Shown piece by piece: positions 1 to 64,000 of a stretch of DNA of 64,000 bases; position 1 is the first letter of the stretch, and every line of letters starts with the position of its first letter. The stretch covers positions 1-64,000 of the forward strand of contig NZ_JAMBNO010000017.1 of the NCBI RefSeq assembly GCF_023715105.1. Direction: 5' to 3'. Under the pieces are notes generated by a model that was not told the origin of the DNA, did not search any database, and was given only the letters and a program-made list of their open reading frames with translations. The position numbers and the translations under genes were made by a program. Origin of the DNA: Hydrogenophaga intermedia. Lineage in GTDB: Bacteria; Pseudomonadota; Gammaproteobacteria; Burkholderiales; Burkholderiaceae_C.

Positions 1-690
1 CCACCACCCGCCCCCGCACCAACGCCGGCACCTCCTCCACCACCGCCAGCGCCGGCGCCCGCCCCCGCACAGCCCGACATCGCCACCCAGCAGGCCAAGG
101 CGCGCGCCGAGGCCGAGGCGCGCGAGCGGGAACGTGAGCGCGAGCAGCAGCGCCGCCTGGCCGAACAGCGTGAACGCGAAGCCGCCCAGAAGAAGGCCGC
201 AGCCGAGAAAGCCGCGGCCGAGAAGAAGGCCCAGGCCGAACGCGAGCGCCAGCAGAGGCTGGCCGAGCAGAAGCGGGAAGCCGAGCGCAAGGCCGCCGAA
301 GAACGCCGACAGGCCCAGGTGCAGGAGCAGTTGCGCAAGGAGCAACTGGCCCGCGTGATGGGCCAGGCCGGCGCCAGCGGCGGCCCGCAAAGCACGGGCA
401 CGGCCCAGCAATCCAGCGGGCCGTCGGCCAGCTACGCCGGCAAGGTGGTGGCGCGCATCAAGCCCAACGTGGTATTCACCGAACTCGCACCGGGCAACCC
501 GCGCGCCGAGGTCGAGGTGCGCGTCGCGCCCGACGGCACCATCACCGGGCGCAAGCTCGTCAAGAGCAGCGGCAACCCTGCCTGGGACGAAGCCGTGCTG
601 CGCGCCATCGACCGCACCGCCACGCTGCCACGCGACGTGGACGGGCGCGTGCCGTCGTCGATGCTGATCGGCCTGCGGCCGCTGGATTGA
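1..690 (+). CDS. tolA: TolA C-terminal part (cell envelope integrity protein), 5' end outside window
   Basis: The frame is open from base 1, so the N-terminal membrane anchor lies outside the window. The visible 229 residues are a Pro/Ala run, then a long Lys/Glu/Arg/Ala-rich helix (about residues 30-120, alternating charges typical of TolA domain II), a Gly/Ser linker, and a TonB/TolA-type C-terminal domain (about 140-229, ending in SMLIGLRPLD). TolA spans the periplasm in the Tol-Pal system, linking the TolQR proton-driven motor to TolB/Pal during outer-membrane constriction. The C-terminal domain could also be that of a TonB-like energy transducer, but the charged helix favours TolA. The partner genes tolQ, tolR, tolB and pal would be expected upstream and are not visible. 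Confidence 0.82.
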   Translation, partial: PPPAPAPTPAPPPPPPAPAPAPAQPDIATQQAKARAEAEAREREREREQQRRLAEQREREAAQKKAAAEKAAAEKKAQAERERQQRLAEQKREAERKAAEERRQAQVQEQLRKEQLARVMGQAGASGGPQSTGTAQQSSGPSASYAGKVVARIKPNVVFTELAPGNPRAEVEVRVAPDGTITGRKLVKSSGNPAWDEAVLRAIDRTATLPRDVDGRVPSSMLIGLRPLD

Positions 691-1077
691 TCAGTTCCGC
701 GGCGTGCTGTTGCCCCGGATCCAATCGCCCAGTGCGGCCTCATCCACAGTGCCTGCGGCCACGCTCAACATGGTCAGCGTCGCGTCGGCCTGGGTGGCGG
801 CGAGCCGATAGCCATTGAGATAGAGAAACAGGCCCATGGCCAGAAAGGGAGCGCGCTTGTTGCCATCGACGAACGCATGGTTCTTGGCCAAGCCCACTGC
901 GTAGCTCGCGGCCAGGTCTGCGACGTCGGGTGCCCCGTAAGCCGCGAGGTTCTTTGCTCGACCCAGTGCCGATTCAAGCAAGCCGTCGTCTCGAATCCCG
1001 GCACGGCCACCATGCTCGGCGAGGCTTTCGTCATGCAGCAGAACAAGCGCGCCTTTGTCGACCCAGCGCCAGCTCAT
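691..1077 (-). CDS. doc: Death-on-curing (Doc/Fic-fold) toxin of a type II toxin-antitoxin pair
   Basis: A 128-residue protein with the Doc/Fic active-site loop HAFVDGNKR (residues 67-75), matching the family motif HxFx(D/N)(A/G)NKR. Doc enzymes are Fic-fold kinases that phosphorylate EF-Tu and stop translation; the assignment to that reaction is by family. The length equals that of P1 Doc. It overlaps the upstream antitoxin gene by four bases (ATGA), so the two are translationally coupled. It is convergent with tolA with no spacer. All motif residues are present, so the toxin looks intact. Confidence 0.85.
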   Translation of the reverse strand: MSWRWVDKGALVLLHDESLAEHGGRAGIRDDGLLESALGRAKNLAAYGAPDVADLAASYAVGLAKNHAFVDGNKRAPFLAMGLFLYLNGYRLAATQADATLTMLSVAAGTVDEAALGDWIRGNSTPRN

Positions 1078-1298
1078 TTGGCCAACTGGTGGAAGGTGTC
1101 TCGGTAGTCGCGCATGAACGCCCGGCCCGCTTCGATCTGCTCTTCAAGTGCAGGGTCGTACGGCGTCAACACGAGACCTTCCGGCGTTTCGGTCAGAAAA
1201 ACGGTCTGGCCCTTTTCAAGTCGCAGCCTGGCCAACGCCTCCTTGGGCAGGATCACGCCCACGGAGTTGCCGATCTGGGTGAGTTTGAGGGTGTGCAT
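1074..1298 (-). CDS. AbrB/MazE-fold antitoxin paired with Doc
   Basis: A 74-residue protein. The first 45 residues form a swapped-hairpin AbrB/SpoVT DNA-binding domain (IGNSVGVILPKEAL is the typical core). The C-terminal tail is charged and probably wraps the toxin. It is the first gene of the pair and overlaps doc by ATGA. Upstream on the minus strand is an 8-bp palindrome GTTATAAC (1313-1320) that includes a possible -10 hexamer. This is a plausible autorepression site, as is usual for such modules. Pairing of Doc with an AbrB-fold antitoxin instead of Phd is known but is the less classical combination. Confidence 0.82.
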   Translation of the reverse strand: MHTLKLTQIGNSVGVILPKEALARLRLEKGQTVFLTETPEGLVLTPYDPALEEQIEAGRAFMRDYRDTFHQLAK

Positions 1299-1353
1299 GG
1301 CGGCGCTCGATCGTTATAACGGACGTAATACCAAACCGCCGCCAACCTGGCGG

Positions 1354-4300
1354 TCAATCGAACACGATCTCCGCGCGCTGCTCGTGCGCCTGCGCCATCC
1401 AGCTTGCCAGCGCGGCGTCGCTCGGGAAGAACAGGGCGCGGTCGTCGAGTTGCAGTTCGCATTGCGCGCCAGAGCGCTGCAGCGCCAGGCGCACCGGCAG
1501 ACCACGCACCAGTTCGCCCTGCTCGGTCTGCTCGCGCTTCGGCGGGAATTCGCGCACCAGCTGTGCGATGGCGGGTGCGTGGCCGTTGACCGCCACGCGC
1601 AGGTACTTGCCAAAACGGCAGCGCGCGGTGCCCAGGTCCCAGATCTGCTGCAGCTTCAGGCGCAGGCCGCCCGAGAAGCGGTCGGGCTGCGCCACCGCCT
1701 GCACCACGATGAGTTCGTCGTCCTTGAGCAGGTGGCGGTGCGCGTTGATCATGTTTTCGTCGGCGCTGGTCTCCATCACCGCAGTCTTGTCGTCGATCTT
1801 GAACAGGGCGAGCTTGCCGCGCTGGCCGTTGATGACGCGAAAGTCGGTGACGATGCCGGCCAGGATCACCGGGTCGCGGCTGTCCACCACGTCCACCAGC
1901 CGCGTGCGTGCAAAGCGCCGCACCTCGCGCTCCACCTCGTCGAACAGGTGGCCCGAGAAGTAGAAGCCGATGGCGCTCTTCTCGTGCGTGAGCTTTTCCT
2001 TCACGCCCCACGGGAGCGTGGCCACCAGGTCGGGCTCCTGCGTGCTGGAGCCGTGGTCATCACCGCCCAGCATGTCGAACAGGCCGCCCTGGTGCGCGTT
2101 GGCCTGCGTGGTGGCGGCGTACTCGAAGGCGATGTCCAGCGAGGCCAGCAGCTCGGCGCGGTTGAGGTGCAGGCTGTCGAAGGCGCCGGCCTTGATGAGC
2201 GCTTCCACGGTGCGCTTGTTGATGCGGGTGCGGTCCACGCGCAGGCAGAAATCGAACAGGCTGCGAAACGGCCCGCTCTCCTGCCCGTTCGGGCCCTCGC
2301 CGCGGCCCTCGCGCGCAGCCACCACGGCCTCGATGGCCTGCTGCCCCGTGCCCTTGACGGCGCCCAGGCCATAGCGGATGAGCTTGTCCGTCACCGGTTC
2401 GAAGCGGTAGCCGCCTCGATTGACGTCGGGTGGCTCGAACGCCATGCCCATCTTGTGCGCGTCTTCGAACAACACCTTGAGCTTGTCGGTGTCGTCCATC
2501 TCCACGGTCATGTTGGCGCAGTAGAACTCCGCCGTGTAGTGCACCTTGAGCCAGGCCGTGTGGTAGGCCAGCAGCGAGTACGCGGCCGCGTGCGACTTGT
2601 TGAAGCCGTAGCCCGCGAACTTCTCCATCAAATCGAAGATTTCGTCGGCCTTGTCCTGCGGGATGTTGTGCGTCTTGAGCGCACCGGCGCGGAATTTCTC
2701 GCGGTGCTCGGCCATCTCCTCAGCCTTCTTCTTGCCCATCGCGCGGCGCAGCAGGTCGGCGCCACCGAGCGAGTAGCCGCCCAGGATCTGCGCGGTCTGC
2801 ATCACCTGCTCCTGGTAGACCATGATCCCGTAGGTCTCGCTGAGCATGTCGGCCACCGCGGGGTGCGGGTAGACCACCTCCTCACGCCCGTGCTTGCGCG
2901 CCACGAAGCTGGGGATCAGGTCCATCGGGCCCGGGCGGTACAGCGCGTTGAGCGCGATCAGGTCTTCCAGCCGGGTGGGCCGGGCGTCGCGCAGCATGCC
3001 CTGCATGCCGCGGCTTTCAAACTGGAACACGGCCTCCGTCTGGCCGCGCGAGAACAGCGCGTACACCTTGGGGTCGTCCAGCGGCACGTCCTCGAAGCGG
3101 AAGTGCTCGCGTCCCTTGTGGCGCTTCATGATGAACTCGCGCGCGATCTCCAGGATGGTGAGCGTGGCCAGGCCCAGGAAGTCGAACTTCACCAGGCCGA
3201 TGGCCTCGACGTCGTCCTTGTCGTACTGACTCACCGCCGATTCGCTGCCCGGCTGCGCGTAGAGCGGGCAGAAATCGGTGAGCTTGCCGGGCGCGATCAA
3301 CACGCCACCCGCGTGCATGCCGACGTTGCGCGTCATGCCCTCGAGCTTCTGGGCCAGCTCGATCAGGTTCTTGACGTCCTCTTCTTTCTGCACGCGCTCG
3401 GCCAGCACCGGCTCCATCTCGAGCGCGTAGTTGTTCTTGTCGCCCTCCTTCTTCGGCACCGGCGGGTATTGCAGCGTCACGCTCATGCCCGGCTTGTTGG
3501 GCACCAGCTTGGAGATGCCGTCGCAAAAGCCGTAGGAGAGATCGAGCACGCGGCCCACGTCGCGAATGGCCGCGCGCGCGGCCATGGTGCCGAAGGTGGC
3601 GATCTGACTCACCGCGTCCTTGCCGTACTTCTGCTTCACGTACTCGATGACGCGGTCGCGGTTGCCCTGGCAGAAGTCGATGTCGAAGTCGGGCATGGAC
3701 ACCCGCTCCGGGTTCAGGAAGCGCTCGAACAGCAGGTTGTATTCCAGCGGATCGAGGTCGGTGATCTTGAGTGCATAGGCCACCAGCGAACCGGCGCCCG
3801 AGCCGCGGCCCGGGCCCACCGGGCAGCCGTTGTTCTTGGCCCAGTTGATGAAATCACCCACGATCAGGAAGTAGCCCGGGAACCCCATCTTGAGGATGGT
3901 GCCGATCTCGAACTCCAGCCGCTCCACGTAGCGCGGGCGCTGTTTGTCGCGCTCGGCCGGGTCGGGGTAGAGGTGCTGCAGACGTTCCTCGAGCCCCTCG
4001 AAGGACGACTGGCGGAAGAAGTCCGCCATGGGCATGGGCACGCCGTTCACCAGCGGCGTCGGGAAATCGGGCAACTGCGGCTTGCCCAGCACCAGCGTGA
4101 GGTTGCAGCGGCGCGCGATCTCCAGCGTGTTGGCCACGGCCGAGGGAACGTCGGCGAACAGCGCGGCCATGTCGGCCGCCGGCTTGAACCACTGCTCGCG
4201 CGTGAAGCGGCGCACGCGCCGCGTGTTGCCCAGGATCTCGCCCTCTGAAATGCACACGCGCGCCTCGTGCGCCTCGTAATCGTCGGGCCCGAGGAACTGC

Positions 4301-4923
4301 ACCGGGTGCGTGGCCACCACCGGCAGGTGCAGCCGCGCGGCCAGCTGCACCGCGCCCACCACATGGCGCTCGTCGTCGGCACGGCCGGCGCGCTGCAGCT
4401 CGATGTAGAAGCGGTGGGTGAACAGCGAGGCCAATGCCAGCGCCACGTCGCTCGCACGCTGGGTGTCGCCGGCCATCAGCGCCTGGCCCACCGGGCCGGC
4501 CTGCGCGCCCGACAACAGGATCAGCCCGGCGTTGAGTTCTTCAAGCCATTCGCGCTTGACGACCGCCTGGTCGCGCACCACGTTGCGCGTCCAGGCGCGC
4601 GCCAGCAGCTCGCACAGGTTCAGGTAGCCCTGCTTGTCCTGCACCAGCAAGAGCACGCGTGGCAGCGGCTGCTGGTGGGCACCGGGCATGGCATTGGGCG
4701 TCTCGTCGCTGAAGCCTTGCAGCAGCACCTCGGCACCGATGACGGGCTTGACGCCCTTGTCGCGCGCGGCCTTGTAGAACTTGACGGCACCGAACAGGTT
4801 GTTCAGATCGGTGATGGCCAGCGCCGGCTGGCCATCGGCCGCGGCTTGCGCCACGGTGTCGTCGATGCGGTTGGTGCCGTCGACGACGGAAAACTCGGTG
4901 TGCAGGCGCAGGTGAATGAACAT
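1354..4923 (-). CDS. dnaE: DNA polymerase III alpha subunit
   Basis: A 1189-residue replicative polymerase, close to E. coli DnaE (1160). It carries an N-terminal PHP domain (LRLHTEFSVVDG near residue 4), the polymerase core with the metal-binding motif PDFDIDF at about residue 410, GPGRGSGAGSL just before it, the fingers/thumb region, and C-terminal HhH and OB-fold regions (PVILAGIVTDF). It is the catalytic subunit of the chromosomal replicase. The start codon lies at 4923, and the first PHP residues follow at once. Long open frames on the opposite strand across this gene are codon-bias shadows. Confidence 0.97.
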   Translation of the reverse strand: MFIHLRLHTEFSVVDGTNRIDDTVAQAAADGQPALAITDLNNLFGAVKFYKAARDKGVKPVIGAEVLLQGFSDETPNAMPGAHQQPLPRVLLLVQDKQGYLNLCELLARAWTRNVVRDQAVVKREWLEELNAGLILLSGAQAGPVGQALMAGDTQRASDVALALASLFTHRFYIELQRAGRADDERHVVGAVQLAARLHLPVVATHPVQFLGPDDYEAHEARVCISEGEILGNTRRVRRFTREQWFKPAADMAALFADVPSAVANTLEIARRCNLTLVLGKPQLPDFPTPLVNGVPMPMADFFRQSSFEGLEERLQHLYPDPAERDKQRPRYVERLEFEIGTILKMGFPGYFLIVGDFINWAKNNGCPVGPGRGSGAGSLVAYALKITDLDPLEYNLLFERFLNPERVSMPDFDIDFCQGNRDRVIEYVKQKYGKDAVSQIATFGTMAARAAIRDVGRVLDLSYGFCDGISKLVPNKPGMSVTLQYPPVPKKEGDKNNYALEMEPVLAERVQKEEDVKNLIELAQKLEGMTRNVGMHAGGVLIAPGKLTDFCPLYAQPGSESAVSQYDKDDVEAIGLVKFDFLGLATLTILEIAREFIMKRHKGREHFRFEDVPLDDPKVYALFSRGQTEAVFQFESRGMQGMLRDARPTRLEDLIALNALYRPGPMDLIPSFVARKHGREEVVYPHPAVADMLSETYGIMVYQEQVMQTAQILGGYSLGGADLLRRAMGKKKAEEMAEHREKFRAGALKTHNIPQDKADEIFDLMEKFAGYGFNKSHAAAYSLLAYHTAWLKVHYTAEFYCANMTVEMDDTDKLKVLFEDAHKMGMAFEPPDVNRGGYRFEPVTDKLIRYGLGAVKGTGQQAIEAVVAAREGRGEGPNGQESGPFRSLFDFCLRVDRTRINKRTVEALIKAGAFDSLHLNRAELLASLDIAFEYAATTQANAHQGGLFDMLGGDDHGSSTQEPDLVATLPWGVKEKLTHEKSAIGFYFSGHLFDEVEREVRRFARTRLVDVVDSRDPVILAGIVTDFRVINGQRGKLALFKIDDKTAVMETSADENMINAHRHLLKDDELIVVQAVAQPDRFSGGLRLKLQQIWDLGTARCRFGKYLRVAVNGHAPAIAQLVREFPPKREQTEQGELVRGLPVRLALQRSGAQCELQLDDRALFFPSDAALASWMAQAHEQRAEIVFD

Positions 4924-4956
4924 GCGCCCGATTCTAGAGAGGCGGCCCGCCCCCGA

Positions 4957-5661
4957 TCAGTCTTTCAGGATGTGCAACACCTCGGATCGGAACTCCCGGC
5001 TGTAGAGAATGGCCACCACGACCATGGTGGCCAGCACCATCACCAGCGGCGACACGAACCAGCCCAGCAGGGCAAACGAAAAGTAGTACGCACGCAGGCC
5101 GTCGTTGAAGGTCTCGGCCGCCGAGCCGACCAGCGCGGCAGCGCGGTCGGCGAAGGTGCGGCGGTCGTACTTGCCGCTGGCGAAGTCCGCTGGCGACGGC
5201 AGGGAGCCGATGGCCAGTGCGACGAAGGTGTACTGGCGCATGCACCAGGAAAAGCGGAAGAACGAGTAGACGAAGATCGCCACCAGCACCAGGATCTTGA
5301 ACTCGAAGACGAGCAAGGTGGTGGCCTGCGCGAACGGGATCTCGCTCATCAGCTCGGACGCCTTGTCGGTGGTGCCCAGCAGCGCGAACAGCGCACCGAT
5401 CACCAGGATCGAGGTCGACGAAAAGAAGGCCGGCGTGTTCGACAGCGTCTGGGTGATCAGGCCGTCGAGCATGCGCGGGTCGCGCTCGATGGCCTGCTCC
5501 ATCCAGTAGCGCCGGTAGCGGTTGGTGGTGACCAGCAGCGAAGGCCGCTTTCGCGCCCAGGCCTTGGAAAACCAGGCGTAGCCGACCCAGAGCGAAAAAA
5601 AGCAGACCAGCGCAAGCCAGTCTGCCCAGGGGAGGATGCTGATGATCTTCATGCGGCGCAT
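4957..5661 (-). CDS. DUF599 family integral membrane protein
   Basis: A 234-residue protein matching the DUF599 family, whose function is unknown. Several hydrophobic segments are visible: about residues 14-33 (WLALVCFFSLWVGYAWF), 83-100, 117-137 and 195-222. The hydrophilic loop after the first segment contains TNRYRRYWMEQAIERDPRM, which is typical of the family. It lies 33 bases upstream of dnaE on the same strand and may be cotranscribed. A later in-frame ATG (third codon pair) could be the true start. Confidence 0.8.
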   Translation of the reverse strand: MRRMKIISILPWADWLALVCFFSLWVGYAWFSKAWARKRPSLLVTTNRYRRYWMEQAIERDPRMLDGLITQTLSNTPAFFSSTSILVIGALFALLGTTDKASELMSEIPFAQATTLLVFEFKILVLVAIFVYSFFRFSWCMRQYTFVALAIGSLPSPADFASGKYDRRTFADRAAALVGSAAETFNDGLRAYYFSFALLGWFVSPLVMVLATMVVVAILYSREFRSEVLHILKD

Positions 5662-5689
5662 GCTAGCGCCGGATGAAGATGTCCTGTGC

Positions 5690-6244
5690 TCAGCCTTTGA
5701 ACTTCTGCGTCACCTGCGCCACGCGCTCGCCGAACAGGCGTGCCGTCTCCAGGTCGCCCGGCAGCATTTCGTTGGCGCCGGCGTCCGACGGGCTTTGCGC
5801 CATGGCGCCGCTGAAGGAGCCGACGTAGTTGACGTCGTTGCGCTGGGCGGCCTTGCTGTTGCTGGGCATCATGCCCGTGCCGACCCAGATGCCGCTGTGC
5901 TGCATGGCCAGCGTGAACAGGTAGTGCAGCGTGGACAGCTTGTCGCCGTTCATGGTGGCGCTGTTGGTGAAGCCGGCGAAGACCTTGTCCTTCCACTTCT
6001 GCGCAAACCAGGCCTTGCTGGACGCGTCAGCGAACTTCTTGAACTGCCAGCTCACGGTGCCCATGTAGGTGGGCGATCCCATGATGATGGCGTCGGCCGC
6101 GTCCAGCGTTTCCCAGCCGCCAGCGGGCAGGTTGCCATCGGCGTCGATCGCGATCAGTTCGGCCCCGGCGCCCTGTGCCACCGACTGCGCCATGCGCTGG
6201 GTGTGACCGTAGCCCGAGTGGTAAACAACAACGACTTTGCTCAT
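5690..6244 (-). CDS. WrbA-like flavodoxin-fold NAD(P)H:quinone oxidoreductase
   Basis: 184 residues from the ATG at 6244, which follows a good ribosome-binding site (GGAG, 9 bases upstream). An ATG 30 bases further upstream lacks one. The N-terminal VVVVYHSGYGHTQ is the FMN phosphate-binding loop, and GSPTYMGTVSWQFK and FAGFTNSAT are the other FMN-contacting loops of WrbA/flavodoxin-like proteins. It probably performs two-electron reduction of quinones, protecting against redox cycling. It forms a group with DoxX and pirin genes, all read on the minus strand and all linked to quinone or redox stress. It could instead be a general NADPH-dependent FMN reductase. Confidence 0.82.
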   Translation of the reverse strand: MSKVVVVYHSGYGHTQRMAQSVAQGAGAELIAIDADGNLPAGGWETLDAADAIIMGSPTYMGTVSWQFKKFADASSKAWFAQKWKDKVFAGFTNSATMNGDKLSTLHYLFTLAMQHSGIWVGTGMMPSNSKAAQRNDVNYVGSFSGAMAQSPSDAGANEMLPGDLETARLFGERVAQVTQKFKG

Positions 6245-6270
6245 GTTCGATTTCTCCGATGTGAAAAGAA

Positions 6271-6678
6271 TCAATTGCCGCGCTTGGCATCAACGCTGAA
6301 GGCTCCGGCGCCGAAGGCCGCGATTGCCAGCAGGCCACCCACCACGCCGATGTTTTTCCAGAACAGCAGCGACTGCATGAACTGCTGATCGGCCGGCACG
6401 GACCAGTAAGCGTGGAAGAACACGCTGGCCACCAGGGTGAACACAGCCAGCACCAGTGCGGCCGGGCGCGTGAACAGGCCGATGATCAGCAGGATGGGGG
6501 CGACCACCTCGATCACGATGGCAAGCGCCGCACCCACTTCGGGCAGGGGCAGCCCCACCGAGCCGATGTAGCCAGCGGTGCCGGCAAAGCCGCCGATCTT
6601 GGAAATGCCCGCGGGCAGGAACAGCGCGGCCATCAGCAGGCGCGCCAGCAAGGCGAAGGGGTTTTGCAGGGCGTTCAT
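6271..6678 (-). CDS. DoxX family membrane protein
   Basis: A 135-residue protein with four predicted transmembrane helices and the DoxX signature (ARLLMAALFLPAGISKIGGF at residues 12-31). Relatives are subunits of quinol oxidases or redox-associated membrane proteins. For stand-alone bacterial members the substrate is unclear. It sits 26 bases upstream of the WrbA-like gene and 34 bases downstream of the pirin gene, so the three probably form one operon. Confidence 0.8.
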   Translation of the reverse strand: MNALQNPFALLARLLMAALFLPAGISKIGGFAGTAGYIGSVGLPLPEVGAALAIVIEVVAPILLIIGLFTRPAALVLAVFTLVASVFFHAYWSVPADQQFMQSLLFWKNIGVVGGLLAIAAFGAGAFSVDAKRGN

Positions 6679-6712
6679 GGGAAGTACTCCAGGGTTGATG
6701 GAAAAAAGGAAA

Positions 6713-7414
6713 TCAGTGGGCGAGGTCGAACACCAGCACCTCGGCGTCCTTGCCGCCGCTCAGGCTCAGGCTGGCTTCGCCATCCATGACGGCAGCATCG
6801 CCGCCGGACAGCCGCTCGCCATTGACCAGAAGTTCACCGCGCACCAGGTGCACATAGGTCTTGCGCTTCGGATCCAGTTCGATGTGGGCAGACTCCTCGC
6901 CGTCGAACAGACCGGCGTACATCGCGGCGTCGGCGTGGATCGTCACCGAGCCCTGGCTGCCGTCGGGCGAGGCCACCAGGCGCAGGCGGCCGCGTTTCTC
7001 GGCCTCGGCAAAGCCCTTTTGCTCGTAGCTCGGCGGGATGCCGCGCTGGTTCGGCTCGATCCAGATCTGCAGGAAGTGCGTGGTGCTGTTGGGCGCGTGG
7101 TTGAACTCGCTGTGCATCACACCGGTGCCCGCGCTCATGCGCTGCACGTCGCCGGGCGGGATGCCCTTGACGTTGCCCATGCTGTCCTTGTGCGCCAGGT
7201 TGCCCTGCAGCACGTAGCTGATGATCTCCATGTCGCGGTGACCATGGGTGCCGAAGCCGGTGCCCGGGGCGATGCGGTCTTCGTTGATCACGCGCAGGTT
7301 GCCCCAGCCCATCCAGGCCGGATCGAAGTAGTTGGCGAAGGAGAACGAGTGGTAGCTCTTGAGCCAGCCGTGGTCGGCATAACCACGGGCGTCAGAGCGG
7401 CGGATCTGCATCAT
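6713..7414 (-). CDS. Pirin family cupin protein
   Basis: Starting at the ATG at 7414, which has a GAGG ribosome-binding site about 9 bases upstream, the protein is 233 residues. An upstream extension to 7492 is Pro/Arg-rich and not homologous to pirins. The N-terminal cupin carries the metal-binding residues GTHGHRDMEI and the later H in SEFNHAPN. The YheW/YhaK-type bacterial pirins have quercetinase (quercetin 2,3-dioxygenase) activity, and that role is only inferred here. It is divergent from a LysR regulator whose probable operator is at 7532-7546. Confidence 0.88.
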   Translation of the reverse strand: MMQIRRSDARGYADHGWLKSYHSFSFANYFDPAWMGWGNLRVINEDRIAPGTGFGTHGHRDMEIISYVLQGNLAHKDSMGNVKGIPPGDVQRMSAGTGVMHSEFNHAPNSTTHFLQIWIEPNQRGIPPSYEQKGFAEAEKRGRLRLVASPDGSQGSVTIHADAAMYAGLFDGEESAHIELDPKRKTYVHLVRGELLVNGERLSGGDAAVMDGEASLSLSGGKDAEVLVFDLAH

Positions 7415-7531
7415 GGCTGGGGTCCTCGGTGTTCCCGCTGGGCGGGGGGGGTGGGGCCGGCGCGGTGCCGGCATGGGTGGAATTCTGGACAAATACCCTC
7501 ATCACCGGGCCGAAGGTTTTTGATGGCATCA

Positions 7532-7546
7532 TTCAAATCGTTTGAA
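7532..7546. promoter_or_regulatory. Palindrome between pirin and LysR genes, probable LysR operator
   Basis: TTCAAA-TCG-TTTGAA is a perfect 6-bp inverted repeat with a 3-base spacer, 14 bases before the LysR start. LysR proteins commonly bind interrupted palindromes of this size between themselves and a divergent target. Binding by the neighbouring regulator is inferred. Confidence 0.5.
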
Positions 7547-7560
7547 CATTCGACACCCTG

Positions 7561-8514
7561 ATGGCCGCCCAGTCCCCCAGCACGCGCAGCGTCCTCTCGG
7601 CCGACAACCTGGCCCTGATCGAGGCCATCGCCCGCCTGGGGAGCATGGCCGCGGCAGCGCGCGAGCTGGGCATGGTGCCCAGCGCCCTCACCTACCGCGT
7701 GCGCCAGATCGAGGACGCGCTGGACGTGCTCCTGTTCGACCGCAGCGCGCGGCGCGCGGCACTCACCCCCGCCGGCAGCGAACTGCTGCGCGCGGGCGAG
7801 CACCTGCTCAGCGAATTCGACGCCGTGGCCCAGCGCGTCAAGCGCGTGGCCACCGGCTGGGAGCCGCAGCTCACCATCGCAGCCGATGCGCTGATCTCGC
7901 GCACCACGCTGTTCGAGTTGTGCGAGGACTTCTACGCCACCGGCGCCCCCACGCGGCTGCGTCTGCGCTCGGAGAATCTCTCGGGCACGCTCGAGGCCCT
8001 GCAAGGCGGCATCGCCGATCTGGCGCTGGGCATCACCGGCGAGGTGTCGGGCCCCGGGCTGCAGACCGCTCCCCTGGGCAGCGTTCCCTTCGTGTACGCG
8101 GTGGCGCCCCACCACCCGCTGGCGGCGTTGGCGGGCAGCCTGTGCGAGGAGGACATCCGCCAGCACCGCGCCGTGGCCGTGGCCGACACCACGCAGCGCG
8201 GGCGTGGCGTGAGCTACAACCTGCTGCCGGGGCAGGAAGTGCTCACCGTGCCGACGATGCAGCACAAGCTCGAAGCCCAGTTGCGCGGACTGGGCGCCGG
8301 CTTCCTGCCGCTGCCGATGGCCCAGCCTTTCATCTCGGCCGGCCGCCTGGTCGTCAAGAGCGTGCAGCAAACCGATCGCCAGATCCGCCTGCTCTACGGC
8401 TGGCACGCGGTGCGCGTCGGCCGCGACAGCGGGCGTGCGCTGCACTGGTGGCTGGAGCGCCTCAAGCACGCGGCCACGCGCGAGGCCTTGCTCAACCACC
8501 ACCCACAGCATTGA
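7561..8514 (+). CDS. LysR family transcriptional regulator
   Basis: A 317-residue protein. The N-terminal winged helix-turn-helix (about residues 14-73) contains GSMAAAARELGMVPSALTYR and the following LLFDRSARRAALTPAG, diagnostic of LysR. The remaining 230 residues form the effector-binding domain. It is transcribed away from the pirin-doxX-wrbA group and probably controls it. LysR-pirin-DoxX-flavoprotein clusters recur in Proteobacteria and respond to quinone-like or electrophilic compounds. The effector cannot be read from sequence. Confidence 0.92.
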   Translation: MAAQSPSTRSVLSADNLALIEAIARLGSMAAAARELGMVPSALTYRVRQIEDALDVLLFDRSARRAALTPAGSELLRAGEHLLSEFDAVAQRVKRVATGWEPQLTIAADALISRTTLFELCEDFYATGAPTRLRLRSENLSGTLEALQGGIADLALGITGEVSGPGLQTAPLGSVPFVYAVAPHHPLAALAGSLCEEDIRQHRAVAVADTTQRGRGVSYNLLPGQEVLTVPTMQHKLEAQLRGLGAGFLPLPMAQPFISAGRLVVKSVQQTDRQIRLLYGWHAVRVGRDSGRALHWWLERLKHAATREALLNHHPQH

Positions 8515-8554
8515 TACACCCCCGCCGCGCTGCGCGCGACCCACTCAAGGGGAC

Positions 8555-8591
8555 GGTGCCTGAGGCCCGGTAAAGCCGGTTCCTCGGCACC
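8555..8591. repeat. Imperfect stem-loop between LysR and renalase-like genes
   Basis: GGTGCC-t-GAGG at the left pairs with CCTC-GGCACC at the right across a short GC-rich loop. The preceding CCGCGCTGCGCGCGAC stretch resembles dispersed intergenic GC-rich repeats of Comamonadaceae. No T-run follows, so a simple rho-independent terminator is unlikely. Confidence 0.35.
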
Positions 8592-8642
8592 TCTCGGTGG
8601 GAGCCACTGCTAAAGTCGCCCCACCCCTGCAAGCCCACCGCC

Positions 8643-9728
8643 ATGAACAATTCACGCCTGACCACTCCCTCACTTCACATCGCCGTCGTGGGTGCCGGCA
8701 TGGCCGGCGTCACCGCGGCGCGCACGCTGGTGCAGGCGGGACACCGCGTCACGCTGTTCGAGAAAAGCCGCGGCTTTGGCGGGCGCATGGCCACGCGGCG
8801 CACCGAGTTCGGCGGTTTCGATCACGGCGTGCAGTACTTCACCGTGCGCGACCCGCGCTTCGAGAAAGTGCTGCGCGCCACCGCCACCAGCGCGGTGCGC
8901 GCCTGGAGCGCGAGCACCGTGCGCGTGCTCGATGAATTCGGCCATGTGCTGGCCAGTGCCCCACCGCCCACCGAGCCGCACTTCGTGGCTGCGCCCGGCA
9001 TGAACGCGCTGGTGTCGCTGTGGGCGCAACCGCTGCTCAAACCCGAACTGCATGGGCTGAGTGGCGCGCAGGTTCTGTTGCAGACGCACGTGAACCGCAT
9101 CGAGCGCGACGCGCTGAACGAAGCGCAGTGGCAATTGCGCTGTGACGACGAGGACGGCGGCCTGCGCGTGCTCGGCGGTTTTGACCGCGTGGTGCTGGCC
9201 ATTCCGCACCCGCAGGCGCACGACCTGCTGCTCGCCTCCGGCCTGGCGCCCGCGTTGCGCCAGGCGCTGGCCCCGGTGCACGTGGCGCCGTGCTGGACGC
9301 TGATGGTCGCCTTCCCGCAGGCCATGCAACCCGGCCTGGCGCACCTCGGCCCGCAATGGAGCGCGGCGCGCAGCACGCACCACCGCATCAGCTGGCTGGC
9401 GCGCGAGTCGAGCAAGCCTGCGCGCGAGCCGATCGAGCGCTGGACGGTGCAGGCCAGCCCGGCCTGGTCCGCCAAGCACCTGGAAGACGACGCCGAGCGC
9501 GTGAAGGCCAAGCTGCTCAAGGGCTTTGCCGAGATCACCGGCATCCGCGCCACGCCGCCGCACGCGGTGGTGCACCGCTGGCGCTTTGCGCAGACGCAGA
9601 CGCCCCTGGGCCGCAGCCACCTGCTCGACGAAAAGCTCGGCATCGGCCTGTGCGGCGACTGGTGTCTGGGCCACCGCGTCGAAGACGCTTTCATCTCCGG
9701 GCTGGAGCTCGCGCTCGCCCTGGCGTGA
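8643..9728 (+). CDS. Renalase-like FAD/NAD(P)-dependent oxidoreductase
   Basis: A 361-residue flavoprotein. The Rossmann dinucleotide-binding motif GAGMAG (residues 17-22) is followed by FEKSRGFGGRMATRR, the renalase/amine-oxidase-like FAD motif, and FDHGVQYFTVRD. A second FAD contact is GIGLCGDWCLGHRVEDAF near the C-terminus. Bacterial renalase-like enzymes oxidise isomeric dihydro-NAD(P)H or act on unknown amines; which applies here is not clear. It stands as a single gene 53 bases before gluQ and may be cotranscribed with it. Confidence 0.85.
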   Translation: MNNSRLTTPSLHIAVVGAGMAGVTAARTLVQAGHRVTLFEKSRGFGGRMATRRTEFGGFDHGVQYFTVRDPRFEKVLRATATSAVRAWSASTVRVLDEFGHVLASAPPPTEPHFVAAPGMNALVSLWAQPLLKPELHGLSGAQVLLQTHVNRIERDALNEAQWQLRCDDEDGGLRVLGGFDRVVLAIPHPQAHDLLLASGLAPALRQALAPVHVAPCWTLMVAFPQAMQPGLAHLGPQWSAARSTHHRISWLARESSKPAREPIERWTVQASPAWSAKHLEDDAERVKAKLLKGFAEITGIRATPPHAVVHRWRFAQTQTPLGRSHLLDEKLGIGLCGDWCLGHRVEDAFISGLELALALA

Positions 9729-9781
9729 CACCGCGCCACCGATCGGGCTGAGTCCGTCGAAGCCCTCGTCCGCACACTGGC

Positions 9782-10681
9782 ATGCGCACACCGTACCGCG
9801 GCCGTTTTGCCCCCTCACCCACCGGCCCGCTGCACGCGGGCTCGCTGGTGGCCGCGCTCGCAAGCTGGCTCGACGCACGGGCCCACCAGGGCGTCTGGCT
9901 GGTGCGCATCGAGGACGTGGACGGTCCGCGCTGCGTGCCGGGTGCCGACCGCCTCATCCTCGACCAGCTCACCGCCTGCGGCCTGGTGAGCGACGAGCCC
10001 GTGCAGTGGCAGTCCATGCGCGGCGATGCCTACGAAGCCGCGCTGCAGCGGCTGGTCGCCCAAGGAGACGCCTACCCCTGCGCCTGCTCGCGGCAGGACA
10101 TCGAACTCGCCCTGCTGGCCGCGGGCACGCCGCGCGAGCGCCATCAGGCCGCCATCTACCCCGGCACCTGCCGCCCCGAACGCGGCGGCCTGCGCGGGCG
10201 CCCGGCGCGCGCCTGGCGCTTTCGTGCGCCATTGCGCGCGCGGGTCGACTGGGCCGATCGACGCCTGGGTCCTCAGACACAGGACGTGGCCCGTGCCGTG
10301 GGCGACTTCATCATCAAGCGCGCCGATGGCCTGTGGGCTTACCAGCTCGCGGTGGTGGTGGATGACGCGGCCCAGGGCATCACCCACGTGGTGCGCGGCG
10401 AAGACCTGGCCGACAACACCGCGCGACAGATCCTGCTGCAACGCGCACTCGGGCTGACCACCCCGGCGTACCTGCACACCCCGCTGGTGCTCGGGCCCAA
10501 CGGCGAAAAACTCAGCAAGCAGAACGGCGCGCAGGCGCTGGCGCTGGGCGATCCGGTCGTGGCCTTGAACGCCGCGGCGCGCGTGCTCGACCTGCCGGCC
10601 AGCAGCGGCAGCGTTGCCGAAGCGCTGGCGCACTGGACAGCCCGATGGGGCGCGCGGTGGGCCACCCGCCGGTCTGCCTGA
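9782..10681 (+). CDS. gluQ: Glutamyl-Q tRNA(Asp) synthetase
   Basis: A 299-residue paralogue of the glutamyl-tRNA synthetase catalytic core that lacks the anticodon-binding domain. It attaches glutamate to queuosine-34 of tRNA-Asp. The HIGH-like motif is [12 protein letters not shown] (residues 11-22), and the KMSKS-like motif is KLSKQN at about residue 243. Zinc-ligand residues are visible as CACSR near residue 99 and YPGTCR near 122. The length fits GluQRS (about 290-310) and excludes full GluRS. The start at 9782 leaves the usual short N-terminus before the first strand. Confidence 0.93.
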
Positions 10682-10730
10682 AGCCACCCGGCCCGAGGCG
10701 CCTAAAATCGCGGCCCTTCGAGGCCCAGCC

Positions 10731-11462
10731 ATGACCGACCCCCGCCACGCGCAGCCGCGCACCCCGCCCACCGACGTGCCCTTCCTGCGCCAGGTCAAGA
10801 GCTACGTGCTGCGCGCCGGCCGCACCACGGCCGGCCAGGCCAAGGCCTTCGAGGTGCACGGCCCGCGCCTGCTCGTGCCCTACACGGCAGACCAAACCTT
10901 CGACGCACGCGCCGCCTTTGGCCGCGACGCACCGTTGATCCTGGAGATCGGCTTCGGCATGGGCACCGCCACCGCGCACATCGCGCAGGTTCGCCCGCAA
11001 GACGACTTCCTGTGCTGTGAGGTGCACGAACCCGGCGTGGGCTCGCTGCTCAAGCTCGCCGGCGACGCCGGCCTGAACAACATCCGCATCGTGCAGCACG
11101 ACGCCGTGGAGGTGATGGACCACATGCTGGCCGACGCCAGCCTGGACGGCGTGCACATCTTCTTCCCCGACCCCTGGCACAAGACGCGCCACCACAAGCG
11201 CCGTTTGATCCAGGGGCCGTTCGTGAACCGCCTCGCGAAGAAGCTCAAGCCCGGCGGCTACCTGCACCTGGCCACCGACTGGCAGCCCTATGCCGAGCAG
11301 ATGCTGGAGGTGCTGCGCGCAGAGCCGCTGCTGCGCAACACCGCCGACGCTGACAAATCGGGGTACGCCCCCAAGCCCGACTACCGCCCGCTCACCAAGT
11401 TCGAAAACCGCGGCTTGAAGCTTGGCCACGGCGTGTGGGACCTGGTGTTCCGCCGCGCCTGA
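10731..11462 (+). CDS. trmB: tRNA (guanine-N7-)-methyltransferase
   Basis: A 243-residue SAM-dependent methyltransferase modifying G46 of tRNA. The SAM motif I is [10 protein letters not shown] at about residue 71, and the TrmB signature [15 protein letters not shown] is at about residue 143. TDW in the C-terminal half ([11 protein letters not shown]) is also typical. The start chosen is the ATG at 10731; the upstream open frame belongs to the end of gluQ. It follows gluQ by 49 bases, so two tRNA-modification genes sit together. Confidence 0.95.
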
Positions 11463-11484
11463 CAGCCCAGCCGAACACCCCCGC

Positions 11485-12417
11485 GTGGCGCACCGCCCCA
11501 AGAACCCGCTGATCCCCACGCGCGACGGCGTCTCGCCGAGTTGCGTGGCCATCCCGTTTACCAAGCCCGCGCCCTGGGCATCGGTGCTGCAGTTCCTGTG
11601 CGAGCGCCTGCCCGTCATCACACCCGCTGAATGGGCACAGCGCATGGCGCGCGGCGACGTGCTCGACGACGACGGCCGACCGGTGCTGCCCGATGCCGGC
11701 TGCACGCCCGGTGCGCGGCTGTACTACTGGCGCCAGGTGGACGACGAAATCGACATCCCGTTCGAGGAACACATCCTCTTCCAGGACGAACACCTGCTGG
11801 TGGCCGACAAGCCGCATTTCATGCCCGTTACCCCCGGCGGGCGCACGGTGCGCCACAGCCTCATGGTGCGGCTGAAGGCACGCACCGGCATCGACACGCT
11901 CAACCCCATCCACCGCATCGACCGCGAGACCGCGGGCCTCGTGGTCTTCAACCTGCGCCCGCAAGACCGCAACGCCTACCACGCGCTGTTCCGCGACCAG
12001 GCGGTGACCAAGCACTACGAGGCCATCGCTGCGCACCAGCCCGATGTGGCCTTTCCGCTGACGCGGCGCAGTCGCATCGAGGAAGACGTGGAAGCTTTCT
12101 TCCGCATGGTCGAGGTGGATGGCGAACCCAACAGCGAGACACGCATTCAACGCATCGAGGTGAGCGGCACCTGGGCGCGTTACGCGCTCGACCCGCTGAG
12201 CGGCAAGCGCCATCAGTTGCGGGTGCACTTGAACGCACTCGGCCTGCCCATCGCAGGCGACCGGTTCTACCCGCGCGTACGACGTGGCCCGCACGATGTG
12301 GAGGACTTCACGGACCCGCTACGCCTGCTGGCCCGTGCCATCGAATTCACCGACCCGGTGACGGGCCACCGGCGCCGCTTCGAAAGCCGCCGATCCCTGG
12401 ACTGGCCGAACGACTGA
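11485..12417 (+). CDS. RluA-family RNA pseudouridine synthase
   Basis: About 310 residues from a GTG at 11485. The frame also has an ATG at 11422, but that region overlaps trmB and codes a non-conserved low-quality peptide. The catalytic motif is HRIDRETAGL at about residues 143-152, where the Asp attacks the uridine. HQLRVHL and the C-terminal DRFYPRV belong to the RluA fold. There is no N-terminal S4 domain. It isomerises specific uridines in rRNA or tRNA, and the target position cannot be fixed from sequence. It is 22 bases downstream of trmB. Confidence 0.88.
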   Translation: MAHRPKNPLIPTRDGVSPSCVAIPFTKPAPWASVLQFLCERLPVITPAEWAQRMARGDVLDDDGRPVLPDAGCTPGARLYYWRQVDDEIDIPFEEHILFQDEHLLVADKPHFMPVTPGGRTVRHSLMVRLKARTGIDTLNPIHRIDRETAGLVVFNLRPQDRNAYHALFRDQAVTKHYEAIAAHQPDVAFPLTRRSRIEEDVEAFFRMVEVDGEPNSETRIQRIEVSGTWARYALDPLSGKRHQLRVHLNALGLPIAGDRFYPRVRRGPHDVEDFTDPLRLLARAIEFTDPVTGHRRRFESRRSLDWPND

Positions 12418-12483
12418 CCGGCAGTCGCCCCCAGCCTCCGCACGTTCTGCGTGTGGCCGTCGTCGCTACAGAGTGGCGCCAAG

Positions 12484-13437
12484 ATGCCACAAAGGGTGTT
12501 GAACCACCCCAACCGTTCGCACATGCCCCGCCACACCATCGACACGCCCGCTGCCGTCGTGCAGGCCCTCAACGACGACGGCGCGATTCTTCCCCCGCGT
12601 ACCAGCAGCGACATCTTTTCCAAGCCCGGCGCCAAGGTGCAGTGCATGGTCTGCAATGCGCCGGCCATGAAGCGCAACGAGCCGCAGGTGGTGGTGGTGC
12701 TGATGGGCGCCACGCGCCACGAGCAACGCGAGGCCGCCACCGTGCTGCAGCGCCTCATCGGCGACGACGGCAGCTCCGACAGCGCCGGCCTGCGGGTGCT
12801 GCAGGTCGGCGGTGTGACGCTCATGCTCGCCCCCTGGCACGCGCGCGACATGGTGCGCAGCGTGGCCGATTCGGTGGCCGCTGGCTGGCAGCCCGAGCGC
12901 GTCACGGTGGACGCCGCGCAGATCGAGGGCGAAGGCGTGGTCGTGGTGCCGGGCCCCGGCTCGCACGGTGACCTTGCGGTCGAAATCCGCCAGGCGCTCG
13001 CCGCCTTCGTGGGCGACGGGGGTTCCTTGTGGGACAGCGCACGGCGCCTGTTTGCCGGCAAGACCGAACCCAAGCTGTGGCTGCTGCCACTGGGCTGCAG
13101 CCTGGCCGAACGCCAGGAGGGCCGCGCCGTCTGCTGGGAAATCTGCTTCGAGGATGTGAGCAAGCTCGAGTACGCGGTCGAACTGATCGAGGCGCGCCTG
13201 GAGCTCGGCAAGGACCACCTGCTGCAGCGCTGGAACGCCCCGCCCGAGGACGCGATCGAGACGCGGCTGCCCACCATCATGCTGACGACGCCAACGCCCA
13301 CGCGCGAAGCGCGCGCGCAACTGGCGCGGCTGCTTCAGAACACGCTGTTCATGATCGGCCGCCTGGGCTTCGTGCCCTCGCGCCCACCGGCGCAGGCACT
13401 CGCGCACACGACCTTGTCCGCGGCGAACAGGGCGTGA
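12484..13437 (+). CDS. Conserved-looking protein of unknown function
   Basis: About 317 residues from the ATG at 12484. A GTG at 12451 and an ATG at 12523 are alternative starts, and none has a clear ribosome-binding site. I do not recognise the family. The protein is soluble with no signal peptide. It has a CxxC near the N-terminus (CMVCNAP) and a hydrophobic strand-like core (PQVVVVLMGAT, EGVVVVPGPGSHGD) suggesting an alpha/beta fold. LWLLPLGCSLAE and CWEICFEDVSKLEYAVELIEARLELGK suggest a second domain. It lies downstream of the pseudouridine synthase and is convergent with the YdiJ-like gene. Confidence 0.6.
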   Translation: MPQRVLNHPNRSHMPRHTIDTPAAVVQALNDDGAILPPRTSSDIFSKPGAKVQCMVCNAPAMKRNEPQVVVVLMGATRHEQREAATVLQRLIGDDGSSDSAGLRVLQVGGVTLMLAPWHARDMVRSVADSVAAGWQPERVTVDAAQIEGEGVVVVPGPGSHGDLAVEIRQALAAFVGDGGSLWDSARRLFAGKTEPKLWLLPLGCSLAERQEGRAVCWEICFEDVSKLEYAVELIEARLELGKDHLLQRWNAPPEDAIETRLPTIMLTTPTPTREARAQLARLLQNTLFMIGRLGFVPSRPPAQALAHTTLSAANRA

Positions 13438-13467
13438 CCGGGCCACAGCCCCGCGCGTGACGCCCGC

Positions 13468-16400
13468 CTACCTCTGAACGGGCCCGAGCTGGCGCGCCAG
13501 CAGGCGGCTGACGTGCAGCGCCTGGCGCTGCGCCCCATCGTGAATCTGGTGCCGGCAGCTGGTGCCGTCGGCGACCACGATGGCATCGGGCGCCGCCCGC
13601 ACCGCCGGCAGCAGCGAGAGCTCGGCCATCTGCATCGACACCGCATGGTGTTCGGCCTCGTAGCCGAAGCTGCCCGCCATGCCGCAGCAACTGCTCTCGA
13701 TCAGCCGGGGATCGGCGCCCGGCACCCAACGCAGCACCTCCAGCACGGGCGACACCGCGTCGAAGGCCTTCTGATGGCAGTGGCCGTGCACCAGCACCGG
13801 CTGCCCCAGCGGCAGCAGGCGGGCCTTGAGCGCCTCCATGCGGCCCGCGCGCGCCTCGCGTGCCAGGAACTCCTCGAACAACAACGCCTGATCGGCGACC
13901 ACCTGCGCATCGGCGCCCAGGCCCATGGCCAATGTCTCGTCGCGCAGCGTCAGCAGGCACGAAGGCTCCAGGCCCACGATGGCCAGACCGGCACGCGCCA
14001 GGGGCAGCAACTCATCGATCAGCTCGCGCGCTTTCCCGCGCGCTGCATCCACCATGCCCGCGGCAAGGTACGTGCGCCCACAGCAGAGGTGGCCACCGCC
14101 CGCACGCGCGGCCACGTGCACCGTGTAGCCCGCCGCCTGCAGCACCGCCAGCGCATCGCGTGCGTTTTCATCTTCGAAGTGGCCGTTGAAGGTGTCCACG
14201 AACAGCACCACGCCGCGCTCGGCCGCCAGCACCTCCTCGCGCGTGGCGGTGTGGCGCGGCGCATCATTGAAGAAATGGCGTGACCGCCAGGCCGGCAGGC
14301 TGCGCGCCGCGCTCAGACCCAACCAGCGTTCACCCAGCGCGGCCAGCCAGGGCATGCGATTGCGCAGGTTGAGCAGCGGCGCCGCGCGCGCGGCCCAGCG
14401 CGCGTAGGCCGGCAGGTGGGCGATCAGACGGTCCTTGAGCGAGTGGCCATGGCGCGCTCGATCGTGGTGCAACCATTCGATCTTCATGCGCGCCATGTCC
14501 ACACCGGTGGGACAGTCGCGCTTGCAGCCCTTGCAGCCCACGCACAGGTCCATCGCCTCGCGCACCGCGTCGCTGGTGAAGGCCTCGGCACCGGAGAGCC
14601 CATCGAGTTGCCCGCTGAGGGCCAGCCGCAGCGTGTTGGCGCGCCCGCGCGTGAGGTGCTGCTCGTCGCGCGTGACGCGGTAGCTCGGGCACATGGTGCC
14701 GGCGTCGAACTTGCGGCAGTGCCCGTTGTTGTTGCACATCTCCACCGCCTTGGCCAGGCCTTGCGCCGGGTCCCGCCCGGTGCCGGGGGCGGTGGTGGTT
14801 TCGGTGACTGGGTCGTTCTGCACGTTCCAGGCGCTCCAGTCGAGCACCGGCTGCAGCGGGATCACCTTGTAGGAGGGCGGGAAGCGCATGAGGCGCGTGT
14901 CGTCCATGCGCGGCGGGTCCACGATGCGCCCGGGCGAGAGCAGGCCTGCCGGGTCCATGCGCTGCTTGATGCGGCGCAGCGCCTCGGTGATGCGCGCGCC
15001 GAACTGCCATTCGATCCATTCGCCACGGCACAGGCCGTCGCCGTGCTCGCCGCTGAAGGCGCCCTTGTACCGGCGCACGAGCTCGCTCGCCTCTTCGGCG
15101 ATCGCGCGCATCTTGCGCGCGCCGTCCTGCCGCATGTCGAGGATGGGCCGCACATGCAGCGTGCCCACCGACGCGTGCGCGTACCAGGTGCCGCGGCTGC
15201 CGTGGCGGCGAAACACCTGCGTGAGCGCGTCGGTGTACTCGGCCAGGTGTTCGAGCGGCACGGCGCAATCCTCGATGAAGCTCACCGGCTTGCCGTCGCC
15301 ACGCAGGCTCATCATGATGTTGAGGCCCGCCTTGCGCACCTCCCACAGGTTCTTCTGCGGCGCGTCGTCCACCATCTCGACCACGCTGCCGGGCAGGTTC
15401 AGGTCGCCCATGAGCTCGACCAGTTGCCGCAGCGCGGGCGCGATCTCGGCCTTGCTCTGGCCGCTGAACTCCACCAGCAGCACCGCCTCCGGCTTGCCGC
15501 CGTTGATGTGCGGCGACAGCGCGGTGCGGATGGTGGGCTCGAAGGCCGGGTTCCTGAGCGACAGCTCGATCATGGTGCGGTCGACCAGCTCGACCGCGGT
15601 GAGCTGGCCCGCAGACAGGCCCTGGCCCAGCCGCACGATGTGCTGCGCGCTGTCCATCGCCTGATAGAAGGTGGGGAAGTTCACCACGCCCAGCACCTTG
15701 GCGCGCGGCAGTTCGCTCAGCCGCAGCGTGAGTGAGCGCGTGAGCGCCAGGGTGCCCTCGCTGCCCACCAGCAGGTGCGCCAGGTTGACCGAGCCGTCGG
15801 CGGTGTAGGGCCGCTCGCTCTGGTTGCGGAAGATGTCGAGGTTGTAGCCGGCAACGCGGCGCAGCACCTTGGGCCAGCGCGCGTCGATCTCGTCGGCGTT
15901 CTCCAGCGCGAGTGCGCGCACGAACTCGCCGAGCGCGCGCACCTCGCCGCTGGAGTGCTCGAAGGCGCCGAAGTCGAGCAGGCTGCCATCGGCCAGCCAC
16001 GCCTGCGCGCCCAGCACGTTGTGCACCATGTTGCCGTAGGCCAGCGAGCGGCTGCCGCACGAGTTGTTGCCCGCCATGCCGCCCAGCGTGGCCTGCGCAC
16101 TGGTGGACACGTCCACCGGGTACCACAGGCCGTGGGTCTTGAGCTGTGCGTTGAGATGATCGAGCACCAGGCCGGGCTCGACCACGGCGGTGCGCGCCTC
16201 GGCGTCCAGCTGCAGAACGCGGCGCAAATGCTTGCTGTGATCGATCACCAGGCCCGCGCCCACGGTCTGGCCGCACTGGCTGGTGCCGCCGCCGCGCGGC
16301 ACGATGGGCACCCCCTGATCGCGGCAGATGTCGAGCGCAGCGCGCACGTCCTCGGGCGTGCGCGGCACGAACACGCCCACCGGCATCTGCTGGTAGATCG

Positions 16401-16575
16401 AGGCGTCGGTGGCGTAGCGGCCGCGGTCTGCCGGCGAGAACAGCACCTCACCCTGGGTGCTTCGGGTGAGCTCGCGTGCCAGCGCGCCCGCCGTCTCGTT
16501 GCCGATGCGGGCAACGGGGTCGTAGGCGCTGGCGGCGTCATCGCGGGTGAGGTGGACGGGCAACGGAGCGTTCAT
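13468..16575 (-). CDS. YdiJ-type FAD-binding oxidase with Fe-S C-terminal region (D-2-hydroxyacid dehydrogenase)
   Basis: 1035 residues. The N-terminal FAD-binding PP-loop contains VPRGGGTSQCGQT near residue 93. The FAD-oxidase C-terminal domain follows. An Fe-S segment then has GHCRKFDAGTMCPSYR and the cluster motif CVGCKGCKRDCP, and the end carries two CCG-type domains (GGGHLCCGRTYLAAG; SSCCGMAGSFG). This architecture equals E. coli YdiJ, a D-2-hydroxyglutarate-type dehydrogenase passing electrons to the respiratory chain. It overlaps its GntR regulator gene by ATGA. The adjacent aminotransferase and TRAP genes suggest a hydroxyacid or glyoxylate-linked substrate, which is inference. Confidence 0.88.
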   Translation of the reverse strand: MNAPLPVHLTRDDAASAYDPVARIGNETAGALARELTRSTQGEVLFSPADRGRYATDASIYQQMPVGVFVPRTPEDVRAALDICRDQGVPIVPRGGGTSQCGQTVGAGLVIDHSKHLRRVLQLDAEARTAVVEPGLVLDHLNAQLKTHGLWYPVDVSTSAQATLGGMAGNNSCGSRSLAYGNMVHNVLGAQAWLADGSLLDFGAFEHSSGEVRALGEFVRALALENADEIDARWPKVLRRVAGYNLDIFRNQSERPYTADGSVNLAHLLVGSEGTLALTRSLTLRLSELPRAKVLGVVNFPTFYQAMDSAQHIVRLGQGLSAGQLTAVELVDRTMIELSLRNPAFEPTIRTALSPHINGGKPEAVLLVEFSGQSKAEIAPALRQLVELMGDLNLPGSVVEMVDDAPQKNLWEVRKAGLNIMMSLRGDGKPVSFIEDCAVPLEHLAEYTDALTQVFRRHGSRGTWYAHASVGTLHVRPILDMRQDGARKMRAIAEEASELVRRYKGAFSGEHGDGLCRGEWIEWQFGARITEALRRIKQRMDPAGLLSPGRIVDPPRMDDTRLMRFPPSYKVIPLQPVLDWSAWNVQNDPVTETTTAPGTGRDPAQGLAKAVEMCNNNGHCRKFDAGTMCPSYRVTRDEQHLTRGRANTLRLALSGQLDGLSGAEAFTSDAVREAMDLCVGCKGCKRDCPTGVDMARMKIEWLHHDRARHGHSLKDRLIAHLPAYARWAARAAPLLNLRNRMPWLAALGERWLGLSAARSLPAWRSRHFFNDAPRHTATREEVLAAERGVVLFVDTFNGHFEDENARDALAVLQAAGYTVHVAARAGGGHLCCGRTYLAAGMVDAARGKARELIDELLPLARAGLAIVGLEPSCLLTLRDETLAMGLGADAQVVADQALLFEEFLAREARAGRMEALKARLLPLGQPVLVHGHCHQKAFDAVSPVLEVLRWVPGADPRLIESSCCGMAGSFGYEAEHHAVSMQMAELSLLPAVRAAPDAIVVADGTSCRHQIHDGAQRQALHVSRLLARQLGPVQR

Positions 16576-17261
16576 GCGGAGGGTCCGGCGGGTGCGGCGT
16601 TCGAGCGCAGCTGTTCGAGCACCACGTCACGTTTGTGGTGAAGGTGTTGCGTGAGCACGCGGGCCAGCGCGGCGCCATCGCGCGCCTTGAGCGCAGCCAC
16701 CATGGCTTCGTGCTCCTGCACCGCGCGCTGCCACTTCTCGCCGTCCTGGTTGGACCGAAAGCGCAACGCCTGAAGACGCGCATTGACCTGCGTGTAGGTG
16801 GCTGTGAGCACCGGGTTGCGGGCTGCGGCGTTGATCGCGCGGTGGATGGCCGCGTTGAGCCGGTAGTAGGCCGAGAGGTCGCGCCGCGTGTAGGCGGCCA
16901 TCATCTCGAAGTGCAGGGCCTCGATCTCGGCCAGTTCGGCATCCGTGATGCGCTCGGCGGCGAGCTGGCCGGACATTGCCTCCAGCCCGGCCATCACCTC
17001 GAAGGTGTGGCGCACGTCGTCTTCGTCGAGCGCCACCGCCACCGAGCCGCGGTTGGGCAGCAGCTCAACGAGGCCCTCGGCGGCCAGCATCTTGATGGCT
17101 TCGCGCAGCGGCGTGCGCGAGATGTGCAGCACCTCGCAGAGCTCGCGCTCGTTGAGCTTGGCGCCGGGCGGTATTTCACCCTCCACCAGCATCTGCCGCA
17201 GGCGCAGCGCCACCTGCTCGTGCAGCACGGTGCGCGGAATGCTCGGAGCTTGGGTCGTCAT
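16572..17261 (-). CDS. GntR family regulator, FCD subfamily
   Basis: 229 residues. The winged helix-turn-helix at about residues 10-75 includes PPGAKLNERELCEVLHISRT and PLREAIKMLAAEGLVELL. The FCD effector domain (about 85-215) has the metal-ligand pattern typical of regulators that sense small organic acids. It overlaps the YdiJ-like gene by four bases. Two near-identical operator-like sequences lie just upstream (17271-17285 and 17361-17380), placed to control both this gene and the divergent aminotransferase-TRAP operon. Confidence 0.92.
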   Translation of the reverse strand: MTTQAPSIPRTVLHEQVALRLRQMLVEGEIPPGAKLNERELCEVLHISRTPLREAIKMLAAEGLVELLPNRGSVAVALDEDDVRHTFEVMAGLEAMSGQLAAERITDAELAEIEALHFEMMAAYTRRDLSAYYRLNAAIHRAINAAARNPVLTATYTQVNARLQALRFRSNQDGEKWQRAVQEHEAMVAALKARDGAALARVLTQHLHHKRDVVLEQLRSNAAPAGPSA

Positions 17262-17270
17262 GGAACGCTA

Positions 17271-17285
17271 TTTTGTATGCAAAAA
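17271..17285. promoter_or_regulatory. Operator-like site 1 for the GntR regulator
   Basis: TTTTGTATGCAAAAA, 9 bases upstream of the gntR start. It is a near-palindrome (one mismatch per half) matching the TTGTATACAA-like operators of FCD GntR proteins. Its core is repeated in inverted orientation at 17367-17380. Confidence 0.55.
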
Positions 17286-17360
17286 CAGATCAATCAACCG
17301 ATCCATCCGGGATTTCCCCGTCACAAAGGGGATGGCCTACCCGGGTGATTGCGCTTGACA

Positions 17361-17380
17361 TTTGTATTTTGCATACAAAA
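17361..17380. promoter_or_regulatory. Operator-like site 2, upstream of aminotransferase operon
   Basis: TTTGTAT-TTTGC-ATACAAA is a perfect 7-bp inverted repeat with a 5-base spacer. It contains the reverse complement of site 1's core. A consensus -35 hexamer TTGACA abuts it at 17355-17360, so a bound regulator would cover the promoter of the plus-strand operon. Confidence 0.55.
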
Positions 17381-17418
17381 ATGGGCATCCGCCTCGATAC
17401 CCCCAACCCGAACCAGAC

Positions 17419-18687
17419 ATGCTGACCCTCGACGCCCACCCGACCGGCCGCCATTTCCTGCAGATTCCCGGCCCCTCCCCCGTGCCCGACCGCATCCTGC
17501 GCGCGATGAGTCTGCCCACCATCGACCACCGCGGCCCGGAGTTCGGGGTGCTCGGCCGCAAGGTGCTGGCCGACATGCAGAAGATCTTCAAGACCCGCCA
17601 CCCGGTCATGATCTACCCCGGCTCGGGCACCGGCGCCTGGGAGGCCGCGCTGGTCAACGTCACCAGCCCGGGCGACCACGTTCTGATGTACGAGACGGGC
17701 CACTTCGCCTTCCTGTGGCACCAGCTGGCCACGCGCCTGGGCCTCAAGGCCGAGGTGGTGAGCCTGCCTGGCACCGAGCACGGCGTACCCGCCAGCTGGC
17801 GCCGCGGCGTGCAGGCCGACCTGATCGAGCAGCGCCTGAAGGCCGACACCGCGCACCACATCAAGGCGGTTTGCGTCGTGCACAACGAGACCTCCACCGG
17901 GGTCACCAGCGACATCGCAGCGGTGCGCCGCGCCATCGACGCCGCGAAGCACCCCGCCCTGCTCTTGGTGGACACCATCTCGGGCCTGGCCGGCGCCGAC
18001 TACCGGCACGACGAGTGGGGCGTGGACGTGACGATCAGCGGCTCGCAGAAGGGCTTGATGCTGCCGCCCGGCATCGGCTTCAACGCGCTCTCGCCCAAGG
18101 CGATCGATGTCAGCCGCCAGGCGACCATGCCGCGTGCCTACTGGGGCTGGCACGAGATGATCGAGATGAACAAGACCGGCTACTGGCCCTCCACCCCCAA
18201 CACCAACCTGCTCTACGGCCTGAGCGAGGCCTGCGACATGCTGCTCGGCCAGGGGCTCGACGTGGTGTTTGCGCGGCACCAGCGCTGGGCCGCCGGTGTG
18301 CGCGCTGCGGTGCGGGCCTGGGGCCTGCCGATCCAGTGCGCCGACGACACGGTGCACTCGCCGATCCTCACCGGCGTGATGACGCCCGAGGGCGTGGACG
18401 CCGACGCGGTGCGCAAGCTCATCTACGAGCGCTTCGACTGCTCGCTCGGCACCGGCCTGGGCAAGATCAAGGGCCGCATGTTCCGCATCGGCCACCTGGG
18501 CGACAGCAACGACCTCACGCTGGTGGCCACCGTTGCCGGCTGCGAGATGGGCCTCAAGCTCGCCGGCGTCAAGCTCGCCGGCTCGGGCGTGCAGGCCATC
18601 ATGGACCACTTCGCAGCCCACCCGGGCGGCCTGCACATGCCGGCGCCCGCCGCGGCGCGCGCCACACCCCAGCCCGCAATGGCCTGA
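17419..18687 (+). CDS. Serine-glyoxylate-type aminotransferase (class V, PLP)
   Basis: 422 residues from the ATG at 17419; the upstream ATG at 17362 falls inside the operator. The protein has the SGAT/AGT signature: IPGPSPVPDRIL at the N-terminus, SGTGAWEAAL for phosphate binding, and the PLP lysine Lys211 in SGSQKG. The family transfers the amino group of serine or alanine to glyoxylate, giving glycine. It starts the plus-strand operon with TRAP transporter, crotonase and CoA-transferase genes. This context suggests catabolism that releases glyoxylate or a related 2-oxoacid. A phosphonate or other amino-acid substrate is also possible. Confidence 0.85.
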   Translation: MLTLDAHPTGRHFLQIPGPSPVPDRILRAMSLPTIDHRGPEFGVLGRKVLADMQKIFKTRHPVMIYPGSGTGAWEAALVNVTSPGDHVLMYETGHFAFLWHQLATRLGLKAEVVSLPGTEHGVPASWRRGVQADLIEQRLKADTAHHIKAVCVVHNETSTGVTSDIAAVRRAIDAAKHPALLLVDTISGLAGADYRHDEWGVDVTISGSQKGLMLPPGIGFNALSPKAIDVSRQATMPRAYWGWHEMIEMNKTGYWPSTPNTNLLYGLSEACDMLLGQGLDVVFARHQRWAAGVRAAVRAWGLPIQCADDTVHSPILTGVMTPEGVDADAVRKLIYERFDCSLGTGLGKIKGRMFRIGHLGDSNDLTLVATVAGCEMGLKLAGVKLAGSGVQAIMDHFAAHPGGLHMPAPAAARATPQPAMA

Positions 18688-18765
18688 CCCACGGATCACG
18701 GTGCCCCGCTGCGTCCGTGGGCGGGGCACGACATCACCGACGGACGACAACCACAGGAGACACGC

Positions 18766-19782
18766 ATGCCTATTCGCCAATGCAACCTCGGCGCCCTCAC
18801 CCGGCGGGCCGTCACCACCGTGCTCGGCGCCTCGGCGCTGCTGCTGGCCAGCGGCGCCGCGCACGCGCAGATGGAGATCAAGCTCGGCCACGTGGGCGGG
18901 CCAGGCTCGCTGTTCGAGCGCTCGGCCAATGAATTCGCACGCCTGGCCAATGAACGCCTGGGCAACAAGGCCAAGGTGGTGGTGTTCGGCTCCAGCCAGC
19001 TCGGCGGCGACTCCGAGATGATGCAGAAGCTGCGCCTGGGCACGCTCGAGCTCTCCATCCCCTCCACCATCATGTCGTCCAACGTGCCGGCCTTTGGCAT
19101 GTTCGAGATGCCCTACCTGGTGAAGAACCGGGACCACATGAAGAAGATCGAGTCCGACATCCTGCGGCCGACCATGTTCCCAATGGCCGAGGAGAAGGGC
19201 TTCAAGATCCTGGGCGTGTGGGAGAACGGGTTCCGCCACATCACCAGCAACGTCAAGCCCATCGTCAAGCCCGAAGACCTCAAGGGCATGAAACTGCGCG
19301 TGCCGCCCGGCGTGTGGCGCGTGAAGATGTTCCAGGCCTACGGGGCCAACCCGTCGCCGATGGCGCTGTCGGAGGTGTTCGTGGCGCTGCAGACCGGCGT
19401 GATGGACGGGCAGGAGAACCCGCTCACGCAGATCTACTCGTCCAAGTTCCAGGAAGTGCAGAAGTTCATGTCGATGACGGGGCACGTGTACACCCCGGCC
19501 TTCCTGGCCGCGGGCTCGCGCAAGTTCAACTCGTTGCCGGCCGATGTGCGCCAGATCCTGGAGAAGACCGCGCAGGACGTGCAGCCCTTCGTGTACCGCA
19601 CCGCGGCTCAGCTCGACGGCGAACTGGTCGACAAGATCAAGGCCGCCGGCACCCAGGTCAACGAGGCCGACAAGAACGCCTTCATCGCCGCCAGCAAGGC
19701 GGTGTACGAGGAGTTCGGCAAGGAAGTGCCGGGCGGTGCCGATCTGGTGAACAAGGCCGTGGCGCTCGGCGCGGCGTTCTGA
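18766..19782 (+). CDS. TRAP transporter periplasmic receptor (DctP family)
   Basis: 338 residues with a signal peptide (Arg-containing start, hydrophobic core TTVLGASALLLASG, cleavage after AHAQ). The mature part is a DctP-fold solute-binding protein (IKLGHVGGPGSLFERSANEF; KGMKLRVPPGVWRVKMF). The Arg in LKGMKLRVP is the conserved carboxylate-binding arginine, so the ligand is probably an organic acid. It is followed by DctQ and DctM genes. A stem-loop at 19793-19812 separates receptor from permease genes and could account for higher receptor expression. Confidence 0.92.
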   Translation: MPIRQCNLGALTRRAVTTVLGASALLLASGAAHAQMEIKLGHVGGPGSLFERSANEFARLANERLGNKAKVVVFGSSQLGGDSEMMQKLRLGTLELSIPSTIMSSNVPAFGMFEMPYLVKNRDHMKKIESDILRPTMFPMAEEKGFKILGVWENGFRHITSNVKPIVKPEDLKGMKLRVPPGVWRVKMFQAYGANPSPMALSEVFVALQTGVMDGQENPLTQIYSSKFQEVQKFMSMTGHVYTPAFLAAGSRKFNSLPADVRQILEKTAQDVQPFVYRTAAQLDGELVDKIKAAGTQVNEADKNAFIAASKAVYEEFGKEVPGGADLVNKAVALGAAF

Positions 19783-19792
19783 CGCCACCGAA

Positions 19793-19818
19793 GGGGCTGC
19801 TGCGGCAGCCCCTTTCTC
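19793..19818 (+). terminator. Stem-loop between dctP-like and dctQ-like genes (attenuating terminator)
   Basis: GGGGCTGC and GCAGCCCC (8 bp) flank a TGCG loop and are followed by TTTCTCTT. It lies between genes of the same operon, so it probably works as a partial terminator or 3' end protector for receptor mRNA. Confidence 0.6.
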
Positions 19819-19870
19819 TTCCCCCGTTGGTTTCCTTTTCTTCCCCCCGCCCTTTTCAAGGGAGCGCACT

Positions 19871-20407
19871 GTGTTCCACACCCTGCGGACCGTATTCGAC
19901 CGCGTGTTGACGGCATTCGTCATCTTTCTGCTGGCCTCGCTGGCGGTCATCGTCCTCATGGGCGTTGCCTATCGCAAGCTCGGCATTCCCATGGTCTGGT
20001 ACGACGAGGTCGCCTCGATCGCGCTGGCCTGGCTCACCTACTACGGCGCCGGGCTGGCCGCGCTCAAGCGCGCGCACATCGGCTTTCCGGGGCTGGTCAA
20101 CGCCATGCCGCCGTCGCTGCGCGTGCCGCTGGTGCTGCTGGGCGAGGGCATCGTCGTGCTGTTCTTCGCGTTGCTGGGCTGGTACGGCTACCAGGTACTG
20201 CTCATCCTGGAGGGAGACGCCATGGTGAGCCTGCCCTGGGTGCCTACACGCCTGACGCAATCGGTCATCCCCATCGGCTCGGCCGTGTTCATCGTGGCCC
20301 AGTTGCTCACCCTGCCCGAATTGCTGCGCCAGGCGCGCGGTGATGGTGTGGTGGACGCCGAGAAGCGCGAAATGGAAAAAGAACTCGAAAGGGCCTTGCA
20401 GCGATGA
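19871..20407 (+). CDS. TRAP transporter small permease (DctQ family)
   Basis: 178 residues from a GTG at 19871, preceded by AAGGGAG. Four hydrophobic helices are visible (about residues 10-32, 46-66, 85-107, 128-148), the usual DctQ layout. VWYDEVASIALAWLTYYGAG is the characteristic segment. It forms the membrane component with DctM. Its stop overlaps the DctM start (ATGA), giving translational coupling. Confidence 0.9.
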   Translation: MFHTLRTVFDRVLTAFVIFLLASLAVIVLMGVAYRKLGIPMVWYDEVASIALAWLTYYGAGLAALKRAHIGFPGLVNAMPPSLRVPLVLLGEGIVVLFFALLGWYGYQVLLILEGDAMVSLPWVPTRLTQSVIPIGSAVFIVAQLLTLPELLRQARGDGVVDAEKREMEKELERALQR

Positions 20408-21687
20408 TGGCGTTCCTGATGTTCCTGGGACTGCTGTCCCTGATCCTGATCAACGTGCCCATCGCCATCGCGCTTGGCGTGGTGGCCATGGCCGCCATGG
20501 TCTTCCACAGCGGCATGGACTCACTACTGAGCGCGGCCATCACCATGTTCACGGGCGCCACCAGCTTTCCGCTGCTGGCCATTCCCTTGTTCGTGCTGGC
20601 CGGCGCCATCATGAATTCGTCGAGCCTGTCACGGCGCCTCATCGCGTTCGCTTCTGCGCTGTTCGGCTTCATCAAGGGCGGGCTGGCGATGGTCAACATC
20701 GGCACCTCGCTGTTCTTCGCCGAGATCTCGGGCTCGGCCGTGGCCGACGTCGCGGCCATGGGCTCGATCCTCATGCCAGCGATGAAGAAGAAGGGGTACC
20801 CGAAGGAGTTCGCCGCGGCCGTGACCTCGTCGTCCGCCACGCTGGCGATCATCATCCCGCCGTCGATCCCCATGATCCTCTACGCGGTGATGGCCGAAAC
20901 CTCGGTGGTGCAACTGTTCGTCGCCGGCATCATCCCCGGCATCCTGGGTGGTGTGGGCATGATGGCCCTGGCCTACTGGTACGCCGTCCGCTACAACTAC
21001 CCGGTGGAAGAGGTGTTCAGCTGGCAGCGCGTCAAGTCCACCTTCAAAGACGCGGCCTGGGCCTTCATGCTGCCGATGATCATCCTGGGCGGCATCTTCG
21101 GTGGTGTGGTGACCGCCACCGAAGGCGCCGCACTCGCGGTGCTGGCGGCCCTGTTCATCGGCGGTGTGATTTACAGGGAACTCAACTGGAAGCACCTGTA
21201 CGAGTCGATGGTGGACGGCGGTGTGCAGACCGCCACCGTGATGTTGCTGGTGGCTGCGTCCGCCCTGCTCGGCCACCTGCTGACCGAGCAGCAAATGCCC
21301 CAGATGCTGGCCACGTGGATTGCCTCGCTCACCGACAACAAGTGGGCGGTGCTGGCCATCCTGAACATCTTCTTCCTGGTGGCGGGCCTGTTCCTGCATT
21401 CGGCCGCGGCCATCATTCTGGTGGTGCCGATCGTGATGCCGCTGGTCAAGGCGGTGGGCATCGACCCGGTGCACTTCGGCCTCATCGTCACGCTCAACCT
21501 GGGTATCGGCCAGCAGACACCGCCCGTGGCGAGCGTGCTGGCCACGGCCTGCTCCATCGCCAAGGCCGACATGTGGAAGGTCACGCGCGTGAACCTGCCC
21601 TTCATCGGCGTGCTCATGGCGCTGCTGCTGCTCGTGACCTACGTGCCCGCGGTACCGCTGTTCCTCGTGGAGTACTTCTACCGTTGA
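20404..21687 (+). CDS. TRAP transporter large permease (DctM family)
   Basis: 427 residues, very hydrophobic with about 11-12 membrane segments. Family hallmarks include PLLAIPLFVLAGAIMNSS, SGSAVADVAAMGSILMPAM and the Pro-rich IIIPPSIPMILYAVM. It is the Na+-coupled transport subunit. The downstream crotonase gene begins at a TTG overlapping this stop codon. Complete DctPQM sets like this import carboxylates or related acids; the ligand is unknown here. Confidence 0.93.
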   Translation: MMAFLMFLGLLSLILINVPIAIALGVVAMAAMVFHSGMDSLLSAAITMFTGATSFPLLAIPLFVLAGAIMNSSSLSRRLIAFASALFGFIKGGLAMVNIGTSLFFAEISGSAVADVAAMGSILMPAMKKKGYPKEFAAAVTSSSATLAIIIPPSIPMILYAVMAETSVVQLFVAGIIPGILGGVGMMALAYWYAVRYNYPVEEVFSWQRVKSTFKDAAWAFMLPMIILGGIFGGVVTATEGAALAVLAALFIGGVIYRELNWKHLYESMVDGGVQTATVMLLVAASALLGHLLTEQQMPQMLATWIASLTDNKWAVLAILNIFFLVAGLFLHSAAAIILVVPIVMPLVKAVGIDPVHFGLIVTLNLGIGQQTPPVASVLATACSIAKADMWKVTRVNLPFIGVLMALLLLVTYVPAVPLFLVEYFYR

Positions 21688-22472
21688 GCACGAACACCGA
21701 CAGCGGCACCGTGAGGTTGCAGATCGAGGCTGGCGTGGCCTCGATCACTTTCGACCGCCCCCAGGCGCGCAACGCGATGACCTGGGACATGTACCAGCAG
21801 CTCGCTGCAATCTGCACACGGTTGGCGGATGATCGCTCGGTGCGTGCGGTGGTGTTTCGCGGTGCGGGTGGGCAGGCTTTTGTGGCGGGCACCGACATCG
21901 AGCAGTTCACCGCGTTCACATCGGGCGAAGACGGCGTGGCCTACGAGCGGCAGATCGAGGCTCGCGTATCGCAGCTGTGCGCGCTGCCCATGCCCACGGT
22001 GGCGCTGGTGGAGGGCTGGTGCGTGGGCGGCGGTTTGGCCATTGCCACGGCGTGCGATTTCCGTGTGGCCACGCCCAGCGCCCGGTTTGGCGTTCCCATT
22101 GCCAAGACGCTGGGCAATTGCCTGTCGATCCAGAACGTGGCGCGCTTGCGCGCGGCCTTCGGGCACCAGCGCACGCGGCGCATGTTGATGATGGCCGAGC
22201 TGATTGGCGCCGACGAAGCGCTGGCCTGCGGCTACCTGCACGCGGTGGCCGAGACGGACGCCATCAACGCAACCGCCCAGGCCCTGGTGCAGCAGCTGGT
22301 GGCGCTGGCGCCGGTGACACAGCGTGTGAGCAAGGCCGCGCTGGATCGACTGGCCACGCACGACCTGGCCAACGCCGACGACCTGATCCGCGCGGCCTAC
22401 GGCAGCGCCGACTTCCACGAGGGCGTGGCCGCCTTCGTGGCCAAACGACCGCCGGTGTGGAGAGGCGAATGA
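21684..22472 (+). CDS. Crotonase-family protein (enoyl-CoA hydratase/isomerase fold), atypical active site
   Basis: 262 residues from a TTG at 21684 that overlaps the dctM stop and has GGAG 11 bases upstream; GTG at 21711 is an alternative. Oxyanion-hole segments are present: AFVAGTDIEQF and GWCVGGGLAIATACDFRVA. The position of the first catalytic Glu of enoyl-CoA hydratase (usual context FGxPE) reads FGVPIAKTLGN, so that Glu is missing. The reaction may therefore be something other than hydration. It is coupled by ATGA to the CoA-transferase gene, suggesting that the CoA-transferase supplies its thioester substrate. Confidence 0.82.
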   Translation: MSTNTDSGTVRLQIEAGVASITFDRPQARNAMTWDMYQQLAAICTRLADDRSVRAVVFRGAGGQAFVAGTDIEQFTAFTSGEDGVAYERQIEARVSQLCALPMPTVALVEGWCVGGGLAIATACDFRVATPSARFGVPIAKTLGNCLSIQNVARLRAAFGHQRTRRMLMMAELIGADEALACGYLHAVAETDAINATAQALVQQLVALAPVTQRVSKAALDRLATHDLANADDLIRAAYGSADFHEGVAAFVAKRPPVWRGE

Positions 22473-23704
22473 ACCGCAAGACCAACCGCAACACCACCGG
22501 TCCGCTGTCGGGCGTGCGCGTCCTCGAAATCACGCAGATCATGTCGGGCCCCACCTGCGGCCTGCTGCTGGCCGATCTGGGCGCCGACGTGATCAAGATC
22601 GAGAAGACCCAGGGCGGCGATGACGCGCGCGGCTACCGCGACCCGCAGGTGGGCGGCGTCTCGGGCCCGTTCATGATGATGAACCGCAACAAGCGCGGCC
22701 TCGCGCTGGATCTCAAGAGCGAACAGGGCCGCGCCCTGCTGCTGCGCATGGTGAAGCAGGCCGACGTGCTGGTGGAAAACTTCCGCGGCGGCACCATGGA
22801 CAAGCTGGGCCTGGGGTACGAGGTGCTCAAGGCACACAACCCGGGCCTCATTTACTGCGCCATCACCGGCTACGGGCGCAGCGGACCGTACGCCGACAAG
22901 GGCGGCTTCGACCTCATCGCGCAGGGCTTTGCGGGGCTGATGTCGGTCACCGGCGAGCCGGGACGCCCGCCGGTGAAAAGTGGCAGCGCGGTGTCGGACA
23001 TGAACGCCGGCATCCTGGCGGCGCTGGGCATCCTGGCCGCCTACATCCACAAGCTCAAGACCGGTGAGGGTCAGGTGGTCGACACCTCACTGAGCGACGC
23101 CGCGCTGCAGCAGACCTACTGGCACGCGGCGGTGTGGTTCGCCACGCAGCAATCGCCACAGCCCACCGGCTCAGCCCACCTGCTCACGGCGCCCTACCAG
23201 GCGTTCGAGGCAAGCGATGGGTGGATCAACATCGGCGGCGCCAACCAGACCAACTGGGAGCGCATCTGCGACGTGCTGGGCCACCCCGACTGGAAGACCG
23301 ACGCGCGCTTTGCCACCAACCGCGACCGCATGGTCCACCTGGACGAACTCGTGGATCTGATGAACGCGGTGGTGCGCACACGCACCCGGGCCGAATGGCA
23401 GGCCGCGTTCGACGCCGCGGGCGTGCCGGCTGGCCCGGTGCACACGATCGGCGAGGCACTGAGCCATCCGCAGACGCTCGCGCGCGGCATGGTGGTCGAC
23501 CTGGTACACCCGCAGGCCGGCCCGACCCGCGCCATCGGCTGTCCCATCCATTTCTCGGCTTCGCCCGAACGCACCAGCACGCCCGCGCCGCTGCTGGGGC
23601 AGCACACGCGCGAGGTGCTGCAGGCGTTCGGCCTGGACGCGGCCGAGATCGATGCACTGCTGGCCGCCGGCGTGGTCAGTGAACCGGCACCCCCTCAGGC
23701 CTGA
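22469..23704 (+). CDS. Class III CoA-transferase (CaiB/BaiF family)
   Basis: 411 residues from the ATG at 22469, overlapping the previous stop. The N-terminal SGPTCGLLLADLGADVIKIE and the Asp in GGFDLIAQGFAGLMS (about residue 147, aligned with the catalytic Asp) are family hallmarks. Such enzymes move CoA from succinyl-CoA, acetyl-CoA or formyl-CoA to a carboxylate. As last gene of the operon it probably activates the imported acid. The exact acid cannot be predicted. Confidence 0.9.
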   Translation: MNRKTNRNTTGPLSGVRVLEITQIMSGPTCGLLLADLGADVIKIEKTQGGDDARGYRDPQVGGVSGPFMMMNRNKRGLALDLKSEQGRALLLRMVKQADVLVENFRGGTMDKLGLGYEVLKAHNPGLIYCAITGYGRSGPYADKGGFDLIAQGFAGLMSVTGEPGRPPVKSGSAVSDMNAGILAALGILAAYIHKLKTGEGQVVDTSLSDAALQQTYWHAAVWFATQQSPQPTGSAHLLTAPYQAFEASDGWINIGGANQTNWERICDVLGHPDWKTDARFATNRDRMVHLDELVDLMNAVVRTRTRAEWQAAFDAAGVPAGPVHTIGEALSHPQTLARGMVVDLVHPQAGPTRAIGCPIHFSASPERTSTPAPLLGQHTREVLQAFGLDAAEIDALLAAGVVSEPAPPQA

Positions 23705-23731
23705 GCCCTTCGACAAGCTCAGGGCGAACGG
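23701..23731. repeat. Dispersed intergenic palindromic repeat
   Basis: CTGAGC-N10-GCTCAG (6-bp stem) overlaps a second possible stem GCCCT/AGGGC. The core, containing CCCTTCGACAAGCTCAGGGC, is a sequence I associate with repeated intergenic elements in Burkholderiales and other Proteobacteria. It lies between the convergent CoA-transferase and alaS genes. Confidence 0.6.
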
Positions 23732-23741
23732 GTGGCCGGCC

Positions 23742-26363
<2,622 letters not shown>

Positions 26364-26558
26364 GGGGGCCTTGGAGTCTGGGAATGCGATGGGGGCGGCG
26401 GCGGGGAAGGCCGCGCATAGCCCGCCATTTTCTCCCATGCCGGGGTGGCCCGCGCGGGATCGTCGCCAGCGGCACTGCGCACACCGGGGCAAAGGGCTAT
26501 CCTGTGTGGCTTGGCAGCCGCAGCGCCGCCCCCCGAACACCTGCTGGAGACGCACACC

Positions 26559-28037
26559 ATGGACATGAAGACCTCCCCCCTGGGCCTGCTGAACGACCCA
26601 AGCCTGCTCAAGACCGACGGCCTGATCAACGGCCAGTGGGTCAAGGGCGCCAGCCGCTTCGACGTGCACGACCCGGCCACCGGCCTGAAGCTCGCCGACG
26701 TGGCGAACCTGGGCCCTGCCGACGCCGAAGCGGCCATCGCCGCGGCCGACAAGGCCTGGCCGGCCTGGCGTGCCAAGACCGCGAAGGAGCGCGCCAACAT
26801 CCTGCGCAAGTGGTACGACCTGCTGATGGCCAACCAGGAAGACCTGGGCCGCATCCTCACCGCCGAGCAGGGCAAGCCCTTCGCCGAAGGCAAGGGCGAA
26901 ATCGCCTACGGCGCGAGCTTTGTCGAGTGGTTTGCCGAAGAAGCCAAGCGCGTCAATGGCGAAACGCTGCCCACCTTCGACAACAACCGCCGCCTGCTGG
27001 TGCTCAAGCAACCCATCGGCGTGTGCGCAGCCATCACACCCTGGAACTTCCCGCTCGCCATGATCACGCGCAAGGTGGCGCCGGCACTGGCCGCGGGCTG
27101 CCCGGTGGTCATCAAGCCGGCCGAACTCACGCCGCTGACCGCGCTGGCCGCGGCCGAGCTCGCGCTGCGCGCCGGCATTCCGGCCGGTGTGCTCAACGTG
27201 CTGTCGGCCGACAGCGCCAACAGCGTCGCCATCGGCAAGGTGCTGTGCGCGAGCGACACCGTGCGCCACCTGAGCTTCACCGGCTCCACCGAGGTCGGCC
27301 GCATCCTGATGGCGCAGTGCGCGCCCACCGTGAAGAAGCTCAGCCTGGAACTCGGCGGCAACGCGCCCTTCATCGTGTTCGACGACGCCGACATCGACTC
27401 GGCCGTGGAAGGCGCGCTCGCCAGCAAGTACCGCAACGCGGGCCAGACCTGCGTGTGTGCCAACCGCTTCTACGTGCAGGCCGGCGTGTACGACCAGTTC
27501 GTGCAGAAGTTCGCCGCCCGCGTGAAGGCGTTCAAGGTCGGCAACGGCTTCGAGGATGGCGTGGTGCAAGGCCCGCTGATCGAGGACGCCGCGGTGGAGA
27601 AGGTACAGCGCCACGTGGCCGATGCCGTGGCCAAGGGCGGTACCGTGGTGGCGGGCGGCAAGAAGCTGCAGGGCCAGTTCTTCGAGCCCACCGTGGTGGC
27701 CAACGCCACGGCCGACATGCTGTGCGCGCGCGAGGAAACCTTCGGCCCCTTCGCGCCGGTGTTCAAGTTCAACACCGAGCAGGAAGCGATCGACGCGGCG
27801 AACTACACCGAGTTCGGCCTTGCGAGCTACTTCTACAGCCGCGACGTGGGCCGCATCTTCCGCGTGAGCGAAGCGCTGGAATACGGCATGGTTGGCATCA
27901 ACGTCGGCATCCTGGCCACCGAGCACGTGCCGTTTGGTGGCGTGAAGCAATCCGGCCTGGGCCGCGAGGGCTCGCACCACGGCATGGACGATTACGTGGA
28001 GATCAAGTACCTGTGCGTCGGCGACGTGCTCAAGTGA
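26559..28037 (+). CDS. gabD: NAD(P)-dependent succinate-semialdehyde dehydrogenase
   Basis: 492 residues from the ATG at 26559 (CTGGAG upstream). ALDH hallmarks: [37 protein letters not shown] with the general-base Glu, and the nucleophile Cys in [12 protein letters not shown]. The CVCANR context and [15 protein letters not shown] are typical of the GabD (SSADH) subfamily, which oxidises succinate semialdehyde to succinate in GABA degradation. Divergent from alaS. The gamma-glutamyltransferase-like gene follows with its GTG overlapping this stop or its ATG 9 bases on. Confidence 0.87.
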
Positions 28038-28045
28038 CGTCGCGC

Positions 28046-29650
28046 ATGTTCAAGGACTGGCACAACCCTTACCCGGTTTCGCGTGCGCCGCTGATGGCGC
28101 GCAATGTGGTGGCCACCTCGCAGCCGCTGGCTGCGCAGGCGGGGCTGCGCATGCTGCTCAAGGGCGGCAACGCCATCGACGCGGCGGTGGCCGCGGCCGC
28201 TGCGCTCACGGTGGTGGAGCCTTGCTCCAACGGGCTGGGCAGCGACAACTTCGCCATCGTGTGGGACGGCGAGCGACTGCAGGGCATGAATTCCTCGGGC
28301 GTGGCGCCCGCGGGCTGGAGCCCGGAGTACTTTCGCGACAAGCACGGCCAGATTCCGCTGCGCGGCTTCGACGCCGTGACCGTGCCCGGCGCCGTGGCGG
28401 GTTGGGCCGCGTTGTCACAGCGCTTCGGCGCCCTGCCCTTTGCCGACCTGATGGAGCCCGCCATCGAACTGGCCGAGCGCGGCCACGCCGTGGCGCCGGT
28501 GATTGCCGACAAGTGGGCGCGCGCCATGCCGCTGCTGCACGACAAGCCGGGCTTCGCACAGGCCTTCCTGCCGCGCGGGCGCGCGCCGCTGCCTGGCGAG
28601 CGCTTCGTGTTCGCCGAGGCGGGCCGCGCGCTGCGGGCAATCGCCGAGACGCGCGGCGAGGCTTTCTACCGCGGTGAGATCGCCCACGCCATCGACGCCT
28701 TCGCGCGCGAGCACGGCGCGCAGCTGCGCGCCAGCGACCTGGCCGCGCACGAGGTGCTGTGGACCGACACCATCACCACGCCCTTCGCCGGCCACACCGT
28801 GCACGAGCTGCCGCCCAACGGCCAGGGCATTGCCGCGCTGATGGCGCTGGGCATGCTCGAGCAGCTCGACATCGGCCGCTTCGGGCCCGACAGCGTGGAA
28901 GGCACACACCTGCAGATCGAGGCCATCAAGCTCGCCTTTGCCGACACCTACCGCTGGGTGGGCGACGAACGCTTCATGACCGAGGTGCGCGCCGCCGACC
29001 TTCTGGACCCCGTCTACCTGCGCGAACGTGCGCGCCGGATCGACCCGAAGCGCGCCATCGACCCCGGCCCGGGCCGCCCGCCGCAGGGCGGCACGGTGTA
29101 CCTCACCACCGCCGACGCGCAAGGCCGCATGGTGAGCTTCATCCAGAGCAACTACCTGGGCTTTGGCAGCGGCGTGGTGGTGCCCGGCTGGGGTGTGAGC
29201 CTGCAGAACCGCGGCCACGGCTTCACCCTGCAAGACGGTCACCCCAACCAGGTGGCACCCGGCAAGCGCCCCTTTCACACCATCATCCCGGGCTTCCTCA
29301 GCCGCGACGGCCAACCCGTGATGGGTTTTGGCGTGATGGGCGCCAACATGCAACCGCAAGGCCACGTGCAGACCCTCGTGCGCATGCTGGTTCACGGCCA
29401 GCAGCCACAAGCCGCCTGCGACGCGCCGCGCTGGAAGTGGGGTCAGAGCCTGGACGTGGATTTCGAACCCACCATGGCCCCCGCCCTGCGCGAAGGCCTC
29501 AAGGTCCTCGGCCACCGCTTCGAACCCGCGGCCGACAGCTACCTCGACTTCGGCAGCGGCCAGTTCATCGCGCGCTTGAGCGATGACCTGGAGGACGGCT
29601 ACGTAGCTGCCAGCGACTCGCGGCGGGACGGACAGGCGGTGGGGTTTTGA
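28046..29650 (+). CDS. Gamma-glutamyltransferase family protein (Ntn hydrolase)
   Basis: 534 residues from the ATG at 28046; a GTG at 28034 overlapping the gabD stop is the alternative. The large-subunit part has [20 protein letters not shown] and [11 protein letters not shown]. The self-cleaving Thr that begins the small subunit is expected at [15 protein letters not shown], and NRGHGF and [12 protein letters not shown] follow as in the family. No signal peptide is visible, so it looks cytoplasmic, like many GGT-like acylases and amidases. The link to GABA or gamma-glutamyl-amine turnover with gabD is inference. Confidence 0.87.
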
Positions 29651-29800
29651 ACGCAGCTTTGTCGGCAGGATTTACACCCACGGGGGTATCCGATCGCGCC
29701 ATCGTGCCAACTGTTTGATTTTTCACGGATTCCCCGAGCAGGCACAGCTGATGCATGGAGTTGGCAGGCAATTCGCCTGTGTCAAATCTTTGGAGGCTCC

Positions 29801-30433
29801 ATGAAACGCAAGATTGTGAAAGCGCTGGCGGCCGCGGGGCTGGCGCTATGTGCCGCAACCACCGCGCAAGCTGCCTATGTCGGTACCACACCGGCAAGCA
29901 ATGATGTGATCGGCATAGCGGAAGGATGGTTTGGTGCCAACCTTTACCTGATCGCCGGGGCTGCCACCACCATCACTGTCGAGTTCATCGGCAAGGAGGC
30001 GGGGTACACCAACCGCTTCTACCTCGAGGGAGCCGAGCGCTTCAACACCGGTGCACTCCCCGGATCCACCGTCGATGTGCTGGTGGACCCAGGACTCATC
30101 GACTTCGCGTTCTTCTCGAACATGGGTTCCGGGAATCCGCTCGCAGCGTCCGTGACCAACGGTAGCAACCAGGACCCGGTCACCAATCTGCTCAATTACT
30201 TCATCACGTTTGATGACAATGTTGTCAACGGCTCGACGCCATCCTCAGGTCAAACGGTGCTGATCGCCTTGGACGACACCGGTGCTGGCCCGGATGACAA
30301 CCACGACGACATGGTGATTCGCCTGACCATCTCGAATGGGGGCTTCCAGGTGCCCGAACCTGGCACGCTGGCCCTGCTGGGCTTGGGGGCACTGGCCGCG
30401 GGGCTCGCCCGCCGTCGCCAAATCAAAGCCTGA
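29801..30433 (+). CDS. PEP-CTERM sorting domain protein, exported
   Basis: 210 residues. N-terminal signal peptide (KRKIVKALAAAGLALCAATTAQAA). The end has VPEPGTLALLGLGALAAGLARRR: the PEP motif, a transmembrane stretch and an Arg cluster. This is the PEP-CTERM signal, processed by an exosortase (EpsH type), often in exopolysaccharide-producing bacteria. The middle has DDNHDDMVIRLTI, reminiscent of calcium-binding DUF4114-like segments, but no enzyme domain is recognised. No exosortase gene is in this window. A terminator follows at 30461-30486. Confidence 0.88.
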   Translation: MKRKIVKALAAAGLALCAATTAQAAYVGTTPASNDVIGIAEGWFGANLYLIAGAATTITVEFIGKEAGYTNRFYLEGAERFNTGALPGSTVDVLVDPGLIDFAFFSNMGSGNPLAASVTNGSNQDPVTNLLNYFITFDDNVVNGSTPSSGQTVLIALDDTGAGPDDNHDDMVIRLTISNGGFQVPEPGTLALLGLGALAAGLARRRQIKA

Positions 30434-30460
30434 ACAAAGGCCTTGCCTCTCTGCCACACA

Positions 30461-30486
30461 GGCCGGTCACATTGACCGGCCTTTTT
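30461..30486 (+). terminator. Rho-independent terminator after PEP-CTERM gene
   Basis: GGCCGGTCA-CAT-TGACCGGCC is a perfect 9-bp stem with a 3-base loop, followed by TTTTT. It separates the PEP-CTERM gene from tRNA-Gly. Confidence 0.92.
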
Positions 30487-30519
30487 CACGTCTGCCTTCG
30501 CGTAAACTCCGACGCTCAT

Positions 30520-30593
30520 GCGGGTGTAGTTCAATGGTAGAACGGCAGCTTCCCAAGCTTCATACGAGGGTTCGATTCCCTTCACCCGCTCCA
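30520..30593 (+). tRNA. glyU: tRNA-Gly, anticodon CCC; integration site of the island
   Basis: Acceptor stem GCGGGTG/CACCCGC, D-arm GTTC-loop-GAAC, anticodon loop TTCCCAA (anticodon CCC), T-arm AGGGTTCGATTCCCT, discriminator T and encoded CCA at 30591-30593. One C-T mismatch lies in the anticodon stem (GCAGC/GCTTC). The last 19 bases (30575-30593) are duplicated at 39522-39540. Integration therefore left the tRNA intact and displaced its downstream terminator (39563-39593) by about 8.9 kb. Confidence 0.95.
30575..30593. repeat. attL: 19-bp core at tRNA 3' end
   Basis: ATTCCCTTCACCCGCTCCA is identical to 39522-39540. It marks the left boundary of the integrated island. Use of the 3' half of a tRNA gene as attachment site is typical of P4-type tyrosine integrases. 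Confidence 0.92.
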
Positions 30594-30638
30594 AAACCCC
30601 AACAAATTCAACGCCCATAGGGGCGTTTGGTCATCTGA

Positions 30639-30660
30639 CCCAACTACGTACCCAACTACG
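30639..30660. repeat. Left arm-type direct repeats, probable integrase arm sites
   Basis: CCCAACTACG occurs at 30639-30648 and 30651-30660 (12-bp period), about 45 bases inside attL. It resembles TACCCCACTA at the right end. Such paired sites near the att core are bound by the N-terminal arm-binding domain of P4-type integrases. Confidence 0.55.
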
Positions 30661-30675
30661 GGCAACGTCATAGGG

Positions 30676-31167
30676 ATGGCCAGCGTGACGAACCGAATCG
30701 GCGACAGCCTCCACCACTTCGGCCCAAACAAGGACCTAGTGCGCGCCTTGATCGACCACCAGGTGCAGTTCGTACTGGTCGGCGGTCTAGCTGTGTCTTG
30801 GTTCTGCCCCAGGCGGACCGCTGATGACATGGACTTGCTGGTGGCTCCAACGGTGGAAAACTCGGGGCGGGTTGCGGCCGCCCTGCAGGCCATCAGCCAC
30901 CCCGTTGAAGCCCCCGACGCATTCGCTCGGCCGGGGTTGCAGGTTCGGCTGGGGCCGGTGCTTTACGCGGAACTGCTCACACCCCGAACAGACGCACCAT
31001 CGTTCAATGAAGTCGCGTCCAGGGCGGTGGAAGGAAAGCTGTTTGATATGCCGATCAAGATCGCCGCGCCTGGCGACCTGATGGCGATGAAACAGCTGGT
31101 GATCGACCAGGGCGATGGAGACCTGCAGAAGCATCGGGAAGACATTGCGATGCTGCGGAACGTTTAA
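30676..31167 (+). CDS. Nucleotidyltransferase-fold protein (AbiEii/MNT-like), island cargo
   Basis: 163 residues. VGGLAVSWF (residues about 35-43) followed by DDMDLLV gives the hG(G/S) and DxD metal-binding pattern of the nucleotidyltransferase superfamily, as in AbiEii and MNT-type toxin or antitoxin proteins. It is the only plus-strand gene of the island and abuts attL, a position where satellites and prophages often carry anti-phage or addiction cargo. No HEPN or AbiEi-like partner is visible, so an abortive-infection role is speculative. The start ATG lacks a well-spaced ribosome-binding site. Confidence 0.6.
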   Translation: MASVTNRIGDSLHHFGPNKDLVRALIDHQVQFVLVGGLAVSWFCPRRTADDMDLLVAPTVENSGRVAAALQAISHPVEAPDAFARPGLQVRLGPVLYAELLTPRTDAPSFNEVASRAVEGKLFDMPIKIAAPGDLMAMKQLVIDQGDGDLQKHREDIAMLRNV

Positions 31168-31189
31168 ACAGCAGAAGCCCCGGACGGTA

Positions 31190-31510
31190 CTAGCGGAACA
31201 GTTGAGCGCGCTGCTTCGCAGCTTCGGGCGATTGCCGTGCGCGCTCTAGCTGTTGACGCAACGGGGTCAGGACTTCATCGGGGAACACCGCTGGCGGCAG
31301 GTTCATGCTGTCAATCCACGCCTTGGCAAAGGCGTCGTTATCGCGTTCGAAGTAAGGCGCTATGGCCCCCACCTTCGCGTTCGCCGCTTCTGAAGACAAG
31401 ATGGCAATGGCTGCATTCGTCTGGAGTTGCCGCACCTGGGCTTCCAGCGTGAACAACCTGAAGCCCAGGAAAGAGGTGACCAGGGCGAGAACTGCGACAA
31501 CGGTTTTCAT
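31190..31510 (-). CDS. Small membrane-anchored protein, island, unknown function
   Basis: 106 residues from the ATG at 31510. An N-terminal hydrophobic helix (VVAVLALVTSFLGFRLF) is followed by a heptad-like stretch (LEAQVRQLQTNAAIAIL) and a charged soluble tail, suggesting a type II membrane protein or a signal anchor. I do not recognise a family. An ATG 36 bases upstream would extend it with a low-quality peptide. It is the last minus-strand gene before attL. An Rz-like lysis role was considered, but no Rz motif is evident. Confidence 0.5.
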   Translation of the reverse strand: MKTVVAVLALVTSFLGFRLFTLEAQVRQLQTNAAIAILSSEAANAKVGAIAPYFERDNDAFAKAWIDSMNLPPAVFPDEVLTPLRQQLERARQSPEAAKQRAQLFR

Positions 31511-31546
31511 AGAACCAGTTTGCCATCGGGGCAGGCGTGACTGCAA

Positions 31547-31744
31547 TCACCGCGCCAGCGCTTCAGCCTTCGCCGCCAGGTCCACCTGACCAGCAGCGCG
31601 AAGCGCAGCCGCCGCCAGATGCAGGCAGTTGTCCCTGCGCTCGTTGCGGCCGTCAGCACCCACCGCAGGCCCCACCAGGCGTTCCACGCAGTCGTTCCAG
31701 CTGGCGCGGACTTCCTCGCGCTCACGCTCGCGGGGTGTGGTCAC
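31547..31744 (-). CDS. Small protein ending the terS operon, unknown
   Basis: 65 residues from a GTG at 31744 that overlaps the stop of the GpU-like gene (GTGA). The N-terminus is strongly charged (TTPREREREEVRASW). The C-terminal helix [22 protein letters not shown] resembles segments of the two other tiny proteins of this operon (32664-32894 and 33549-33776), so they may be related. Function unknown. Confidence 0.6.
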   Translation of the reverse strand: MTTPREREREEVRASWNDCVERLVGPAVGADGRNERRDNCLHLAAAALRAAGQVDLAAKAEALAR

Positions 31745-32667
31745 TGGAACGAACGCAAGTTGTCGTCGGCCTGGCCGCGCAGCCTGGTGGCGCCCACTGC
31801 CAGACGGTTCACGTCGATCTGAGCCGCGCGAACGGTGGCGACGGACCCCACGGCCTCACCGGCGGCCGTCATCGCGTTCAGGGTGTCCTGGATGACGCCA
31901 GACACGCGGCTGCCGGCCTGCGCTGCGCTGCCAGTGGTCAGCACGATGCCGCCCAGCACGGCCTGCGCGTCCGCCAGGCTGCTGATGTTGCCCAGGCGCT
32001 TCGCGGTCTGGCCGGCCACCGTGGCGGTGGTCTGCAGCGAACGCGCCAGGCCCATGCCCTGGTTCACCGACTGGATGACTGCCGCCAGGGGCGTGGCCAC
32101 GCTGCCGGCGATGGCGTCGATGGCCGCCAGCGATGCCGCCAGGCGGCTGAGTGAAGCTGTCCCCAGGGCACCGGTGGCGGTGACGATCTGCGCGGCGGGA
32201 ACGACAGCTGCAGCAGCGGCGCGGTTGCCTGCAGCGATCTGCGGGCCGGCTTGGCCACCACCGGGCGACACGCCAACATCGCCCCGATCGTTGTAGCGCG
32301 ACAGCTGCAGGGTGAATTCCTGGCGCAGCGGCGTGCCAGCGGCGGCGAATGTGGACTGGCGTTCCGACACCGACACGATGACCCATTGGCCCATCACGTC
32401 GCCGCGTCCGCTCACCAGCTGGTGCGGCTTGCCCTGCTCTGCCAGGGCTCGCAGGGCGTCAATCTGGCCCACGCCACCCCAGTATTCGGGGAACACCACG
32501 CCTTCCAGTGTGATGGTGTCCGCACCAGGACCCGTGAACTGCAGTTCCGGCAGCCCTTCGAAAATGTCCTGGCTGGGCCAGCGGTATTCGGTCTGGCGAT
32601 TCAGGCCCTGGTAAGCGGCGGTGTTCAGGCCGAACTGATACGGCCCCAGCTGCAGCATCACGTTCAT
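31741..32667 (-). CDS. P2 GpU-like phage tail protein with long Ala-rich C-terminal extension
   Basis: 308 residues. Residues 1 to about 130 match the P2 tail completion protein GpU in pattern: MLQLGPYQFGLNTAAYQGL, NRQTEYRWPSQ, QFTGPGADTITLEGVVFPE, and FTLQLSRYND at the domain end. P2 U is about 160 residues, so the remaining 170 residues are an extension, rich in Ala, Val and Gly and predicted helical. It overlaps genes on both sides by four bases. A tail protein in an element without other tail genes suggests modification of the helper's tail or head-tail joining, which is inference. Confidence 0.72.
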   Translation of the reverse strand: MNVMLQLGPYQFGLNTAAYQGLNRQTEYRWPSQDIFEGLPELQFTGPGADTITLEGVVFPEYWGGVGQIDALRALAEQGKPHQLVSGRGDVMGQWVIVSVSERQSTFAAAGTPLRQEFTLQLSRYNDRGDVGVSPGGGQAGPQIAAGNRAAAAAVVPAAQIVTATGALGTASLSRLAASLAAIDAIAGSVATPLAAVIQSVNQGMGLARSLQTTATVAGQTAKRLGNISSLADAQAVLGGIVLTTGSAAQAGSRVSGVIQDTLNAMTAAGEAVGSVATVRAAQIDVNRLAVGATRLRGQADDNLRSFQ

Positions 32668-32894
32668 CGTGCAACCCCCGCCATCTGCTGCTGCGCGCCC
32701 ACCACGCCGCCGGCCACATCGTGCCGGCCTGCAGCGATGCAGGCGCGCACAGCCTGGTCCAGCAGCGCGATGGCCGTGGCACTGGCGGCTGCGCGTTCCT
32801 CGGGGGTCTCGGCTGCGGGGACCAGGTGCACCGCTGCGCGTTGGTCAGCGGCGATGACGGCCGCCAGGTTGCTGAACTCGTGTTTGTGGCTCAT
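32664..32894 (-). CDS. Small operon protein between terS and gpU, unknown
   Basis: 76 residues from the ATG at 32894, overlapping the terS stop; its own stop overlaps the GpU-like start (both ATGA). The C-terminal half IALLDQAVRACIAAGRHDVA resembles RLLEQAACLAVRAGQPDVA of the 75-residue protein at the operon head. No known domain. The longer open frame upstream in this phase is antisense-like reading through terS and is not used. Confidence 0.6.
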   Translation of the reverse strand: MSHKHEFSNLAAVIAADQRAAVHLVPAAETPEERAAASATAIALLDQAVRACIAAGRHDVAGGVVGAQQQMAGVAR

Positions 32895-33400
32895 TCGTTC
32901 TGGTCCGGTTCGTTGATGGGGCGGCCGTCGCGCATCTGCTGGATCACGCGCTTGATTTCCGTGGACGCGTTGGTCAGCACGGTGATGACTTCCCCCCGCA
33001 CGGCTTCCTTGAAGCGCGTTTCGTCGCTCTCGTTCAGCAGGCGGATGGTCAGGCGATGGGGCAGCTGCAGCATGTTTTGTTTCACCATTTCGGTGAACCG
33101 GAACTGCGAGGCTTCGAACTCCGCAATGGGTGCCACCAGTCCGCGCTGGCGGGCCAGTTCCAGTTCGGCCATCGTTGCTTCGGCGCGCAGCTTGCGCAGG
33201 CGTTCGGCCTGCAGCTCGCTGGGGCCTTCGCGCTCTGCCAGTTCGTCCAGCATCGCGTGCACTGCGTCCTGCAGGCGGTAGCGGCCACGCGCCACCCTGG
33301 TCAGCGTGCCCTGTTGCGCCAGCTGCTCGATACGGCGGCGCGAGACGCGGAACAGGCCCGCCAGGTCGTCGGCGGTGACTTCCTGGTCCTGCAGGCTCAT
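32891..33400 (-). CDS. Small terminase subunit-like protein (lambda Nu1 type)
   Basis: 169 residues. The N-terminal winged helix-turn-helix (about residues 8-45) contains LAGLFRVSRRRIEQLAQQG and YRLQDAVHAML. A helical oligomerisation region follows (LQAERLRKLRAEATMAELEL), then FTEMVKQNMLQLP, as in Nu1-like DNA-packaging proteins that recognise cos. Satellites use a private small terminase to redirect the helper's large terminase to their own DNA. No large terminase gene is present. It is third in the six-gene operon, coupled by 4-base overlaps on both sides. Confidence 0.68.
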   Translation of the reverse strand: MSLQDQEVTADDLAGLFRVSRRRIEQLAQQGTLTRVARGRYRLQDAVHAMLDELAEREGPSELQAERLRKLRAEATMAELELARQRGLVAPIAEFEASQFRFTEMVKQNMLQLPHRLTIRLLNESDETRFKEAVRGEVITVLTNASTEIKRVIQQMRDGRPINEPDQNE

Positions 33401-33552
33401 CGCAGACCCCCGGCCGCCAGGGCTTGCGCCAGCTGGGTTTCCAGCGTGCGCGTGGCGCGGCGTTCATTGCGTTCAGCAGCGCGGCGCAGCTGGTCGCCGG
33501 GGCTGCCCTTGACGCGCCACTTCGGGCGCTTCGGCGGCGTCGTGCGCTTCAC
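33397..33552 (-). CDS. Very small basic protein upstream of terS
   Basis: 51 residues from a GTG at 33552 that overlaps the stop of the preceding gene (GTGA) and whose own stop overlaps the terS start (ATGA). The product begins VKRTTPPKRPKWRVKGSPG and ends LETQLAQALAAGGLR. It is strongly basic at the N-terminus with a helical C-terminus. The double overlap in an operon where every junction has this form is the main evidence that it is a gene. No family recognised; nucleic-acid binding is a guess from charge. Confidence 0.6.
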   Translation of the reverse strand: MKRTTPPKRPKWRVKGSPGDQLRRAAERNERRATRTLETQLAQALAAGGLR

Positions 33553-33776
33553 TGGCGGCCCTCGATGCGCGCGATCAGCGCCAGTGCGTCGTTCGCGACG
33601 TCAGGCTGGCCAGCGCGGACCGCCAGGCATGCGGCCTGTTCCAGCAGTCGGCGCGACTGCACCGCATCGGCGTAGCGGTCGCTGGCGCTTTTGTGGGGCG
33701 GCAGGGCGAAGACGACCGCGCGGCGCGTGGCGGCCCTGGCCGCGTTGGTCTCAATTTGATTGTTCATCGCGTTCAT
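33549..33776 (-). CDS. First small protein of terS operon, unknown
   Basis: 75 residues from the ATG at 33776 (a second ATG three codons later is possible). The N-terminus is Ala/Arg-rich. The C-terminal half RLLEQAACLAVRAGQPDVANDALALIARIEG is similar to the 76-residue protein encoded between terS and gpU. It overlaps the 51-residue gene by GTGA. It heads an operon preceded by a structured 165-base intergenic region. Function unknown. Confidence 0.6.
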   Translation of the reverse strand: MNAMNNQIETNAARAATRRAVVFALPPHKSASDRYADAVQSRRLLEQAACLAVRAGQPDVANDALALIARIEGRQ

Positions 33777-33941
33777 TCGTGTGGGGGGTAGCAGTCAATT
33801 CCAAGGCGAATAGTTGCCGGTTGCTTTCATCCGCCAGGCGCAACCGGCAAAACCTGGGCGGTGGCACGGGACCACCGCAACCCGCTGGGGCTACCACCCC
33901 CCAGCTATCCGTGCCGCCAGGCGAGGCGGCGCGGAATTCGG
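33777..33941. other. Structured intergenic region upstream of terS operon (candidate packaging or control site)
   Basis: It has an 11-bp perfect inverted repeat TTGCCGGTTGC/GCAACCGGCAA (33814-33824 and 33840-33850). It also has GCGGTGG/CCACCGC (33858-33864, 33872-33878), and a nested pair GGCACGG/CCGTGCC (33863-33869, 33909-33915) enclosing CTGGGG/CCCCAG. No gene was found in it. In lambda-type phages the cos site lies directly beside Nu1, so this is a candidate cos or packaging signal. A structured mRNA leader is the alternative. Confidence 0.45.
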
Positions 33942-34145
33942 TCAGGCCGCCGTGGCGGCCGTGTTCTCCAATGCGCGACGCAGCAGGCGTTCGCCCACCT
34001 GCGCCATCGAAGGCCGGTAACCACTGACGCGCTCGGCGCGCTGGCGTTCGGCTTCCAGCTTTGCCGCCAGGTCAGCAGGCAGCGGCACAGTCAATTTCGG
34101 CGTGGTGCCCTCGGTGGGCTTCGCGGAATTCATTTGCTTGGGCAT
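33942..34145 (-). CDS. Small ribbon-helix-helix-like protein, island
   Basis: 67 residues with AAGGA 7 bases before the ATG. PKLTVPLPADLAAKLEAERQ followed by MAQVGERLLRRALEN has the strand-helix-helix pattern of ribbon-helix-helix DNA-binding proteins, so it may be a local regulator. It lies 18 bases after the 110-residue gene and 165 bases before the terS operon. The family assignment rests on pattern only. Confidence 0.5.
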   Translation of the reverse strand: MPKQMNSAKPTEGTTPKLTVPLPADLAAKLEAERQRAERVSGYRPSMAQVGERLLRRALENTAATAA

Positions 34146-34163
34146 GTCGTCGTCCTTGAAAAG

Positions 34164-34496
34164 TCACCAGTTGCGAACCCAGCTCTGGCGCGCGGCCGGC
34201 GCAGGCGCGCATGCCTGGCGGACCTTCGCGCCGACATGGCGCACGGCGCGGCGCAGCTGGGTTTCGGTAAGTTCCGGCCAGCGGCGCAGCAGCTGGTTGC
34301 GGGTGTCTTCGTCGTTGTGAACCCAGCCCCGGCCGTCCAGCTGGACGATGGCGCGCACATCACCTTCGCTGCCGGCGTGGCGCTGGTACACGGTGCAGCT
34401 TTCGATACAGGCCACCAGGTCGGCCGGCAGCGCGCTGGCATCAGCCGGCGGGTTGCCACCAGGCTGCGGGCGGGGCTTGAAGCGAAGGCCCAGCAT
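34164..34496 (-). CDS. Island protein of unknown function, 110 aa
   Basis: 110 residues, soluble, starting 1 base after the capsid-like gene's stop codon. The central part GDVRAIVQLDGRGWVHNDED and RRWPELTETQLRRAVRHVGAKVRQA suggests a small alpha/beta domain and a helical tail. No family recognised. The position directly after a capsid gene would suit a head-associated or decoration protein, but there is no sequence evidence for that. Confidence 0.5.
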   Translation of the reverse strand: MLGLRFKPRPQPGGNPPADASALPADLVACIESCTVYQRHAGSEGDVRAIVQLDGRGWVHNDEDTRNQLLRRWPELTETQLRRAVRHVGAKVRQACAPAPAARQSWVRNW

Positions 34497-34497
34497 G

Positions 34498-35427
34498 TCA
34501 GGCGCTCACGGTCCAGAACTTCGCATCACCGCTGGGCAGCAGGGCCACCAGGTCGGACCAGATGGTCACCACCAGGTCGCCGGCAGCATTGCGGCGCTCG
34601 ACGCTCACGCGCAGGCTGTCATGCACGGCCACGGCGCTGCGCGTGAACGCGCCCACGACGGTGGCGGCATTCACGGGCGTCAACTCAGCCAGCACACCGG
34701 ACACGCGCAGGGTGCCATCGTCGCCAACAGCGGCACCAGCTGCGGCAGTGCCGCAGAGCGCCTTCAGTTCGGTGAACTCGACACCTGAAGCGCTCGCGCT
34801 GGCCAGGCTGAAGGCCGGCGGCGTTGCGGCCGCAATGGCCGTCAGCAGGCAGTGGTCAGCGGCGCGTGCCAGGCCCAGCCCGATGGCTTCCATCAACTCG
34901 ACAAGCAGCACGTCCATGCCGTGTTCGGAAATGTCGCGTCGCGTCAGGCTGAACCTGGTCGCGTAGCTCGGGCCGGTGAACTCCACATCCTGGCGCGACA
35001 CGGGCGGGGCCACTTCGGGCACATCGTCACCATCGGCAACCGGCAGGATTTGCGCAGCTTCCACCAGGGACCAGCGGCGAGGCCGGTTCACCATGGCAAT
35101 GTCGCCGGTGCCACCCACAGGCACGGCCTCGGGGCTTTCTTCCACCACCAGGATGGATGCGCCGGCCTGCGCCACACGCGATTTGCGCAGGATCGTGGCC
35201 GACATAGGCACCAGCTGGCCAGCCGGGTGCTGGACAACCTCCAGCGCACGAAACTGTTTCTGCGCAGGTGGCAGCTGCAGGGCGCGCAGGCTCAGGGTTC
35301 CGGCGGTCGCGGCGGTCTTCTTCAGAACGTGGCGGACTTCGCCGCTCTCGGTCAGGCCGTGGTGGCTGAAGCCCAGTTCGCGCTGGCCGGCTTCGATGAT
35401 GCTGCGAAGTTGTTCAAGGTGTTCCAT
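34498..35427 (-). CDS. HK97-like major capsid protein (probable)
   Basis: 309 residues from the ATG at 35427. The N-terminal helix MEHLEQLRSIIEAGQ is followed by a segment with VPMSATILRKSRVAQAG. Then comes YATRFSLTRRDISEHGMDVLLVELMEAIGLGLARAADHCLLTAI, whose S/T-R-R...helix...ADxxLL pattern matches the spine helix region of HK97-fold capsid proteins. The C-terminal VHDSLRVSVERRN and SDLVALLPSGDAKFW match the capsid end. No protease or portal is encoded nearby. If correct, the island forms its own capsid, as in capsid-forming PICIs. The assignment is by pattern, not alignment. Confidence 0.55.
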   Translation of the reverse strand: MEHLEQLRSIIEAGQRELGFSHHGLTESGEVRHVLKKTAATAGTLSLRALQLPPAQKQFRALEVVQHPAGQLVPMSATILRKSRVAQAGASILVVEESPEAVPVGGTGDIAMVNRPRRWSLVEAAQILPVADGDDVPEVAPPVSRQDVEFTGPSYATRFSLTRRDISEHGMDVLLVELMEAIGLGLARAADHCLLTAIAAATPPAFSLASASASGVEFTELKALCGTAAAGAAVGDDGTLRVSGVLAELTPVNAATVVGAFTRSAVAVHDSLRVSVERRNAAGDLVVTIWSDLVALLPSGDAKFWTVSA

Positions 35428-35704
35428 GGGGTGTTCGGTTGGTTGTTGTTGCGGGTTTTGCAAAGTCTCTGTCGTTCTCTTTGCTGGTTCCTCTTTCGGG
35501 ATTTCACTTACTGTGCGCGGCCTGCGCGGCGATTTCTTCCTGCGGTTTTTCCGTGAGGGCGAAACACGAAGCGCGCTTTTTGGGCAGCCAGATGTGGACC
35601 CTTGCGCAGCCAATGCCCGCGCAGGGGACGGCCTACAGCAAGGACCCGGACCAATTCGCAGGGGTGCCCCACCCTGGTGCAGCCACCAGGCGCGAGAGGG
35701 TCGG

Positions 35705-35899
35705 CGTAACCACGTCACCACCTGTACCCACCGATTCCACGATTCCAAAAGTCTCCCCAAACACACCACAGCCACAGATTTCCAAAGTTATGTTCTTGGT
35801 GGTTACGGTGGGTACGGTGGTTACGGGGCTGTTTTTCATAGGGAAGGTGCCGTCATCACCTAGGCTTGTGCGGTGGTTACGCATGGCAAGGTGGTGACG
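35705..35899. other. Iteron array next to vapE, probable replication origin of the island
   Basis: Consensus GTGGTTACG. Direct copies: 35799-35807, 35808-35816 (GTGGGTACG), 35817-35825, 35873-35881 and 35891-35899 (GTGGTGACG); the first three are tandem. Inverted copies: 35705-35713 (CGTAACCAC), 35713-35721 (CGTCACCAC) and 35723-35731 (TGTACCCAC). The two clusters face each other across a comparatively AT-rich 67 bases (35732-35798). This layout beside a helicase gene is that of iteron-controlled origins in satellites and plasmids. The rest of 35428-35704 holds no gene I can support. Confidence 0.65.
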
Positions 35900-35900
35900 A

Positions 35901-37310
35901 TCAGAAGGGGCGGTCTTCATCCGGTGAAGCTCCTTCCTTCTCCCACACCCACCTGGGAGGGCCACTGATACGCCGCTGCACACGGCGGTATCCCAGCAAG
36001 CGCAGGGCACTGGCGGCGCGCATCTGTGCGGCCTTGTCCTGGCGGCCAATCTCCACGCCCAGGGCTTCCAGCACCGAGGAAACCTCGACCTGATGGCGGC
36101 CCAGGCAGTGGTCCGCGATGCGGCTTTCCCAGGCGTCAACCTCTCGCCTCTGCTCTGCCTGGTGGCGCGCAGCATCTGCGGGCACTTCCCACCAGGTCGC
36201 GCCAGCGTTGAACCTGGCCACAGCTTCAGCGAACAGTTGGCTGCGGTGTTCGCGCAGCCACGCCAGATCAATGGCGGTGGCGGTCACCGGCCAGAACCGG
36301 CGCGCGCCAGTGGCATCGCGCAGGTAGGCCGTTTCGTTCGTGCTGCCTGCGAAGATGACGCGGCGCGGCATGTCCACAGCCCTGCGGGTGTACGGCAGCC
36401 TGCAGCGGTCCTTCTGGCTGGTCAGCAGCTGCTTGATGCGGGTCACGTCGCTGCGCCTGAATGCGTCCAGCTCGGCCACTTCAATCAGCCACTTCGACTG
36501 CAGCACGATGAAAAAATCTTTGGTGTCCAGGCTCTCGGTCAGTTCAGCGAAGTAAGGCCCGCCGATCACCGACAGCATGGTGGACTTGTTGCTGCCCTGC
36601 GCCCCTTCGAACACCGGCATGCAGTCGGCCTTGCAGCCAGGTCGCAGGGCGCGCGCCACCATGGACAGAAGGAAGTTGCGCCCCACGGCCTGGTGGTAGT
36701 CATCATCAGGCGCGCCGATCACACGGGGCAGCCAGCCGTCCAGGCGCTTCACGCGATCCCAGCGCAGCGACCGCAGCCACTCCACCAGTTCGTCCCGGAC
36801 GTTCTCTTGCGCGATGGCCAGAACAGCCTTTTCCACCAGGTCGTCGGAGAACTTCGCCAAGCCGTGTTCGCCCTGCAGGACGGCCGCCAGGCGTAGGCGG
36901 TCGGAGTCCACCCAGGGGCGCGGCTGTTCGCCGTCCCAGGTGGTCCGCACGTCCTGGTGGAATTGGTCGTACCAGAACCGCCCAGCGAAGCGCGGATGCT
37001 GCGTGAGCACCGCGATGTGGTTGGACAGGTTCGGGATCACGTCGCGCCGCGCGGTCAGGGTCAGACTGACCCCAGCCGCCGCCATGGCCCCCACCGCGTG
37101 CTCGGGGATGGTGATCCCCCAATCCGTGGCACCACCAGGCGCAGGCTGTTCCGCTTGACGGGCTGGCGTAGGGGCTGGGGGCTTCGCCGCTTGCTGGGCC
37201 GGCGCAGGGGCCACCGCCACAGGCGACGGGCTGGGAAGCTCCTGGCGCTGGCGTGCGGCGTTCCTGGCCGCTTCGTCCATGGCCCACTGCATTGCTTGGC
37301 TGGGGGTCAT
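35901..37310 (-). CDS. VapE-family helicase/ATPase (satellite replication protein)
   Basis: 469 residues. The first 70 are a Pro/Ala-rich linker. The C-terminal two-thirds is the virulence-associated E (VapE) P-loop domain: Walker A FEGAQGSNKST near residue 236, Walker B KWLIEVAELDAF near 277, and the sensor region VIFAGSTNETAYLRDATGARRFWPV. It belongs to the SF3-like helicases found in satellites and prophages. The primase domain often fused upstream is absent or reduced. It begins at TGATG with the preceding gene. The iteron array lies immediately downstream, supporting a role in island replication. Confidence 0.82.
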   Translation of the reverse strand: MTPSQAMQWAMDEAARNAARQRQELPSPSPVAVAPAPAQQAAKPPAPTPARQAEQPAPGGATDWGITIPEHAVGAMAAAGVSLTLTARRDVIPNLSNHIAVLTQHPRFAGRFWYDQFHQDVRTTWDGEQPRPWVDSDRLRLAAVLQGEHGLAKFSDDLVEKAVLAIAQENVRDELVEWLRSLRWDRVKRLDGWLPRVIGAPDDDYHQAVGRNFLLSMVARALRPGCKADCMPVFEGAQGSNKSTMLSVIGGPYFAELTESLDTKDFFIVLQSKWLIEVAELDAFRRSDVTRIKQLLTSQKDRCRLPYTRRAVDMPRRVIFAGSTNETAYLRDATGARRFWPVTATAIDLAWLREHRSQLFAEAVARFNAGATWWEVPADAARHQAEQRREVDAWESRIADHCLGRHQVEVSSVLEALGVEIGRQDKAAQMRAASALRLLGYRRVQRRISGPPRWVWEKEGASPDEDRPF

Positions 37311-37645
37311 CAGTGCACCACCTCAGCGCCGCGAAGATGGCGCTTCAGGTCCAGGAACACTTCCTGGCGCACCAGGGCCGGCAGACCATTGCTGGCGCTG
37401 CAGCACATGCCATCGACAGTTTCCAGGATGTGGTCAATTCGAACGCCGCGAATTCGCCCCGTCTCGGCGGTTATGGCCGCCAGCAAGTAAAGCCGGCGCA
37501 TCATGGCCAATTCATCGGACGGGCGGGTATTTACAACCGTGCAATATGCTCGGTTATAATCTGCGAACGCTTTTTGGTCAGGCGTGGTGTGTGTGTGAAA
37601 ACGGTCCCGTCCCACCGGGGCCGTTTTCTTTTGTGGCGAACTCAT
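37310..37645 (-). CDS. Island protein between alpA and vapE, unknown
   Basis: 111 residues from the ATG at 37645, overlapping the alpA-like stop (ATGA); its stop shares one base with the vapE start (TGATG). N-terminus basic (SSPQKKTAPVGRDRFHTHTT). The rest is helical with Cys-containing DHILETVDGMCCSASNG. No family recognised. Codons about 5-27 lie opposite the predicted plus-strand RNA at 37567-37632, so this gene is a candidate antisense target. Confidence 0.6.
   Translation of the reverse strand: MSSPQKKTAPVGRDRFHTHTTPDQKAFADYNRAYCTVVNTRPSDELAMMRRLYLLAAITAETGRIRGVRIDHILETVDGMCCSASNGLPALVRQEVFLDLKRHLRGAEVVH
37530..37560 (+). promoter_or_regulatory. Sigma-70-like promoter for predicted antisense RNA
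   Basis: A perfect TATAAT at 37555-37560 with TTTACA at 37530-37535 (19-base spacer) or TTACAA at 37531-37536 (18-base spacer). It lies on the plus strand inside a minus-strand gene and fires towards the terminator at 37597-37632. Confidence 0.6.
37567..37632 (+). ncRNA. Predicted small antisense RNA (c4/CI-like), about 65 nt
   Basis: Downstream of the promoter at 37530-37560, the strand has a small stem (ACGC/GCGT, 37567-37585), then a 12-bp stem GAAAACGGTCCC/GGGGCCGTTTTC (one wobble pair, 8-base loop) and TTTT at 37629-37632. Promoter-stem-terminator over 65 bases predicts a short RNA. Phage P1/P7 c4 and P4 CI RNAs are small antisense regulators of antirepressor or replication genes in similar elements. 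The tract GGTCAGGCGTGGTGTGTGTG between the stems resembles my recollection of c4-type RNAs, which needs a covariance-model test. Confidence 0.55.
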
Positions 37646-37866
37646 TTCAATTCGACCCCCTGAGCCTGGCGGCGCTGCCAATCCAGCACGTCGCTTTCGC
37701 GCCAGGCCGTCACGCCTGCACTGAGGCGCACCGGCTGGGGAAACGACTTGTCGGCCACCTTCCGCCACACCGTGGCCGGCGCGAACGGAACGTACCCGCC
37801 CTGGATCAACTGACGCAGGCGCAGGTATTTTTCGAGCGATGGAGAGTAAGAGACGTTATTGCGCAT
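37642..37866 (-). CDS. AlpA-like excisionase/regulator (MerR-type HTH)
   Basis: 74 residues from the ATG at 37866, with AGAGGG 10 bases upstream. The upstream open frame to 37938 lies in the promoter region. LIQGGYVPFAPATVWRKVAD-KSFPQPVRLS and TAWRESDVLDWQ are the hallmarks of AlpA-family DNA-binding proteins. In satellites and P4-like elements AlpA/Vis activates or represses integrase and late functions and can act as excisionase. It is first in the leftward replication operon (alpA - 111-aa gene - vapE). Confidence 0.78.
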   Translation of the reverse strand: MRNNVSYSPSLEKYLRLRQLIQGGYVPFAPATVWRKVADKSFPQPVRLSAGVTAWRESDVLDWQRRQAQGVELK

Positions 37867-38022
37867 GATTTGCGGCCCTCTGAGACAACATGCGCTAATT
37901 GTTGATTGGTCTAATTGAGCGGTCAATATTGGACGCAATTAACCGAAATCAACTCAGAATCACGCTAGATAATTAGACGTAACTGGGCCTCATTGGACTA
38001 TTCGACCGTTTGTCGGATAGGC
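37867..38022. promoter_or_regulatory. AT-rich control region between integrase end and alpA-like gene
   Basis: 156 bases, distinctly AT-rich for this window. On the minus strand TTGACC (37926-37921) and AACAAT (37903-37898), 17 bases apart, form a candidate promoter for the alpA operon. CTAATTG occurs at 37895-37901 and 37911-37917, covering the spacer and the -10, and AATTA cores recur at 37937-37941 and 37971-37975. This fits an operator region for the AlpA-like protein or a helper-derived factor. No gene seen. Confidence 0.4.
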
Positions 38023-38050
38023 ACAAAAAACCCGGCTCTGTGGCCGGGTT
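38023..38050 (-). terminator. Rho-independent terminator after integrase gene
   Basis: Read on the minus strand: AACCCGGC, loop CACAGA, GCCGGGTT, then TTTT. It lies 27 bases downstream of the integrase stop and insulates the alpA promoter from integrase transcription. Confidence 0.85.
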
Positions 38051-38076
38051 GTTGTCGCTGAAATGAAACGCGATTT

Positions 38077-39339
38077 CTATGCGGCGGCCTTTGCCTGCTG
38101 CCGTCCGGCGCAAAACACCGCCCAGTCCGCCATCAGCGCGCGCCGCTTGTCGAACAGGTCACCGCGCCTGTAGGCGGCCTCTGCCGCGTTCCGGATGACG
38201 TGCGCCAGGGCCATTTCGCGCACTTCTGGCGGGTGCTGCGTGCATTCGCTGGTCCAGGTGCTGAAGGTGGACCGGAAGCCATGAACGGTGACCAGCCGGC
38301 CTTTCTCGTCCTTCACGCCCATGCCCTTCAGCAGCGCCAGCATGGCCGCATTCGACAGCGGTCCATCGCCCTTGCCGCCAGGAAACACCCACCGGCTGGT
38401 GCGTTCCTTGTGCAGCGTGCGCAGCAAGTCCACCAGCGGTTCGCTGAGGGGCACGCGGTGGTCCCCAGCGTCCCGAACCTTCATGCGGCCGGCGGGCACC
38501 GTCCACACGGCCGCGTCGAAGTCGATTTCATCCCACTGCGCGCCGATGCTTTCGCCTGTTCGCAGGGCCGACAGAATGGTGACCTCCAGCGCCCTGGCGC
38601 TGATGCTGTCCCGGCTGCGCAGATCTTCCATGAACTTGGGCAACTGCGCGAACGGCAGCGCGGCCTGGCGGCCACCCTTGGGCAGCGGGGGCAGCACCTT
38701 TTCCAGCACTTCGAACGCCGCCGGGTTGTCGCCCTTGCGGTATCCCTTCGCCTTCGCCCAGTCGAACGTCCCGCGCAGCAGCGCGGCCACCCTCTCGGCA
38801 GCTGCCGGCGTCTTCGTCCAGATGGGCTTTAAGACCCGCTCGATGTGATGCACGTCCACGTCCGCCAGCAGCAGGCCGCCGCACACCGGGTCAATGTAGG
38901 TGTCCAGCATGGCCTGCCGTTTCGCCACGCCCTTGGGATCGCGTGCCCACTTCGGGGCCATGGCGTCGATGAACCCAAGCACTGCCTTGCGGACTGTGAA
39001 CAGGCCGGCGCGCTGGGCCTCCAGCTGCGCCCTGGCGGTCAGCTTCGCGGCGCGCGGGTCGATACCGGCCTGCAGCTGCTTGCGGTAGTCGTCTGCGCGT
39101 TCGCGCGCTTCCGCCAGCGTGACGGCGGGGAAGCTTCCCAGGCCGAAATCGCGCCGGTGCTGGACCAGCTTGCCGGCTGCGTTTGGGCGAACCCCCACGG
39201 TTAGCCTGGCCACCCACGAACGGGCACCGCTGGGCGTGACCTGCAAATGAAGGCCGGCGGCACCCCCTACAGGGTGCAGGCCGGGGGTCTTAAGATGTTC
39301 GACGGCTTTCGCGGACAGCTTGCTGGCGGTGCGGGGCAT
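38077..39339 (-). CDS. int: Tyrosine recombinase (P4-type integrase, DUF4102 arm domain)
   Basis: 420 residues. The N-terminal arm-binding domain (about 1-95) includes KTPGLHPVGGAAGLHLQV and the FGLGSFPAVTLAEARERAD motif of P4-type integrases. The catalytic domain has Arg in LSALRTGESIGAQW (about residue 259), HGFRSTFSTW (about 350), a second His in LAHVIRN and the Tyr nucleophile in AAYRRGDLF (about 388). All catalytic residues are present, so it should be active. Its start is about 180 bases from attR, with arm-type repeats between. Confidence 0.93.
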   Translation of the reverse strand: MPRTASKLSAKAVEHLKTPGLHPVGGAAGLHLQVTPSGARSWVARLTVGVRPNAAGKLVQHRRDFGLGSFPAVTLAEARERADDYRKQLQAGIDPRAAKLTARAQLEAQRAGLFTVRKAVLGFIDAMAPKWARDPKGVAKRQAMLDTYIDPVCGGLLLADVDVHHIERVLKPIWTKTPAAAERVAALLRGTFDWAKAKGYRKGDNPAAFEVLEKVLPPLPKGGRQAALPFAQLPKFMEDLRSRDSISARALEVTILSALRTGESIGAQWDEIDFDAAVWTVPAGRMKVRDAGDHRVPLSEPLVDLLRTLHKERTSRWVFPGGKGDGPLSNAAMLALLKGMGVKDEKGRLVTVHGFRSTFSTWTSECTQHPPEVREMALAHVIRNAAEAAYRRGDLFDKRRALMADWAVFCAGRQQAKAAA

Positions 39340-39374
39340 GGGCGGCTTTCGATGCTTGCGGAATCGAAGGACTG

Positions 39375-39397
39375 TACCCCACTAAATACCCCACTAC
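39375..39397. repeat. Right arm-type direct repeats, probable integrase arm sites
   Basis: TACCCCACTA at 39375-39384 and 39388-39397 (13-bp period), between the integrase start and attR. It matches the left pair at 30639-30660 in the core ACCC(A/C)ACTA. Confidence 0.55.
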
Positions 39398-39521
39398 AAG
39401 CGCGCGATAAGGTGAGACAAGTAGAGATCACGGCGCATCACCGGGGATCATTTTCCCCAACAAAATCAAAGCCGTTTAAACAACCGTGCGACAGCTTGAG
39501 ACGGCATGAGTACGGTTCCGA

Positions 39522-39540
39522 ATTCCCTTCACCCGCTCCA
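39522..39540. repeat. attR: 19-bp duplicate of tRNA-Gly 3' end
   Basis: Identical to 30575-30593. The upstream GGTTCCGA versus GGTTCG in the tRNA shows that identity is lost beyond the core. The chromosomal sequence after it contains the terminator expected downstream of the tRNA. Confidence 0.92.
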
Positions 39541-39562
39541 GATCACCTTCGACAACACAACG

Positions 39563-39593
39563 AAAAAGGCCTGCACATGGTGCAGGCCTTTTT
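39563..39593. terminator. Bidirectional terminator, original tRNA-Gly terminator
   Basis: AAAAAGGCCTGCAC-ATG-GTGCAGGCCTTTTT is a perfect 14-bp stem with A- and T-tracts on both sides. It would have lain about 20 bases after the tRNA before integration, and it also ends the convergent PEP-CTERM gene. Confidence 0.92.
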
Positions 39594-39631
39594 GCTTCTG
39601 GCGTGACCGGAGGTCGGCGCGCTCGGCAGCT

Positions 39632-40267
39632 TCAGCCGCGACGGCGGCGCACGACGGCCAGACCCGCCAGACCCAGGCCCAGCAGGGCCAGGGCACCCGG
39701 CTCCGGCACTTTGCGTGCCGTCTGGGAGAAGGCGAAGATCAGGTCGTTGAAGTCCTTGTCGGAACCCGCCAGCGGACGGTCCTCAAAGGCGATCACGGTG
39801 ACATCGCCCAGCGCAGCCAGGCTGCTCAGCGCGGTCTCGGCGGCCGCAATCAGCGTCACACCCGGGGCCAGAGCGGTTTCGACCACGTTCGGATCGCTGG
39901 TGGTGATGTAAGCGACATTCGTGGAGCCCACACCGGTGGACCACGAATTGGGCACCGTGAGGTTCTGGAGCGTGAACGTCAGCAGGTCGCCCGCGGTCAA
40001 ACCATTGATGACGACCGTGCCCCCCACCGGTGTGGCGTTGGCGCCTTTGTTGGAGAAGAGGAAGCTCTGCCCGCCCACGTTGATCTGAAAGAGCAGATCG
40101 CTGTCGTCGCCGGCGTTGGCGAAAAGGAAAGCGGCCGTGACCGAGGAACCCGTGGCGACGATGTCGTACCCGACGGTGGTCGCGGGCGCCACTGGCGCCG
40201 CCATGGCAGTGCTCATGCCGAGGCTCAGTGCGAGACCACCCAGCAGGGATTTGAGTTGTCGCTTCAT
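39632..40267 (-). CDS. PEP-CTERM sorting domain protein with DUF4114-like region, exported
   Basis: 211 residues from the ATG at 40267 (AGGAG upstream); an ATG further up adds a non-signal peptide. Signal peptide KSLLGGLALSLGMSTAMAA. The segment FEDRPLAGSDKDFNDLIFAF matches the DUF4114 pattern, probably calcium binding. The C-terminus VPEPGALALLGLGLAGLAVVRRRR is the PEP-CTERM sorting signal. It was once the convergent neighbour of the PEP-CTERM gene at 29801-30433, across the tRNA gene. Function unknown; both may be surface or matrix proteins. Confidence 0.88.
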   Translation of the reverse strand: MKRQLKSLLGGLALSLGMSTAMAAPVAPATTVGYDIVATGSSVTAAFLFANAGDDSDLLFQINVGGQSFLFSNKGANATPVGGTVVINGLTAGDLLTFTLQNLTVPNSWSTGVGSTNVAYITTSDPNVVETALAPGVTLIAAAETALSSLAALGDVTVIAFEDRPLAGSDKDFNDLIFAFSQTARKVPEPGALALLGLGLAGLAVVRRRRG

Positions 40268-40430
40268 GCAGTGCTCCTGAAAACAGTTAAGAGTTGCCAA
40301 GGGATAGCACGATCGATGCCAGCGAAAAAACCATTTCAAATCAAATACATAACAAAACCGAAGGCTCGAGCTGTCAAGAATTTCGACAGCTTCAGTCCTT
40401 CCGAGGCAACCTTCGCGGCGCCGCGGGCCA

Positions 40431-41009
40431 TCAATCGCGCAAGGCGGCGCCCACGCCCACCAACGCCAGCACCCCCAGCACCACGAAGATCAGCGCGGCA
40501 ATCAGGTGCACCACCTTGATAGGTACGCGCCGCGTGATGGCATCGCCGAAGAACACCACCGGTGCGTTCGCGAGCATCATGCCCAGCGTGGTGCCGATCA
40601 CCACCGCAAACAGCGGTTCGTACTGCGCACCCAGGGCCACCGTGGCCAGTTGGGTCTTGTCGCCCATCTCTGCGAGGAAGAACGCCCAGGTAGTGGCCGC
40701 GAACACGCCCATGCGGCGCACCGGTTTCACTTCGCCCTCGTCCAGCTTGTCGGGGATCAGCATCCACACGCCCATGGCGATGAACGACAGCCCGAGCACC
40801 CAGCGCATGACGTCCGGGCCGATGGCGGCCATCACCCAGGCGCCGGCTGCGCCCGCCAGCGCGTGGTTCAGGATGGTGGCGACGAAGATGCCCGCGACGA
40901 TGGGCCAGGGCTTCTTGAAGCGCGCGGCGAGCACGAGCGAGAGCAGTTGCGTCTTGTCGCCCATTTCGGCGAGCGCGACGATGCCGGTGGACAGGAGAAA
41001 GGCTTCCAA
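40431..41009 (-). CDS. TMEM165/GDT1 family cation transporter (probable Mn2+ exporter)
   Basis: 192 residues from a TTG at 41009; no ATG or GTG is available in frame upstream, and the N-terminus EAFLLSTGIVALAEMGDKTQL fits the family. Two copies of the signature EMGDKTQL (near residues 15 and 114) lie in two homologous three-helix halves. Bacterial members (MneA, formerly UPF0016) export manganese; eukaryotic ones exchange Ca2+/Mn2+ and H+. It lies 82 bases after scoB but behind a terminator, so it is probably transcribed separately. Confidence 0.88.
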   Translation of the reverse strand: MEAFLLSTGIVALAEMGDKTQLLSLVLAARFKKPWPIVAGIFVATILNHALAGAAGAWVMAAIGPDVMRWVLGLSFIAMGVWMLIPDKLDEGEVKPVRRMGVFAATTWAFFLAEMGDKTQLATVALGAQYEPLFAVVIGTTLGMMLANAPVVFFGDAITRRVPIKVVHLIAALIFVVLGVLALVGVGAALRD

Positions 41010-41023
41010 GGGATTTCTGGCGT

Positions 41024-41056
41024 GACAAAAGAAAACGCCCGCACGCGGCGGGCGTT
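41024..41056 (-). terminator. Rho-independent terminator after scoB
   Basis: On the minus strand AACGCCCGC, loop CGCGT, GCGGGCGTT, then TTCTTTTG. It separates scoAB from the TMEM165-like gene. Confidence 0.82.
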
Positions 41057-41091
41057 GGATACAGGAATTCTAGTCAGGCTGGCGGGGTTGA

Positions 41092-41727
41092 TCAGAGCAG
41101 CGTGACGCCGGTCTTGCTCTGGATGAACTCGCGGGTGACGCCAGGAGCGGTCTCCATCAGCTTGAGGCCCTGAGGCGTCACGTCCATCACACCCAGGTCG
41201 GTGATGACACGGTCGACCACGCCCACGCCGGTGAGCGGCAACGTGCACTTGGGCAGGATCTTCAGGTCTTCGGTGCCATCCTTCTTCCGGGCCACGTGCT
41301 CCATCAGCACGATGACACGCTTGACACCGGCCACCAGATCCATGGCACCGCCCATGCCCTTGACCATCTTGCCGGGGATCATCCAGTTCGCCAGGTCGCC
41401 ATGCTCGCTGACCTGCATGGCGCCCAGGATCGACAGGTTGATCTTCCCGCCGCGGATCATGGCAAAGCTGTCGTGGCTGCCGAAGATCGAGCTGCCCTTG
41501 ATGGTGGTCACCGTCTGCTTGCCGGCGTTGATGAGGTCGGCGTCCACCGCGTCTTCGGTCGGGAACGGGCCGATGCCGAGCATGCCGTTCTCGCTCTGCA
41601 ACCACACCTCCTTGGTGCCGGTGTGGTTGGCCACCAGCGTGGGGATGCCGATGCCGAGGTTGACGTAGAAGCCGTCCTCGAGCTCTTGCGCCGCGCGCGC
41701 GGCCATCTGGTCTTGGGTCCAGGGCAT
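41092..41727 (-). CDS. scoB: 3-oxoacid CoA-transferase subunit B
   Basis: 211 residues, the beta subunit of a class I CoA-transferase. The catalytic Glu lies in [29 protein letters not shown] precedes it, and [19 protein letters not shown] follows. With ScoA it moves CoA from succinyl-CoA to acetoacetate (or 3-oxoadipate; the subfamilies are close). Lies 33 bases after scoA. The neighbouring PAS-LuxR gene is the probable regulator of the pair. Confidence 0.9.
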
Positions 41728-41760
41728 GAATGTTCTCCTGCTTTTTCGGTCACGGCGGGC

Positions 41761-42468
<708 letters not shown>

Positions 42469-42510
42469 GGGGATTGCCTCCGGGTTGGCTTGCTGGGAGA
42501 AACCGCAACG

Positions 42511-42536
42511 ATACTACGTAGCGAGTTACGTAGTAT
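42511..42536. promoter_or_regulatory. Long palindrome between scoA and the PAS-LuxR gene
   Basis: ATACTACGTA-N6-TACGTAGTAT is a perfect 10-bp inverted repeat, and each half ends in the self-palindrome TACGTA. It lies between divergent starts at 42468 and 42553, an ideal operator for the PAS-LuxR dimer or another dimeric regulator. Confidence 0.65.
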
Positions 42537-42552
42537 TTCGTAAAGACCAACC

Positions 42553-43110
42553 ATGATGGACATCGACTACCGGCTGGCCTTCGACCTGGCACCCGTGGGC
42601 CTGGCGCTCTCGCGCGAGCGCACCATGGTCGACTGCAACCAGGCCCTGTGCGAGATGTTCGGCGCCACGCGCGAGCAGCTCGTGGGCCAGAGCTTCCAGA
42701 TCCTCTACCCCAGCGCCGACGAGTACGAGCGCCTGGGCGCGCGCATGACGCCGCTGCTCGGGCGCAGCGGCACGTACTCGGACAACCGCATCATGAAGCG
42801 GGTGGGTGGCCGCCAGGCCGGAGAAACCTTCTGGTGTCACGTGACCGGCCGCGCTGTGGACCGCAGCGAGCCCCATGCCGCCGGCATCTGGAGTTTCGAG
42901 GACCTGAGCTCCACGCGCCCCGTGCGCGCCGAACTCACCGCGCGCGAACGCGAGGTCGCCGCGCTCATCATGGACGGGCTCACCAGCAAACAGATCGGCA
43001 AGCTGCTCGCCATCAGCCACCGCACGGTAGAGGTGCACCGCGCGCGGCTGATGCGCAAGTACGGCGCGCACAGCACGCCGGACCTGGTGCATCGGTTGAT
43101 GGCGGGGTGA
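42553..43110 (+). CDS. PAS domain LuxR-type transcriptional regulator
   Basis: 185 residues. Residues about 5-120 form a PAS sensor (DYRLAFDLAPVGLALSRERTM; CEMFGATREQLVGQSFQILYPS). Residues 125-185 form a LuxR/FixJ-type helix-turn-helix (LTAREREVAALIMDGLTSKQIGKLL; ISHRTVEVHRARLMRKYG). There is no receiver domain, so it probably senses a small molecule directly. Divergent from scoAB. The signal may be an acid or CoA intermediate, which is inferred from context only. Confidence 0.88.
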   Translation: MMDIDYRLAFDLAPVGLALSRERTMVDCNQALCEMFGATREQLVGQSFQILYPSADEYERLGARMTPLLGRSGTYSDNRIMKRVGGRQAGETFWCHVTGRAVDRSEPHAAGIWSFEDLSSTRPVRAELTAREREVAALIMDGLTSKQIGKLLAISHRTVEVHRARLMRKYGAHSTPDLVHRLMAG

Positions 43111-43113
43111 GAC

Positions 43114-44076
43114 TCACTGCGGCTGGTAGCCGCTGTCCTTGATGATGCGCGCCCACACCGTGCGATACGCGACCTCGCGTTGGCCAAATTCGGTGCCGCT
43201 CATGTGGCCCACCGTCAGGCCCATGGCCGTGAGCTTCTCGCGCACGTCGGGCATTGCGATCACCTTCTGCAGCGCGGCGGAGAGCTTGTCCACCGCCGCG
43301 GCTGGCGTGCCGGCGGGGGCGAACAGGCCGTAGTACGGTACGTCCTCGAAACCCTTGATGCCGAGCTCGGTGAAGGTCGGCACATCGGGCAGCGCGGCCT
43401 GGCGCTGGGTGCCCATCACGGCCACCACGCGCAGCTTGCCGGCCTTGTGGTTCTCGATGAAATCGGGCACCGAACCCACGCCCGCCGGAATCTGGTTGCC
43501 CAGCATGTCGGCCATCATGGGCGCGCTGCCGCGGTAGGGCGCGGCCACGAGATCGAGCCCGTACTGCTTGCCGATGAACTGCACCGCGAACTGCGGTGTG
43601 GAAGCCGGCGCGGGGATGCCCACCGTGCTCTTGCCGCCAGTGGCCTTCACGCCGTCGATCCAGGCCTTGAAGTCGCGCGCGGGCGTGCCGCCCGAGAGCG
43701 CCACGGCGTTGACGAAGGTGGCAAAGCCGGCCACGGGCACGAAATCTTTCGCCGGGTCGAAGCCCGGGTTCTTCATGGTCAGCGGCAGGATGGACACGCT
43801 GTGGTCGTGGCTCAGGAACACGGTGGTGCCATCCGGCGCCGCGGCCTTGAGGGCCTGGCCCGCGAGCTGGCCGCCCGCGCCGGGTTTGTTCTCCACCACC
43901 ACCGGCTGGCCCAACTCGGCCTGCAGCTTTTCTCCCAGGATGCGCGCGATGGCGTCGGTGCCCCCACCAGGCGGGAAGCCCACCAGGATGCGGATGCTGG
44001 TCTGGGCTTGGGCGAGGCCGGCGGCCAGTGCAAGGGCGGCGGCCAGGGCCGCGCGACGGGACAGGTTCAGCTTCAT
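43114..44076 (-). CDS. Bug family periplasmic receptor (tripartite tricarboxylate transporter type)
   Basis: 320 residues. Signal peptide LSRRAALAAALALAAGLAQAQ; RILVGFPPGGGTDAIARI and VVVENKPGAGG are the Bug signatures, with the carboxylate-holding loop in APDGTTVFLSHDHS. Burkholderiales carry dozens of orphan Bug genes without the TctAB membrane genes, and none is seen here. The ligand is probably an organic acid. Convergent with the PAS-LuxR gene and 31 bases downstream of the CMD-family gene. Confidence 0.92.
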   Translation of the reverse strand: MKLNLSRRAALAAALALAAGLAQAQTSIRILVGFPPGGGTDAIARILGEKLQAELGQPVVVENKPGAGGQLAGQALKAAAPDGTTVFLSHDHSVSILPLTMKNPGFDPAKDFVPVAGFATFVNAVALSGGTPARDFKAWIDGVKATGGKSTVGIPAPASTPQFAVQFIGKQYGLDLVAAPYRGSAPMMADMLGNQIPAGVGSVPDFIENHKAGKLRVVAVMGTQRQAALPDVPTFTELGIKGFEDVPYYGLFAPAGTPAAAVDKLSAALQKVIAMPDVREKLTAMGLTVGHMSGTEFGQREVAYRTVWARIIKDSGYQPQ

Positions 44077-44107
44077 GTCGGTTCCTCGTCAATAGCAGTG
44101 AACAGAA

Positions 44108-44494
44108 TCATTGGCCTTCGCCATCGACCACGCTGGCGGCCGTGCGGAACGCTTCCACGGCCGCCGGAATGCCGCAGTAGGCCGCCAGGTGGAGCAACAC
44201 CTCCTGCAATTCCTGGGCCGAAGCCCCGTTGTTGAGCGCACCGCGCACGTGCCCCTTGAGTTCGTGCTGTTTGCCCATCGCGGCCAGCATGGCCACGGTG
44301 ATCAGGCTGCGCGTCTTGAGGTCGAGCACGCCACGCTGCCACACGTCGCCCCAGGCGCGGCGCGTGATGTGGTGCTGCATGGGTTCAGTAAAGGGCGTCA
44401 TGCCGGCAAAGGCCTTGTTGACGAAGTCTTCGCCCATCACTTGCGTGCGCGTGGCCAGGCCGCGCTGGAAATCGGGATCGTCGGGCAGGTTCAT
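44108..44494 (-). CDS. Carboxymuconolactone decarboxylase family protein (PcaC-like)
   Basis: 128 residues from the ATG at 44494; an ATG 36 bases upstream lacks a ribosome-binding site and adds a short non-conserved peptide. KTRSLITVAMLAAMGKQHELKGHVRGALNNGAS and LLHLAAYCGIPAAVEAFRTA are the CMD fold of PcaC (gamma-carboxymuconolactone decarboxylase), here a stand-alone protein. Without other pca genes nearby the reaction is uncertain; many relatives are non-catalytic or act as peroxidases. Confidence 0.83.
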   Translation of the reverse strand: MNLPDDPDFQRGLATRTQVMGEDFVNKAFAGMTPFTEPMQHHITRRAWGDVWQRGVLDLKTRSLITVAMLAAMGKQHELKGHVRGALNNGASAQELQEVLLHLAAYCGIPAAVEAFRTAASVVDGEGQ

Positions 44495-44583
44495 GGTCGG
44501 TGAAGGGAGTGGGTCGCGGACGGGTCGCAACGATACCGCAGGGCTCGCCGATACTTCGCGTCTGACCCACGAGGAGACACGCC

Positions 44584-45174
44584 ATGCCGCAAAAGACCCG
44601 CTACCCCCTGCCCGACCTCAACACGCTGCCGCAGGACATCCAGACCCGGATCCTGGAGGTGCAGGAAAAATCCGGCTTCATCCCGAACGTGTTCCTTGCG
44701 TTGGCGCGCCGCCCCGCCGAGTGGCGCGCCTTCTTCGCCTACCACGACGCGCTCATGCTCAAAGAGACTGGCAGCCTCACCAAGGGCGAGCGCGAGATGA
44801 TCGTCACCGCCACCAGCGCGGCCAACCACTGCCTGTACTGCGTGGTGGCGCACGGTGCCATCCTGCGCATCTACGAGAAAAAGCCGCTGGTGGCCGACCA
44901 GGTGTCGGTAAACCACCGCAAGGCCGACATCTCGCCGCGCCAGCGCGCCATGCTCGACTTCGCGATGAAGGTGTGCCTGCAATCGCACGAGGTGGAAGAC
45001 GCCGACCTGGACGCGCTGCACGCGCACGGCTTCGACGACGAGGACATCTGGGACATCACCGCCATCACCGCCTTCTTCGGACTCTCCAACCGCATGGCCA
45101 ACGTCACCAGCATGCTGCCCAACCCGGAGTTCTATCTGCTGGGCCGCGTGCCCAAGGCCAAGCCGGCGGCCTGA
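44584..45174 (+). CDS. AhpD-like peroxidase-related protein
   Basis: 196 residues. The AhpD/CMD core carries a redox CxxC with following His (HCLYCVVAHGAI, about residues 81-92), as in alkylhydroperoxidase AhpD. The length and the segment SGFIPNVFLALARRP fit the uncharacterised peroxidase-related subfamily. GAGGAG is not seen, but CACGAGGAGACACGCC gives GGAG 9 bases before the ATG. Stands alone, divergent from the CMD gene and convergent with the thioesterase. It probably handles peroxides in the cytoplasm. Confidence 0.82.
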   Translation: MPQKTRYPLPDLNTLPQDIQTRILEVQEKSGFIPNVFLALARRPAEWRAFFAYHDALMLKETGSLTKGEREMIVTATSAANHCLYCVVAHGAILRIYEKKPLVADQVSVNHRKADISPRQRAMLDFAMKVCLQSHEVEDADLDALHAHGFDDEDIWDITAITAFFGLSNRMANVTSMLPNPEFYLLGRVPKAKPAA

Positions 45175-45189
45175 AGTGGCCGGGGCGCC

Positions 45190-45612
45190 TCAGGCCTCGA
45201 GGTGCCGTCGCAGACTGTCCGGAATCGACGCCGATTTCTGCAGTGGAAAGTTCACCCACACCGTGGTGGCGCCGCCCGAGGCATAGACGGTGTCGGGGTC
45301 GTCTGCCCTCGAGAGCGTGCACCAGCTCTCGAAGCTGCTGCGCCCGGTATCGCTCACGTACATGGTGGCGATCACGTCGCCCGGGTATTCGAGCTGCTTG
45401 TGAAACGTGCAGAAGGCATTGACGATCACCGGCCCTTCGCCTGACGGATCGGGCTGGCAACCGATCGACTGCATCCACTCGATGCGGATGGTCTCGAGGT
45501 AGCGGAAGTACACCGTGTTGTTCACGTGGCCCATGGCGTCCATGTCACCCCAGCGGATGGGGATGGTCATGCGGTAGACCTGTTTCTTCTTCTCGGGCAG
45601 TTCGAACTTCAT
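45190..45612 (-). CDS. Acyl-CoA thioesterase (hotdog fold, 4HBT type)
   Basis: 140 residues from the ATG at 45612, which overlaps the stop of the DMT exporter gene (ATGA). The 4HBT motif IRWGDMDAMGHVNNTVYFRYLE holds the catalytic Asp (DMDAMGHVNN). FESWCTL and FCTFHKQLEYPGDV complete the hotdog. It hydrolyses an acyl-CoA thioester. Cotranscribed with the SDR and DMT genes (46569-47351 and 45609-46568), it may belong to an acyl-CoA or fatty acid pathway. Confidence 0.87.
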   Translation of the reverse strand: MKFELPEKKKQVYRMTIPIRWGDMDAMGHVNNTVYFRYLETIRIEWMQSIGCQPDPSGEGPVIVNAFCTFHKQLEYPGDVIATMYVSDTGRSSFESWCTLSRADDPDTVYASGGATTVWVNFPLQKSASIPDSLRRHLEA

Positions 45613-46568
45613 CGGTGGACTCGGATGGAGGCAAGAATCCCCAGCACGAACAGCACGCACGCCGCCCACTGCAGGGCCACGGGCCATTGGCCGTTCCAGA
45701 CAAAGGTGTAGAGCAGGCCGAAGACGGTCTCGCTCACGATGAGCTGGCCCGCCAGGCTCGCGCTCAGGCGGCGGCTGGCCATGTTCCACAGCACCGATGC
45801 GATCCAGGCCGCACCGATACCGGTGACCGCGCACACGGCAACGAACAGGCCAAAGCGCGGCTGCGCGACCAACTCGCTTACCGGGCTGCCGGCCACCGCG
45901 GCAATCCCCAATGCACCCAGGCCAGCGGCCACACCGAGCCAGTTGGCCCACAGCGCGGAATTCACCTCGGGGTGGCGCGCCAGCCAGCGCGCATTGAGCA
46001 GGCCATAGGCTGTCCAGGAGGCCGCGGCAAGTGCGGCGTAGAGGACACCGAGCCAGAGGTGGCCGCCGGCAGCCGTTACCCCCGACGCGCCATGCGCTGC
46101 GTCGGCACCGACGTGCATCATGAGTGCGATACCTGCGGCCGTGAGCGCCAGGCCCGGCAACAGCGAACGCCAACGCAGCCCCTGCGGCTTGCCCAGCAGC
46201 ATGATCCACAGCGGAATGGTGCCGATGATGAGCACTGGCAGGGCCGCACCCGCGGCCTGGATGGCCAGCACCAGCAGCAGGTAGTAGCCGGTGTAGCCAA
46301 GCAGGCTCAGCCCCAGCGCAGCGCGTGCCTGCGCCGCCGTGGGCCAGCGCGCTTCACCACGCCATGCGGCCCAGGCCAGCAGCAGCGCGGCGAACAGGCC
46401 GCAGGCCACGAAACGGCCAACGGTCAGGTCCACCGAGCCGAACTCGGGAACGATGAGGGGCGCAATGAAGGTGGTTCCCCAGAAAGCGCCCGCCCCAAGA
46501 CCAGCGGCCAGACCCGTCACCATGCCCGGCGAAGGCCCGCCGGGCCGTTGCATCACCAGCGCGGTCAT
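45609..46568 (-). CDS. DMT superfamily transporter (EamA type)
   Basis: 319 residues with about ten hydrophobic helices in two EamA repeats (ATLV-like GYTGYYLLLVLAIQAAGAALP in the first half; ETVFGLLYTFVWNGQWPVALQW in the second). Such proteins export amino acids, metabolites or drugs, and the substrate is unknown. It begins directly after the SDR gene's stop and overlaps the thioesterase gene downstream, so the three form one operon. Confidence 0.88.
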   Translation of the reverse strand: MTALVMQRPGGPSPGMVTGLAAGLGAGAFWGTTFIAPLIVPEFGSVDLTVGRFVACGLFAALLLAWAAWRGEARWPTAAQARAALGLSLLGYTGYYLLLVLAIQAAGAALPVLIIGTIPLWIMLLGKPQGLRWRSLLPGLALTAAGIALMMHVGADAAHGASGVTAAGGHLWLGVLYAALAAASWTAYGLLNARWLARHPEVNSALWANWLGVAAGLGALGIAAVAGSPVSELVAQPRFGLFVAVCAVTGIGAAWIASVLWNMASRRLSASLAGQLIVSETVFGLLYTFVWNGQWPVALQWAACVLFVLGILASIRVHR

Positions 46569-47351
46569 TCAGGCCCCGAAACCGTCGTCGGCCGCGATGA
46601 CCGCGCCGTTCACGAAGTGGCTTTCGTTCGAGCACAGCATCACCAGCACCGCATCCAGATCGGCCGGCTGGCCCACGCGCTTGCGTGGCAGCATGTTGAT
46701 CAGCTTCTGCCCTTGTTCGGTCTGCCAGTGCGCGTGGTTGATCTCGGTGTCGATGTAGCCCGGGCAAATGGCATTGACGTTGATGCCGAAGCGGCCCCAC
46801 TCCACCGCCATGGCTTTGGTCATCTGCACCACCGCCGCCTTGCTCATGCAGTACACGCCGATCTGCGGCAGCACCTTGAGCCCGGCCATCGACGCAATGT
46901 TGACGATGCGCCCGCCCACCCAGCTGCCCGGCGCCGCGCCCTTGGCGCGCGCCATCATGCGCTTGGCCACCTCCTGCGCCACGAAAAAGGCGCCCTTGGT
47001 GTTGGTGTCGAAGATGAAGTCGAAATCGGCCTCGGTCACGTCCTGCAGGCGCTGCGTGATGCTCACGCCCGAGTTGTTGATCAGGATGTCGATGGCGCCC
47101 ACCTCGGTTTCGGCGTGGGCAATCGCGGCCTTGATCGAGGCCAGGTCGGTCACGTCAAGCGCCACCACGTGCGCAGCGCCGCCTTCGGCCTCGATGTGGG
47201 CGCGCAGGTTCATGAGGCGATCGGTGCGCCGGCTGGCCAGCACCACCGCCGCGCCGGCGCGCGCCAGCGTCTTGGCGAACTGCGCGCCGAGGCCGCTGGA
47301 AGCGCCGGTGATCAAGGCCACGCGGCCCGAGAGGTCGATGGTGTAGGCCAT
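46569..47351 (-). CDS. Short-chain dehydrogenase/reductase
   Basis: 260 residues of classical SDR. Cofactor-binding TGASSGLG (residues 14-21 region), ILINNSGVS, catalytic Ser in NIASMAG, and the YxxxK motif YCMSK. Arg in LASRRTD at the end of the second strand suggests NADP preference. The C-terminal Gly-Phe end (AADDGFGA) suits a 3-oxoacyl or 3-hydroxyacyl oxidoreductase. First in an operon with a DMT exporter and a thioesterase. A TetR-like palindrome lies 20 bases upstream. Confidence 0.88.
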   Translation of the reverse strand: MAYTIDLSGRVALITGASSGLGAQFAKTLARAGAAVVLASRRTDRLMNLRAHIEAEGGAAHVVALDVTDLASIKAAIAHAETEVGAIDILINNSGVSITQRLQDVTEADFDFIFDTNTKGAFFVAQEVAKRMMARAKGAAPGSWVGGRIVNIASMAGLKVLPQIGVYCMSKAAVVQMTKAMAVEWGRFGINVNAICPGYIDTEINHAHWQTEQGQKLINMLPRKRVGQPADLDAVLVMLCSNESHFVNGAVIAADDGFGA

Positions 47352-47370
47352 GGGTCTGTCTCCCCAATTG

Positions 47371-47384
47371 CGAACGATCGTTCG
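47371..47384. promoter_or_regulatory. TetR-type operator palindrome upstream of SDR and ETF-QO genes
   Basis: CGAACGATCGTTCG is a perfect 14-bp palindrome, of the CGAACG-N2-CGTTCG class bound by several TetR regulators of fatty-acid and acyl-CoA degradation. It sits between the divergent SDR operon and the ETF-QO gene. No TetR gene is in the window. Confidence 0.6.
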
Positions 47385-47487
47385 ATTTTGTGCGGTCGCC
47401 GCATAAAATGCGGTCCGCTCCGGGACATGAGTGCCGCCGCAACGGCGGGCTCACGGAGTGTGCCAACCATTATCAGCGAGACCCCCC

Positions 47488-49173
47488 ATGACGCATGACG
47501 AGATCCTGGCCCAGTACGGCCCCCGCGAAGCCATGGAATACGACGTGGTCGTGGTCGGCGCCGGCCCGGCCGGCCTGTCCACCGCCATCCGCTTGAAGCA
47601 ACTGGCCGCCGAAAAGGGCAGCGAGATCAACGTCTGTGTTCTGGAGAAAGGCTCCGAACCCGGGGCCCACATCCTCTCCGGCGCGGTGATGGACCCGCGA
47701 GGCATCAACGAACTCTTCCCCGACTGGAAGGAGCGCGGCGCCCCATTGAACCAGCCCGTCACCGGCGATGACTTGCTGGTGCTGAGCGAAACCGGTGCGA
47801 GCCGCACGCCCGATTTCCTGATGCCGCGCAACTTCCACAACGACGGCTGCTACGTCATCAGCCTGGGCGCGGTCACCAAGTGGCTGGCCGAGCAGGCCGA
47901 GGCGCTGGGCGTGGAAATCTTCCCCGGCTTCACCGCGGCCGAAGTGCTTTACCACGACGACGGATCGGTGAAGGGCGTGGCCACCGGCCACCAGGGCCTG
48001 GGCAAGGACGGCGAGCCGACCGACGCCTTTGCGCTCGGCATGGAACTGCACGCGAAGTACACCGTGTTCGCCGAAGGCGCGCGCGGCCACCTGGGCAAGC
48101 AGCTCATTGCGAAGTTCGACCTTGCCAAAGGCAAGGACCCGCAGAGCTACGCCATCGGCATCAAGGAACTCTGGGAAATCCCCGCAGACAAGGCCAAACC
48201 CGGCCTGGTGGTGCACACCGCCGGCTGGCCCATCGCCGATGACACCTTCGGCGGCGGCTTCCTCTACCACCTCGAAGGCAACAAGGTCACGCTGGGCTTC
48301 GTGATCGGGCTGGACTACACCAACCCCTGGATGTCGCCGTTCGAGGAAATGCAGCGCTGGAAGACGCACCCGGCCATCAAGGCGCATATCGAGGGCGGCA
48401 AGCGCCTGGGCTACGGCGCGCGGGCCATCAACAACGGCACGCCGCAGGCCCTGCCCAAAACCGTGTTCCCCGGTGGTGCCCTGGTGGGTTGCGATGCGGG
48501 CTACCTCAACGCCGCGCGCATCAAGGGCAGCCACGCCGCCATCAAGAGCGGCATGCTCTGCGCCGAGGCCGCCTTCGAGGCGGTGGCCGCCGGCCGAAGC
48601 AGCGACGAACTCAGCGCCTACCCGGCCGCGTTCGAGAAGAGCTGGCTGCACGAGGAGCTCTGGCAGACGCGCAACTTCAAGGCCTGGTTCAAGAAGGGCC
48701 AGCTCGTGGGCAAACTCATGACCGGCATCGAGCAGTGGTTCCTGCCCAAGGTGGGCGTGAGCGCACCGCCCTGGACGCTGCACCGCGACCAGCCCGACCA
48801 CGTGTACCTGAAGCCGGCCGACCAGATGCCGAAGATCGCCTATCCCAAGCCGGACGGCGTGATCAGCTTCGACCGCCTCTCCAGCGTGTTCGTCTCCAAC
48901 ACCAACCACGAGGAAAACCAGCCCGCGCACCTCACGCTCAAGAACAGCGCGGTGCCGGTGCAGGTGAACCTGGCGAAGTACGCCGGCCCCGAAAGCCGCT
49001 ACTGCCCGGCGGGCGTGTACGAGTTCGTCAAGACCGATGCCGGCGAAGACCGCCTGCAGATCAACGCGCAGAACTGCGTGCACTGCAAGACCTGCGACAT
49101 CAAGGACCCGACGCAGAACATCGTGTGGGTGACCCCCGAGGGCGGGGGTGGGCCGAACTACGCAGGGATGTGA
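47488..49173 (+). CDS. Electron transfer flavoprotein-ubiquinone oxidoreductase
   Basis: 561 residues from the ATG at 47488. FAD-binding VVVVGAGPAGLSTAIRL near residue 20, LEKGSEPGAHILSGAVMDP, and near the C-terminus the 4Fe-4S cluster residues in YCPAGVYEF and CVHCKTCDIKDPTQNIVWV. It passes electrons from ETF, reduced by acyl-CoA dehydrogenases, to ubiquinone at the inner membrane. Full length. Divergent from the SDR operon; the TetR-like palindrome may regulate both. A terminator follows at 49243-49264. Confidence 0.95.
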   Translation: MTHDEILAQYGPREAMEYDVVVVGAGPAGLSTAIRLKQLAAEKGSEINVCVLEKGSEPGAHILSGAVMDPRGINELFPDWKERGAPLNQPVTGDDLLVLSETGASRTPDFLMPRNFHNDGCYVISLGAVTKWLAEQAEALGVEIFPGFTAAEVLYHDDGSVKGVATGHQGLGKDGEPTDAFALGMELHAKYTVFAEGARGHLGKQLIAKFDLAKGKDPQSYAIGIKELWEIPADKAKPGLVVHTAGWPIADDTFGGGFLYHLEGNKVTLGFVIGLDYTNPWMSPFEEMQRWKTHPAIKAHIEGGKRLGYGARAINNGTPQALPKTVFPGGALVGCDAGYLNAARIKGSHAAIKSGMLCAEAAFEAVAAGRSSDELSAYPAAFEKSWLHEELWQTRNFKAWFKKGQLVGKLMTGIEQWFLPKVGVSAPPWTLHRDQPDHVYLKPADQMPKIAYPKPDGVISFDRLSSVFVSNTNHEENQPAHLTLKNSAVPVQVNLAKYAGPESRYCPAGVYEFVKTDAGEDRLQINAQNCVHCKTCDIKDPTQNIVWVTPEGGGGPNYAGM

Positions 49174-49242
49174 CGCGCAGCGGCACAGGCCCTGCACTTC
49201 GAATGCGCGCGGGGATGTGACCTCGTTCACGCCATCGCAAGC

Positions 49243-49264
49243 CAGCCGCCTTCGGGCGGCTTTT
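49243..49264 (+). terminator. Rho-independent terminator after ETF-QO gene
   Basis: AGCCGCC-TTCG-GGCGGCT (7-bp stem, UUCG tetraloop) followed by TTTTC. Confidence 0.9.
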
Positions 49265-49340
49265 TCATGGCCGCATGACACGCAAACGTCATCTGGTCTG
49301 CGCAGAGTGCTGCGGATTGCGAAGCACGACTGCGAAACAC

Positions 49341-49820
49341 ATGCTCATCAAGACCGACAAAGGCCGTCTCGAGTTGCAACCCGGCCAACGCACCCTGGGC
49401 CAACGCGAGCGCGCGATCCTGCTCGTGGCCGACGGCCGCAAGCCCACCGCCTCGCTGCATGCGCTGTTCGAGGGAGAGGGCCGCGCCATCGTTGAAACGC
49501 TGCTGGCCGGGGGTTACCTCGCCGAGGACCGCCCGGTCGCGCCGCTCGGCGCGGCCGACACCTTCAGCGGCCCGCGCTCGCTGGCCAGCGCACGCATGTT
49601 CCTGTTCGATCTGTCCGAGCGCATGTTCGCCCCACGCGATCGCGCATTCGCCGATCGATTGCGCGAGGCGCTGCGGGAGGCGCGCGATGCCGACAGCATG
49701 CTGGTTGTCGGCCGCGAGATGCTGGCCGAGATCGAGCGCAGCGCAGGCACCGAACGCGCCCAGGTCATCGGCGAGCGGCTGGCGCGCGTGCTGCCCGAGG
49801 CCATGGCCGTGCGCGCTTGA
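49341..49820 (+). CDS. Small conserved-looking protein of unknown function
   Basis: 159 residues from the ATG at 49341; the upstream ATG at 49275 gives a Cys-rich extension that looks untranslated. The first half LIKTDKGRLELQPGQRTLGQRERAILLVADGRK suggests a small winged-helix-like domain, and LFEGEGRAIVETLLAGGYL continues it. The second half is helical and charged. I recall similar small proteins in Comamonadaceae but no assigned function. A DNA-binding role is only a guess from the N-terminal pattern. Confidence 0.6.
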   Translation: MLIKTDKGRLELQPGQRTLGQRERAILLVADGRKPTASLHALFEGEGRAIVETLLAGGYLAEDRPVAPLGAADTFSGPRSLASARMFLFDLSERMFAPRDRAFADRLREALREARDADSMLVVGREMLAEIERSAGTERAQVIGERLARVLPEAMAVRA

Positions 49821-49869
49821 AGCGTTGCGAACGGGCCGACACAATGCAGGGCCGTCTGGAGACCTGCCC

Positions 49870-50862
49870 GTGACCCGAACCCTGAACAACCGCGCCATCC
49901 TGGCCTTGCGCTCGCTCGCACTGTTGCTGTGCCTGGCGTGCGCGAGTGCAGCACAAGCCTTTGACCTCCAGGGTCACCGCGGTGCACGCGCGCTGGCGCC
50001 GGAGAACACGCTCACCGGCTTCGAGCGCGCGCTGGCCATCGGCGTGAGCACGCTCGAACTCGACGTGGTGCTCAGCGCCGAGGGTGTGCCGGTGGTCTCG
50101 CACGACACCACGCCCAATCCCGACATCACGCGCGACGCCGAGGGACGCTGGCTGCAAACGCGCGGCCCGGCCTTTCACACGCTCACGCTGGCGCAGATCG
50201 CTGCCTATGACGTCGGCCGCATCAACCCCGCCAGCCGTTATGCGCGCGACTACCCGTTGCAGCAGGCGGTGGACGGCGAGCGCATCCCCACGCTCGCAGC
50301 GGTGTTCGAACTGACGCGGCGCGTGCAGGCCCGCCACGTGCGCTTCAACATCGAACTCAAGCGCAACCCCGAACGGCCCCAGGAATCACCCGAACCCGAG
50401 GCCTTCGTGCGCGCGGTGGTGGGCGTGATCCAGGCCAACGGCATGGCCGCGCGCTCGACCCTGCAGAGCTTCGACTGGAGCGTGCTCAAGGCCGCTCAGC
50501 GGCTGGCACCCAACATGGCCTTGTCCTTCCTCACCGTGCAGCGACCGCGCTTCAACAACCTCGACAGCGGGGTCTGGTCGGCCGGCGCCCGCCTGGCCGA
50601 CTTCCAGGACGCGCCGGCCATGGTGGCCGCCGCCGGCGGGCGGGTGTGGTCACCCAACCACCTCGACCTGAGCCAGCGCGCCATTGAGCGCGCGCGCGAG
50701 GAAGGCCTGCGCGTGATTCCCTGGACGGTGAACGAGATTCCCGACATGGCGCGCCTGATCGACTGGGGTGTGGACGGTCTGATCACCGATTACCCCGACC
50801 GACTGCGCGAGGTGATGCAGCGCCGTGGCATGGCGCTGCCCCCCACCGCGCCGGGGCCTTGA
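49870..50862 (+). CDS. Glycerophosphodiester phosphodiesterase, exported
   Basis: 330 residues from a GTG at 49870 (CTGGAG upstream). A signal peptide (LALRSLALLLCLACASAAQAF) precedes the GDPD TIM barrel: QGHRGARALAPENTLTGFERAL and LELDVVLSAEGVPVVSHD give the metal and catalytic His/Glu residues, FNIELKRNPE the third metal site, and IPWTVNEIPDMARLIDWGVDGLITDYPD the end. It hydrolyses glycerophosphodiesters in the periplasm to glycerol-3-phosphate and an alcohol. Monocistronic. Confidence 0.92.
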   Translation: MTRTLNNRAILALRSLALLLCLACASAAQAFDLQGHRGARALAPENTLTGFERALAIGVSTLELDVVLSAEGVPVVSHDTTPNPDITRDAEGRWLQTRGPAFHTLTLAQIAAYDVGRINPASRYARDYPLQQAVDGERIPTLAAVFELTRRVQARHVRFNIELKRNPERPQESPEPEAFVRAVVGVIQANGMAARSTLQSFDWSVLKAAQRLAPNMALSFLTVQRPRFNNLDSGVWSAGARLADFQDAPAMVAAAGGRVWSPNHLDLSQRAIERAREEGLRVIPWTVNEIPDMARLIDWGVDGLITDYPDRLREVMQRRGMALPPTAPGP

Positions 50863-50909
50863 GCGGGCAACGCGGAACTTTGCCACCGGGCGCCGTATCA
50901 TTCCCGGCC

Positions 50910-51341
50910 ATGCGCACCCTGTGGATCGCCCTGCTCATTGCCCTGCTGCCCCTGCGCGGCTGGGTGGGCGACGCCATGGCGGTGACGATGGCGGTCTCGC
51001 CCCACACGGCAGCGGCACTCGCGGTGACCGACGATTGCCCGCACGCTGCCTCCGCCCACATCGGCGAGCACGGCGGCCAGAACATCGGTCAGCACAGCGC
51101 CCAGCACGCCGAGGGACACACCGGCAGCCACGACGCCGGGCACGCCCACGCACCGGCCGACGCCGGCGAACACGGCGCGGTCAGCGCCCACCTGCTTTGC
51201 GACGTGTGCAACGGCCCGGTTCTGGGCAGCGCTGCACCGCTCACGCCGGATTCCCTGCAGGAACACGGTCTGCGCATCACGCGCACCGTACCGTTTGCAA
51301 GCCTGGCCCCGCGCCACGTCGTCAAACCCCCCATCGCCTGA
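50910..51341 (+). CDS. His-rich exported protein (DUF2946-like), copper cluster
   Basis: 143 residues from the ATG at 50910. A signal-anchor or signal peptide (LWIALLIALLPLRGWVGDAMA) precedes a His-rich segment (HIGEHGGQNIGQHSAQHAEG, HTGSHDAGHAH) and the CDVCNG motif, as in DUF2946-type proteins found at the head of copper clusters. Histidines and the CxxC suggest metal binding in the periplasm. It is followed 81 bases on by the TolC-like gene. Confidence 0.68.
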   Translation: MRTLWIALLIALLPLRGWVGDAMAVTMAVSPHTAAALAVTDDCPHAASAHIGEHGGQNIGQHSAQHAEGHTGSHDAGHAHAPADAGEHGAVSAHLLCDVCNGPVLGSAAPLTPDSLQEHGLRITRTVPFASLAPRHVVKPPIA

Positions 51342-51422
51342 GCTTTCGTACCCGAGGTGCGTCCGCACGGCGCGCGTTCTGCGCGCCGGCGAACGCTGGT
51401 CCGAATCGTCGGGAGATCTTCC

Positions 51423-52790
51423 ATGCTCCCCTTGTCCCGTCTGGCGCCGCTGTGGCTGGCGCTGACCCTGGCCCCGCCGCTGGGTGCGGCCGGGCCCGAC
51501 GACGCACTGCGCGCCGCCGACCCCGCCTCACCCGCCCCGGCGGTGAGCCTGCCCCTGCCTTCCCCCCAACGGGTGGATGCGCCCGAGTCGCCCGCCGACC
51601 TCGAGCGCGCGCGCGCTGTCTGGCGCGAGGCCAACCGCAGCGTGGCCGACTTCCCGCGCGGCCACATCGACTTGCTCCGCTGGGAGGCTGCCCAGCCGCA
51701 GGCTGCCGCGACGCCCGCCACGGGCGCGGCGGCTCCCGCCCCGCTCGGCCTGGCCGACGCCTTGCGCGCCTCGCTTCGCCAGCGGCCCGACCTGTTCACC
51801 CACGCCGGCATGAATGCACTGGCGCAGGCACGCGTGCGGGTGGCCTATGCCGATCACGTGCGCGAGGTGCAGCATGCGTGGATCGACGCCATCGCCACAC
51901 GCGAGCGCGTGCGCCTGCGCGCTGCCGTGCTCGACGCCGCCCGCAGCGGCAGCGAGCTCGGCCGACGCATGGTGCGAGCGGGCAACTGGCCACAGGCCCG
52001 GTTGCTGCAGGAGCAGTTGATCGAATCCGCCGCATGGCAGGCCGAGGCCGACGCGGCGCTGGCCAGACAGGCCGCGCTGCAGCGACTGGCCGGTCTCATG
52101 GGCATCTGGCGTGCCGACGAGGTGCGCGCGCTCGGCGAACGGCTGGGTGCCGCACTGCCCGCCATGCCCGAGCGCCTGCGGCCCGCAGACGGCCTGGCGG
52201 CCGACGGTATCGAGGCCGCCGTGCTGCGCGCCGACCCGGTGCTGGCCCTGGAAGCCGCGCCCGCGCGGCGCGTGTTCGACAGCCTGCCCGCCGGCCGCTG
52301 GGCGGCCTGGGAAGCGGCCCGCGACGGCGCGATTGGCGCCATGCCTGAACCCACCGACGGCCGCGCCACACCGCCGCACATCGACGACCTGTCACTGCTG
52401 CGCGAGCACCGCCTGCTGGAGGCCGACGAGCACCGCGCGCGCCTGCTTGCGATGGCCAGCGAGCGCCGCGCCATGGCGCGCAACGCGTGGGCGCAACTGC
52501 AGGCGCGCCACGCCGGCGCGCTGCACGCCGAACGCGTGGTCGCAAGCCTGAAAGACGCACAGCAGCAGGAAACCCTGCTGCGCTACAACGGCATGTTCGA
52601 CAGCACCTGGCAACTGCTGGCCAGCGCGCGCGAGCGGCTCGACGCACTTGACGCCGCCGTGATGGCGCGGCGCAGCTACTGGCGCGCACAAGCGAGCTGG
52701 CAGGCACTGCTGGCCGGTGGCGGCTTCGCGATGGATGACACGGCCAGCGCGGCAACACCCGCGGGCGGCAACGATGCGGGAGGACACTGA
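51423..52790 (+). CDS. TolC-like outer membrane efflux family protein, copper cluster
   Basis: 455 residues from the ATG at 51423 with GGGAG 7 bases upstream. A signal peptide (APLWLALTLAPPLGAA) precedes long helical stretches with the TolC pattern (ARVRVAYADHVREVQHAWIDAIATR; HRARLLAMASERRAMARNAWAQLQAR) in two repeats. The beta-barrel segments are hard to see, and the helices are rich in Ala and Arg, so it may be a divergent or degenerate TolC. An RND pump and adaptor are not encoded beside it. It may partner a pump elsewhere. Confidence 0.62.
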   Translation: MLPLSRLAPLWLALTLAPPLGAAGPDDALRAADPASPAPAVSLPLPSPQRVDAPESPADLERARAVWREANRSVADFPRGHIDLLRWEAAQPQAAATPATGAAAPAPLGLADALRASLRQRPDLFTHAGMNALAQARVRVAYADHVREVQHAWIDAIATRERVRLRAAVLDAARSGSELGRRMVRAGNWPQARLLQEQLIESAAWQAEADAALARQAALQRLAGLMGIWRADEVRALGERLGAALPAMPERLRPADGLAADGIEAAVLRADPVLALEAAPARRVFDSLPAGRWAAWEAARDGAIGAMPEPTDGRATPPHIDDLSLLREHRLLEADEHRARLLAMASERRAMARNAWAQLQARHAGALHAERVVASLKDAQQQETLLRYNGMFDSTWQLLASARERLDALDAAVMARRSYWRAQASWQALLAGGGFAMDDTASAATPAGGNDAGGH

Positions 52791-52791
52791 A

Positions 52792-54195
52792 ATGGACATG
52801 CAACGCAGACACCTGTTTGCCGGCGCGGTGGGCGCCATGGGAGCCGTGGCCGCGGCCAGCGTGAGCCGCGTGGCCCTGGCCGCGCTGCCCGAGGCCGCAC
52901 AGCAGACGTCGGCCGACACCGCTGCCCCCTGGACGCCGCCCGGCGTCACCGGCGCGGGTCGGCCCTACAACCCGGTGGTCACGCTCAACAGCTGGACCCT
53001 GCCCTGGCGCATGAACAACGGCGTCAAGGAGTTCCACCTGGTGGCCGAGCCCGTGGTGCGCGAGGTGGCGCCCGGCTTTCACGTCAACATGTGGGGTTAC
53101 AACGGCCAGAGCCCGGGGCCGACCATCGAGGTGGTCGAAGGCGATCGGGTGCGCATCTACGTGACGAACCGCCTGCCCGAGCACACCACCATCCACTGGC
53201 ACGGCCAGCGCCTGCCTAACGGCATGGACGGCGTCGGTGGCCTCAACCAGCCGCAGATCCCGGCGGGCAAGACCTTCGTCTATGAGTTCGTGGCGCGCCG
53301 GCCCGGCACCTTCATGTACCACCCGCACGCCGACGAGATGGTGCAGATGGCCATGGGCATGATGGGTTTCTGGGTCACCCACCCGAAGCAGAAACACCCG
53401 CTCATCGAGGACGTGCAACGCGACTACTGCTTCCTGCTCAACGCCTTCGACGTCACGCCCGGCAGCCGCACACCGCAGGTCAACACCATGCTGGAGCACA
53501 ACATCTGGTGCTGGAACAGCCGTGCGTTCCCCGGCATCAGCCCGCTGGTGGCGCGCCTGGGCGATCGCGTGCGCGTGCGTGTGGGCAACCTCACCATGAC
53601 CAACCACCCGATCCACATCCACGGCATCGAGTTCGAGGTCACGGGCACCGACGGCGGGCCCACACCCAAGGGCTCGCGCTGGCCGGAGGTGACGGCCGAT
53701 GTGGCGGTGGGGCAGATGCGGCAGCTCGAGTTCATTGCCGACGAACCCGGCGACTGGGCCATGCATTGCCACAAGAGCCACCACACCATGGGCGCCATGG
53801 GCCACGGCGTGCCCACCATGATCGGCGTGGACCACCGCGGCCTCGTCAAACCACTGCAGCGCAGCGTGCCCGACTACATGGTGATGGGCGAGCGCGGCAT
53901 GGCCGACATGGGTGAGATGCAGATGGAGCTGCCCGCCAACACCTTCCCCATGATGACCGGCACCGGCCCCTATGGCCCGATCGAGATGGGTGGCATGTTC
54001 ACCGTGCTCAAGGTGCGTGCCGACCAGAAGGCCGGCGACTACAGCGACCCGGGCAACTACGCCATGCCCCCGGGCACGCAGGCTCGACCGGTGGAAACCG
54101 CGAGTGCTCCCGCGCCGAAGAGCGCGGCACCCGCCACGCCCGCACCCAAACCCGCGGCCGATGCGCGCAAGCCCGCCGGTCATCAACACCATTGA
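52792..54195 (+). CDS. Periplasmic multicopper oxidase
   Basis: 467 residues from the ATG at 52792, 1 base after the previous stop. Tat-type signal (RRHLFAGAVGAMGAVAAAS). All four copper motifs are visible: TTIHWHGQRLPNG, FMYHPHADEM, NHPIHIHGIEFEV and WAMHCHKSHHTMGAMGHG, giving the type 1 and trinuclear centres. The Met-rich C-terminal region (GERGMADMGEMQMELP) is typical of CueO/CopA-type cuprous oxidases that detoxify Cu(I). The Pro/Ala-rich tail ends in HQHH. Confidence 0.92.
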   Translation: MDMQRRHLFAGAVGAMGAVAAASVSRVALAALPEAAQQTSADTAAPWTPPGVTGAGRPYNPVVTLNSWTLPWRMNNGVKEFHLVAEPVVREVAPGFHVNMWGYNGQSPGPTIEVVEGDRVRIYVTNRLPEHTTIHWHGQRLPNGMDGVGGLNQPQIPAGKTFVYEFVARRPGTFMYHPHADEMVQMAMGMMGFWVTHPKQKHPLIEDVQRDYCFLLNAFDVTPGSRTPQVNTMLEHNIWCWNSRAFPGISPLVARLGDRVRVRVGNLTMTNHPIHIHGIEFEVTGTDGGPTPKGSRWPEVTADVAVGQMRQLEFIADEPGDWAMHCHKSHHTMGAMGHGVPTMIGVDHRGLVKPLQRSVPDYMVMGERGMADMGEMQMELPANTFPMMTGTGPYGPIEMGGMFTVLKVRADQKAGDYSDPGNYAMPPGTQARPVETASAPAPKSAAPATPAPKPAADARKPAGHQHH

Positions 54196-54205
54196 AGGAG
54201 AACCC

Positions 54206-54703
54206 ATGACCCTGCAACGACGCCACCTTGCCGCACTGCCCCTGGCGCTGGCCCTGCCCGCCGCGCGCGCGCACGGCGAAGCCCACCACGGAAACAGGAC
54301 CGAGGTCATCAAGGAGCAGAAGCCCTGGGGCATCGCCGGCGATGCGAAGGACGTGCGCCGCACGATCACCGTGCGCATGACCGACGACATGAAGCTCTCG
54401 CCCAACCGCATCGAGGTGCGCGAAGGCGAGACGCTGCGCATCCGCGCGGTCAACGCCGGCGCGGTGATGCACGAGATCGTGATCGGCACGCGCGAGGAAC
54501 TCGCCGCCCACGCCGAGCTCATGAAAAAGCACCCCGGCATGCAGCACGACGAGCCCTACATGGCCCACGTACCGCCCGGCAAACAGGGCGACGTGGTGTG
54601 GCTGTTCAACCGCGCGGGCGATTTCGAGTTCGCCTGCCTGATTGCCGGCCACTTCGAGGCCGGCATGCGCGGCACACTCAGCGTGTTGCCGAAGAAAGGA
54701 TGA
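54206..54703 (+). CDS. Cupredoxin-like copper protein, exported
   Basis: 165 residues; AAGGAG 6 bases upstream of the ATG. Signal peptide LAALPLALALPAARAH. The cupredoxin fold shows NAGAVMHEIVIGT with a copper-ligand His, and the C-terminal ligand loop CLIAGHFEAGMRGTL with Cys, His and Met. It matches plastocyanin/azurin-like copper carriers that accompany multicopper oxidases. Probably carries or buffers copper in the periplasm for its neighbour. Confidence 0.85.
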   Translation: MTLQRRHLAALPLALALPAARAHGEAHHGNRTEVIKEQKPWGIAGDAKDVRRTITVRMTDDMKLSPNRIEVREGETLRIRAVNAGAVMHEIVIGTREELAAHAELMKKHPGMQHDEPYMAHVPPGKQGDVVWLFNRAGDFEFACLIAGHFEAGMRGTLSVLPKKG

Positions 54704-54707
54704 CCCC

Positions 54708-55178
54708 ATGAACACGAACCGACGACAACTCCTGCTGGCCGGCGCTGCCCTGGCTCTGCCCTTCGCCGCAACGGCGCAGAACAAGCCGGCCCTGCCCGTT
54801 CTCCAGGTCTGGAAGGACCCGAACTGCGGCTGCTGCCAGGACTGGGTGGTCCACCTGCAGGCCAATGGCTTTGCGGTGCAGGTCTTCGACAGCGGCAACA
54901 CCGCCATGCGCCGCCGCCTGCAGATGCCGGAACGGTACGGCTCCTGCCACACCGGCCTGGTGGCCGGCTACGTGATCGAAGGCCACGTGCCAGCACGAGA
55001 GATCCACCGGTTGCTGGCCGAAAAGCCGCAGGCCATCGGCCTGGCCGTGCCCGGCATGCCGGTGGGCAGCCCGGGCATGGACGCACCGATCTATGGCGAC
55101 CGCAAGGACCCGCACGACGTGCTACTGGTGCTGCGCGACGGCAACGCGCGCGTGTTCCAGTCGTATTTCCGCACCTGA
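54708..55178 (+). CDS. DUF411 family exported protein (copper-associated)
   Basis: 156 residues from the ATG at 54708, 4 bases after the previous stop. Twin-Arg-like signal (NRRQLLLAGAALALPFAATA) precedes the DUF411 core: VWKDPNCGCCQDWVVHL (thioredoxin-like CxCC) and SCHTGLVAGYVIEGHVPAREI. DUF411 proteins recur in copper and silver resistance clusters and are thought to bind metal through the CGCC motif. Function by association. Confidence 0.87.
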   Translation: MNTNRRQLLLAGAALALPFAATAQNKPALPVLQVWKDPNCGCCQDWVVHLQANGFAVQVFDSGNTAMRRRLQMPERYGSCHTGLVAGYVIEGHVPAREIHRLLAEKPQAIGLAVPGMPVGSPGMDAPIYGDRKDPHDVLLVLRDGNARVFQSYFRT

Positions 55179-55192
55179 ACCCGGAGCCGCCC

Positions 55193-55477
55193 ATGAGCAA
55201 GTACATTGCCGCCATGCTGGCCCTGGTGGCCGCCTCCGCCCTCGGCGCCGACCTGCCCCCCGCCGAAGGCGAGGTGCGCCGCGTGAACGCCGCCGGCCAG
55301 GAGATCACACTGCGCCATGGCGACATCAAGAACCTCGACATGCCGCCCATGACCATGGTGTTCAAGGTGAAGGACGCCGCCTTGCTGGAGAAGGTGAAGG
55401 CTGGCGACAAGGTGCGCTTCACCGCCGACAAGATCAACGGCGCCTACACCGTGCTGTCCATCGAGCGCTCGCCCTAG
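55193..55477 (+). CDS. CusF-like periplasmic copper-binding protein
   Basis: 94 residues. Signal peptide (AAMLALVAASALGA), then a CusF-type OB fold: EGEVRRVNAAGQEITLRHGDI, NLDMPPMTMVFKVKD with the Met ligands, and VKAGDKVRFTADKINGAYTV. CusF carries Cu(I)/Ag(I) to the CusCBA efflux pump. The CusF His/Trp ligand pair is replaced here by H in RHGDI, with the Met pair retained. Last gene of the copper operon. No CusB/CusA follows. Confidence 0.85.
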   Translation: MSKYIAAMLALVAASALGADLPPAEGEVRRVNAAGQEITLRHGDIKNLDMPPMTMVFKVKDAALLEKVKAGDKVRFTADKINGAYTVLSIERSP

Positions 55478-55578
55478 GCCTGACACGCCAGAGGCGAGAT
55501 CGCGGGTCGCTGGTCGCCCCGACCCGGAACCTGCCTCGCGTACGCGCCCACACATGGCTTTTCAGTTTATGAACTGCC

Positions 55579-57078
55579 ATGAAGCGACTCAGTAACACGG
55601 GCATAGGTATCGACTCATCGTTTGGCAACAGAAACGTTTCGCTCAATGCCGATGCGCATACGCAGCCGGCCAGCACGCCAACCACCAGGACCTCGACCAT
55701 CTCCGCGACGCAGCACCACACGCAGGTGATGACCAGCAAGCCGCTGAAGGAAGCCTGGCCAGAGACCCGCACCAAGATGATCGAGGTCGCGCAAGAACTC
55801 CGTAAGCGTGCGGAACACTGGGAAACGTACAAGTACGATGAGAAGCCGCACTACCGGAACATAGTCACGCCGGAGTCCAAGCGCAACCGCGCGGCCATGC
55901 TGGAGCGATCCATAGCACTGATGGACGACTACATGGCCAAACATCCCGAGGCAGCGAACGACTGCATCGAGGTGCACCACAGTGACCCCGATGCCGGTCA
56001 ATTCCTCATGCAGCGGATCGCCACCACCCCCCCGGCGAACGTGCTGCAGGAATTCAGCCGTGGCGGATACCTGATCTATGCGGGTAACGACAGAAAGCGG
56101 TCGGACGGCCCGGAGCCGGGTGAATGCATCGTGGTTGCCTCGGCGCCGGAAGGTGGAGGAGGTGCCTTGAAGGTCATCAGCCCCTGCTGGGGACAAGAGG
56201 AACAGGCCTTCATGCAGATTCCGATGCTCCACATCGCCATCTACGGTGAAGGCTTCACGACGCGCTACAACAACCCGTCCGAGGGTAACCTGATGGAGAT
56301 CACGCCGGTGCTGGTCAATAACGTGGTGCCCCTGGCGACGCTGGGCACTGGCGCCACAAGCACCAGAAAGCCCGAGCCCAGAAACGGGAGGGCGCCCGAC
56401 TACAGCACAAGCGTGTTCCATGCCAGCGGAGAACAATTTGATCCGAAGGCGACGCTCCCGGCCAAGGAAGGCGCCAAGATCAAAGCGCTGTTCTATTCGT
56501 TCATCGACATGCGCAAGCGCCTCGAGAGCGGGGACATTGAATACCGCCTGGACGACCTGAAGGACATGGCCATCAGCGTGGGCAAGGCAGCCAAGCTGTA
56601 TTCCGACAGCACGCCACCGAAACAGCAGCTGCATGGCATCGGCGTGGGCACCGGCATCTATGAACACGCGGAATGCGTCTCGGCCGCCATGACGATCATG
56701 ATGCTGGCCCTGCAGGGCCGCGGCGCCCGGCTGTACTATGGCGAAGCCGCCTTCATGGCGGCACGCGACATGGTGCTCAAGGTCTTCGACGCCATGGCTC
56801 GCAAAGATTCACCGCGCGAGGGCTTTTTGATAGACGACTACGTGCAGGAACTGTTCACGCAGATTAATGCAGTGGTGCAAGACGAAAACAACGACAACAG
56901 GGTGCACTGGCGCATCGGCGGCTTCAAGAAGGGTCGCGAGGACAACCCACCGAGGTCGCAGGCCAGCCATCGAACCGCCGACCCATCTGTTCAGCAGGTC
57001 GTCAATGCCGACAACGCGAGCAAGGGGGCCACGGAAAACCCCCAAGAAGTCGACCTCAACACCGCGGTCAAGGTGTGA
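55579..57078 (+). CDS. Orphan protein, 499 aa, unknown
   Basis: No family recognised. The first 50 residues are Ser/Thr-rich and likely disordered, without a classical signal peptide. The rest looks like a soluble alpha/beta protein: ERSIALMDDYMAKHPEAAND, VLQEFSRGGYLIYAGND, ECIVVASAPEGGGGALKVIS. A helical middle (KIKALFYSFIDMRKRLESGD) and a C-terminal disordered tail (EDNPPRSQASHRTADPSV) follow. The base composition is less GC-extreme than neighbours, hinting at acquisition. The disordered N-terminus is reminiscent of secreted effectors, but no secretion genes are near, so that remains a guess. Confidence 0.7.
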   Translation: MKRLSNTGIGIDSSFGNRNVSLNADAHTQPASTPTTRTSTISATQHHTQVMTSKPLKEAWPETRTKMIEVAQELRKRAEHWETYKYDEKPHYRNIVTPESKRNRAAMLERSIALMDDYMAKHPEAANDCIEVHHSDPDAGQFLMQRIATTPPANVLQEFSRGGYLIYAGNDRKRSDGPEPGECIVVASAPEGGGGALKVISPCWGQEEQAFMQIPMLHIAIYGEGFTTRYNNPSEGNLMEITPVLVNNVVPLATLGTGATSTRKPEPRNGRAPDYSTSVFHASGEQFDPKATLPAKEGAKIKALFYSFIDMRKRLESGDIEYRLDDLKDMAISVGKAAKLYSDSTPPKQQLHGIGVGTGIYEHAECVSAAMTIMMLALQGRGARLYYGEAAFMAARDMVLKVFDAMARKDSPREGFLIDDYVQELFTQINAVVQDENNDNRVHWRIGGFKKGREDNPPRSQASHRTADPSVQQVVNADNASKGATENPQEVDLNTAVKV

Positions 57079-57240
57079 CATGCATCCAACCCGGGGCAGT
57101 CGGTCTGTCGATCGAGCGCGTTTCTTGATCTGGATCAAGCCGCGGGCAAGGGGCGCAGAAAGTCCCTCAATGGCTCGCGGCCACCGTCGATAGCACCGGC
57201 AAGGGCTGGCACGGCGCCAACCCGCCTTGAGGATCGCCAC

Positions 57241-58806
57241 ATGCGAAACAACCTGCCCGTCACGCAACAGGAATTCGTCATTCCCGACGGCGTCACGCTG
57301 GTCTCGACAACCGACCTGAGCAGCCACATCACCTATTGCAACCCGGCATTCATTGCCGTCAGCGGCTACAGCCGCGAGGAACTGGTTGGCCAGCCGCACA
57401 ACATCGTGCGCCACCCGGACATGCCCCCGGAGGCCTTCCGCGACATGTGGGTCACCCTCAAGAGCGGTTCGCCCTGGTCGGCGCTGGTGAAGAACCGGCG
57501 CAAGAACGGCGACCACTACTGGGTCATGGCCAACGCCACGCCCATCATGAGCAACGGGCAACCGGTGGGCTACATGTCGGTGCGCACCAAGCCCACGCGC
57601 GAGCAGGTGCAGCAGGCCGAGGCGCTGTACGCCCGCATGCGACAGGAGAGGGAACACGGCCATGTCACGGTGGCGCTGCACCGCGGTCGGGTTGTGGCCA
57701 CCGGCTGGCGCGGCGCGCTGCAACGCGCCACGCGGCTCACGCTGGGCCGCACCATCGGGTTGGGCTGTGCGGGCCTGGCACTTGCTGGCCTGGCAGCGGG
57801 CCACGCCAGCGCCGTGATGGGCAGCGTGGGCAGCCTGGGTGCGGGTCTGGGCCTGCTCGCGCTGGCCGCACTGGTCGGCGCGGTGCTGCGCCGCCAGACC
57901 CTGGCGCCGCTGGAAGATGCCATACGCTTTGCCAACACCATGGCCGCGGGTGATCTCACCGGCCGCCTGCAGGCTGGCGGCGCAGTGGAGTTCGCCGAAC
58001 TCAAGAAGGCCCTGAACCAGCTCAACGTCAACCTGCAGGCGGTGGTGGCCGACGTGCGCCACGAGGTCGAGGGTGTGCAAGTGGCCAGCCACCAGATCGC
58101 CAGTGGCAACCAGGATCTGTCTTCCCGCACCGAGGCGCAGGCCAGCAACCTGGAGCAGACCGCGGCCTCGATGGACCAGATGAACAGCACGGTCGCCCAG
58201 AGCGCCAGCACCGCGGGCGAAGCGGCCCGGCTCGCCGAGCGCGCCGCCGGCGTGGCACGCGAGGGCAACGCGGCGATGAGCCAGGTGATCACGACCATGG
58301 ATGACATCAGCCGCAGCTCGGCGCGCATCGGCGAGATCATCCAGGTGATCGATGGCATCTCGTTCCAGACCAACATCCTGGCGCTCAACGCCGCGGTGGA
58401 GGCCGCGCGGGCGGGCGAACAGGGTCGGGGCTTCGCGGTGGTGGCTGCCGAGGTGCGCGGCCTGGCCCAACGCACGCTGGATGCCGCCAAGGAAATCAAG
58501 GGCCTGATCGCGGAATCGAGCAGCAAGGTGGAACGCGGCAGCGAACTCGTGCACAGCACGGGACAGACCATGGCCAGCGTGGTCGGTGCGGTCGAGCAGG
58601 TCAATGCCCTGATCGGCGACATCACCCACGCCACGCAGGAGCAATCCAGTGGCATCGCGCAGATCAATCAGGCGGTGGGCCAGCTCGATTCGGTGACGCA
58701 GCAGAACTCGGCCATGGTCGAGGAGTTGGCCGCGGCGGCCAGTTCGCTGCAGGCACAGGCGGAAGTGATGCACGAGGCGGTGCGGGTGTTCAGGTTGAGC
58801 AAGTGA
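57241..58806 (+). CDS. Methyl-accepting chemotaxis protein with N-terminal PAS domain (Aer-like)
   Basis: 521 residues. A PAS domain (about 20-115; [33 protein letters not shown]) resembles the FAD-binding Aer sensor. Two close hydrophobic segments (about 165-215) form a membrane anchor, then a HAMP-like linker and an MCP signalling domain whose hairpin tip has [17 protein letters not shown] at about residue 396. [20 protein letters not shown] ends it. Likely an aerotaxis or energy-taxis receptor acting on CheW/CheA. Terminator at 58825-58850. Confidence 0.92.
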
Positions 58807-58824
58807 ACACGGGCTCACCTCGGT

Positions 58825-58850
58825 AACGCCTGGCAACGCCGGGCGTTTTT
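58825..58850 (+). terminator. Rho-independent terminator after chemoreceptor gene
   Basis: AACGCCTGGC-AAC-GCCGGGCGTT (10-bp stem with one wobble pair) followed by TTT. Confidence 0.82.
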
Positions 58851-58865
58851 CAGCGTGCGCATGCT

Positions 58866-60242
58866 ATGTTCTCGCGCACCATGCCCAAGACGCTGCGCTA
58901 CACCCTGATCTCGCTCAAGGAGATGCTGCTCTCGGGCAGCCCGATCGTGCTGATCACGGTCGCGCTGCTTGGCTTCACCTGGTGGTGGCTCAACCCCAAC
59001 CCGCCCAAGCGGGTGGTGCTGGCCACCGGCCCCGAGCAAAGCGCCTATGACGCCTTTGGTGAACGCTACGCGCAGGCGCTGCGGCGCAACGGCATCACGG
59101 TGGAGCTGGTGCGCACCGAAGGCTCATCGGACAACCTGGAGCGGCTGCGCCGCGGCGAGGTGGACCTGGGCTTCGTGCAAGGCGGCACGGCCGACATCGG
59201 CTACGACGACGAGGAGAGCATCGTCTCGCTCGGCAGCCTGTTCGTGGAGCCGTTGTGGTTCTTCTACCGCGAGGACGCTGCGCGCCGTCTCAACAGGAAC
59301 AAGGGTCCCGTCATCACCAACCTCGCCGAGCTTGAAGGCTGGCGGGTGAACGTGGGCACGGCCGGCAGCGGGGTGCCGCGGCTGTTCAACACCTTGCTCG
59401 AGGTCAACCGCATCGAGCCACGCGAGATCGTGCTCAGCCGCCTGGAGCAGACACCGGCCACGGTGGCCTTCCTCGATGGTCAGCTCGACGCACTGGTTTT
59501 CGCCTCGGCGCCCGAATCGCTGATCGTGCAGATGCTGCTGCAGACGCCGGGCGTGCGGCTGCTCGACTTCGCGCAGGCAGAGGCTTACTCGCGCCGCTTC
59601 GGCTACCTCACGCCGGTGGTAATGCCGCAGGGCATGGTCGATCTCGCGAAGAACGTGCCGCCGCGCAACGTTCGCCTGGTGGCCTCCACCACCGGCCTGC
59701 TGGCGCGTTCGGGCACGCACCCGGCGGTGCTGCAGCTGTTCGCACAGACGGCGGTCGACATGCACGGCGGTGCGGGCTGGTTCAATCGCGCCCGGGAGTA
59801 CCCCAACCTGGAGCACAGCGAATTTCCGATCGCGCCCGAAGCTGAGCGCGCACTCAAGGGCGGCCTGCCCTTCCTGCAGCGCTACCTGCCGTTCTGGCTG
59901 GCCAACGTGATCGAGCGCATGTGGCTGGCCATGGGCCTGATCATTGCGCTGGCGCTGCCGCTGTCGCGCATCGTGCCGCCGCTCTACACCTTCCGCATCC
60001 GCTCGCGCGTGTTCCGCTGGTATGCGGAACTGCGCGACATCGAGCACCGCTTCGAGGCTGGCGAGGCCACGGCCCCCGAGTTGCTCGAGCAGCTCGAAGC
60101 CATGGAAGGCAAGGTGGAGAAGGTGGTGGTGCCGCTGTCGTACACCGACGAGCTCTATGCCCTGCGCGGCAACATCCATCTGGTGCGCAAGAAGCTGCTG
60201 CGCAAGCTGGCGCCGACCACCGGCGCAGCGCCGGGGGCATGA
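58866..60242 (+). CDS. TAXI family TRAP-type solute receptor, membrane anchored
   Basis: 458 residues (an ATG at 58881 is an alternative start). An N-terminal membrane segment (IVLITVALLGFTWWWL) is followed by a TAXI receptor domain: ATGPEQSAYDAFGERYAQAL, GEVDLGFVQGGTAD, WRVNVGTAGSGVPRLFNTLL. A second hydrophobic segment (MWLAMGLIIALALPL, about 350-370) and a cytoplasmic helical tail follow. This anchored form with a C-terminal tail is known among TAXI proteins without an adjacent permease. Ligand unknown. Confidence 0.85.
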   Translation: MFSRTMPKTLRYTLISLKEMLLSGSPIVLITVALLGFTWWWLNPNPPKRVVLATGPEQSAYDAFGERYAQALRRNGITVELVRTEGSSDNLERLRRGEVDLGFVQGGTADIGYDDEESIVSLGSLFVEPLWFFYREDAARRLNRNKGPVITNLAELEGWRVNVGTAGSGVPRLFNTLLEVNRIEPREIVLSRLEQTPATVAFLDGQLDALVFASAPESLIVQMLLQTPGVRLLDFAQAEAYSRRFGYLTPVVMPQGMVDLAKNVPPRNVRLVASTTGLLARSGTHPAVLQLFAQTAVDMHGGAGWFNRAREYPNLEHSEFPIAPEAERALKGGLPFLQRYLPFWLANVIERMWLAMGLIIALALPLSRIVPPLYTFRIRSRVFRWYAELRDIEHRFEAGEATAPELLEQLEAMEGKVEKVVVPLSYTDELYALRGNIHLVRKKLLRKLAPTTGAAPGA

Positions 60243-60254
60243 AGCCGATCCGCC

Positions 60255-60327
60255 GCCGGGCCGCCCCAAGGCGGATCAGCCCCCTCGGGGGGCAGCGACC
60301 CGCGCAGCGGCGGAGCGTGGGGGCTAG
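60255..60327. repeat. GC-rich intergenic repeat element
   Basis: CCGCCGGGCCGCCCCAAGGCGG, then CCCCCTCGGGGGG (stem CCCCC/GGGGG) and a purine-rich end with GCGGAGCGTGGGGGC. It resembles dispersed palindromic repeats I associate with Comamonadaceae. Located between convergent TAXI and DUF1631 genes. Confidence 0.55.
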
Positions 60328-62384
60328 CGTTTCCCGGAGTTCTTGAGCGCCTGCTCGGCCACCGCGTCAAGCGCCTCGTCGACCACACTGTGGTCGGCCA
60401 CCATGCGCAGCTTGTCCTGCTCGATCAGGCGGTCCACGCCGCGGCGCGTCATCGACAACGAGCGGCCCGAGGCCGAGCCGAACAGGAACAGCGTGCCGTG
60501 CGGGCTGGCCCAGGTGAGCTGCACGCGCAGCAACTGGCCGTCCTGCAACAGGTCGAACCAGCTGCCCACGGTGAGCGAGGACGCGTCGCGCAACGCCATC
60601 TCTGCCTTGATGTCGGACCAGTCGCGCTGCATCGGCTGCGTGTTCTGGAACGCGGGCTGGGTGCTCTCGGGCAGCGAATCGTCGTAGAAGTTGGTTTCCT
60701 GCGCCTCCTGGTGGCGCATCCACAGGTCAGCGTCCTCGGGGTTGAGCACGCTGGCGTCGGGCTCGCCCGCAGCCTCGGCGGCGGCGGAACGCTCGCTGCG
60801 CTGGGTCTTGTAGGCCGCTTCGTGCACGCCCATCAAGGTCTGGAAGAAGGCGTCCACTTTCTCGCGCGGGTAGTCGATCGAGTCCAGTCCCTCGCGCAGG
60901 GTACGCAGCACGGGCGGAATCACCTTCACCAGCCGAGGCCGGTTCTGGCTGGCCAGGGCAAGCTGGCACGACCACAGCAGGTCGGTGAGGATGTCCACGA
61001 AGCGCTTCGCGTCCGAATCGCCCGACTGCAGGGACGGACGCTCACTCTCGTCGATGCGGGCCTTGGCCACCACCAGCGCCCACACACCCGTCAGGAATCG
61101 CCGCACCGGGCCGGGCGCCTTGGGGTAGTCGGGCCGGGCGCGGAACTCCTCGGCCACCTTCTCGGCCAGCAGCTTGCGCTGCTCCACGCGCACCAGCGTC
61201 TGCATGGCACGCCCGCGCGCCTCCACCTCGCCGCGCGGCACCGACGCGTCCTGCGAGCGGCGCAGGCGGTCGAGCTCGGTCGGAAAGCGCTCCTCAAGCC
61301 GGACACCCGGGCGGCGGAGTTCGTTCACCGTGCGACGCAGCTCCGACAGGAAGGTGCTGAAACCCGCCTCCTGCTCGCTGGTGAACGCCAGTGCGTGAGC
61401 GGTCACGTTGTCGAGCAGGCGCCGCGCGGGGTTGTCGCGGTCGGCAAAGAAGCGCGGGTTGTCGCGCGCCAGTTCGAGCAGCGCGGGTTTCATGTCCTGC
61501 AGCTGGGAGCGCACCGGCTTGAGCAGACGCTTGTCGCCGGCAATGCGCTGCATCATCAGGCTCACCACCTCGGCGGCAATCGAGCGCGTCATCTCGACGC
61601 TGACGGCATGGCCGTTGGCATCGTCGCTGCCCACGAGCAGTTGGTGCAGGTGGTCCAGCGTGAGCAAGGCCTCGCGCTCGGTCATCGGTCCGTCGAGATC
61701 CGTGCCCGCCAGTTCCTCCTCGACGACGGCGCGCGAGTCGGGTGCGGTGACCACGTTGTAGCCCGCAGGCTTGACGCCCTGCCCGGCCAGCATGTTGTCC
61801 AGCCGCAGGTACATGTCGGACAACGCCTTGCCCAGCGACGCCCCACCCACCTGGAGCCAGCGAGCCCGCACCGGCGCGGGCACATTGACCGCCTTCAGCG
61901 CCGACAGCAGGGTGTCGACGTATACCTGCACACGCAGTGGGTTGGCCTCAGCGTTGACGGCGCGAAATCCCTGCGCGGTCGACAGGCGTGCCGTGAATTC
62001 GTGGAAATGGTCCTCGGCGGCCATGGTCACGGCCTGCTGAACGCGCGCCACCTCCACCTTCTCCTGCACCTGGTCGTCGCCCATCAGCTCGAGCTCGTCC
62101 AGCCGCAGCGAGGTGCGCCGCGGCAGGCCCATGAGATCGGTGGGCGCCTCTTCCATTTCTTCGGCCAGCGCCGACAGCCAGTGGCGCGCCACTGGCTCGC
62201 GCTGGCGCTGCAAGGCGCTGTAGGCGTCGATCAGCGCCGTGCGCTCGGTGTAGTTGGGGGCCATGGCCTCGCGCTCGCGCAACAGGGCCTGCAGTCGGTT
62301 CAGCCATTCGGGAACCCACTGGCGCGTGAGCTCCAGGGCTTCGTTCAGGCACTGTTCGAATACCGGTAGGGGGGCGTTGGGCAT
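60324..62384 (-). CDS. DUF1631 family protein
   Basis: 686 residues from the ATG at 62384. Acidic, helical protein of the DUF1631 family, found mainly in Beta- and Gammaproteobacteria. RTSLRLDELELMGDDQVQEKVEVAR and NPLRVQVYVDTLLSAL are typical, and the C-terminal region (SWFDLLQDGQLLRVQLTWASP; LFLFGSASGRSLSMTRRG) resembles a PilZ-like barrel. Function unknown; a c-di-GMP link is suggested only by the PilZ-like end. Confidence 0.87.
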   Translation of the reverse strand: MPNAPLPVFEQCLNEALELTRQWVPEWLNRLQALLREREAMAPNYTERTALIDAYSALQRQREPVARHWLSALAEEMEEAPTDLMGLPRRTSLRLDELELMGDDQVQEKVEVARVQQAVTMAAEDHFHEFTARLSTAQGFRAVNAEANPLRVQVYVDTLLSALKAVNVPAPVRARWLQVGGASLGKALSDMYLRLDNMLAGQGVKPAGYNVVTAPDSRAVVEEELAGTDLDGPMTEREALLTLDHLHQLLVGSDDANGHAVSVEMTRSIAAEVVSLMMQRIAGDKRLLKPVRSQLQDMKPALLELARDNPRFFADRDNPARRLLDNVTAHALAFTSEQEAGFSTFLSELRRTVNELRRPGVRLEERFPTELDRLRRSQDASVPRGEVEARGRAMQTLVRVEQRKLLAEKVAEEFRARPDYPKAPGPVRRFLTGVWALVVAKARIDESERPSLQSGDSDAKRFVDILTDLLWSCQLALASQNRPRLVKVIPPVLRTLREGLDSIDYPREKVDAFFQTLMGVHEAAYKTQRSERSAAAEAAGEPDASVLNPEDADLWMRHQEAQETNFYDDSLPESTQPAFQNTQPMQRDWSDIKAEMALRDASSLTVGSWFDLLQDGQLLRVQLTWASPHGTLFLFGSASGRSLSMTRRGVDRLIEQDKLRMVADHSVVDEALDAVAEQALKNSGKR

Positions 62385-62478
62385 GTGGCAGTCGGGGGCA
62401 CGCAAAGGCCCTGGAAGTCATTCTGCACCAGGCACCTTAGCGCCAAAGCACGGATTCGGGCAGGATTTGCCGACCAGA

Positions 62479-63024
62479 TCAGGGCTTCTTCATGAGTGCG
62501 GCCCAGCCGTCCGACCCGAGGTCGCGCAGCGTCTGCACGTTGCGCGCCACGATGGCCTCGGCATCGCCGCCCTCGCTGGCCACCGCTCGCGCCACGCTGT
62601 CCTCGCGCAACAGGTGCAGGGTGGGAAACGGCGAGCGGTTGGTGGCGTTGGTGATGTCGTCGGGCTCGGTGCCGTCGAACTGCCACTGCGGGTGAAAAGC
62701 GGCCACCTGGATCACGCCGTCGAGCTCGTGCTCGGCCACCACATCGTCGGCAACATCGAGAAAGTCGTTGAACGCCAGGAAGTCGGGAAACAGCGTGGGG
62801 TGCACGATCAGCGTGGTGTCGATCTGCTCGGCCGGTGTGGCGGCCAGCAGATCGAGTTCGCGGTCGAGATCGTCGAGAAAGGCGTCGATGTGGCGCGCGG
62901 TGCTCACCACGATGCGTACCTGGTTCTTCACCCAGACGGCACGCGCGAACGGACACAGGTTCAAGCCGATCACGGCCCGCTCGATCCAGTGCCGTGTGGC
63001 GGCGAGAACCTGTTCGTCGGTCAT
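62479..63024 (-). CDS. DUF1415 family protein
   Basis: 181 residues. WIERAVIGLNLCPFARAVW near the N-terminus is the DUF1415 signature, and LIVHPTLFPDFLAFNDFLDVAD and VAAFHPQWQFDG follow. Function unknown. It overlaps the ettA stop by four bases (ATGA), so the two are coupled. Confidence 0.9.
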   Translation of the reverse strand: MTDEQVLAATRHWIERAVIGLNLCPFARAVWVKNQVRIVVSTARHIDAFLDDLDRELDLLAATPAEQIDTTLIVHPTLFPDFLAFNDFLDVADDVVAEHELDGVIQVAAFHPQWQFDGTEPDDITNATNRSPFPTLHLLREDSVARAVASEGGDAEAIVARNVQTLRDLGSDGWAALMKKP

Positions 63025-64000
63025 GCGAGGGATTTGAAGCGCGGGCGCTTGGGCGCGGCGCCCTCTTCACCCAGGCGCTGCTTCTTGTCGGCCTCGTATT
63101 CCTGGTAGTTGCCGTTGAAGAAGTACCACTGGCTGTCGCCCTCGGCGGCCAGGATGTGGGTGCAGATGCGGTCGAGGAACCAGCGGTCGTGGCTGACCAC
63201 CAGCGCCGAGCCCGCGAACTCCAGCAGCGCTTCTTCGAGCGCGCGCAGGGTTTCCACGTCGAGGTCGTTGGAGGGCTCGTCCAGCAGCAGCACGTTGCCG
63301 CCCTCGGCGAGCATCTTGGCCAGGTGCAGGCGGCCACGCTCTCCGCCCGAGAGGTTCTTCACCAGCTTTTGCTGGTCACCGCCCGAGAAGTTGAAGCGGC
63401 CGCAGTAGGCGCGGCTGGGCATCTGGAACTTGCCCACCGTGATCATGTCCAGGCCACCCGAGATGTCCTCCCACACGGTCTTGTCACCGGCGAGGCCGTC
63501 GCGGCTCTGGTCAACCGCAGCGATCTTGACCGTCTGGCCGATCTTCACCTCGCCGCTGTCGGGCTGCTCCCTGCCGGTGATGAGCTTGAACAGCGTGGAC
63601 TTGCCGGCACCGTTGGGGCCGATGATGCCCACAATGGCCCCTGCTGGGACCGAAAAGCTCAGGTTGTCGATCAGCAGGCGATCACCGTAGCTCTTGCTCA
63701 CGCCCTTGAACTCGATGACCTCGTTGCCCAGGCGGTCGGCCACGGGAATGAAGATCTCGTTGGTCTCGTTGCGCTTCTGGTATTCGACGTCGCTCAGCTC
63801 CTCGAAGCGGGCCAGACGCGCCTTGCTCTTGGCCTGGCGGCCCTTGGCGTTGGAGCGCACCCACTTGAGTTCTTCCTTCATGGCCTTGCGGCGCGCGTCT
63901 TCGGTGCGCTGCTCCTGGGCCAGCCGGTCTTCCTTCTGCTCCAGCCAGCTCGAGTAGTTGCCCTTGTACGGAATGCCATGGCCGCGGTCGAGTTCGAGAA
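63021..64000 (-). CDS. ettA: EttA, ABC-F translational throttle ATPase, 5' end outside window
   Basis: The reading frame runs off the right edge. The visible part has the end of the first ABC domain (LELDRGHGIPYKGNYSSW), the inter-domain PtIM helices (KWVRSNAKGRQAKSKARLAR), and the whole second ABC domain: Walker A GPNGAGKST, signature LSGGERGRLHLA, Walker B LLLDEPSNDLD, and SHDRWFLDR. EttA binds the ribosomal E site and gates elongation by ATP/ADP ratio. Followed by the coupled DUF1415 gene. Confidence 0.95.
   Translation of the reverse strand, partial: LELDRGHGIPYKGNYSSWLEQKEDRLAQEQRTEDARRKAMKEELKWVRSNAKGRQAKSKARLARFEELSDVEYQKRNETNEIFIPVADRLGNEVIEFKGVSKSYGDRLLIDNLSFSVPAGAIVGIIGPNGAGKSTLFKLITGREQPDSGEVKIGQTVKIAAVDQSRDGLAGDKTVWEDISGGLDMITVGKFQMPSRAYCGRFNFSGGDQQKLVKNLSGGERGRLHLAKMLAEGGNVLLLDEPSNDLDVETLRALEEALLEFAGSALVVSHDRWFLDRICTHILAAEGDSQWYFFNGNYQEYEADKKQRLGEEGAAPKRPRFKSLA

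Follow-up and report, generated by a model that had tools for sequence, protein, structure and literature searches.

A probable replication origin beside the vapE helicase gene of a PICI-type phage satellite in Hydrogenophaga intermedia

What is the role of a compact cluster of facing 9-bp repeats (positions 35705-35899) that separates the gene for a VapE-type helicase from that for a capsid-like protein in a genomic island of Hydrogenophaga intermedia? To answer this, we analysed the whole 64-kb stretch of DNA that contains the cluster (henceforth the window, part of a 4.65-Mb draft genome) together with vapE genes from other phages, plasmids and satellites. A preliminary description had called the cluster a likely replication origin, and that reading finds support in the island context, in a motif scan blind to protein content and in a survey of vapE 3′ ends. 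Judging from sequence, we consider it very probable that an 8.95-kb phage satellite of the PICI type starts its replication at this cluster, with VapE as the initiator helicase.

The island, its repeats and its helicase

The island measures 8,947 bp and is bounded by a 19-nt direct repeat (19/19 identical), one copy of which forms the 3′ end of a tRNA-Gly gene (30575-30593 within 30520-30593) and the other of which lies 8,947 bp away at 39522-39540. Its genes are all on the minus strand and run in the order tyrosine integrase (38077-39339), AlpA-like regulator (37642-37866; Phage_AlpA at 1.5e-6 when scanned from a longer start at 37938), a 111-aa protein that found no match in a family search (37310-37645), the 469-aa VapE with its VapE-type ATPase (35901-37310), the repeats, a capsid-like protein whose match to Pfam Phage_capsid_4 falls slightly under the cut-off (34498-35427), a 110-aa protein (34164-34496) and a P2 GpU-like tail protein (31741-32667). 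A tail gene and a capsid-like gene are thus both carried; no full structural gene set was seen among the island ORFs scanned. The island may remodel or interfere with the particles of a helper phage.

In its sequence the island resembles a Gram-negative PICI: it has its own integrase with a specific attachment site (the 19-nt repeat at tRNA-Gly), a unidirectional int, alpA and rep order with the alpA-type regulator of Gram-negative elements (as in an Escherichia coli island beside fis, L246), and the sequence anatomy of an origin 3′ of rep, with two iteron sets around an AT-rich region. The exact island was met once, and VapE relatives reached at most 57% identity in what was searched. No close relative of the whole island was found among phages (by DNA), in genome samples of the genus, family, order and phylum, or in genome and viral contigs (by single protein); the phage DNA search returned two records, both matching the tRNA-Gly stretch alone, and the capsid-like protein led to no close island relative in viral contigs and phages. 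Strong terminator-like hairpins lie at 37597-37628 (plus strand, inside the 5′ part of the 111-aa gene) and at 38029-38050 (minus strand, between alpA and the integrase gene).

The cluster itself holds nine copies of GTGGTTACG at no more than two mismatches, five on the plus and four on the minus strand. Specifically, a left triplet on the minus strand (35705-35713, 35713-35721 and 35723-35731, with 0, 1 and 2 mismatches, respectively) faces a right triplet on the plus strand (35799-35825), whose tandem copies start at 35799, 35808 and 35817 with a 9-bp step. Beyond these lie a single inverted copy on the minus strand (35851-35859; 2 mismatches), which has a counterpart in a comparable position in several relatives, and an outer pair on the plus strand (35873-35881 and 35891-35899); all five plus-strand copies have 0 or 1 mismatch. 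The preliminary description had counted eight copies, five direct (three of them tandem) and three inverted: those eight stand, as do the direct and tandem assignments, but the uncounted copy at 35851 raises the total to nine and the inverted copies to four. Its statement that the repeats flank an AT-rich stretch directly 3′ of vapE holds, as the two facing triplets enclose a 67-bp spacer (35732-35798) with 45% GC (compared with 67% in the window) and the last copy, ending at 35899, is one base away from vapE, which begins with its stop codon at 35901 on the minus strand. The GC content of the spacer is within the lowest 1.4% of 67-nt segments of the island and its nearest-neighbour energy is among the 1% least stable, and the spacer is likely to be a DNA-unwinding element.

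The clustering is far above chance, as had been claimed. At no more than one mismatch, GTGGTTACG occurs 15 times in the whole window against 7.8 expected, a count reached in 0 of 100 shuffles, and 7 of the 15 matches fall inside the 195 bases of the cluster. Under a relaxed pattern (either T or G allowed at base 6, plus one more mismatch) there are 63 sites in 64 kb, eight of them within 35705-35899, and any other 195-nt span of the window holds at most two. An unbiased 8-mer score of the region 3′ of the window's vapE likewise exceeded 40 out of 40 dinucleotide shuffles (z 9.2). Counts of the GTGGTTACG motif over the island revealed no second iteron cluster.

VapE matches the Pfam VapE-like_dom at residues 179-389 (8.9e-72). 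In an AlphaFold model built from 42 sequences, residues 393-458 form three helices followed by two strands in a block with pLDDT above 90, and from this H-H-H-E-E order we name the C-terminus (about 393-458) a predicted winged helix. The best structural match is PriRep1 with dsDNA (7pds), with a Z-score of 31.5 over 387 residues spanning 74-466 (next entry, 14.3); the sequence match between the two has an E-value of 6e-34, with 21-24% identity in structural alignments. The structure listing names SaPI5 for 7ola and 7om0. No primase domain was matched in VapE, nor any family in its 111-aa neighbour, among those island ORFs that were scanned. Residues 1-83 (37062-37310, minus strand) contain a helix at the N-terminus (3-24) and a Pro/Ala-rich linker modelled with low confidence, in place of which many VapE relatives have a long N-terminal part.

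Repeat arrays at the 3′ ends of other vapE genes

We searched IMG/VR viral contigs with the tandem form of GTGGTTACG, without regard to encoded proteins, and obtained at least 120 stretches. Among the matches listed, six had at least 6 copies within 250 nt, and in all six the copies were of mixed orientation and lay at the 3′ end of a vapE gene whose product is 26-39% identical to the window's VapE (four overlapping the last vapE codons and the rest starting at most 12 nt past the stop). Seven of the matches listed contained vapE at all, and each of these has copies no further than about 40 nt from its stop codon. In L140, the one not among the six, there are three copies, which start 14 nt past the gene. 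A stricter, two-sided pattern retrieved four viral contigs, all with copies 3′ of vapE and all among these six. Five other contigs among the matches listed (L090, L091, L102, L122 and L126) had five copies, all in the same direction, and lacked vapE. Beside most VapE relatives retrieved by protein search an exact GTGGTTACG cluster was absent. Two relatives retrieved in this way (L015 and L029) had mixed 3′ clusters of GTGGTCACG or mainly GCGGTTACG. The trait common to VapE relatives is the architecture, visible by de novo repeat search, and not the exact GTGGTTACG.

To quantify this architecture, we applied a de novo 8-mer test against 40 dinucleotide shuffles to the 483 nt downstream of vapE representatives clustered at 85% identity. 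All 40 shuffles were beaten downstream of 48 of 73 genes, as opposed to 1 of 60 upstream regions and 1 of 77 gene interiors; for protein-retrieved representatives only (i.e., the 73 minus the window and six motif-selected ones) and with z >3 as an added requirement, the counts were 40 of 66, 1 of 54 and 1 of 70. Arrays that passed both the shuffles and z >3 numbered 47, and 47 of 47 were of mixed orientation. Left out before counting were L008-L010 (which repeat the L007 match), circular records present a second time in rotated form, and L003, L019, L021 and L028, which had less than 400 nt downstream. A first-round count of 30 of 40 omits L014, in which a run of N had scored as a repeat (N was masked in later rounds), and L182 and L232, which beat the shuffles, were excluded from geometry and covariation counts as unlike the rest.

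Among the 26 representatives without a near-gene array, six (L201, L189, L225, L158, L013 and L015) have a clear mixed array within about 650 nt according to a by-eye reading of the table, which did not count L179, L164 and L216 (one orientation, low-complexity words) or the marginal L192, L222 and L181. A check suggested at the outset, namely whether repeats are conserved beside vapE in relatives, thus came out in favour of the architecture at many vapE genes; since about 20 of 73 representatives have no clear array within 1.5 kb, an array adjacent to vapE is common yet not universal. Five distant VapE relatives from the same genus were met: two (L004 and L005) are followed by their own arrays, two (L002 and L006) lack one downstream, and the sequence of L003 stops within the gene. 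Arrays were also found in complete phages (Marinobacter PS3 and Acidovorax ACF1) and in the plasmids pGO128 (4.3 kb), pLAO97 and pKNA06. No clear array was present within 483 nt in Pseudomonas phages U5, Haddon and LPPA36 or in Acidovorax phage Aval; in Haddon, an array lies at 382-642 nt, past an annotated gene of about 350 nt. In the 4,340-bp Gluconobacter pGO128 (L153), VapE is the sole gene with a replication-type annotation and is followed by an array of TTTAGCAC.

The arrays also have a recurrent geometry. Facing runs (at least two iterons each with an 8-11 nt step, 30-130 nt apart) were found in 33 of 45 arrays, a count that covers those selected by motif as well, with a median gap of 71 nt; the window has three and three across 67 nt. 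The GC content of the spacer was lower than that of its surroundings in 28 of these 33 sets, equal in one and higher in four (L178, L017, L012 and L005). Using a simple, purpose-written EM to fit family consensus and polarity, we obtained GTGGKNAC as a loose consensus read outward from the spacer. The outward reading fitted better than the inward one in 24 of 33 sets, and in 22 of 27 when the six motif-selected sets were removed (p 0.0015), the remaining five of the 27 being opposite.

Iterons, helicase types and the function of the cluster

If VapE reads the iterons, the two might be expected to vary together, and we compared them with Mantel tests in 39 elements that were not selected by motif (the window included), taking the equivalent of window residues 392-457 as the C-terminal domain. 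Iteron similarity was correlated with C-terminal-domain identity, both raw (Spearman 0.15; 6/1000 permutations) and given the ATPase (partial r 0.18; 0/1000 permutations); its correlation with ATPase identity given the C-terminal domain was -0.11, with 964 of 1000 permutations as high. Iteron sequence thus appears to track, weakly and to a modest degree, the C-terminal domain and not the ATPase, which would make VapE the likely iteron binder. There is a counterexample, in that the C-terminal stretch of pM121-3 is 43% identical to the window's and its iterons are quite different.

A natural exchange points the same way. The capsid-like gene led us to five circular enterobacterial records, namely pM121-3, pSCU-121-2 and pECQ4552_IHU03 from E. 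coli, pR17.0904_9.3k from Salmonella and pW47-1 from Proteus (satellite-like loci L152, L242, L243, L244 and L245; NZ_CP083588, NZ_CP100673, CP054330, NZ_CP104987 and CP077066). Their capsid-like proteins are 85-99% identical, whereas their helicases are of three types with 29-34% identity to each other, and each helicase type has its own iterons (TGTTCCCC, TGACACCT or GGTTACAA): 11 to 13 copies of the matching iteron lie downstream, and 0 or 1 copies of either alternative. A change of helicase is therefore accompanied by a change of iterons, while the capsid-like gene is retained. The helicase of L246 shows 52% identity to the pR17 type, and the two have the same iteron, on opposite strands. 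The exchange is not perfectly clean, because L246 also holds three iterons of the pM121-3 type and the window's own motif occurs 2 to 5 times in the downstream regions of six enterobacterial elements (compared with 8 in the window). No other annotated replication gene was found in the five circles, whose plasmid gene tables are incomplete, and this suggests, short of proof, that helicase and array may be enough for maintenance. The five circles of about 9 kb look like episomal PICI-type satellites; three of them have an annotated tape measure gene and none an annotated integrase. The gene table of pECQ4552_IHU03 lists two near-copies at a distance of about 8.9 kb, and a test for equal halves at an exact offset was negative. 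Across 5,426 genomes, 64 E. coli chromosomes carry structural genes related to those of the circles.

We infer the following course of events. Upon induction, probably driven by AlpA, VapE would be made and would bind the 9-bp iterons through its C-terminal winged helix. The facing triplets would seat one VapE hexamer each, of opposite polarity, with the AT-rich spacer between them. This spacer would melt, and both hexamers would unwind outwards. Host proteins would then prime and extend, a step we assign to the host because no primase domain was detected in VapE.

The repeats can also be explained in other ways. They are located between vapE and the gene that follows in the same direction, and could be operators at which a transcription regulator (AlpA, an activator in EcCICFT073 according to PMC6092414, or an unknown repressor) controls the downstream capsid-like operon. 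We regard this as very unlikely, given that the same 9-mer recurs 3′ of distant vapE genes and that the iteron type is swapped with the helicase next to a capsid-like protein that remains 85-99% identical; a promoter scan, which may miss promoters of GC-rich hosts, also gave a single match near alpA (37898-37926) and none between vapE and the capsid-like gene. Plasmid iterons also have control roles, and the lone inverted copy and the outer pair lie outside the facing triplets, as would suit repeats that bind VapE to control copy number or replication from a true origin elsewhere in the island. That arrangement seems very improbable indeed, as the island has no second cluster, the array contains the very spacer expected of an origin, and the PICI origin described in PMC6092414 is in the same place.

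That the copies cluster by chance, or encode part of a Gly-Gly-Tyr repeat protein, deserves practically no credence. The tandem copies do read GGT GGT TAC in an open plus-strand frame, the five one-orientation contigs without vapE among the matches listed may encode such proteins, and the array of L246 overlaps an annotated plus-strand hypothetical gene. Against this stand the mixed orientation, a significance far beyond shuffles and the codon-position GC, which is flat in two frames: the one in which the capsid-like gene would continue across the left copies (35428-35775; 0.59/0.63/0.58) and the plus-strand frame in which the tandem copies would encode Gly-Gly-Tyr (35428-35863; 0.54/0.63/0.57). 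The values in vapE are 0.70/0.51/0.81, and int and the genes for the capsid-like and GpU-like proteins are also biased. In the frames tested the array does not look coding, so the possibility raised beforehand that the repeats are merely codons is not borne out.

With the cluster read as the origin of the island, one gene and about 200 bp become a candidate minimal replicon for a satellite of a GC-rich host. The broader array pattern is the more interesting part; it rests on one computational survey and suggests that, whether in phages, plasmids or satellites, the helicase gene often allows the origin to be predicted. We consider it an evenly balanced proposition that the VapE helicases found in proteobacterial phages, plasmids and satellites use a common origin design whose code can be read (outward-pointing, approximately GTGGKNAC, often three per side) and in which the winged helix of the tail sets the iteron, and that helicase and origin form an exchangeable cassette setting the compatibility of co-resident satellites. 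Covariation of tail and iteron would open initiator specificity and incompatibility to tail-swap tests.

Relation to known replication systems

L246 has a comparable organisation. It carries genes for an integrase, an HTH regulator, a hypothetical protein, VapE, two small hypotheticals, a 294-aa capsid-like protein, a 104-aa protein, further small proteins and a tape measure, with its iteron array between VapE and the capsid-like gene (overlapping one of the two small hypotheticals). Similarity to the window is detectable in int, alpA, VapE, the capsid-like protein and the 110-aa protein, and the two islands share the int, alpA-like and VapE order and a capsid-like gene after the origin; they differ in location (tRNA-Gly in the window, fis in L246) and their VapEs are about 29% identical. 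The enterobacterial circles have the same order of helicase, origin, capsid-like gene and a gene of 100-odd codons, with a 3′ array in all five, but differ in their TGTTCCCC, TGACACCT or GGTTACAA iterons, the lack of an annotated integrase and their deposition as circular plasmids. The VapE of pM121-3 is 54% identical to the window's over residues 72-469 (local; 48% global), a relative of the 110-aa protein occupies the same place in pM121-3 and L246, and the 294-aa protein of enterobacterial elements is 31-33% identical to the island's capsid-like protein.

More distant parallels exist as well. The Rep-ori system of SaPIs, as represented by PriRep1 in 7pds (which we take to be a SaPI Rep), is alike in helicase fold, C-terminal region included, and unlike in sequence at 21-24% identity. 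P4 has a two-region layout, with crr apart from ori; the island has one cluster and no such second iteron region. According to PMC7581432, SaPI Rep reads downstream iterons with its C-terminal domain, and the isolated C-terminal domain of SCCmec Cch2 binds repeats downstream of its own gene, SCC replication in vivo still having to be shown. Cch2 resembles VapE in having repeats, its putative origin, downstream of the helicase gene, but these are three AAGTG repeats and Cch2 is a helicase of the Primase_Cterm type. An iteron origin beside the replication gene had been presented at the outset as the rule in P4, SaPIs and PICIs; among the vapE genes surveyed an array is common without being universal, and the P4 parallel is loose because PICIs and P4 are argued in PMC6092414 to have evolved independently and because the island has no second cluster. 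A literature search, weak in that it covered papers outside subscription, found neither covariation of iterons with the C-terminal domain across VapE helicases nor such a layout for phages and small plasmids.

The nearest functional precedent is the Gram-negative PICI origin, which, according to PMC6092414, adjoins the 3′ end of rep and has an AT-rich region between its two iteron sets, as in the window. EcCICFT073, which also has a putative capsid gene, and its relatives differ from the island in iteron sequence and in that no primase domain was detected in the window's VapE. The function we propose is nonetheless of an already known kind, because PICI origins are so placed and the rep and ori of EcCICFT073 replicate a plasmid (PMC6092414).
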